From Irineochytrium annulatum (lineage: Eukaryota; Chytridiomycota; Chytridiomycetes; Chytridiales; Chytridiaceae): a DNA stretch of 34,032 nt. Positions 1-34,032 of this stretch are shown here, piece by piece. The notes below the pieces were generated by a model. That model had not been told where the DNA came from and did no database searches. It saw only the letters and a list, made by a program, of their open reading frames with translations. Location of the stretch: assembly GCA_027600665.1 (NCBI GenBank), contig JADGJL010000188.1, positions 1 through 34,032 on the forward strand, in the 5' to 3' direction. Both the position numbers and the translations under genes were made by a program. The stretch's first letter is position 1; each line of letters opens with the position of its first letter.

Positions 1-483
1 GTGGGGATGTGGGCTGTTCAGTGGGACATTGTATGATAGTGTTTTACGTATAATCTGAGATGAACGTTTATCATTTGAGCGGATACAATTCATCGGTTTA
101 ATAGCTTATACGGATCTTGTGGTATGCGGGCTGTACAAAAAGGAGAGGTTAGAGCGTTATACACATAACTGCAACGGCTAAATGCGCGCGGTCCCGCTGC
201 AATTTCGCAATAATGAAATTCCATCGAATTCAGTTGAGATAAACCACGCCGCTGAACGTCGTGGTCATACGCGAGCTCTTTTCCATTGTTTTGTTAGCAC
301 GATTACGGAATATCCAGTGGGTTTAAGATTGATTAAAAATCAAGCTGCCCGAAATTGTGACGTACAGAGTTTATTTGAGCGTTAACATATACATAAATAT
401 CCGTACGGACAACCGAATGCAGAAAATTTGGGAAGTATATGCCAGCCATGAATCAAAGCAACAAGAAGGCGCCGCCCGTCCCT
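1..483. other. Left edge, no gene recognised
   Basis: I see no convincing coding segment. The open frames here are short and of mixed composition. The right part lies just downstream of the stop codon of the minus-strand gene at 484-1188 and probably carries its 3' untranslated region. Confidence 0.5.
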
Positions 484-1188
484 TCACTTCCTGTAGCCGT
501 CCCCGTACTCAGAGGCCGTCACGCACGGGCTCTGGTGGTACTGCAGCCAAGGGTCGATGCTGCACTCGGTGCCGGCCGCGCACCTCATCTCGACCCACTT
601 GCCATGGTCGCACTGGTAGAAGACAGAGCTCTCGCCGGACTCGTCGCACTTGTAGTTCTGGCCCTTCCACGAGCCGGCGGAGGTCGAGCAGTCACCCTCG
701 TTGCCGTAGGATGGCGTGTAGTTGGGCTTTGACGGAGTGTAGCTCGGCTTCGAGGGCGTGTAGCTAGGCTTCAAGGGAGTGTAGCTCGGCGTGTAGCTCG
801 GCTTGGCGGGCGTGTACGAGGGCTTTGAAGGAGTGTAGGACGGCTTCGGGGGCGTGTACGTGGGAGTGTAAGCGGGCTTCTTCGGGCCGTAAGCCGGCGG
901 CTCCGGCGCGTATCCGCCGTGCGAAGGGTGGTAGTCGGCCACGCACGGGCTTTGGCGGTACTGGAGCCACGGCTCGACATCGCAGACGGTGCCGGCAGCG
1001 CAGGGCATGCGGACCCACTTGCCATGGTCGCACTGGTAGAAGACGGTCACGTCGCCGGACGCGTCGCACTTGTAGTTCTGGCCTTGGAAGGAGCCACTAG
1101 AGGTCGAGCAGTCGGGCTCGTAGGAGTACGACTCTGCGACGGCGACGGCCGAGATGGAGGCGACGGCAAGGAGGGTCGAGAAGAGCAT
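484..1188 (-). CDS. Secreted protein with two CBM19-like chitin-binding-type domains (copy 1)
   Basis: Intronless gene for 234 residues. A signal peptide (residues 1 to about 19, starting MLFSTLLAVASISAVAVA) is followed by two six-cysteine domains of about 55 residues. Both share the pattern GQNYKCD...FYQCDHGKWV...CAAGT.C...SPC. A Tyr/Pro/Ser/Lys-rich linker made of repeated KPSYTPS units separates them. The cysteine spacing and the CDHGKWV and CAAGT motifs resemble carbohydrate-binding family 19 (chitin binding), so cell-wall binding is inferred, not shown. An in-frame ATG lies 60 bases upstream at 1248, but I prefer the start at 1188: the copy at 2165 begins at the equivalent codon, and the TATA-like box at 1254-1261 lies too close to 1248. 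Five of 234 residues differ from the second copy. No catalytic domain is visible. Confidence 0.8.
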   Translation of the reverse strand: MLFSTLLAVASISAVAVAESYSYEPDCSTSSGSFQGQNYKCDASGDVTVFYQCDHGKWVRMPCAAGTVCDVEPWLQYRQSPCVADYHPSHGGYAPEPPAYGPKKPAYTPTYTPPKPSYTPSKPSYTPAKPSYTPSYTPLKPSYTPSKPSYTPSKPNYTPSYGNEGDCSTSAGSWKGQNYKCDESGESSVFYQCDHGKWVEMRCAAGTECSIDPWLQYHQSPCVTASEYGDGYRK

Positions 1189-1253
1189 TATTGAGATGGT
1201 CGTTGGCTGTTGCTGAAGTTGCTGTTGATGATCATTAGGGGAGTTCAATAGTG

Positions 1254-1261
1254 CTTAAATA
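1254..1261 (-). promoter_or_regulatory. TATA-like box of copy 1
   Basis: Minus-strand TATTTAAG about 66 bases upstream of the ATG at 1188. The second copy has TATTTAAA at the equivalent place. The surrounding sequence is recognisably duplicated but more diverged than the coding region. Confidence 0.45.
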
Positions 1262-2164
1262 CGCGAATGTGAGGTCAATTCACTTCCCCTTCATCGCCAC
1301 AACCGCCTCACCGAGCCTTCCTTCCAAATGCTGCCCAACAACACCCAAGAGCTTAGAACGACGTGGCATGCATGCCCACAGTCGATCAGGTTGCCGCCTT
1401 GTTCTGATGGTATTGTGCGGCCGCTGAGCAGCGAAACGTTTGGTTCTCATCGGAGATACAGTACCATCGTTCGATGGTTTGATCTGGTCGGCTCGCGTCT
1501 CTCCGCTTTGCGCGAGCAGAGCTTCCTCCAAATCGCAGCTGAGGCCAACATGAGCTAAAGTGCTGACATGCAACTCCGCCAACAAATAGTCATAAGTTGA
1601 TTGAACGTCGAACACTTTTGTTAATAGCCCAATAAATTATTATTTGTTCTAGCGCAAACAAGCGGCTGCAGAAGCAAATCTTTTATATCAAGTTACGTGC
1701 CTGCGCGAAGAGCTGTCGGGGCGGATTTGGGGTCGAAGCGGACGCTTGAACCGGATTGCGCAGGAGGCTGCCATTTACTCCCAGAATTCTTTTTCTAACT
1801 GTAATGCGTAAATACTATTTTTTCTGCTTTGCTGCCTAGTAAGACGGTGCAGGCTCTGCTCCGACAGACCTTCTTGCCCCAAAGGTTCTTTGCATCCTGA
1901 TGAAGAACCAGTATGCAGGTACTTAACATCCAGTTACTGCTCGATTAAGCAAAAGATGCTCGTGATATCAAGCGCTCTAAATTTCGAGTCGTTGGTCGAA
2001 GGTTGAATATGTGATTGATATTGTTTATTCAGCGTTACCAAAAACGTCGAGTATCAAAAGCCGACGGGTTAGGAATAGAGCTGAAGCATCGGATCGGAAG
2101 ATAAAAATACAATACAACAAGAGCAATGCATTTATCAAGAAAACTCGACGGCTGTCCGCTTCCT
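1262..2164. other. Spacer between the two tandem copies
   Basis: The first 60-70 bases are similar to the region upstream of copy 2: both hold a variant of CACTTCC..TTCA.CGCCACAAC followed by CTCACCGAGCCTTC. The rest is AT-richer and unlike anything else here. A 111-codon minus-strand open frame at 1280-1615 is rich in Arg, Gln and Leu, has no recognisable domain, and I do not believe it is a gene. Confidence 0.5.
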
Positions 2165-2869
2165 TCACTTCCTGTAGCCGTATCCGTAGTCAGAGGCCGT
2201 CACGCACGGGCTCTGGTGGTACTGCAGCCAAGGGTCGATGCTGCACTCGGTGCCGGCCGCGCACCTCATCTCGACCCACTTGCCATGGTCGCACTGGTAG
2301 AAGACAGAGCTCTCGCCGGACTCGTCGCACTTGTAATTTTGTCCCTTCCACGAGCCGGCGGAGGTCGAGCAGTCACCCTCGTTGCCGTAGGATGGCGTGT
2401 AGCTGGGCTTTGAGGGAGTGTAGCTCGGCTTCGAGGGCGTGTAGCTAGGCTTCAAGGGAGTGTAGCTCGGCGTGTAGCTCGGCTTGGCGGGCGTGTACGA
2501 GGGCTTTGAAGGAGTGTAGGACGGCTTCGGGGGCGTGTACGTGGGAGTGTAAGCGGGCTTCTTCGGGCCGTAAGCCGGCGGCTCCGGCGCGTATCCGCCG
2601 TGCGAAGGGTGGTAGTCGGCCACGCACGGGCTTTGGCGGTACTGGAGCCACGGCTCGACATCGCAGACGGTGCCGGCAGCGCACGGCATGCGGACCCACT
2701 TGCCATGGTCGCACTGGTAGAAGACGGTGACGTCGCCGGTCGCGTCGCACTTGTAGTTCTGGCCATGGAAGGAGCCACTAGACGTCGAGCAGTCGGGCTC
2801 GTAGGAGTACGACTCTGCGACGGCGACGGCCGAGATGGAGGCGACGGCAAGGAGGGTCGAGAAAAGCAT
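2165..2869 (-). CDS. Secreted protein with two CBM19-like chitin-binding-type domains (copy 2)
   Basis: Tandem, same-strand duplicate of the gene at 484-1188: 234 residues with the same signal peptide, two six-cysteine domains and Tyr-Pro-rich linker. By eye about 14 of 705 coding bases differ, giving five residue changes (Q to H and S to T in the first domain, N to S in the linker, E to D and D to Y near the C-terminus). The protein has no membrane anchor or enzyme domain, so it is probably a wall-associated lectin-like or chitin-shielding protein; this is an inference from domain type. Downstream sequence diverges at once beyond the stop codon, while upstream similarity continues, weaker, for about 150 bases. 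Confidence 0.8.
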   Translation of the reverse strand: MLFSTLLAVASISAVAVAESYSYEPDCSTSSGSFHGQNYKCDATGDVTVFYQCDHGKWVRMPCAAGTVCDVEPWLQYRQSPCVADYHPSHGGYAPEPPAYGPKKPAYTPTYTPPKPSYTPSKPSYTPAKPSYTPSYTPLKPSYTPSKPSYTPSKPSYTPSYGNEGDCSTSAGSWKGQNYKCDESGESSVFYQCDHGKWVEMRCAAGTECSIDPWLQYHQSPCVTASDYGYGYRK

Positions 2870-2922
2870 TATTGAGATGTAGGCCGTTGGTGTTGATGAT
2901 GATTCGGAGAGTCCAGATAGTG

Positions 2923-2930
2923 TTTAAATA
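2923..2930 (-). promoter_or_regulatory. TATA-like box of copy 2
   Basis: Minus-strand TATTTAAA about 54 bases upstream of the ATG at 2869, at the same relative place as the box of copy 1. Confidence 0.45.
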
Positions 2931-3387
2931 TGCGGATGTAAAGTGTCTCGGTCAAACTCGCTTCACTTCCACTTCACCGCCACAACTGCCTCACCGAGCC
3001 TTCTTTCCAGCTAACGCAGCACGTTGCCCTTCCTCTCCGAGTTATACTGGCGGCCTTAGCTTAGTAAGCAGACATCATATCAGTTTGTACGTGTCGTATT
3101 ATTTCCTTATGGCCACGACACATGGACACTTCGTATCATTGGCGGTGCGCCTATTGAGAAGCGACCGGCGCTCGCTATGCAGGGGAATCTCATGGCTTTT
3201 TCCCTCGTCGGTAGCCGCGGCGATGTCAGCCAGTGTGTGCAATGAATATGTTCTTATACAGCCCTTCTTCATGCCCGCGCCACGCCGTTATTTCACAAGT
3301 AGAAAGTGCGAAAGCCACGAAAGCAACTAAGATATTATGTGTGAAGAACCAAAACCATCTTCCAGTATATGTGAAAATTAATAAGAA
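2931..3387. other. Intergenic region
   Basis: Upstream region of copy 2 and downstream region of the ankyrin gene. Open frames on the plus strand (2872-3330, 3233-3523) have no domain signature and read as noise. No RNA gene recognised. Confidence 0.45.
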
Positions 3388-4900
3388 TTACTCTGCATTG
3401 GCAAACGCCTCGACCAGCTGCTCCATCACCGCAAGCATCGACTCATACGCTTTCCTCTTAGGTAGAAGCTTTTCACACCGCTGGATCTTGTGCTTCAGCA
3501 TCTCGACGGGCGTTGACCCGTGAATAAGGCTCTCCGCTTGCAGCAACTCCCTCATGTCACGACGTGTGAGACCGAACACTTCATAGTTATCTCGCAACAT
3601 GACCACGAACGATATATTCCCTGCCCTATGCAACATGAATAAGATTGAACGTCACACGGCAATGGACTGGATGTTACCCTGCTGCCGTATGCAAGATATT
3701 CGACTTGGTCATTGTCTTCGCCAGCAACACCTGCCGAAAGACTCGCCTCGCATTCTCGCTCCCCTCGGCCAGGGTCTCCTTCAACATGACGTTGATGAGA
3801 ACGTCGTTGTGCGCATAAACCGCGTTCGAGAGCGGCGTACAACCCCAATCGTTCCTTAATGGCATCGCCTCCAGGAAGCGACCAGAGCTGCCCTTCCTGA
3901 CGGCGTTAAAGAAAGCCCCGACTAGCGGCTCGTTGTTAGGGAAGGATCTCGCGCAGTAGTGAAGCAGGGTGTTTCCTTGCGAGTCCGAGCAGCAGACTAG
4001 GTGACGCCCCGACTCGAGCGCCAACATCACCATCTCAATGACCAGGTCATGATCGTCCTGCTGCGGCTCCACAACCGGCGCGACCTTCATCGTGTAGATG
4101 TATCGCAGAACCTCAAACCCCTTCGACTCGGTCGAAATTGCCACAACATCCTTTAACTCAGCAGCTGGATCAACGACGCGGTCCGACTTCGGCGTCTCGA
4201 GCGAGTCCTGCGGAGACAACTCGCCGTCGTTTTGGTAGCCCCCAGCGTACGACGGCGATCCCGCGCCAGCGTCGTCCGTCGTCGTTATGGACTCCACCCT
4301 CCGTCTCTTCGCGCCGAACGACGGCCTCCCCGTCGACGTCGACGTGGTCGACTTCTTCCTCGACATGGTCCGGCGAGACGTGACGATCATCTCCCCCGTG
4401 TCGCCGACAAACTCCCCGTTGATGAAGACCTGCCACCGGAACCGCTTGTTGTCGCTCCTCTCCCGGGCCGCCTTGAACTTCTGACTCGTCCACTTGATGG
4501 TCAGCTCCGACGGCCCGGACAGTGTCATCTCCGCCGTCAAGCCGTCCAGGACCTTCGGGGCGTGCTGCGAGCCGTGGACGGAGGCGGTTGAGACTTCCTC
4601 CCAGTTGTTGGTTGAAGTTTTGTCACTCTTCTTCAGGTCGATCCTGACTTGAATCTGGGACAAATCGGGGGCAAAGCCATAGCAGACACAGTGGAAGGTC
4701 AGGTCGTAGGGGCCGTTATCTGATTTCGTCACGAGCCGGTCGCCGTCGCGCCTCAGGTCCTCGCCGTCCCAGTTCGTGAGGACCCAGGTCGTCGGCGCGA
4801 AGAGCGATAGGCCGGGCAGCTCGAGCTGGCCTGTGAGGTCCATTGTCGAGTCCATCGCGGGTGATATGACGGTTGGCTTGAAGGGGCAACAGTGGGACAA
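3388..4900 (-). CDS. Ankyrin-repeat protein with an N-terminal beta-rich domain
   Basis: Two exons, 4900-3678 and 3625-3388, with a 52-base intron (GTAACA...CATAG), giving 486 residues. Residues from about 30 to 190 alternate like a beta-sandwich and end in DKRFRWQVFINGEF and then IVTSRRTMSRKK, a basic stretch that could be a nuclear signal (SFGAKRRRVE follows). A Ser/Thr/Asp-rich linker comes next. The C-terminal third has ankyrin-like units: DSQGNTLLHYCARS, NDWGCTPLSNAVYAHND and, across the splice, SNILHTAAGAGN. A beta-sandwich followed by ankyrin repeats recalls the Rel/NF-kB or IPT-ankyrin (SPT23/MGA2-like) layouts, but I do not recognise the N-terminal domain, so a regulatory role is only a guess. 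A second in-frame ATG lies 45 bases inside (4855). Confidence 0.7.
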
Positions 4901-5299
4901 CTAGTAGCAAAACCTATTGCAGCTGGACGTCGTTTGTAAAAGGACCCGATAATCCAGTGTAAATTGTAAACTACTTTCGTGCTTAAAGGAAACTTTTTCT
5001 TCCCTTGGCACATTGGCAATATAACATACATTGCGTTGAACATGCTGGTCAGCGGGTTTAGGCGTATAGAATCTCATCAATAATCACTTTGATCGACGCC
5101 ACGGTGATCGACATAACCGATGCTGAAAAACAGGATGCGGCAATGAGAGCCTCCGGAAATAGCTCGACCGTCCAGGATTGGCCTTCGAGAGCGCAGCAGG
5201 CATCGTTCTCGAAGGTCGAGTCTGATTGGGATCTTACTTGCAGCCGACCGACTCTCGAAGTTCCCTACCAACGTCGCGCCAGGGAACAAAGGAACTTAA
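4901..5299. other. Divergent intergenic region
   Basis: Lies between the starts of the minus-strand ankyrin gene and the plus-strand Arg/Asp-rich gene and should hold both promoters. A plus-strand open frame begins at 5089 but leads into the wrong frame for the downstream gene. An acceptor-like ATCTTACTTGCAG near 5243 hints that the downstream gene could have a 5' exon here. Confidence 0.4.
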
Positions 5300-5566
5300 C
5301 CCCCCGAGTACGCCGCAGCCATTGGGACCGCAGCCTCAACTCCTCTCCCGACATCGCCGAGGCAGCTAGTCCCGACCACCACCCCGACCGCGAAGGAACT
5401 CCGCCAGCTCTCGCTCCAGTCCCACCACCGGCCGACCACCCCGGCGCGGACGGTCATCTTCTACGACAGCCCGACCTACAGCCCGACCTCACCAACCACC
5501 CCTGCCCTTACCCGGGATTTAACCCCCTCCCCCGCCGCCAAGATTCCCTCCTCGCCCTCCTCCAAG

Positions 5567-7300
5567 ATGCCTTGGAACCCGGTTCCGAGGGTGACGCTCA
5601 ACTTCGTCGGCTTCCCCGGCGCCCCCAACTCGCACGGCCACGAGGCACCTTCCCGTAAGGTCATGGCCGAGCTCCCCGACCCCATGTCTAAGAGCTCCCG
5701 AATCCTGACGGTCCACGACCTCGTCATCCTGGCCAAGAGGGACTACCTGCACGACGACGCCGGCATCGACCCCAGCAGGGCCACCGTCTACACGTCCGAG
5801 TTTGCCGCCATCCCGAGGCACTCGAGCGTCGGGCTCCTCAGGGATGGGGAGAGCCTCGTCGTAGCGTTCTTTGGCGGGCCGTTGGACAAGCACAAGGATA
5901 AGGGGGACAAGCATAAGGAAAAGAGGTACGACGACAAGGAGGTGCGCGGGGACCGCGACCGCGAGCGTGAGAGCCACGGCGGCCACAGGAGCGATCGCGA
6001 CAGGGATGGCGACAGAGACCGCGATCACGACCGCCACGGGCGTGGGGGCGATCGCGATCGCGACCGCGACGATAGGGATGGACGCGACCACCGCGAGAGG
6101 GACGGCGGGCGTGGGGATCGCGACAGGGACGGCAGGGGTGACCGCGACCGTGACGACAGGGTTGACCGCAAAGATAAGGAGCGCGGGCGCGACCACGATG
6201 ACGTGCGAGGCAGGGACAAGGACGACCGTCACGGGGAGAAGGACCGCCACTCGTCGTCCCACGGACACTCCCACCACTCGCACCACCGGCACTCCACCTC
6301 GGGCCGCGACGGCAGCAGGAGCCCGGACAAGGACCACCGATCCTCCGACCGGTACGGGGACGATAGCCACCACGGCCACGGTCATGGTTCTTCCTCGCCC
6401 AAGAAGGACAAGCACAGCGCCGATGACTCCTACACCGCCCTCGACGACGACCGCAGCCCGCGCAGCCGCGGCGTCTCTTCCGGTCACGGGCACGGTCACG
6501 ACCGCGACAGGAACATCGACTGGTCTAGCAGCGAGGACGTCCGCTCGGGCGGGTCGCCCCTGAAGGACTCGAAGAAGTACGACTACGTCTACGCCTCGGA
6601 CGAGTTCCTCAACAACACCGGGTCCAAGTCCAAGGACTCGGGGCATCACCGGTCATCGTCCAGCCAGGCCCGCCACGGGTCCGCTGACGACTACGAGTAC
6701 AAGGCCCCCGCGTCCGGTCGCGAGCGTGAGAAGAGCCTCGTTGACACTCGTGGCGACAGGGAGCGCGGCGATAGGAGGGAGAGGTCGCGCAGCCGCGAGA
6801 GGACCAGCAGGAGGGCGGAGAACGATGATGACGACTACAGGAGGGGAGGATCCTCGAGCTTCAAGGAGATGGGTTACCCGGACTACTTGAAGTCGAAGGG
6901 GTCGTCCGAGTCGCCGAGGGCCAAGAGCTCGCATTCGAGGGAGGCTAGTGTTAGCAGACATGATAGGAGCGGGGACGGTAAGCGTCTTTAAGTTACTACT
7001 CAACTTTCGCAGTTAGGATTTCTGCTAACAATACTATTATAACGGCAGACTTCATGACCAAGCCTGAGCTGAGGCGGGCTTCGAGCGCCGGTGGGTCTTC
7101 TCCCTCCCCGCGGAAGATGTCCTCCGTCGGCGACACCTCCAGGCCGGACAAGTTGATCCCCCCCGGGCTGAAGATTCCCGAGAGCAGCACCAGGGCCCGC
7201 TCGCCGTCCATGATTGGTTAGTGTTCGCTCTCTCATGTCCCGCAGCGTGTCCACTAATCGTGTTTATGTCGCAGGCCGCAGCCGGGACGCTGACTTTTGA
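5567..7300 (+). CDS. Protein with coilin-like ubiquitin-fold N-terminus and Arg/Asp-rich tail
   Basis: Three exons, 5567-6977, 7049-7216 and 7275-7300, giving 534 residues. The first 105 residues look folded: RVTLNFVGF, a helix-like ILTVHDLVILAKRDYL, then ATVYTSEFAAIP and LLRDGESLVVAFF. This strand-helix-strand pattern ending in an RDG/RDN turn matches what I recall of the coilin N-terminal ubiquitin-like domain. Residues from about 110 to 215 are almost pure Arg/Asp/Lys/Glu/His, then come His/Ser-rich and Arg/Ser segments (RSRSRERTSRRAE), typical of nuclear RNA-processing proteins. A short C-terminal part is Ser/Pro-rich. The frame is open without an ATG back to a stop at 5297-5299 and reads protein-like (TVIFYDSPTYSPTSP), so the true start may lie in an upstream exon. 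Function not established. Confidence 0.65.
5935..6240 (+). repeat. Degenerate GACCGCGAC-type repeat coding for Arg-Asp
   Basis: Dense run of hexamer-like units (GACCGC, GACAGG, GATCGC, GACAGA) inside the gene at 5567-7300. Codon variants change from unit to unit, so this is an old repeat kept for its protein product rather than a fresh microsatellite. The opposite strand gives long Ser/Arg-rich shadow frames. Confidence 0.75.
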
Positions 7301-7686
7301 GGCTGGATATGCGCAGTGGAGGTGACACTTGAAAGTTACTTTGGATATTGACGTTTGAGCGAGTATCTCCTTTTATGCCGAGCCGATGAAGCTTTTTCTT
7401 TATGTATTTCCCTGATATCATCCTTACTTTTTGTAATCCCTTTCTGCACGACGATTCTTTTCTAGGCTAGTCCTGAAGAGAAATCATATACCCACTCTAG
7501 TTCGTGACCCAGTTCAGATGTTTAAAGCCCGTAACTTATGTTCATGTTTGCGAATTCTAGATGAATTTTCAAGGGAATACAGTTTGTAGTTGCAGTGAAG
7601 CTCAATGGTCGAGGAAGAGAAGCACAAGAGATTTCATCAAGAAGTAATCTCTCATTAAGACTATCATTATGCACAACATGGGAAGT
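7301..7686. other. Convergent 3' region
   Basis: AT-richer sequence between two genes that end towards each other. It probably holds both 3' untranslated regions. No RNA gene or coding exon seen. Confidence 0.5.
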
Positions 7687-8252
7687 TCAGTTTGCATTTG
7701 GCTTGACAGTCAAAGCTTTGGAAGCAGCGAAGAGGCCAAGCCCGACGAAGGTACCTAATCCCATGCCGCCGACGACGCGTGGTATCGGCCCGGCCTTCCC
7801 TTTCCCCGAATTATACAGCAGGCTACAGACAGGCAATAGATTATAATACGGCCCAGTTGGTGTCGTAAGGTAAGAAAACGAACTTACCCAAACACCCCAC
7901 CCAACACGCCCGTCGTAACAGTCGTGTCATCCAACTCCAGCTGTCCGGGGTTCTGCAGCAGCCGCCACGCCCGATCCTGCCATCCGATCTCGGGCTCTGA
8001 GCGCATCTTCATCTCAGTGACAAGGACGCCCACAGCGCTCCCCGCCACGACCGCAATCGCGTTCGCCCTGAGCACGGTTGGGGCCAGGCCGCGCTTTGGG
8101 AGCTTGACGAAGGGCCGGGAGCCGAGTGATCCGACGGTGGCAATGGTAGAGAAGGCCATAATGAATCTGTGGGCGACGTGGCCCTCGAGGACCAGGCGCG
8201 CATTCTTCTGGTCATCAGCGTGGTGGGCGATCGGGACGAGGCGATTCCACAT
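7687..8252 (-). CDS. Small conserved-looking membrane protein of unknown function
   Basis: Two exons, 8252-7888 and 7822-7687, with a 65-base intron (GTAAGT...CTGTAG), 166 residues. Hydrophobic stretches lie near residues 40-55 (FIMAFSTIATVGSLG), 70-85 (ANAIAVVAGSAVGVLV) and, after the splice, two Gly-rich ones (TTGVLGGVFGLLYN and GGMGLGTFVGLGLFAASKA). Between them is the polar motif GWQDRAWRLLQNPGQLELDD. The layout, with paired Gly-rich helices around an RLLxNPGQ loop, reminds me of small fungal membrane proteins of unknown function (DUF1757-like), possibly mitochondrial; I am not sure of this. The gene lies head to head with the redox fusion gene, about 320 bp apart. Confidence 0.65.
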
Positions 8253-8571
8253 TGTTCAATCCAGGAAGCAAAAGAGTGCCGGGGAAGAGCGCGGAATGAG
8301 GTCTGTTGGAGCCTAAACGGGTGTGCCCTGGTGGCCTTGAGGGACGTGGACCAAACTTTGACCACACCCATGATGGGCGTGAATAGCATGATATACAGCG
8401 CGAAGGGATCTCCCGACGACCGCCGATGTCGTCGGCCGCGTCGGAGAGGCGCGCGCCATCATTCTCATCCGTCTAGGCCGCGTCGAGATGATCGCGGACG
8501 CAAATCCAAGAGATCGCCCTTCACTTGACTCAGAGGGAGTCGATCAGACGATTCAAGCGTCATCTGCGTCC
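8253..8571. promoter_or_regulatory. Divergent promoter region of the small membrane protein and redox fusion genes
   Basis: About 320 bases separate the ATG at 8252 (minus) from the ATG at 8572 (plus). I see no clear TATA box. An in-frame ATG at 8488 would add 28 polar residues before the signal peptide, which argues against using it. Confidence 0.4.
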
Positions 8572-11500
8572 ATGGTCCCGTCATCGTTGTCTCCCGTCTT
8601 GCTGGCCGCTATCCTCCCGTCGCTGGCGGCCGCGGCCGTCGCATCGGCATTGCCTATGAACAACATTGCCGGCATCACCGAGACACAAAGCTATGACGGA
8701 ACGTACAACAATGAGGGTAACCCTAACCTCGGCGCTGTTGGGTGCAACAATCTACGATATGTGAAGCCGGCGTATGGGCCTGACCAAGGTGTGTCCATCC
8801 GTGTCGATACTCCCGGATCACGGCTAACAGCTGCCTCCATGCCAGCCCCAAGTGGGTCCAACCGTCCGAGCGCTCGGTTGATCTCCGACCAGCTCTTCTC
8901 AAGGAAGCCGGAGCTCCAGAACCTCGAGGGCCTGACAGACTTCCTCCCTAGCTGGAGCATCGTTCTGCATTTTGACATCACGGACACAAATAAGAATGCC
9001 TGTAAGCCGAAATCGGTGTCCAAATATCTTTTTACATTGCTCACATTTTGTTTGTGGTTGCAGCGGAACCTTTTCCCATCTTGGTGCCGGCTACCGACGC
9101 CGTCTATGACCCCCTCGGGACGGGTAACGTCACTATCCCGATGACGCGGAATTCGTTCAACCCGCCCGCGAACCCGAGGGAGAACAACAGGGACATCCCG
9201 AACACGTTTTCGGCATATCTGGACGGCTCGGGCATTTACGGGTCGTCAATAGATGAGTCGGGCGCCATCCGCGCATTCAAGGGGGGTCTGCTCAAGAGCG
9301 TCACCGGGCCGTTTGGCGAGTTCCCGCCGTTTTTGCCAAATGGGTTTTATCAATTTGCGGTGGGAAAAGTTAATCTGAATGCGGTAGGACGTTGTCTTTA
9401 TTTGTGTCGACTAATCCCTGACTTCGAATTAGAACACGATGGCGCCGCATCTTATCCTGTTTAGAGAACACAACAGGCGAGCCAGGCTACTGGCTGAACG
9501 ACACCCGGATTGGTCCGATGAGATGATATTCCAACGCGCTCGGCGATGGCTCATCGCCGTCATCCAAAAAATTACGTTCAATCAGGTAACTTGGATTCTC
9601 ACTGCTGAATTGCATTCGCACTTACGTGGTTCTTGTATCCTCAGTACTTTCCCGCCCTCCTCGGCGTCCAAGCGGTCCCCTACAAAGGCTACAACCCCGC
9701 CATCGACCCCCGGATCGAGCTTTTCTTTTCGAACGTCGCCTTCCGCTACGGCCACAGCGCGCTCAACTCTGTCGTCCTCCGCCTCGACGAGATCGGGCAG
9801 GAGGTGCAGCAGGGTCATTTGCTTTTCAGGGATACGTTCTTCACGGGTATCATCAGCCAAGTGTCGGCCTATGGGCCGGACTCCATCATTAGGGGTCTCG
9901 CGGTGCATCGGGAACAGATCATTGACACGCAGTTCTCGGATGACATTAGGAACTTCTTACAGCCGCTTAACGGTGGCGCATTCTTTGATTTGCCGGCGGT
10001 TAACATACAAAGGTAGCGAGTTTGTCATGCTGTCGGTTTCTCATCATGTCGTTACCATAGGGGTCGTGACCTCGGTTTCGCTGACTATAACACACATCGG
10101 AGGGCTTTCAATATGACGCCGGCGAAAAAGTGGAGTGACATTACCGCGGACGTGAGCGTTCAAGCGATCTTGGCTGACCTGTACAAGAATGACATCAACA
10201 ACGTGGACCCGATCGTTGGTAAGTGATGAAGGCGTTGCGTGGAAGTGATGTCTGACGTAAAATCAAGCCTGCTTCGCTGAAGATCACATCGATGAAAACA
10301 GCTCCATGGGTCCCATGATGACCGCCTCCATTATGGAACAGTTTTACCGCATACGCGATGGAGATAGGTTTTGGTACGAGCGAGCCGGCGTCCTCTCGGA
10401 CCAGGAGGTGGCCGATCTCGCCAACGTCACGCTCGGCAGGATTGTGATGGCGAACACGAACATCACGGGCTTCCCCGATAACCCGTTTACAAGGAGCGGT
10501 TACTTATTGCCCGGGTCCGCGTCATCGTCGTCGTCGTCGTCCGCCGCAAGCGGCAGCGCGGGGAAGTCATCCGTTGAAGCTCTGGGCATGCTGCGGTTGT
10601 CGTGGACGATCCGACCGGACGCCGGGATGATTGATTTTATGTATGAGAGCAACTCGACCGGGTGGTTCGGGTTTGGGTTGGGTCCGGATATGTTCTCTGC
10701 GGACATTTACTTTGTGTCGCAGCAAAGTAATGGGATGTTCTCGGTTCAGGACTCGTGGAGGTAGGAACCTCAACCTGCATTGATTTGGCAGCGCTCTAAC
10801 GCTATCGCTTCCACAGCACCAACACCGTGCCGCCCGTCAGCGATCTCAGTCAAGGTGGAAAGGACAACATCATCAACGCTATGGACATAACCTCCACCCA
10901 AAGATTCTCCAAACGCGTCGTCTCCTTTACGCGCCCGCTCTCGACGGGCGACTCGAACGACGTCGTCATCGCCGCCGGCCAGACTGGCGTCATCTTCGCC
11001 TACTCCAACACCAACGAACTCGTCTGGCACGGCCCGACAAACCGCGTCGCGAGCTCGCTCGACTTCTTCGGCTCCGGCGCGCTGGTCATCGAGGCGAGCT
11101 CGGAGAATAGCTCCCTCGATTTAAAGGTCCTCCATGGCACGACAATGTACTTTGCCTTTGCGTTCCTGTACCCGTTCGCTATTTTTATCGCGAGGTATCA
11201 TCAAGGGATGAGCAAGTGGCTCCAGATACATATGGCGCTAATGACGACGGTCACTTCGAACGTGAGTCGATTAATTCTTTCCCATCACTTGTCCGTGCTA
11301 AAAAGGCGCTATCTGGCTCCACAGGTCCTCATCACGGCGTTGACAGCCATCGTCGGCACCTACGGCACCACGAACTTCACCCACTGCCGCGTCGGCTACA
11401 TCATCGTCATCCTCGTGACATCGACGTCGCTCCTCGGGTACGCCACCCTGAAGAGCGAGTACAAGTGGATCCAGAGGCACTCCAGGATGCTGCGCCTGAT

Positions 11501-13587
11501 CCACAGGATTACGGGCTTCTTCGCCTACTTCCTAGGTATCGCGAACGGGTACCTCGGCGCGTGCGACCTAGACATTGGGATGCTATACGGGGTCTCCGTG
11601 CCGACGGCATACCTGATTACTGTTCTGCTCTTCCCCGTGCTTTTGATCGCTTATGGGGAGTCATCTTCGAGGATGCAGAGGAACAAGAAGAGTAAGGCCA
11701 AGGGCGAGGATCCGAACACGTCGTCGTTACCAGTATTCTTGTGGGAGGACATCAATCAGAGGGTCTCCCTTGGGGCTAAGTGGATCGTCATCCAAGGAAT
11801 TATTTGTAAGCAAATTATAGCAATTATTCGCTGACGCACCTTCTTCAGATGACGTCCAGTCTATAATCGTAAAGCATCCCGGAGGACCGTCGCCAATCCT
11901 CCGGACGATCGGCCTGGACGCGACAAAGTACTTCAACGGCGCCATCCTGAAGCGAAACCAACCCTTCTTGAAAGGCGCGATCAGCAGCCGCCGGTCGTTT
12001 ACCGGGCCATCGCAGCCCGACGGGGACGTCGACATCGCCTCGTTTGCTCACGGCCACTCGCGGTTCGCTCGATACATTCTCTCCACATTGGCCGTTGGTC
12101 GGCTAAACGATGACGACGACGACGACGAGCAGTCGCAGCTCCTGCTCGGCTATAACCTAGACGGGTCGGAAAAGGCGCTAGTTGGGACAGCAAAGGCGAA
12201 TAAGAAGAACGACGAGGAGAGCCACAAGGGCGTGTGGAAGAGGCCGCCGATGATCACGGAGCGATTCAGAAACTTCGTCCTAGAGTCCAAATCCTTAATC
12301 TCGCGCCCGGGTGCCAAGAACGCGGTTTACCGGCTTCGCTTCAAATTTGAGCGACCGGACGCGAGCCTGGTAGTGAAACCTGGGGAGTCGGTGCTGTTCC
12401 AATTAGTGGACAACAGTGGGAAGGTCGTCACGCGGTCGTACACGCCAATTAACTGCGTCAACACGGGCGGGATGGACTTTATTGTGAAGATGTGCAATGG
12501 GGAGATGACGAACTTTTTGTTGAAATGCAAGAACGTCAGAATTCGCGGTCCCATCCCGAGCTCGAACTTACTTAACCCTTACTCCGACAATGGGTGTTGG
12601 AGCCAGCTGGGTCTCATTGCCGGTGGCTCTGGTGAGGAACGCTCGTTGTTAAGCGCAAGATCTAATGTTATTCTGGAATGCAGGCCTTACACCGATGTTG
12701 TTAATTATGGATTATTATCTGAAGAATGGTCAAAGAGACCCAGTGACGAACCGACCATCCTATCGAATTCACTTATTGGTGTTGAACTCGACCGAGAACG
12801 ACTTTTTTGCGCTGGATCAGATATCGGAGATGGAGGCCGCCAGTCAAGGGGCGATTGTTGTCAACTACCTAATATCCTCCGCGCCGGCCGCTGGTAGTGA
12901 TTACGCGGGGCTCGTCGGTAAACTTGACGCCGAGATGATTGTCGCGACCATGCCGCGGCCGCCGACAGGCTCGAGGGAAAAGAGGGCCTTTTGGAACCCG
13001 ACGTCGGCCGCACAGATGAACACGTACGCCAGGCGACTGGGCGGGGTGAAGGCGACGTCGGTGATAAGCGACCTTGGAGGTATAATGAACGCGTTTACCC
13101 GCAATGCTTAACGGAACCTACAGGGTTCGACGGTCCATCCATTCTGACGTCCCGACCGTCGCTCAGCCGCGAGATTATTATGCCCGACCCCGCGTCCCGT
13201 TATCAATCGGGGAACAGTGGCATGTCGGAAAGCGCGTCGCTGCCCCTTCTACGACGGGTTAGCCTCGACGACCGAAAGTACAGCAACACGGGTCCTCTGT
13301 CTGCATCCCGGAGGCTTCATGGCGATCTCATTGAGAGCGGGAACTCAGGTGAATTTGATGAGCAAGGGCAGACTGCCGACGCGGGTGGTAATACCCCGAT
13401 GCTTGGGGAAGAAAAGGACGCGTCGGACAGCATGGCGGTTGTCGTTTGCGGGTGAGCAATGATTGGCTTGGCTTTCACCAATCGGCTTGTGCTGACTTGT
13501 GTTTGTAGGCCTACGGTGATGAACATTGCTATCGGAGATCTTCTCAGGAGTATGGGTTATCCGTCCGACATTATTTACACGTTGTAA
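8572..13587 (+). CDS. Heme peroxidase-DOMON-cytochrome b561-cytochrome b5-flavoreductase fusion (DUOX-like layout)
   Basis: Exons 8572-9001, 9064-9383, 9433-9585, 9645-10012, 10061-10218, 10268-10760, 10817-11261, 11325-11805, 11849-12631, 12684-13079, 13124-13451 and 13509-13587 join in phase into 1477 residues. An in-frame 57-base GT...CTAAC...CAG stretch (8789-8845) is probably a further intron; removing it gives 1458 residues. Signal peptide 1-27. Animal-type heme peroxidase about 35-555: YDGTYNNEGNP, YLDGSGIYGSS, FREHNR (R261), AFRYGH (proximal H338), NIQRGRDLGFADYN, FYRIRDGDRFWYE; the wording is closer to DUOX than to myeloperoxidase. DOMON about 575-735 with likely heme ligands M618 and H712. 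Cytochrome b561 about 745-900 with five helices and four histidines (H747, H779, H809, H849). Cytochrome b5 about 925-1035: HPGG (H959) and GHS (H1019). Cytochrome-b5-reductase-type FAD/NAD(P)H module about 1090-1477: RSYTPIN, LIAGGSGLTPML, VVVCGPTVM. Expected flow: cytosolic NAD(P)H to FAD, b5, b561 hemes, then outside. The product (superoxide, hydrogen peroxide or a reduced substrate) cannot be read from sequence. Confidence 0.88.
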
Positions 13588-13727
13588 AGAGTTCGAGCTT
13601 TTTCATACAACTTAAAGGCAGATCATATTAGCGCGATAGAAGCTAATGGCAGATATTCCTTAACGTTAATTATTAAATACGTCGCATGCAAAAGAGTTGA
13701 CACCACGCGACCATCGTCACCACCAAG

Positions 13728-15268
13728 ATGTGGGGATCTCCTCGCAGGACCACGCCAGCGCCGCCACCAACGCCTCATCCCGAGCCCGAGGACGACTCCG
13801 GCCTAAACGGTCATTACCCTCAAAGCGACTTCGTCCCGCATGCGTCCGACGCCGCCTCATCAGATCCCTTCACCTCCTCCCCTTCGCACGACGCTTCATC
13901 ATCATCGCCATCCAACGCTATCGCAGACCCCTCCCAATCCCCGCCCGTCCTGGCCTCTCTCTTCCCGAAGCTCTACCAGCCACCCGTGAAGCGGATATGG
14001 CGTTTCTCCTCCTTGCTTGTCGGCATCCAGCTGGCCTATGACGGCTCCGTGCGCGCATTCCACTCGGCCAAGTCCCGTAGGTTCCTGCTGATGGCGCTGG
14101 GATACGTGCTCGCGATCACGGTCACGCTCTTGGCGCTGGGCTACGCCTTGACGACGCCCATGAGGCTGTTTCGGCGGTTCCTTGGCGGGGAGGGGACATT
14201 GAAGTTTTTGGACTCCATCATCTCGGCGGCGGATGCGGTGGTGTTGTGGTGGGTATCGTAGACTGTTTTGCAAGGGGATACTTTCCTTTGTAGCGTCAGC
14301 TGTATGCTAATGACCCCTCCACAGGTTCCTCGTGATGATGCCGAACGCGGGCTTCTATTTTATTCGATATATTTATCCTGAACCTCTTGATCGCGTTTTC
14401 TTCGAAGCATTAAAGTCGCTAACAAACGAGATCGGTCTGCCGGGAGGGCGGGCGAGATTCTCGTTACGGTTTGCGCGGTCGTTGGAGAACTCCCCGGGCG
14501 GCCGGCGAACCTACTATCTGCGGCTAGTCTCATACCTGAAGCGATACGCCAAGCGCCTCTCTATAGTTGCCATCGTCTTCGTCGCGAGCAAAATCCCAAT
14601 ATTTGGCCGCCTTGTAAGCGTTTTCACATCTTTGGCAAGACGGACGGTGGTTTAATAGTCCCCTTCACCACAGGCCTGGCCGCTTGCGACGTTCGCCTAC
14701 TTGGGCTACCACATTGGATGGACGCCTGCTATGTACATTTGTGGTGTTTCTATAATTTCTCCTCCTATCGGCAAGTTTGTGCGAGGCTCGATGCTAAAGC
14801 TACTGCTTGCGTTCCGAGCACTCGGTCGCGAGTTGGTGGAGCCATACATTTGCAGGTCGAAAATGGACTCCACGCAGGTTTGTTGTTTGAGTTTATTTAG
14901 ATTATCGCCTCGGGGCTAACTGGAGTCATGAACAGAAGCGGCAATGGTTTCACCAGAACGAACCCGTCATCGCCGGCTTCACCCTCCCCTTCTTTCTCCT
15001 CCTGCAAGTTCCCGTGGTGGGACCCGCCCTCTTCTTCGGCCTCTCTCAAGCCGCCGCCTCCCGCCTCTGCCTCGAGGCTTTCAGTGACCTGGACCTCAAC
15101 TCCGGTGGGCCAAAGAGTTCCGCCACGGTGCCGAAAGCGTCCGAGGGTTGGACCCTTGGGACTCCTAACGCGGCGCTTGAGCAGGTCGCTTCTTACCTGG
15201 ACGGTCTATTAGATAAAGTGAGAGCACTTTTAAAGCCCTTTTCTATCAGTAGCAGTAGACAACGCTAG
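13728..15268 (+). CDS. EI24-like multi-pass membrane protein (paralogue 1)
   Basis: Exons 13728-14248, 14325-14613, 14674-14877 and 14936-15268 give 448 residues. A Pro/Ser-rich disordered head of about 80 residues precedes several hydrophobic segments (RFLLMALGYVLAITVTLLAL, VLWFLVMMPNAGFYFIRYI, SIVAIVFVASKIPIF, FTLPFFLLLQVPVVGPALFF). Between the third and fourth lies ELVEPYICRSKMD, then a charged tail. The pattern, with paired hairpin helices and a VPVVGP motif before the last one, resembles the EI24/CysZ-like family, which in fungi includes Rrt8 and LDS-type lipid-droplet or spore-wall proteins and UsgS-like proteins; assignment is by memory. The first donor is GTGGGT; a GTATCG four bases downstream would break the frame. 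The next gene, 90 bases downstream, is a paralogue. Confidence 0.7.
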
Positions 15269-15357
15269 AACTAGTAAGAAGAAAAGTAAAACATCTTCAG
15301 CTGCAGCGTGGCACCGCTCAGTTGACATCCTTGATTTAGGCGAGCGGCCACAGTGAT

Positions 15358-16683
15358 ATGTCGAGCCTCCTCTCGACCGCCGTCGTGTTGGTCCTCCTCT
15401 TCCTCATCCTGAAGACGTCTAAGTGGACGCTGCCCGCCTTGATCAACGGCGTGCAGATCGCGCTGGACGAGACCAGGAACATTATGGCGAATGGGGCCCT
15501 GCGCAACCACCTGATCACCTCTTTCCTCTTCCTGATGGTACGTCATCCCGCTCGTTAATGGCGCTATGCACCGTGTCTAACGATGATCAATCAACCTGCA
15601 TGGGCAGTGTGAATCGTTCACCTTGGTAGCATTAACCTACGCGGTCACGCTTCCCTTCAAGCTGTTGAAGCATGCCGGGATCGGAGCCTTGGACCCGCTG
15701 GTGTCAGCGATTGACTCGTTTGCCGCCTTGTAAGATCATCGCCCTTCGTTCTTCGTTTCGGTTCCGTCACCTTCCCACAGGTGCACGCGGCTCCTATAAC
15801 GCCACGTTAACATGTCGCTCCAGCTTCATAATCAGCACGCCGAACGCCGGCCTCTACTTTATTCGATACTTCTACCCTAAGCCCCTGGACCGCGTCTTCT
15901 TCGAGTCAATGACTGCCATTGCGAATGATCACAAGGGCCCGGCGTACAAGTTTGCCCGGTCCCTCGAGCACATCCCGGGCGAGCGGATGCAGTATCACGT
16001 CCGCATGGGCGCGTACCTGATGCGATACTCGCAGCGGCTGGCGATCCTCACGGCGGCAGCAACGCTCTCGCACATACCCGTCTTGGGCCTGTTTGTATGG
16101 CCGGTCGCGACATATATCTACCTCGGATTTCACATCGGATGGGCACCGGCGCTGTACATCGGTGGGGTATCGTTGTTGGTGCCGTCGTTCGGGAGCTTCG
16201 CGAGGAACACTCTGCTGACGACGCTGTTGGCGTTTCGTGGTCTGGCAAGAGAGCTGGTCGAGCCGTACACCTGCCGATCCGCTATGGACCTGAAACAGGT
16301 ACGGTTAATCTGTTTGGACGTTTAAGATGGCCTTATGCCTTCGTTAGGAGACGGATTGGTTTGAGAACAACGAGGGCGTCCTCGCGGGCTTCACCCTGCC
16401 GTTTTTTTGGCTGCTTAAGGTACCGATGATCGGTCCGGCTTTGTTCTGCATTTCCCAAGCGGCGGCTGCAAGGGTGTGCTACGAGCACTTCTCCGAGATC
16501 GACTTAGCGCCTGGAGCAGCGCGACGCATCGCACCAAAGCCAGCGCCGGTGTATGACCCGCAGTGGCTGCTGCAGTTCATTCCGGCAAAGACGCAAAAGG
16601 CGCTCAACACGTGGTTGAGGAAGAACGTTGATCGCAAGTTGGTATCGCAGTACGCTTGGATATTGAAAAAAAGGGGTCATTAG
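15358..16683 (+). CDS. EI24-like multi-pass membrane protein (paralogue 2)
   Basis: Exons 15358-15537, 15608-15729, 15824-16298 and 16348-16683 give 370 residues. It is clearly related to the gene just upstream: LYFIRYFYPKPLDRVFFE against FYFIRYIYPEPLDRVFFE, ELVEPYTCRSAMD against ELVEPYICRSKMD, and FTLPFFWLLKVPMIGPALF against FTLPFFLLLQVPVVGPALF. It lacks the Pro/Ser-rich head and starts with a hydrophobic segment, SSLLSTAVVLVLLFLILKTS, that could be an anchor or an exon of slightly different limits. The last exon ends in a basic tail (WILKKRGH), suggesting a cytosolic or lumenal soluble end. Two of three intron positions match the paralogue. The role is unknown; lipid-droplet or ER membranes are plausible from the family. 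Confidence 0.7.
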
Positions 16684-17091
16684 GGTTCTTTAACGTTTTT
16701 CGAACATCGCGTATGTTGTGGATACTTGTAATTACAACGTTGTACTTAATATCAAGCTTGCAAATATCTAACTTAAGTATGGTTTTAAGTATCCTGTGCT
16801 TACGTCCAATTCTTTGCAAACAGCGTCTAGGAGTAGGAGTAGGGGATGGGTTGTTTAGTCTCTTACTTCGTCGTGAAGCTGTTACCTGTGCGCTGGAACT
16901 CGTCGCCACGACCAACGCCGGTCGGTCTCTGGAGGGTTTGATGATGGGGAGAGACATTTGCAGATAAGAGTGTACTGAGTCTATATTGAATTGTAATGGC
17001 CGTAAAACGAGTGACGCTACGTTGGCGGTGCTAAAGCTTAATTTCAATATTTATCTTAGCATCTTGGCATCAATGTTGGTCAAAGTTCAAC
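16684..17091. other. Intergenic region
   Basis: AT-rich spacer between two plus-strand genes. A 147-codon minus-strand frame (16604-17047) overlaps the last exon of the upstream gene and has no domain features; I take it as chance. No RNA gene recognised. Confidence 0.45.
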
Positions 17092-18441
17092 ATGGTGACA
17101 ATTTCGGTCTTAGCCAGCCAGATGACGACGGATGAGGTTCTAGTGGCGGGCAGGCCCGACGGGACCGACGACGTGGATGGCTCGGGAGACACCACTCCGA
17201 GATTCAAGAGCTCGGAAAGCACGCTCATATTGATGGGAGACTTGCGGTCGCCCGTGAACAGCCCTGGACCATGTAGGAAACCCTCAGCAGCAAGGGCCTG
17301 CTAATCCCCAAACCAGCGTCGGAGGAGGAGGAGGACGGATCCGACCACGAGGGGGATAATGAGGACGAGGAGAGGGAGAGGGAGGACGAGGAAGAGGAGG
17401 AGGAGAACGACGAGGGCGACGGCGACGGCGCCAGCGATGATGGGAGGGCCGACGAGGCTGACGACGAGCGGGACGACGAGGACGAGGAGGACTCGTTGGA
17501 GGTCCTACCCCTCGACCACGAGGATGCCGGGAACCCGGACGGCAGCGTGGAGAGCGTCGGAAGCGTAGAAGGTACGGGGCCCACTGAGGCCAGCAGGGCT
17601 CTCCTTCCTCTCCCCCCACTGACGCCTCAAACCGCTTCCCGCAGGCGATGAGGAGGATACCCTCGTGGAGACGGCCGACGTGGTCGAGTTCCGGCTGCCG
17701 CCTGACGAGCAGGACCTTGCCCTCGCACTCCTAATGGACATTGAGATCGACTTCGCGGACTTCCGGAACAGGTAGGGCTTCACCCGAGCCACTCCCCGAC
17801 CCTTCCAGTCTTGCCCTGATGCATCCACGGCATGCACCGGCACGCATCTCACGTCCCCGGCTTCTCCCCCTCCCTGTGCCGCGCCCCCTTCTCACCTTTG
17901 CTCTTCGCGCCCCGCGCACATAGCTTGTATGACGAGGCGATTAAGCAACTCGACGAATGCGAGCGGACTGTCCTGGATAGTGACCACGAAGGCCTGAACG
18001 AGGCGTTCGACGACTTAGAGGATGTGCGGGACGACTCGCTTGAGGCGGCAAAGTGCAGGCTCGCGCTGCTCGAGCGGACATACAATGAGGAATACGAGCT
18101 CGCGGTCCGGCAGGCCGAGATCGACTTCATCGTGAGTATCAACATCGCGGTTCACGACACGTAAACACTTGTACTGATATTTTTGGGTCATATCATAGGA
18201 ACAACGCGCCGCGCTTAGACGGGAGCTTACACAAGAAGCGTACGAGAAGAAATGCAAGCTACAACATGAATACGACCTCCTCGCCTTTCCTCCCATCATG
18301 TCGAGACCAACCTTCTCCCGCAAGCGGCCACGGAGAGTCGACACCGAGCTGTCCGAGTTTGAGAAGTCCGACTTTTTTCCTTCCGCCGTCGTCCCCGGGT
18401 TGACATATAGCAAGATAACCGAGGACACAGACTTTCTGTGA
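17092..18441 (+). CDS. Sds3/BRMS1-like co-repressor subunit
   Basis: Exons 17092-17272, 17317-17571, 17645-17771, 17924-18131 and 18199-18441 give 337 residues. After a short head comes an acidic block of roughly 85 residues, mostly Asp and Glu. Then DIEIDFADFRNSLYDEAIKQ leads into a long coiled coil: LEDVRDDSLEAAKCRLALLE, ERTYNEEYELAVRQAEIDFI, RAALRRELTQEAYEKKCKLQ. The Leu-Tyr start, the regular L/E heptads and the basic motif just after (SRPTFSRKRPRRVD) match the Sds3-like family, whose members hold together the Sin3-Rpd3 histone deacetylase complex in the nucleus. An alternative start lies at 17122. The third intron, 152 bases, is the longest confidently placed here. Confidence 0.72.
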
Positions 18442-18738
18442 GGGGAACGGGAGGGCCGCAGGCCGGGTGGATGGGGTGATACTTTAATGTTAATGTTAAT
18501 GGTTGGTTGCTTTTTTATTTTTGGCCACGTTAAATCGTTTTTTGTCTGGCTAAATGGAAAGAAGCGATCTTGTTTCGCGCTCCTTTTTTTCTTGTTCTTA
18601 TTTATACCGGTTTGCTGACTTCCCTCGTACAACTCCGACAAGATGGCGCCTTTTTTTCACCACACTGTTGCCCCCAACTGTTTTAAAACACCTTTGTAAT
18701 ATTAGTGTCTACGGTCGAAATATACACATATAAATTGT
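18442..18738. other. Convergent 3' region of the Sds3-like gene and ALG14
   Basis: AT-rich, with T-runs on the plus strand and no coding signal. It probably contains both 3' untranslated regions. Confidence 0.5.
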
Positions 18739-19571
18739 CTACAGAATTTGGCCGATGTATTCGGCCCGGGGGTATTTAATCTTTAACTTCTCCCACGGTA
18801 CAATGAACCTGTCGGCAATGGAATAGACAAGCTTCCCACTTAGCGAGAGCTCCTCCACCCTCGTAAATGACTCTATGAAGATAATAGGACATCGTTTGTA
18901 TATCTGCCGGTAATTCATCAGTTGCCAGCGCAGTCACAATGTTCTCACCCGCATCAGCAAAACAGCTGCACAGAGAGGCACACACGTCCCGGGGCCGTTG
19001 CACACCATCTACAGGAAATAAATTAACTCGCTGCCACGAGGAGCGGCTGCCGTACCAGGTCGGGTTGACTCGTCCACACCGCCTGTACGGATCCCCCTAA
19101 CGACTTCAGCGTGCTGGGCACTGTTGACGTCCACGACTGCATCACCTCCCTGGCCCTAGGCACGCGTAGAAACCTGAACTGCCCCCCCAAAAAAAACGAA
19201 GAAAAAACACGCGCCAGAGGCCCGTCAGACCGTGAGCCTAGGAAAGATAGTTCTCACATCCCTGCCCTCCTTAGACCCAAGCTCCAACTCCTGCGACCGG
19301 GCTTTGGATTCGCTCATCCGGTCCGTTTCGGTCACGCAGTAGAGCCGCGGGCGGAACAGGTCACGGTCCATTGCCCGGCAGAAATGGAGCAGCTCCGTGG
19401 TGTGGCCCCCTGGAAGCCCCAACGCGTCAGCGAGCTCAACGCAAAGAAGGAGCTGAGATGCTCACCGGAGCCGAGCGCGATCAGGATGGACTTTGGGGGG
19501 TTGGCGCGCTTCGGAGCCGACCCGAGGATCAGGCGCCATATCTCCAACAGGAACGCCAGAATGAATAACAT
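18739..19571 (-). CDS. ALG14: UDP-N-acetylglucosamine transferase membrane subunit ALG14
   Basis: Exons 19571-19466, 19409-19231, 19178-19056, 19008-18949 and 18903-18739 give 210 residues. An N-terminal hydrophobic anchor (MLFILAFLLEIWRLIL) precedes the hallmark IALGSGGHTTE at residues 31-41. Then follow the FRPRLYCVTETD region, SQPDLMVCNGPGTCVPLC (split by an intron after QPDL), and the family ending IIFIESFTRVEELSLSGKL to PRAEYIGQIL. Alg14 anchors Alg13 at the ER face and together they add the second GlcNAc to dolichol-PP-GlcNAc. An upstream in-frame ATG at 19640 would add 23 residues and a longer membrane segment; either start is possible. The intron between 19230 and 19179 has an odd acceptor, T8 then G7 before CAG. 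Head to head with ALG5. Confidence 0.9.
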
Positions 19572-19725
19572 CGAAATTGACCACACAATCAGGAGTGAAC
19601 CCAGGAGACTTACAACAAAATAAATATGATTATAGATCATCTGGACCACAGCACACGGACCTGAGCGTATTTTTGGTATAAAAAACAGGTGTATATCGCG
19701 GCTTGTGCAACAACGGGCTGACAGG
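19572..19725. promoter_or_regulatory. Shared divergent promoter of ALG14 and ALG5
   Basis: 154 bases separate the two start codons (85 if ALG14 starts at 19640). A TATA-like GGTATAAAAAAC lies near 19676, about 50 bases upstream of the ALG5 ATG on its strand. No other motif recognised. Confidence 0.5.
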
Positions 19726-20849
19726 ATGTTGGAGGTCTTGGTGGGCATCGCCGCCGTCGCCGCGATCGCGCTGTTCCTCGTTCTGGCCTTACTCGCGCCC
19801 GTGATCCGCCCGCCGACCGACAACGAGCTCCACTTCCGCGACGTGCTCTCCAACGAGCGCAGAAAGTTCCCGTCCCTCCTCGAGGCCGATCGGAGGCCCT
19901 CCGAGACCAAGCCCGACCAGGAGGGCTTGCGCAAGCGAACCGGGAAGGCTGCAGAAGATGATGGGCTCGTGGATGTCACGGTGATCGTGCCTGCATACAA
20001 CGAAAAGGAACGACTGCCGGCAATGCTGAACGAGGCGCTGGATCATTTAGAGGCCAGGAAGCGAAAGGACGGATTGAAGACGTTTGAGGTACTGCTCGTA
20101 GATGACGGGAGCTCGGATGGGACAAGCGACGTCGCGAGGAAGGTTGCGGCAGAGAGAAAGTGCGGTGACGTAAGGATCTTGACGCTGGAGAAGAACCGGG
20201 GTAAAGGTGGGGCCATCATACAGGTAATTACAGCGCTCTCGTGCTGTTAGCCGTATCTGATGCTTTGTCCAGGGAATGCTGCTATCGAGAGGTCGCAAGA
20301 TCTTGTTTGCAGACGCGGATGGGGCGACAAAGTTCTCTGACCTGGATACCCTGGAAGAAAAGATGGATGCGGTCATTAAGGACGGCCTGGGCATTGCGGT
20401 GGGATCGCGCGCGCATATGGTCAAGACGGAAGCTGTCGTGAAGGTAAACTTGCCGCCAACGCTGCGTATCTGACTCTTTGCAGCGTTCTATGATCCGAAA
20501 TTTCCTCATGCACGGATTCCACACCGTCCTCGTCATTCTCGGCATTTCATCCATTAAAGACACCCAATGCGGCTTCAAGCTCGTGACTCGCGACGCTGCG
20601 AGGAAGATCTTCCCGAACATGCATGTTGAGGGCTGGATCTTCGACATCGAGATGCTTCTCCTTGGGTCGTGGCAGAACGTGCCTATGGTGGAGGTGCCCG
20701 TCACGTGGCACGAGGTTGGGGGCAGCAAGATGTCGCTGTTAAGGGACTCAATTCGGATGGCGATGGACCTCCTGATTATTCGGTTTAACTACATGACGGG
20801 CATCTGGAAAATTAAGTCGACACAACCCAAATTAAAGAAGTCCTCTTGA
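19726..20849 (+). CDS. ALG5: Dolichyl-phosphate beta-glucosyltransferase ALG5
   Basis: Exons 19726-20223, 20273-20443 and 20484-20849 give 344 residues, a usual length for the family. An N-terminal membrane helix ([20 protein letters not shown]) is followed by a GT2 glycosyltransferase: [18 protein letters not shown] (about 84-101), [14 protein letters not shown] (122-135), [27 protein letters not shown] with the DxD-type DAD at 180-182, [29 protein letters not shown] and the closing [14 protein letters not shown]. The enzyme makes dolichyl-phosphate-glucose from UDP-glucose at the ER membrane, the donor for the last three glucoses of the N-glycan precursor. The two introns are 49 and 40 bases. 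It shares a promoter region with ALG14, an earlier-acting enzyme of the same pathway. Confidence 0.93.
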
Positions 20850-21010
20850 TGAAATAATACATGTCATGGCATAGCCTAGAAAAGATCTACAAGGCGCCAA
20901 TTGAGGTGTGTAAATCATGAGAGCAAGTAAATCCGACGTGGTCGCGAACCCCCATTGCCGTCGCGGACCTCGTTCCCTCGGTCGTCCTCGGCCAGCGCTC
21001 CTCGGACACG

Positions 21011-22330
21011 ATGCCCCACAACAATGCCGACCACAGGTCGCTCAAGCTGTTTATGCACCCACCCAGCATACCCACACGCTTCCAAACCTTTCACTTCGAC
21101 GACCACGAGCGGAAGGGATTCAACTCGACTACTACAAGATTCGACCAACGCGTGGTAGGTGTCTGTGGCCTTGTCATCCTGAAGTCCACTGAACAAATCG
21201 CGACAGGATGAGCTCCCTGGGCCGGGCTACTACACGAAGGGCAACGTCGGGAACTTCAACCTGCTGGAAGAGTCCTCCGTGTCGAGGAAAGGATATGGCG
21301 TTGGCTTCGCCTCAAAGGTAACGTGTAGTCCTAGTAAACTAGCGAATTCTCAACACCTTAACCTCCCTTCAACAGACAAAGCGCTTCCGCAAGCCCCCCA
21401 CCGACCTTGAGACCGACCTCGTCGGCAGCCCCGCGGACTACTCTACCAACATCACCCCGACCTACTCCTACAGCGTCTCCCACTCCATCTCCTCCAGCTT
21501 CCGCGCCAAAATCGCGCACGAAGCACCCGTGATTCCACACGGCCCGCGCGGGTCCTCAGCGCACAGGCGATTCTTCGGCAGCAACGCCGCGCCCGGACCG
21601 GGCACGTACGACGGTGAGGTGTCGAGGAGCAAGATACAGGAGAGCGGGGCCGCGTTCGTGTTTAAGAGCAAAACGAAGCGGGCGGACATCAATTGCTCGG
21701 AGGCGAGCCCGGGGAGGGACGCGCCACCACCTGGAGCGTATGAGGTGCCGGATGGGATGAACAAGGCTGGCGCATTGGCGGCATTTAAAGGAACCCCTCG
21801 GCCGGAGATAATTCCAAAGTGAGTAGTTGACAGCTTCGTAACATCTTCAGCTGCTGATCATGTCGAATAGAGCCTATAAGTTGTTGCCTGGGCCGGGTAG
21901 CTATGAGCTCCTTAACCCGCCAGACCGGCCCATGAAACGGTAACCATGGTGTTTAACCATACAATTATCACCTTTTCGTCGTGTTTAATGCACTTCGTTA
22001 CAGGGTGCACTCGAAGTTTAAATCAGTGGTGCAGACGATGCCCGACCCAGCGTTAATGGGACACGCAGCGTCGCCCGGTCCAGGCCACTATCAGCTGGCC
22101 GTTGCGGCGGATAATGTTAAAAGGACAACTCAAATATCAAAAAGCATCTTTGTGTCGTCGTCGCCAAGATTCATTAAGAATGGCAGCAGTCTTCCGGGTC
22201 CAGGTAACCCTTTTTGTCTTTTCCTTACCTATCTGCACCAAATTACTTACCGCCACCAGGTTTTTACCGCCCTTTCGAGGAACGCCGGAGCCGATCATTC
22301 CATCTCAACACCAAAGAACTCTTCTTATAA
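21011..22330 (+). CDS. Sperm-tail PG-rich repeat protein, STPG1-like
   Basis: Exons 21011-21154, 21207-21317, 21376-21818, 21871-21939, 22004-22203 and 22260-22330 give 345 residues. Repeated PGPG motifs mark the family: DELPGPGYYTKG, NAAPGPGTYDGE, APPPGAYEVPDG, YKLLPGPGSYELL, ASPGPGHYQLA and SSLPGPGFYRPF. The opening KGFNSTTTRF before the first PGPG is like that of animal STPG1 (MAPO2). In animals and protists, proteins of this repeat family line the axonemal microtubules, so a flagellar role in zoospores is the natural inference. The frame stays open without an ATG back to about 20920 (reading TWSRTPIAVADLVPS), so a 5' exon may be missing. Its 3' end lies about 100 bases from that of TAF1. 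Confidence 0.8.
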
Positions 22331-22429
22331 TTCATGTACATATATTCATTAAAGCATCAGACAATTATCATCACATTAAATAGAATGCAAAATGCAAATG
22401 CAAAACAGACGTAGTAAATCTGCCCATCA

Positions 22430-25400
22430 TCAGAACATCATGGTATCCCCGCCGGTTCCCCCAGCCGCTCCTCCGTCCCTCCCATCCTCCTCGTTCGCTG
22501 CCGGGGTTGTGCTCCCCGTCCCGCCGTTTGACGACGACGCCGACGCCGTCCCCAACTTCTTCTTCTTCTCCGCTCTGACGATGGCCGCGTTGGCCTGCTC
22601 GACAATTTCGCGCTCGAACCGACTGATGTCCTCGCGGTGAGCCTGAAGGTGGTTCCTCGCTCTTTGAACCAGGTTGTTTGCTAAAGCCGTTAGCGGGTGA
22701 GCGGGGCCGTTGTAAAGGGTGCAGTTGCTTGCGACCTGCTGGACGTCGGCGAGGAACTCGTCTGCGGTTTTGTATTGATAGTTTCGACAAGACTGTGTTA
22801 AATCGTGTAAGTCTCAATAAGTGGCCCAATAATTGTTTAAGTCTCTAACCTGCTTAATCTGCTCAAACGTCATCGGCCGCTTCACGATTTCATAATAATC
22901 CTTGAAGATTGACGCCGAGACAGGGACGGTGAAAACATACGCCTCCGGCAATTCTATGAGCTCCGCAACCGCGCCAGATAAAATCTCGCTCAGCTCGACA
23001 TCCGGTTTTTGCCGTCGCTTTCCATACGACTTCGCAGCGGCCGGAATCAAGTAGTCAGCTTGCTCCGACTTCCGCCGCTTTGGTGGTGGCACAGGGGCCG
23101 CCCCGACCGACGAGGACGACGCAGCGATGCTCGCTAAAGGAATTTTCAGCTTAAACGTCTGCGGTTGCTCTGGTGCTGGCTGTTCCTGGATCGTGTCCTC
23201 CTTCTTAGGCTTCTTCCCTTTCCCCTTCTTATTCGAGGTTTCCTTCAGCTTAATGATTTGGTCCTCCGTCTTTTTCCGGCGCTGCTTCTTAGCGTCGTCT
23301 TCGGTGGCTCCGTTCTCGGCACTAAGCAGGTAAACCACCACAAAGTTAGCTGCTTGAACGTGTAGCTCGTATCAAAATAGCCGGGAATTAAAACGTACAC
23401 AGTGCTCTCAATCAATTTCCGTTGGCGGATATATGCATTAATCACCTTGACGTCGCTAACGATCTCCGTCCGCCACTCTAAGGTATCATCTTCCCCGCGC
23501 ATCTGCCACATTTTAGTGTCAGGTGAAGTGTATTCTCGTACCAGTCGCTTGATAACCAATCGCTTACTCTTTTGCTGCGTCGCCCTGCTGGAGGTAATAC
23601 TGCCGTTCATCGAAGCCTGGTCATCTTCGACGTCGGAAAATTGGTCTGCATTCACTTGTCAGGAAAGTACCGCAATACGAACCACACCTTTGGAGTTATC
23701 GTTGATGAAGGGCGGCGATGACGGCGTCGGAGATGATGGGCCAGCGTATCCGAAAACGCTCTTTCTTTCATTCTCCTCGCTGATTTCCAACTGCCTCTTT
23801 TGCTGTTGTATAGTTTCCATCTCCTCGTCCCGAAGCGCGGCGTCATCGTCGCCACCATCCGGAGGAATTGGGTTGCCGAGTGAGCGCAGCTGAAGGTTCC
23901 AGATCCTTTTTATCTTCAACAGTATTAGCCTTTAAGCACAGCACTCGAAAGAGAACCAAACCTCTTCACGGTAGACGACTTGCTGCTCCATAATTGAAAA
24001 TTTTTGGTAAACCTTCGACTTGCTGTTTGGGTCTATAACTAAGATTATTTTGATGTCTTTGCAGCGACGCAAATACTTACCGACAACTGGAGCGGGCTCG
24101 CCCTCTCGTCGGAACATCTCCTTCATTGACTGCCGTATAAAGCTAAACCCCTCGCCACAACCCGTAGGATCACCATCACCAAAAAGCTTCAGCATGCCTT
24201 TGCCCTGACAAAAATTAATAGCTGATAAAAAGGCATGCAACGCAAGAAAGATCTACTTGCCTGAGTTGCCATAATGAAATTCTTTGTCGTAGTCCACGGC
24301 GCAAGCTGGACCTCAATATCGGCCGTCTCATCGTCCTCGTTCTCGTTCTCCTTAAAGCTCAAATTCGAGTAACCGATATCCCTTAGCCGCTGCTCTCCCA
24401 CCATCGCGCTTTCAAAGAGGCACACCTATCACAGCCATAAGACGGGATCCTCTGTAAGGTGAAGTCAACCCAAGTCACGCTTACAGTCTCAGGCGTAATG
24501 ATCTTCCGGATCTCATCCTCTGGCGGTATCGACTTCCCATCCTTAAGCTTCCACCAGCCCGTGTTGTCCCCCTTCTTCCAAAACTGAGCAAACTCCTTCA
24601 ACCGCTGCTTGAGCTGCCACTCTGACTGACCGACAAAGTACTTAATCAGCTTCGGGTACCACATCCGCTGCTGCGGATTGGCTCGCATCATCCGGTACGA
24701 CAGAACCTTTCGCTAGTTTCAGAAGGCGATCACTGGGCAAAGGAAATATCAAACAAACCTGCAAACGACCCTTGAGGCAATTCGTTACTTTGCGGGAGTG
24801 CGGTTTCGGGACCTCTTGCAGCGGATACGTCTGACCGACGACAAAGACAAAAGGTATCTCGCGCAAATAATACTTCGTCTTCTTCTTCACTGTGTATCTG
24901 AAAGTATGTAAGTTGACAAAGAACGTATTACGGCTCTGCCCGGTACCTCACAATCAAGAAGTCCGACTCCGGTGGCTCATGCTTGAAAAGGGGGGCCCGA
25001 GTCAGATTGTTTGTGATAGCTTGAATGGTCTGACCGGGTTCGATGTCGCCGAAGTTCATGAAGGGCGAGGTGTCGACCTTGTCGAGAGGGTGATGGAAAC
25101 CAATCTCATTCTGTCCACATTACAATCAAATTACATATCCTCTCGGTCATCCTTACGGGCGGAGTAGTCTGATCCTTCTCATTTAGCTTCCGGTAATAGT
25201 TTAGAATCTGACTGCCCATCCCAAAGTTCGACATGATCGGCGGATACTCCTCCTTCTCACGTTGAGCAACAAATTTACACAATTACAACGACTTACAGAA
25301 TACTCAAGCAGGACGTAATTGCCGCTATCCCTCAGACTCAGATTCTTCAAATCCTCCGACAAATCCTTCGGGTCCATCCCCAGCGGCTTAACCTTCTTCT

Positions 25401-26795
25401 TCTTGAAGCTCTTCACCTTCGCAAAAACGACCTCCTCCTTTGCCATAAACCTCGCCGCGGGCCGGTGAAATGACCGCCGCTCACGTATACTCAATTGCGT
25501 CTTGAACTACGGGCCAGTGTCAATAACAAAGCGTCCATACACCACTCACATATGGTATAATAAGCATGATAGCCGGTAGTGAGTGCTGCAGGACAGCGCT
25601 GCCATGCGTTTGCCTGACATGATCCTTCTTCTGTAGGTTCTCGTAGAAGTGGTCGTTCGACAGGTTGAAGGGATCCAGCTCGACTAGCTTCCCGTTAACC
25701 ATCTAAAGCACAAAACGTTAGCACTCCCCCCGTACCAACAGTCAACCGGAGGCCAACCTGAGTGGGAGCGGGCGGTGCGGCAATAGCTAGTTGCTGAAGG
25801 GCCGGTTCTAAACGTGGCTGTGAGCGCCAGGGAGAAACTGCACATAGGTAACAGAATCTCACCAGCCTCGTCTCTCGCAGCAGCATTTAAGTCGTTTAAG
25901 ATCGTCGGATCCTCCACGATAAACGGTGGCGGGACCAGTTGATCCTCATCATCCCATACGATGGAATCGATCCAATCATCCTCATCCAAAATCCTGTTTC
26001 TGATCAGGTTCGGCTTTGGCGCCTCTTCCCTGCCATCGCTCTCCTTCTGTGCGACCCCCATCCGACCCTCCAGTTGCTCAGGCGTCTCCCAGACGATCTT
26101 GTTCTCCCATGTGTCAAGAACAATCGGGAAAAATGATGAGGGGAGTTGGTGCTGGCTGAATATTTCGGACTGGATGTATATAAGGCAGCGTTAGCAAACA
26201 GCTAAAGGACGATAGTGGGAAGGGAAGTTGAACTCTCCGACCTCAATCATCTCCTCCAGGGGTCTCCGTCTCTGGTAGATGCCGTAGAACTCGGACCGAT
26301 GCGTCCTCCCCGCTGTAGACCGGCTCCTGAAGACCTCTTGATGATCCTTTGCCAACCGAAAGCCATGATCGCGCAGTCGGGCTAAATAAGCGAGACGGCA
26401 TCAATGCAACACTCCCGAAATTGCCTCCAAGGAAGCTCCGCACCTCGCGTCGGCTTCTTGACCGGCTTGGCGACCCTCGTGTACTTTGGCGCGAACAGCT
26501 CCGAGAAGTTCACGTTCTCCCCGCTTGCGTACTCCGGGTAGTAAAGCGCGACGAGGTCAACCGCTGGCTCCTCCGGCGGAAGCTCCGAGGGATCCAAGAG
26601 TATGATGGGTGCCTGCTGCTGCCACGGCGAAAATGACGGGAGCGACGGCAAGGCCAGCGAGAATGGGCCCGCCGGCATCACGGCGGGTGAAGGGTGGTGC
26701 CCATTCTGACTCGGCGGGGCTATAATAAGCTCATCGTCGTCTTCTTCGTCGTCGTAGTTCTCGTCGACGGCGTTGGGAGGAAGCTGCAAGGACAT
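22430..26795 (-). CDS. TAF1: TFIID subunit TAF1 with one bromodomain
   Basis: Seventeen exons join in phase into 1194 residues: 26795-26444, 26381-26242, 26169-25863, 25837-25758, 25702-25550, 25506-25297, 25255-25157, 25110-24947, 24897-24759, 24712-24485, 24425-24261, 24204-24081, 24038-23962, 23913-23688, 23645-23360, 23321-22850 and 22792-22430. Family landmarks in order: IVWETPEQLEG, DPFNLSNDHFY, VLQHSLPAIML, FGMGSQILNYYRK, PPESDFLIVR, REIPFVFVVGQTYPLQEVP, NTGWWKLKDG, LAPWTTTKNFIMATQ, DGDPTGCGEGFSF, then a basic region and a C-terminal bromodomain (about 1025-1115) with YNG at 1101-1103 (acetyl-lysine Asn N1102). TAF1 is the largest TFIID subunit and scaffolds TBP at promoters. Yeast Taf1 lacks bromodomains (they sit in Bdf1) and animals have two, so one fused copy is notable. 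The exon 3/4 junction implies a doubtful 25-base intron. A start at 26810 would add five residues. Confidence 0.9.
24205..24260 (-). other. GC-AG intron in TAF1
   Basis: The donor is CAG|GCAAGT and the acceptor TTTTTGTCAG (minus strand). Splicing joins NFIMATQ to GKGMLKLFGDG, the expected TAF1 order, and without it the frame does not continue into that block. Confidence 0.75.
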
Positions 26796-27343
26796 GGCGA
26801 TTCCCCGCACTTTGACGCGTCGCGATCTGAAGCAACTACTACCAGTCGCAATGGACCTGCAACGACGTAATAAGCAGGATGAAATGGAGGTCGCTGCAAT
26901 AAAGAGTCTACTATGTAGCTTGATTTCACGGCTGCTTGCCGATTACGTTCAAATTATTAAGGAAAATGACTACGTTGCCGCAGTCGTCGCTTCAAACTTC
27001 AGCGTCTACCTCAGCTCGATCCGACGCTTGCACCATTGGCCGAACAACACTCAATAAGATTTGTGGATAGTTAAATATACATAAATAATCGAACAAGTGG
27101 GATCGGTAATGCGCCAGCCCGCGCATCCTTTATGTGTGTGTCCTTACGCTTTTCTTGAGACATATTTAGTGGGGCGGGAAGCAGCTGTCGAGCCACAACT
27201 CCTGTTCATCATTTCTCTGTTAAGCGATAACCAAAGATTGACCTTCTTTCATTTCAAGCAAGAACATTGCGACCCTGGAAAAGCTATCAGATGAGCTTGA
27301 AAGACTCAAGCTTAAGAATGGAACCTTTATGCACAGACTGTAG
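26794..27343 (+). CDS. Possible small plus-strand gene opposite the TAF1 start
   Basis: Two pieces read as coding, but I cannot join them with confidence. The first is an 87-codon frame from 26794, charged and helical (TLTRRDLKQLLPVAMDLQRR, ISRLLADYVQIIKENDY), ending at a stop at 27055-27057. The second is a pair of segments, 27109-27218 and 27259-27343, joined by a good 40-base intron (GTTAAG...TTTCAAG), which read EAAVEPQLLFIISL then KNIATLEKLSDELERLKLKN and a stop: a short coiled coil. A donor at about 26916 (phase 1) could join the first to the second across a long 255-base intron. Its ATG shares the bases of CATG with the TAF1 start. No family recognised. Confidence 0.3.
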
Positions 27344-27516
27344 TCATTTAACGTCGCTTTGACCTGTACTTGTCAGAGAGGTAAATGGAGGAATCACCAT
27401 GAAGCCGAAACACAATTTTTACTCTTATTGCCAATGCCTGATGGGTGTAACTCCCCAATATGTACGGCCGCTCTCCTTCGACAGCACAGCAAAACATCAA
27501 AATCACCACATCATCG

Positions 27517-28270
27517 TCACTTCTGCTTCTTCCCCGTAACCCCCCTTTTCCCGCTCCTCTCCCTTTCCAGCGCGAACCCGCCCCTGATGATCTCGGTCCC
27601 GCTCGTGAACATGATGACAACGGGAATAACAATCCAGAACGCGTTCATAAACACAAAGTAGAACCAGAAATACATGGGCTCCGGACGCGTGTGCAAGAAA
27701 CCCTCCATCCCCGTAGTGAGGTAGTAGAGCACGTCGCCGTAAAGCTGCCCCGTTGAGATGAGGAACTGCAGGAGGTGCCTGGCCGGGTTGTTGGTCAGAA
27801 TCAGGTAGGCCGCCAGGAAAGAGCCGGGGCCCCACATTGCCTGAAGTTATCGCATCTCGAGTCAGCATTGCAGTCTCACCAATGTACGAAGAACAAAGGT
27901 AGCCCACCGCAGTGATGCTCTCCATAATGCTAACGAATGGATCCCGTGTCATGTATCTCGAGTCCGACTTGGCGTACTCCTTCCACAGATCCGCGAGGAA
28001 CGTGCTCTGTCCCGCGATGGAGAGGTGGTTGTACGCGAAGTAGCCCTCGACGACGCCGTGGATGAACCCGCACGACACGAACCAGAGGAAAACCATGCGC
28101 GTCAAGGGGTTGGCGATCTTCGCGCTGGCGAGCGAGTACGACGCTCCGAGGATCACAAACACGGCGGAGAAGAAGACGCCCAAGATCGTGGTCATGGAGG
28201 TCGACTGGGGCGTGAAATGAGGGAGGGAGGCATTGAGGGGATAGTAGGGGTGGTCGACGACGGCGGACAT
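27517..28270 (-). CDS. EBP: EBP-type sterol delta8-delta7 isomerase
   Basis: Exons 28270-27908 and 27840-27517, 228 residues, close to the usual 230. The donor is GTGGGC; the next GT (GTGAGA) keeps a longer exon but breaks the frame. Several membrane helices are seen. Family motifs are GFIHGVVEGYFAYNH (H71, E75), LWKEYAKSDSRYM, MESITAAMWGPGS (E117), STGQLYGDVLYYLT and MYFWFYFVFMNAFWIVIP. These include the acidic and histidine residues known to matter for catalysis in the animal enzyme. It shifts the sterol double bond from C8 to C7 in the ER. A C-terminal basic tail (GKRGVTGKKQK) fits ER retrieval. Ascomycetes and basidiomycetes do this step with the unrelated ERG2; EBP is the animal and plant type. 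Confidence 0.92.
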
Positions 28271-28404
28271 GATAAGGCAGCGAACGATGAGCGACGGCAG
28301 GTAGCTCGGTAGCTCGGGCTGGAGGGTTCAACGATGTGTGATTGCGAGACGTTAGGAGGTGGGATGATTCCCGCCCTGATCTCGGACACGTCTGCGTCGG
28401 ACGC

Positions 28405-28689
28405 TCAGGTTTGGACTGCAGAAAAGGCATATCCGACTAACATGGAAGAGGCATACACAACCCCAGCAAAGGCGATTACCAACAAGCGTGACGGATTTGA
28501 CATAACAGCGACAGCTACAGAAACGCTTAAGAAGAATCCGTAAAGAAATATAATAGAATAAAATGGACCAGCAGAGTAAGAATTAGGCAATGCTGTTATC
28601 AACCTGTAATGCCAAGGGCGGTTCCCGCCGAAGCGGCAGGGTTTCGGAGCACGCTGGATTGATGCAGTAAGCCTCGTGGTGGGGTTCAT
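28405..28689 (-). CDS. Possible small membrane protein
   Basis: Open frame of 94 codons. A basic, Arg-rich head (TRLTASIQRAPKPCRFGG) could be a mitochondrial presequence. It is followed by two hydrophobic helices (FYSIIFLYGFFLSVSVAVAV and LLVIAFAGVVYASSMLVGY). No family recognised, and an inner ATG starts just before the second helix. The short length leaves real doubt that it is a gene. Confidence 0.3.
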   Translation of the reverse strand: MNPTTRLTASIQRAPKPCRFGGNRPWHYRLITALPNSYSAGPFYSIIFLYGFFLSVSVAVAVMSNPSRLLVIAFAGVVYASSMLVGYAFSAVQT

Positions 28690-29422
28690 GGGACATGTGG
28701 ACTATGTTAGCGTAGTGTAATCGTCCATTGAAAAATTCACCATTCCTCCATGACGGCGACCACGACGGCCCCAACGGAACCCCAGAGGGCTGGATGTTCT
28801 AACAGTGACCGCCCGACGCTTTGCAGCCAGGTGGCGCTGACGGGAATCGCCAATGTCGCTCTCCCCCCCCAAAAAAATCAGCGGCCCCAGTTCCAGCCTG
28901 TGAACACCCGCCGGGAGAAGAGGTCTCGCAGCCGGCCGATGTCACCTGTTGCTTGGCGGTCGCCACATATTCCACGCGCGCCGGTCAACACCTATTGGCG
29001 GTCCTCCCAGGGAGGGTCAAATTGCGCTGGTGGTAGGGCGCGGCCCTTCGGCTATTACTGTTACGCGATGTATATGTTGTGCTAGAAAGTGACAGACCAG
29101 AAAAACGACAAAGCCTTCAATGGAGCAGGAGGAAGTAAACAATTGCATTTATTCATTTGTTCATAGGAACTGCTTAATATTAAACTTGTATAACTGCTGT
29201 CTTTAACAACAAAGCGATTATGTCCTCTCTTTGTTGCGTTTCCTTGTTGCGCGCCTGGCGTGGTGTCATGCCTCGTAGGCGACCCGGATGGCCATTGAGG
29301 CCGCGTACCCTGCCTGGCACATGGTGTCGCTACACGCGGAGAAAGTCGTGTGCACAATGGCCGAAAGTACCTTGAGCCACGCTCAGATGGTTTTAAGTAG
29401 TTCCCGAAAAAGCCCTTTTTAA
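28690..29422. other. Sparse region with a GC-rich island
   Basis: A GC-rich block from about 28745 to 29090 stands between AT-rich flanks and holds open frames on both strands, none convincing; a 111-codon plus-strand one (28750-29085) is Pro/Arg-rich. It contains a C8A7 run at 28863-28877. From 29090 to 29422 I see only noise frames. Confidence 0.4.
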
Positions 29423-29656
29423 TCACAGGAGCGTGGCACCGTTCGCGGAGGGCCAGCCGAGGTAGATGGGTGCGGAGCGAGTCCTCTTCTTGGAGGCGAC
29501 GGATGCGACGGAGGATGAGGAAGAAGCGGTGGAGGCGACCGCGTCAGAATCGGAGTCGATGGCGGCGAGTGCCTTCTTAAAGAAAGCCATCTTGGAGACG
29601 GAGGATGTGTGGAAGGAGATGGAGGCGATGTCGGCGGTAATGTCTGCGGCGCTCAT
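29423..29656 (-). CDS. Small Ser/Ala-rich protein
   Basis: Single-exon frame of 77 residues with a good start context (CCCAACAATGAGC) and a T-rich TTTTTACA about 55 bases upstream. The sequence is Ala/Ser/Asp-rich, with FFKKALAAIDSDSDAVAS, a run of serines, then KKRTRSAPIYLGWPSANG at the end. There is no signal peptide or domain. The RSAP..LGWP tail looks deliberate rather than random. Function unknown. Confidence 0.4.
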   Translation of the reverse strand: MSAADITADIASISFHTSSVSKMAFFKKALAAIDSDSDAVASTASSSSSVASVASKKRTRSAPIYLGWPSANGATLL

Positions 29657-29976
29657 TGTTGGGTGGTGGGAGGGTAAGTGAACTATTGAATGTGTTGCGG
29701 CGATGTAAAAAGGGAGCAGCCCGTATCTTATGTGCGGGTCGTCAACCCCGCAGTCGCGTTACGTAATGTCGTGTCCGCCGTACATCCACCCATGAATAAT
29801 CGAGGGTTGCGGGCCGCATGGAGCTGTGGTCGGACGTGGATCCTTTGAAATCAACAACTCCGCTCATCGCACGAATCATCCTTTACCGCAAACTTGGCGA
29901 TTGTGACTTCTCCCAAGTTCCGGCGGCGAACAGATAAAAACTTCCGTATAACCCTCTAACCCGACCACATTGCTCT
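29657..29976. other. Intergenic region
   Basis: Upstream region of the small gene at 29423-29656 and downstream region of the coding-like block at 29977. No feature recognised. Confidence 0.4.
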
Positions 29977-30299
29977 TTAGCCATCGGCTATCACCACTTC
30001 AACCAGCCCGCGCCTAAACCACCCGCCGTCCCCGCGGCAGAAGCTCGCGCTGCCCTTCCTGAAGCTCAAGAACGCCTTCTCGCCCACAGCGACGTCCTGA
30101 AAGAAGATGGTGACTTCATCATGGACGCAATAAAAGCCACTTAACGACGAGGGCGCGCCGACGACACGACGGGCGACGATTTGACCGAAGACCTTGAAGG
30201 CGCTCAGGAACGTAGAAGAAGATCAAGGGTGCACGCCGATACTAACCATAGGTTTGGGGGACCCGGCCGGGGCATGGCATATCTGATAGTGGGGCCAAG
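29977..30299 (-). CDS. Coding-like block lacking a clear start (3' exons of an unresolved gene)
   Basis: On the minus strand, exons 30299-30247 and 30202-29977, joined by a 44-base GTTAGT...CTGAG intron, give about 93 residues to a stop at 29977-29979. The protein reads well: GPTIRYAMPRPGPPNLCAFK, VFGQIVARRVVGAPSSLSGF, YCVHDEVTIFFQDVAVGEKA, FLSFRKGSASFCRGDGGWFR and then RGLVEVVIADG. Third codon positions are mostly G or C, as in neighbouring real exons, and strands seem to alternate. The first exon begins at an ATTAG acceptor. An ATG at 30384 followed after two codons by a GTGACC donor could supply the start, but that is weak. No family recognised; it may be a decayed gene. Confidence 0.4.
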
Positions 30300-30564
30300 C
30301 TAATGGTGCCGTGCTTGCATATATGCGAAGAACTAGAGGTCTGTAAACACTGTGTGCTTCCCCGCGCCCGCAGGTCACCGCCATGGTTCCAGCGCGTGGC
30401 ACGATGTAGCAAGTGTTAATGTGCAAGAGCCAGGCGTCCTCATAAAGTATAAAAAAGAGACGGAAACATGTCGAGGAACGCATATTATGCTCTCAGAATT
30501 CCAAGGATTAAGATAACGGTTATCCTTCGAATGCTTGGGAGTGTTAATTGACAGACAGAAGGCA

Positions 30565-33032
30565 ATGTCATCAGCATCACGGCCGACCATCTCTGACCGA
30601 GAGCGGGACGCCGACCGAGATCGGGAGCGAGATCGGGACTGGCGGCGGGCCCCGTCGGATCGCGGCCAATTCCGCGAGCGGCAGGGCTCGCAGGGTGCGG
30701 CGGAGCGGGTCGCCCGCGCCCCGACAGGAGATCAGAGGAGGGACCGGAGTCTCGACCCGCGCGGGCGGGATCGAGAGCGGGACCGAATGATAGAGAGAGA
30801 GCGGGAAGAGTCGGACCGGGAGTGGAGCCGGAATGGCGGCCCCGCGGGGTCGTGGCAAGCGCAGCAGCACCAGAGGGAGCAGCGGGACAGGGATGCCCTG
30901 TTGTCGTCCCCGAAACCTGTGTCGAGATCGGCGACCGTCAATGAGGAGCGGCAGGCAAGGGGCGTGCCTCGGCGGACGAATACCAGCGCCTCCGTCGCCC
31001 CGTCGCCCGTTGATCCTCCTCCTCCTCCGCCGCCACTACACGTGTACTCCAACCACACGGACGACGCACCACCGGGGCGGAATCCGGAACCACGGCAGCA
31101 CCGACGCCAGCCCTACCGGCGGCAACCGCAGGCGCTCCCGCTCTCAGACCCAAGTTTCGCGGACTGCGTTGACGACTTCCTCATCCTGTTCACGGACGAG
31201 GAGCTTGATGCCGAGCCCTTTCTTCGCGACTACGTGAGCGAGGTGCTCGCCCGATGGGGTCGTTGGACGTCGCGAGGGAGGGCGCCCCACCTGTGCTTTG
31301 AGGCCGCGACGCTGGGCGGAATGCGCGTCCTGGAGCAAGGACGTTGGGCGCCGAGCGAGCGGACGGACAGGGTTGAGCGGAGTCTGGCGATCGCGATGGC
31401 GGGATTGACCGTCGACGCGCTGGAGCCGAACGCGGCGCCCGTGATGAGGGCGAAGGCGGTTCTATTGTTAGGCGACGAGTTCCTGGCGCGGGCTGCGAGC
31501 CCGAAGCTTGCGACGCCTGCCAAGAAGAGGGCCAGAAAACGGAGGAGTCGGTATCCCGTCGCGGGCGTAGAGGGGGATGAGTGGGACATCGACATGGCGA
31601 TCGAGGGGGAGAATGGAGGCCGGGATCGCAGACAGAACGGTGAAAGGAATGGTGAGATCGTGAGAGGACCGGGCGGTGGGGCTTTTTTACGGTACCACGA
31701 TCAAGAGGAGGACATTCAGGCCGTTAACGGACAGTCGACGGCCTCCAGCCCGTATACACCACCGCGAAAGGACTCCCGAGCTGAAAGGAGGAAAGGGTCG
31801 ATTCGGCCTGCGATTTGGAACGAGGAGGGGGGCGTGATGCAGTACAACCAGCCTCAAGGCGGGCCGCCACCGGGCAGCCCTGCCCAGCGGAGGCGAAGAC
31901 CACCACCCCTGTCCTCCGATCCCATCACCGACGGCGACTCGAATGCGGATTCGGAAGCCGACGCGCCATACAGGAGCGCCTCCCTTCGCGGAGGATCTCC
32001 GCAACCAAAGCTATACCCCCAACAGCATCAACAAGTGCAGCAGCAACAACCCTCCGCATGGGCCCGCAGGCCCTCAGACGCCGGGCCCGCCTTTTCATCG
32101 GCAACCCCTTCACCGTCAGGAGGCGTCGGCGGGGCTCCTTACTCCCGCGACCGCCGACCATCACAGGACTCGAACGCGTCTCACGGCAGCTACAGGTCCC
32201 CGCACGTCGACGCGGGCCCCGGTGGATACCTCGACCGCCGCCCGTCCGTGGACCCTTCCACGCCCTCGTCAACCCCAGACTCGATGCACTCGCCCTACAA
32301 CCACTACCAAAACAACTACCGCCGCCCCTCTGACGCGTCGTCCACCGACGTATTCCGCCACGCGCAGCACGTGGCGAACGCACGCCGCCCGTCCGTCGAC
32401 GAAGGCGCCATGCACCTCCCCCAAGGCCGCGCGCTACATGTCCCAGGCGGGGCGCACGACCTTGACCGCCGCCCCTCGCTTGACCCGACGACTTTACGGC
32501 CCGGCGGCCGATCCGGCTCCTCTGGCGGCGTCAGCGTCGCGCAGCCCGAGCTCCAACCGCCACCGCCGCCGGCGGGACCTCCGCCGGGATACCTCGCGCC
32601 GCGGTGGGATCCCATGATGCGCCGCCGCCCGTCCGCCGACAGCGTCGAGAGCGGCGGTTCGGACAGGAGCCATGTGAGCCAACGGGAGCGGGATCGGATT
32701 GCGAGGGGCGCCGGTTACGCGGGCGGCGCGCCGGCTCAGCAGCAGCAGGGGGTGGACCCGAGGTTTGAAGAGGTTGCGTCGGATGATTCGGAGACTGAGG
32801 GGTTAGCGGGCGGGATCGATTCAATGGCGCTTGCGCCGCCAGGCGTGCCGGTTGGGGGGTATTTGATGAAGGGGGCCGGTGGGGACTTGATAGGACAGAC
32901 GCTGACGAGTTCGCCGTTCCCAAGGACTTCGTCGAGGAGACGGCCGAATGGTTAGTATGAGCCTCTTTTCCGTCGATGTACTCTGTCCTCTAAAACAATA
33001 TTATTCGGCTCATAGATCAGCGGAATATGTAG
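30565..33032 (+). CDS. Large disordered Arg/Asp- and RRPS-motif protein
   Basis: Exons 30565-32950 and 33016-33032, with a 65-base GTTAGT...CATAG intron, give 800 residues; without the splice it would stop after 796. The N-terminal 90 residues are Arg/Asp/Glu-rich (RERDADRDRERDRDWRR). A single stretch around 205-330 looks folded and helical: FADCVDDFLILFTDEELD, FLRDYVSEVLARWGRW, CFEAATLGGMRVLEQGRW, RSLAIAMAGLTVDALEP, MRAKAVLLLGDEFLA. The rest is low complexity, Pro/Ser/Gln-rich, with seven RRPS motifs between about 32065 and 32640. I do not recognise the helical domain. The array of basic-directed phospho-sites around a small folded core suggests a regulated scaffold or RNA-associated protein; that is inference. 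Confidence 0.65.
32065..32640 (+). repeat. Array of seven RRPS motifs in protein
   Basis: The motif RRPS followed by an acidic residue within three positions occurs seven times: RRPSDAG, RRPSQDS, RRPSVDP, RRPSDAS, RRPSVDE, RRPSLDP and RRPSADS. Spacing is irregular, about 20-55 residues, and the sequence between them is not repeated. Confidence 0.85.
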
Positions 33033-33310
33033 TGTTGTGGGACGGATGACGTTTCGGTTTCCAAATACATATACCTAGCTTGCTTTCTGTATCTTGATGT
33101 GATATTATAAAATATATACTTGACGTCTGAAGTGAGTGAAAGTTTCTTTAGACTTTGCTGCTTAACAAAAGGTAACGTGTCCAGCGTGCAACATATGTAA
33201 TCCACACATTTCAAAAATGGAGAAGAAAGACAAAAACGATGGAACGACGTCCTACTGCGTGAGCACCCATCCAATCTGCACAGCCATAGAGGTCCACGGG
33301 GTGACCATCT
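33033..33310. other. Convergent 3' region
   Basis: AT-rich sequence between the end of the RRPS gene and the 3' end of the secreted-protein gene. No coding signal. Confidence 0.5.
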
Positions 33311-34032
33311 TCACATCAACCACCATGTAGCCATCACCGCCAACCCCGCGAAGGCGCCAATGGACGTCTCCCTTCCAGGCTTAACCCCGTTCGGCACGTT
33401 TATAATATTCGCACGCGTCGTCGCCGCCACGAATGCCGTCGACACGGGCGTCACCTCCCCCGGCGTGGCCGTATAATTCAACATCCAGAACCCATCGTTC
33501 TCCACCTGTATGGGCCCGAACTCGACAAACGGGCCGCCCCCGATGTTCCCAAAGTCAAAGCTCGCCCTACAGTCCGCCGCCGTGGCGCACACGCCGGCCG
33601 AAAACACTACGTAATACAGCCCGGGCATGACGGGCGGCATGGTGGGGATGTTGACGGGGAATTCGTAGCACGTGGCGGTGGGTACGGCTACGCAGGCCGT
33701 GCGGTTGCCGGCGGCCGTGAAGGGTACGAGGGTGGCGACGAGGGTCTCGGCGTCGCGGGAGAGGAGGGAGAGCTGGCCGTAGAAAGTGCGGCCGGCGGGA
33801 ACGTAGGAGCTGTTGAGGCCGAAGGCGCCTTGGAGGCCAGCCCCAACGTTATCAACGCCGAAGTCAGGGACTTAAGAAAGAAGATCGTTAGATGATCAGA
33901 ACAAATGTTTGAATAAAGGAACAGGATTACTTACATGCGTTCATGTCGTTCTTAATAATGTCAGCAGTGAGGAGGTTTAACGGCTGACCGTTCGCGTTCG
34001 TCGCCCCGGTCCCTCCTCCCGCCCCTGAACCC
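33311..34032 (-). CDS. Secreted, probably GPI-anchored protein, 3' part
   Basis: Incomplete; it runs off the window. Exons 34032-33935 (partial) and 33870-33311 are joined by a 64-base GTAAGT...TTAAG intron and give about 219 residues. The visible part is a Thr/Ala/Gly-rich extracellular-type sequence with NXT/S sites (NSSY, NRTA, NYTA) and several cysteines (RTACVAV, ATCYEFP, GVCATAADCRASF). It ends in a short hydrophobic tail, SIGAFAGLAVMATWWLM, without a charged cytoplasmic end, which is typical of a GPI attachment signal. No enzyme domain recognised. The signal peptide would lie beyond 34032. Confidence 0.7.

Follow-up and report, generated by a model that had tools for sequence, protein, structure and literature searches.

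A conserved chytrid gene family predicted to join an animal-type peroxidase domain to a DOMON-cytochrome b561-cytochrome b5-reductase chain

Introduction

Plant CYBDOM proteins such as HYP1 and CRR contain a DOMON-b561 core that passes electrons outward and reduces ferric chelates with cytosolic ascorbate, for which a route across three b-hemes has been proposed (PMC10784544; PMC10784552). Yeast makes no ascorbate, and plant CRR was reported to raise ferric reductase activity only with an ascorbate precursor (PMC10784552). Changes to the ligands of the plant DOMON heme impaired localization, which prevented a direct test (PMC10784544). Fusions of DOMON to additional redox domains, FAD/NAD-binding oxidoreductases among them, are common (PMC10784552, citing an older paper). 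Parts of the architecture described here therefore may have been listed before, although a limited text search, judged from titles and the starts of abstracts, returned no description of such a fusion.

DUOX1 and DUOX2 also possess a peroxidase homology domain outside the cell, a heme-containing membrane core and a cytosolic FAD/NAD(P)H module. According to the accessible text, the peroxidase domain of human DUOX1 is without heme-binding residues, no heme was seen in it and it probably is a non-functional peroxidase (PMC7794343). The sponge protein DspNOX is a calcium-regulated NOX in which additional membrane regions, read either as DUF2427 or as b561, accompany the NAD(P)H oxidase (PMC9524095). 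In contrast to the protein examined here, DspNOX keeps the NOX core, and a peroxidase, a DOMON domain and a cytochrome b5 are not mentioned in the excerpt of that report (PMC9524095).

Results

The window is a 34,032-nucleotide stretch of DNA from the chytrid Irineochytrium annulatum (contig JADGJL010000188.1, assembly GCA_027600665.1). Thirteen exons at positions 8572-13587 of the forward strand join in phase to encode one protein of 1458 residues; the coordinates of the initial annotation hold, with the ATG at 8572 and a stop codon that ends at 13587. The introns are of the GT-AG type and 43-63 nt in length. The spliced sequence is a single open frame of 1458 codons, with 56 stops in each of the other two frames. 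The gene model, domain order and ligand residues were computed directly: the order is signal peptide, animal-type peroxidase, DOMON, cytochrome b561, cytochrome b5 and a FAD/NAD(P)H module of the b5-reductase type.

Six proteins from other chytrids are collinear with the window protein. A second complete copy lies on contig C893 of the same genome; this collinear paralogue, in its NCBI version (P0007), is 33% identical to the protein P0002 over 1318 aligned positions. Because of the six relatives and the own-genome copies, sequence comparison identifies the peroxidase-DOMON-b561-b5-reductase arrangement as a conserved gene family and not a joining error. The single polypeptide with this domain order proposed in the initial annotation thus is upheld by the in-phase 13-exon frame, the Pfam matches and the collinear relatives, and the concern raised there that homologues with the same order might be lacking is answered by the six relatives together with the own-genome copy. 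In public records, three of the six are named solely 'heme peroxidase' and the other three 'hypothetical protein', names that give no hint of the electron chain. The window protein and its six relatives are termed type B below, and C893 is termed type A. The features of the window gene are as follows.

8572..13587, forward strand: coding region, 1458 aa, exon joins checked against the six relatives
8572-8788, 8846-9001, 9064-9383, 9433-9585, 9645-10012, forward strand: exons 1-5
10061-10218, 10268-10760, 10817-11261, 11325-11805, forward strand: exons 6-9
11849-12631, 12684-13079, 13124-13451, 13509-13587, forward strand: exons 10-13
8572..8652, forward strand: predicted signal peptide, approximately residues 1-27 (a Kyte-Doolittle scan shows a hydrophobic stretch at 9-27)
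8686..10488, forward strand: animal-type peroxidase, residues 39-531, presumably extracellular (Pfam PF03098 An_peroxidase, 3.4e-114)
8959..8973, forward strand: degenerate distal helix with Ile111 (Gln site), His114 (heme-ester Asp site) and Phe115 (distal His site)
9753..9755, forward strand: proximal heme His319, kept (found in six type B proteins out of seven, the exception being P0005, without a letter in this column)
10591..11030, forward strand: DOMON, residues 566-684 (10591-11003), extended to include His693 (Pfam PF03351, 4.6e-15)
11130..11561, forward strand: cytochrome b561 core, residues 727-849 (Pfam PF03188, 21.8 bits, 2.4e-4)
11742..12057, forward strand: cytochrome b5 with His940 (HPGG) and His1000 (HSRFAR) (Pfam, 3.3e-11 over 910-963; second His by alignment)
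12322..12555, forward strand: FAD-binding domain of the b5-reductase type, residues 1089-1166, RSYTP at 1126-1130 (Pfam PF00970 FAD_binding_6, 1.6e-7)
12613..13587, forward strand: NAD(P)H-binding domain, split by a long loop, GGSG at 1189-1192 and CGP at 1432-1434 (Pfam PF00175 NAD_binding_1, 1.9e-6 over 1186-1270)

The start of exon 7 was set at 10268 from residues seen in the relatives, and the least certain exon join, 13079/13124, sits in a variable loop. The search for relatives, the collinearity comparison, the scores against solved relatives, the peroxidase-site alignment, the tree and the AU tests were performed with all or part of the 1453-aa model that preceded the exon 7 change, and Pfam was run on the corrected 1458-aa protein. 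This HMM search, which had been suggested as a check of the architecture, matched An_peroxidase, DOMON, Cyt-b5, FAD_binding_6 and NAD_binding_1, with Cytochrom_B561 at a score just under the Pfam cut-off of 23.

The two DOMON ligands are Met599 (10690-10692) and His693 (11028-11030), the latter just past the Pfam boundary. The b561 heme ligands are His728, His760, His790 and His830, and the four histidines are present in all nine aligned rows. These features are shared with the CYBDOM proteins; the difference is that the plant proteins draw on cytosolic ascorbate whereas the window protein has a fused b5 and FAD/NAD(P)H module, as well as a peroxidase domain. Pfam detected no DOMON in P0006 or in C348, a further locus of the same genome, and the aligned Met position is blank in these two, as is the His position in P0004 and C348. 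The Cytochrom_B561 cut-off was passed by P0002 (26.9), P0007 (23.6) and C348 (23.7) and missed by P0004 (18.1) and P0006 (17.5); no match to this family was listed for P0001, P0003 or P0005. C348 (a joined model) and C282 (separate frames in order) carry the core without the peroxidase, which indicates that the electron chain can exist independently of that domain.

The two b5 histidines, which lie 60 residues apart in the window protein due to an insert, are separated by 24 residues in P0006 and by 46-96 across the other rows, and both are conserved in nine of nine aligned rows, as are the Arg and Tyr of the FAD domain. All three motifs of NADH-cytochrome b5 reductases (R-x-Y-T/S-P, GGxG and CGP) occur in the window protein, and the best solved relative of the FAD domain by sequence is the NADH-cytochrome b5 reductase 2eix (7.4e-12). 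The likeness extends over the FAD and NAD modules and the HPGG-type b5, but among the solved relatives these parts occur as separate reductases, as fragments of nitrate reductase or as b5 domains, and none is joined to b561, DOMON or peroxidase. No NAD_binding_1 domain was detected by Pfam in P0003 and P0005, in which RSYW replaces RSYTP and EGIG/DGIG replaces GGxG. With these altered motifs, input from NAD(P)H may be lost in P0003 and P0005, two of the seven type B members. The DOMON with Met and His ligands, the four-histidine b561, the bis-His b5 and the b5-reductase-type FAD/NAD(P)H module, each of which had been predicted initially, all were recovered.

In the membrane region, a hydrophobicity scan with a threshold of 1.4 revealed four clear spans and a weaker fifth at residues 832-850 (1.29) that adjoins His830. 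Of the five helices claimed originally, four therefore stand out and the last falls under the threshold; five is the likely total. Provided that the weak fifth helix exists, the peroxidase and DOMON domains likely are outside and the b5 and reductase modules inside, a reading that would fail with four spans only. Structure prediction for window positions 10800-11834 with the full relatives was of low confidence (mean pLDDT 46.9).

Neither PF01794 (the NOX-type ferric-reductase membrane core) nor PF08022 (FAD_binding_8) was found in the window protein at E<=0.1, nor was any EF-hand family at the same limit, and PF08030 (NAD_binding_6) scored 0.028 and 14.9 bits, under its cut-off of 22.2. The non-NOX membrane core that had been proposed is borne out, with b561 and b5 instead. 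Although an N-terminal animal peroxidase homology domain is present (PF03098, 3.4e-114), the window protein differs from DUOX in its DOMON-b561-b5 core and b5-reductase-type module, without a NOX ferric-reductase core, and DUOX membership was rejected as NOX core and EF hands were not found. As an arrangement of parts, the DUOX analogy seems a fair one. PF10204, for DUOXA, had no match in the genome, nor did the controls give one. Elsewhere in the genome, C555 contains a NOX-like gene with Ferric_reduct, FAD_binding_8 and NAD_binding_6 modules, so the window protein probably does not substitute for an absent NOX.

The active site of the peroxidase domain was compared by alignment, and conservation and loss of the distal triad were read directly from the columns. 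In addition to the degenerate distal helix, Lys226 occupies the distal Arg site of the window protein. This protein and all six relatives lack the distal Gln, His and Arg that peroxidase chemistry in the peroxidase-cyclooxygenase superfamily requires, although in P0005 the Gln column holds no letter. With mouse DUOX1 set aside, all 37 of the 37 rows used for comparison retain the three residues, C893 among them. His114, in the column of the heme-ester Asp of lactoperoxidase, is kept in seven of seven type B proteins. The window protein is the only type B row of the seven to retain the proximal Asn (Asn402), which it has alongside the proximal His. The peroxidase domain of P0005 lacks its beginning, and the record from which this protein comes is flagged UNVERIFIED_CONTAM. 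In C893 the distal Gln, His and Arg and the proximal His and Asn all are intact.

The suggestion that the chain feeds a working peroxidase finds no support in the window copy, in which the distal triad is missing; C893, with its intact site, appears to fit the idea better, and type A may be a self-wired peroxidase. With C893 as query, the hits were limited to its NCBI record and a peroxidase from a nematode. As even the six type B proteins were missed, this result is no evidence that type A is restricted to Irineochytrium annulatum.

By sequence, the closest solved relatives of the peroxidase domain are a bacterial protein (8s6c, chain named Lactoperoxidase) and Dictyostelium DdPoxA, both of which differ from it in keeping distal Gln, His and Arg (for DdPoxA, the available text of PMC5787809). 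Scores were 281 bits against the bacterial and 228 against the Dictyostelium peroxidase compared to 179 for mammalian lactoperoxidase and 176 for mouse DUOX1. The label 'DUOX-like heme peroxidase' consequently suits the layout of the protein and not the family of the domain. In the tree the fusion proteins formed a clade (starred; 100/98), and placing of the domain beside DUOX1 was unsupported (89/67, long branch). The positions of DUOX1, DdPoxA, C893 and P0006 are unsure because of long branches. The stand-alone peroxidases C36 and C37 of the same genome were far off (inner branch 4.14), and close kinship with them was rejected. AU tests rejected neither a single clade of animals including DUOX1 (p 0.388) nor one of chytrid fusions plus bacteria (p 0.224), and descent from bacteria and descent from a DUOX ancestor are both compatible with these tests. 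The best prokaryote loci were 39-41% identical to the peroxidase domain. In the 80 prokaryote loci kept, matches ended by query residue 591 and no fusion appeared; the scan used two peroxidase motifs, which places a core without peroxidase beyond its reach.

Discussion

On balance, the window protein appears to be a CYBDOM-type transmembrane reductase that is driven by NAD(P)H, transfers one electron at a time and carries both a built-in b5/flavin input and a cap derived from a peroxidase. It probably is located in the plasma membrane. We infer heme loading, membrane topology and location, the direction of electron flow and the acceptor as follows. Cytosolic NAD(P)H would reduce FAD in the C-terminal module, FAD would reduce the bis-His b5, and b5 would pass the electron to the inner b561 heme. 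From there it would cross the membrane to the outer b561 heme and proceed by way of the extracellular Met/His DOMON heme to an extracellular acceptor. Ferric chelates are a first guess for the acceptor because plant CYBDOM proteins reduce them; oxygen or another acceptor also is possible. The fused b5 and flavin modules, which suggest a donor other than ascorbate, would replace the cytosolic ascorbate of other b561 proteins. The type B peroxidase domain would not be a classical peroxidase, but a cap that shapes how acceptors gain access or how the protein assembles, or else a heme site with altered function.

It is unlikely that the protein operates instead as a DUOX-like machine in which the chain makes superoxide or hydrogen peroxide from oxygen outside and the fused peroxidase uses the product. 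The logic of the parts is that of DUOX, namely an NAD(P)H dehydrogenase inside, a heme membrane core and a peroxidase outside, and the C893 paralogue retains the distal and proximal residues. However, the absence of the distal triad in type B makes usual peroxide use improbable, the b561/DOMON proteins in the accessible parts of PMC10784544 and PMC10784552 reduce ferric chelates, and a separate NOX-like gene (C555) is present in the genome.

Alternatively, the peroxidase domain might hold an electron-relay heme whose iron is ligated by His319 and His114, with electrons passing from DOMON to this terminal extracellular heme. The invariance of His114 in type B and the proximal His in all six rows with a letter at that position are in keeping with the proposal, which is quite unlikely all the same. 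The heme-ester Asp of lactoperoxidase reaches the heme edge, and a helix shift would be needed for His114 to serve; moreover, proximal Asn is lost in six of the seven type B rows.

A transmembrane NAD(P)H peroxidase, in which DOMON electrons would reduce compound I and outside hydrogen peroxide would be removed at the expense of cytosolic NAD(P)H, accords with the presence of a peroxidase and a reducing chain in one fused protein and with the intact residues of C893, but is very improbable for the window protein with its missing distal triad. The notion that two or more adjacent genes were wrongly joined is barely credible: the NCBI model of the C893 copy seems merged with a neighbor (S1/P1 nuclease) and so merged models occur here, but the six relatives are annotated as single proteins in other chytrids, the own-genome copy is collinear and every join in the window is in phase, and a joining artefact was rejected on account of these collinear proteins.

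Beyond the reductase reading favored for the window protein, a tentative and rather doubtful possibility is that a NOX-independent counterpart of the dual oxidases evolved in chytrids, one polypeptide in which b5, b561 and DOMON hemes link cytosolic NAD(P)H to a fused peroxidase, and split into type A, with an intact peroxidase powered or reduced directly from the cytosol, and type B, with a terminal site. Equally tentatively, type B might have given up distal catalysis and acquired a His for the heme-ester Asp to become an electron-transfer or acceptor-binding site.

The architecture suggests a second route to the DUOX-type arrangement, an outside peroxidase on an NAD(P)H-driven membrane wire in which b561 parts replace NOX, and the fused b5 and flavin module suggests an electron source for a b561 core without ascorbate. 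Catalytic residues were lost from the peroxidase domain in one lineage, as in human DUOX1. The reason for keeping such domains becomes testable in a small system apart from DUOX, within one genome that contains the intact C893 and the domain-less C348 and C282.

Gene structure and conservation of the window protein

The window is contig C201 of the 26.9 Mb, 1082-contig genome of Irineochytrium annulatum, a chytrid of the order Chytridiales. The gene under study extends from an ATG at 8572 to a stop codon ending at 13587 (+). Joining in phase across this interval into one protein, as the initial annotation proposed, was borne out: 13 exons, separated by GT-AG introns of 43–63 nt, form a single open frame of 1458 codons, and the remaining two frames of the spliced gene contain 56 stops each. 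The exon 7 acceptor was set to 10268 because the extra residues also are visible in relatives; the first gene model was five residues shorter. All of the anticipated modules were matched by Pfam, with b561 just under the cut-off.

Domains of the window protein (residues, Pfam)
39–531, peroxidase
566–684, DOMON
727–849, cytochrome b561 (21.8 bits, cut-off 23)
910–963, cytochrome b5
1089–1166, FAD
1186–1270, NAD

A search of 5.8 billion proteins, in which the 7987 candidates with most shared words were scored, recovered at least six relatives (P0001–P0006; 34–44% identity over 80–100% of the query). All are from Chytridiomycetes: Blyttiomyces sp. JEL0837, Obelidium mucronatum, Chytriomyces sp. 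MP71, Entophlyctis sp. JEL0112, Siphonaria sp. JEL0065 (record flagged UNVERIFIED_CONTAM) and Blyttiomyces helicus. The same domain order was found in these six proteins, which together with the window protein are termed type B, and in a complete second copy (type A) on contig C893 of the same genome. Thus, the architecture is real and conserved. A peroxidase-DOMON-b561-b5-reductase fusion was not described in the literature found in a small search, and the domain combination itself is surprising.

Related loci in the I. annulatum genome
C893:4693–9506 (−), complete second copy, 1409 aa, 11 exons
C348:50229–53566 (+), 994-aa protein with b561, b5, FAD module and SH3 in the NAD region
L137:1287–4680 (−), C282 locus, peroxidase-less, domains in order but in separate, unjoined frames

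The NCBI version of the C893 protein (P0007, HK101_011036) is 99% identical to our model and shares 33% identity with P0002 over 1318 positions. Its length of 1837 aa reflects inclusion of an upstream S1/P1 nuclease, probably a merged neighboring gene. The C893 protein as query matched only P0007 and a nematode peroxidase; as even the six type B proteins were overlooked, type A may occur outside I. annulatum. The C348 protein has no peroxidase, and its DOMON-like stretch was recognized by eye only. The C282 locus includes b5, FAD and SH3 matches, and DOMON (24.2 bits), b561 (19.4) and NAD (14.9) matches under their cut-offs. An SH3 domain within the NAD region, as at C348 and C282, is unexpected for a reductase. 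Contigs C283 and C612 each have b561 above and a CDH-cytochrome match below the cut-off.

Cofactor ligands and membrane topology

The b561 assignment in the window protein is based on relatives that exceed the cut-off and on conservation of the four heme histidines, which are present in all nine aligned proteins. Pfam scores surpassed 23 for P0002 (26.9), P0007 (23.6) and C348 (23.7); P0004 and P0006 were below, and no b561 match was listed for P0001, P0003 and P0005. Both b5 histidines (spaced by 24 residues in P0006 and 46–96 in the other eight) and the FAD Arg and Tyr also are present in 9/9. The Thr/Ser-Pro and first Gly of GGxG are retained in seven, the exceptions being P0003 and P0005, whose NAD(P)H input is perhaps lost; these two carry an altered flavin motif, RSYW, and nucleotide motif, EGIG/DGIG. 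The CGP motif is present in five, with P0003–P0006 lacking letters at that site. By column, the DOMON Met is found in 7/9 (gaps in P0006 and C348, neither of which has a Pfam DOMON match) and the His in 6/9 (gaps in P0004 and C348, a one-column slip in C893).

Five membrane helices had been predicted. A hydrophobicity scan detected a signal peptide and, around b561, four clear spans; the possible fifth (832–850) scored 1.29, under the 1.4 threshold. With five spans, the two protein ends would lie on opposite sides of the membrane.

The distal peroxidase site is lost in type B

The peroxidase in Dictyostelium, DdPoxA, possesses a distal triad, Gln97-His101-Arg233, and proximal residues His325-Asn403-Arg406 (PMC5787809). 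The distal Gln, His and Arg and proximal His and Asn columns were examined in 45 domains: type B (the window protein plus its six relatives), C893, the nematode protein, 32 of 80 bacterial loci, and four references (bacterial 8s6c, DdPoxA, mouse DUOX1 and a lactoperoxidase). The alignment used the first gene model, whose absent residues are outside these columns. All five residues are kept in the 37/37 rows outside type B and DUOX1, and only the Arg survives in DUOX1. The distal His and Arg are absent from all seven type B rows, and the Gln from all six with a letter, P0005 beginning too late. The proximal His is present in 6/7 (P0005 has no letter); the Asn is kept in the window protein and in none of the six others. 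In lactoperoxidase an Asp makes a heme ester; this column is His in 7/7 type B rows. C893 has the distal triad and proximal His and Asn, and lacks both ester residues. Since the distal residues are absent in type B but kept in C893, the window protein, judged by its sequence, is in a subfamily that abandoned classical peroxidase chemistry, whereas the sister copy did not. With the distal triad lost, the DUOX-like heme peroxidase initially proposed is not supported as a working enzyme in this copy. That one subfamily lost the site while an intact sister persists in the same genome is surprising.

When 47 peroxidase domains were placed in a tree, those of type B formed one clade (100/96), as did type B plus C893 (100/98). 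DUOX1 adjoined the latter on a long branch without support (89/67); C893 and P0006 also have long branches. AU tests decisively favored neither animal nor bacterial kinship. A prokaryote genome scan with two peroxidase motifs yielded 347 related stretches; in the best 80, matches were confined to query residues 2–591 (34–41% identity) and the fusion was not found, the scan being blind to a peroxidase-less core.

Comparison with DUOX and a putative electron path

A ferric-reductase membrane core is common to the NOX family (PMC9524095), DUOX included (PMC9421330). Neither this core nor an EF hand was found by Pfam in the window protein, which excludes its being a DUOX; what endures of the earlier likeness is the layout, which by analogy may work in a DUOX-like manner. 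The sponge protein DspNOX, a NOX with additional b561-type membrane regions, is a precedent for b561 and NOX parts together (PMC9524095).

The function that we infer from the cofactor order, which permits such a path, is transfer from NAD(P)H via FAD, b5, the inner and outer b561 hemes to the DOMON heme, with iron, by family analogy, as a first guess for final acceptor. The plant DOMON plus b561 proteins HYP1 and CRR reduce ferric chelates with ascorbate, with a three-b-heme path proposed (PMC10784544; PMC10784552); in yeast, CRR was active with an ascorbate precursor and inactive without (PMC10784552). The fused b5/flavin input, surprising on a b561 core, would spare the need for ascorbate. 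The peroxidase domain would then be a cap or altered heme site, paralleled by the human DUOX1 peroxidase domain, described as lacking heme ligands and with no heme seen (PMC7794343).

Neighboring genes

5300–6991 (+), long frame, highly Arg/Asp/His/Ser-rich, no Pfam match
13701–14655 and 15669–16325 (+), adjacent genes, related frames sharing a NAG-YFIRY-YP-PLDRVFFE motif; three pieces scanned, no Pfam matches
484–1254 and 2165–2923 (−), near-alike adjacent frames, secreted-looking, with Tyr/Pro/Ser/Lys-rich repeats

The frame at 484–1254 includes the chitin-binding domains CBM_19 and CBM_14.
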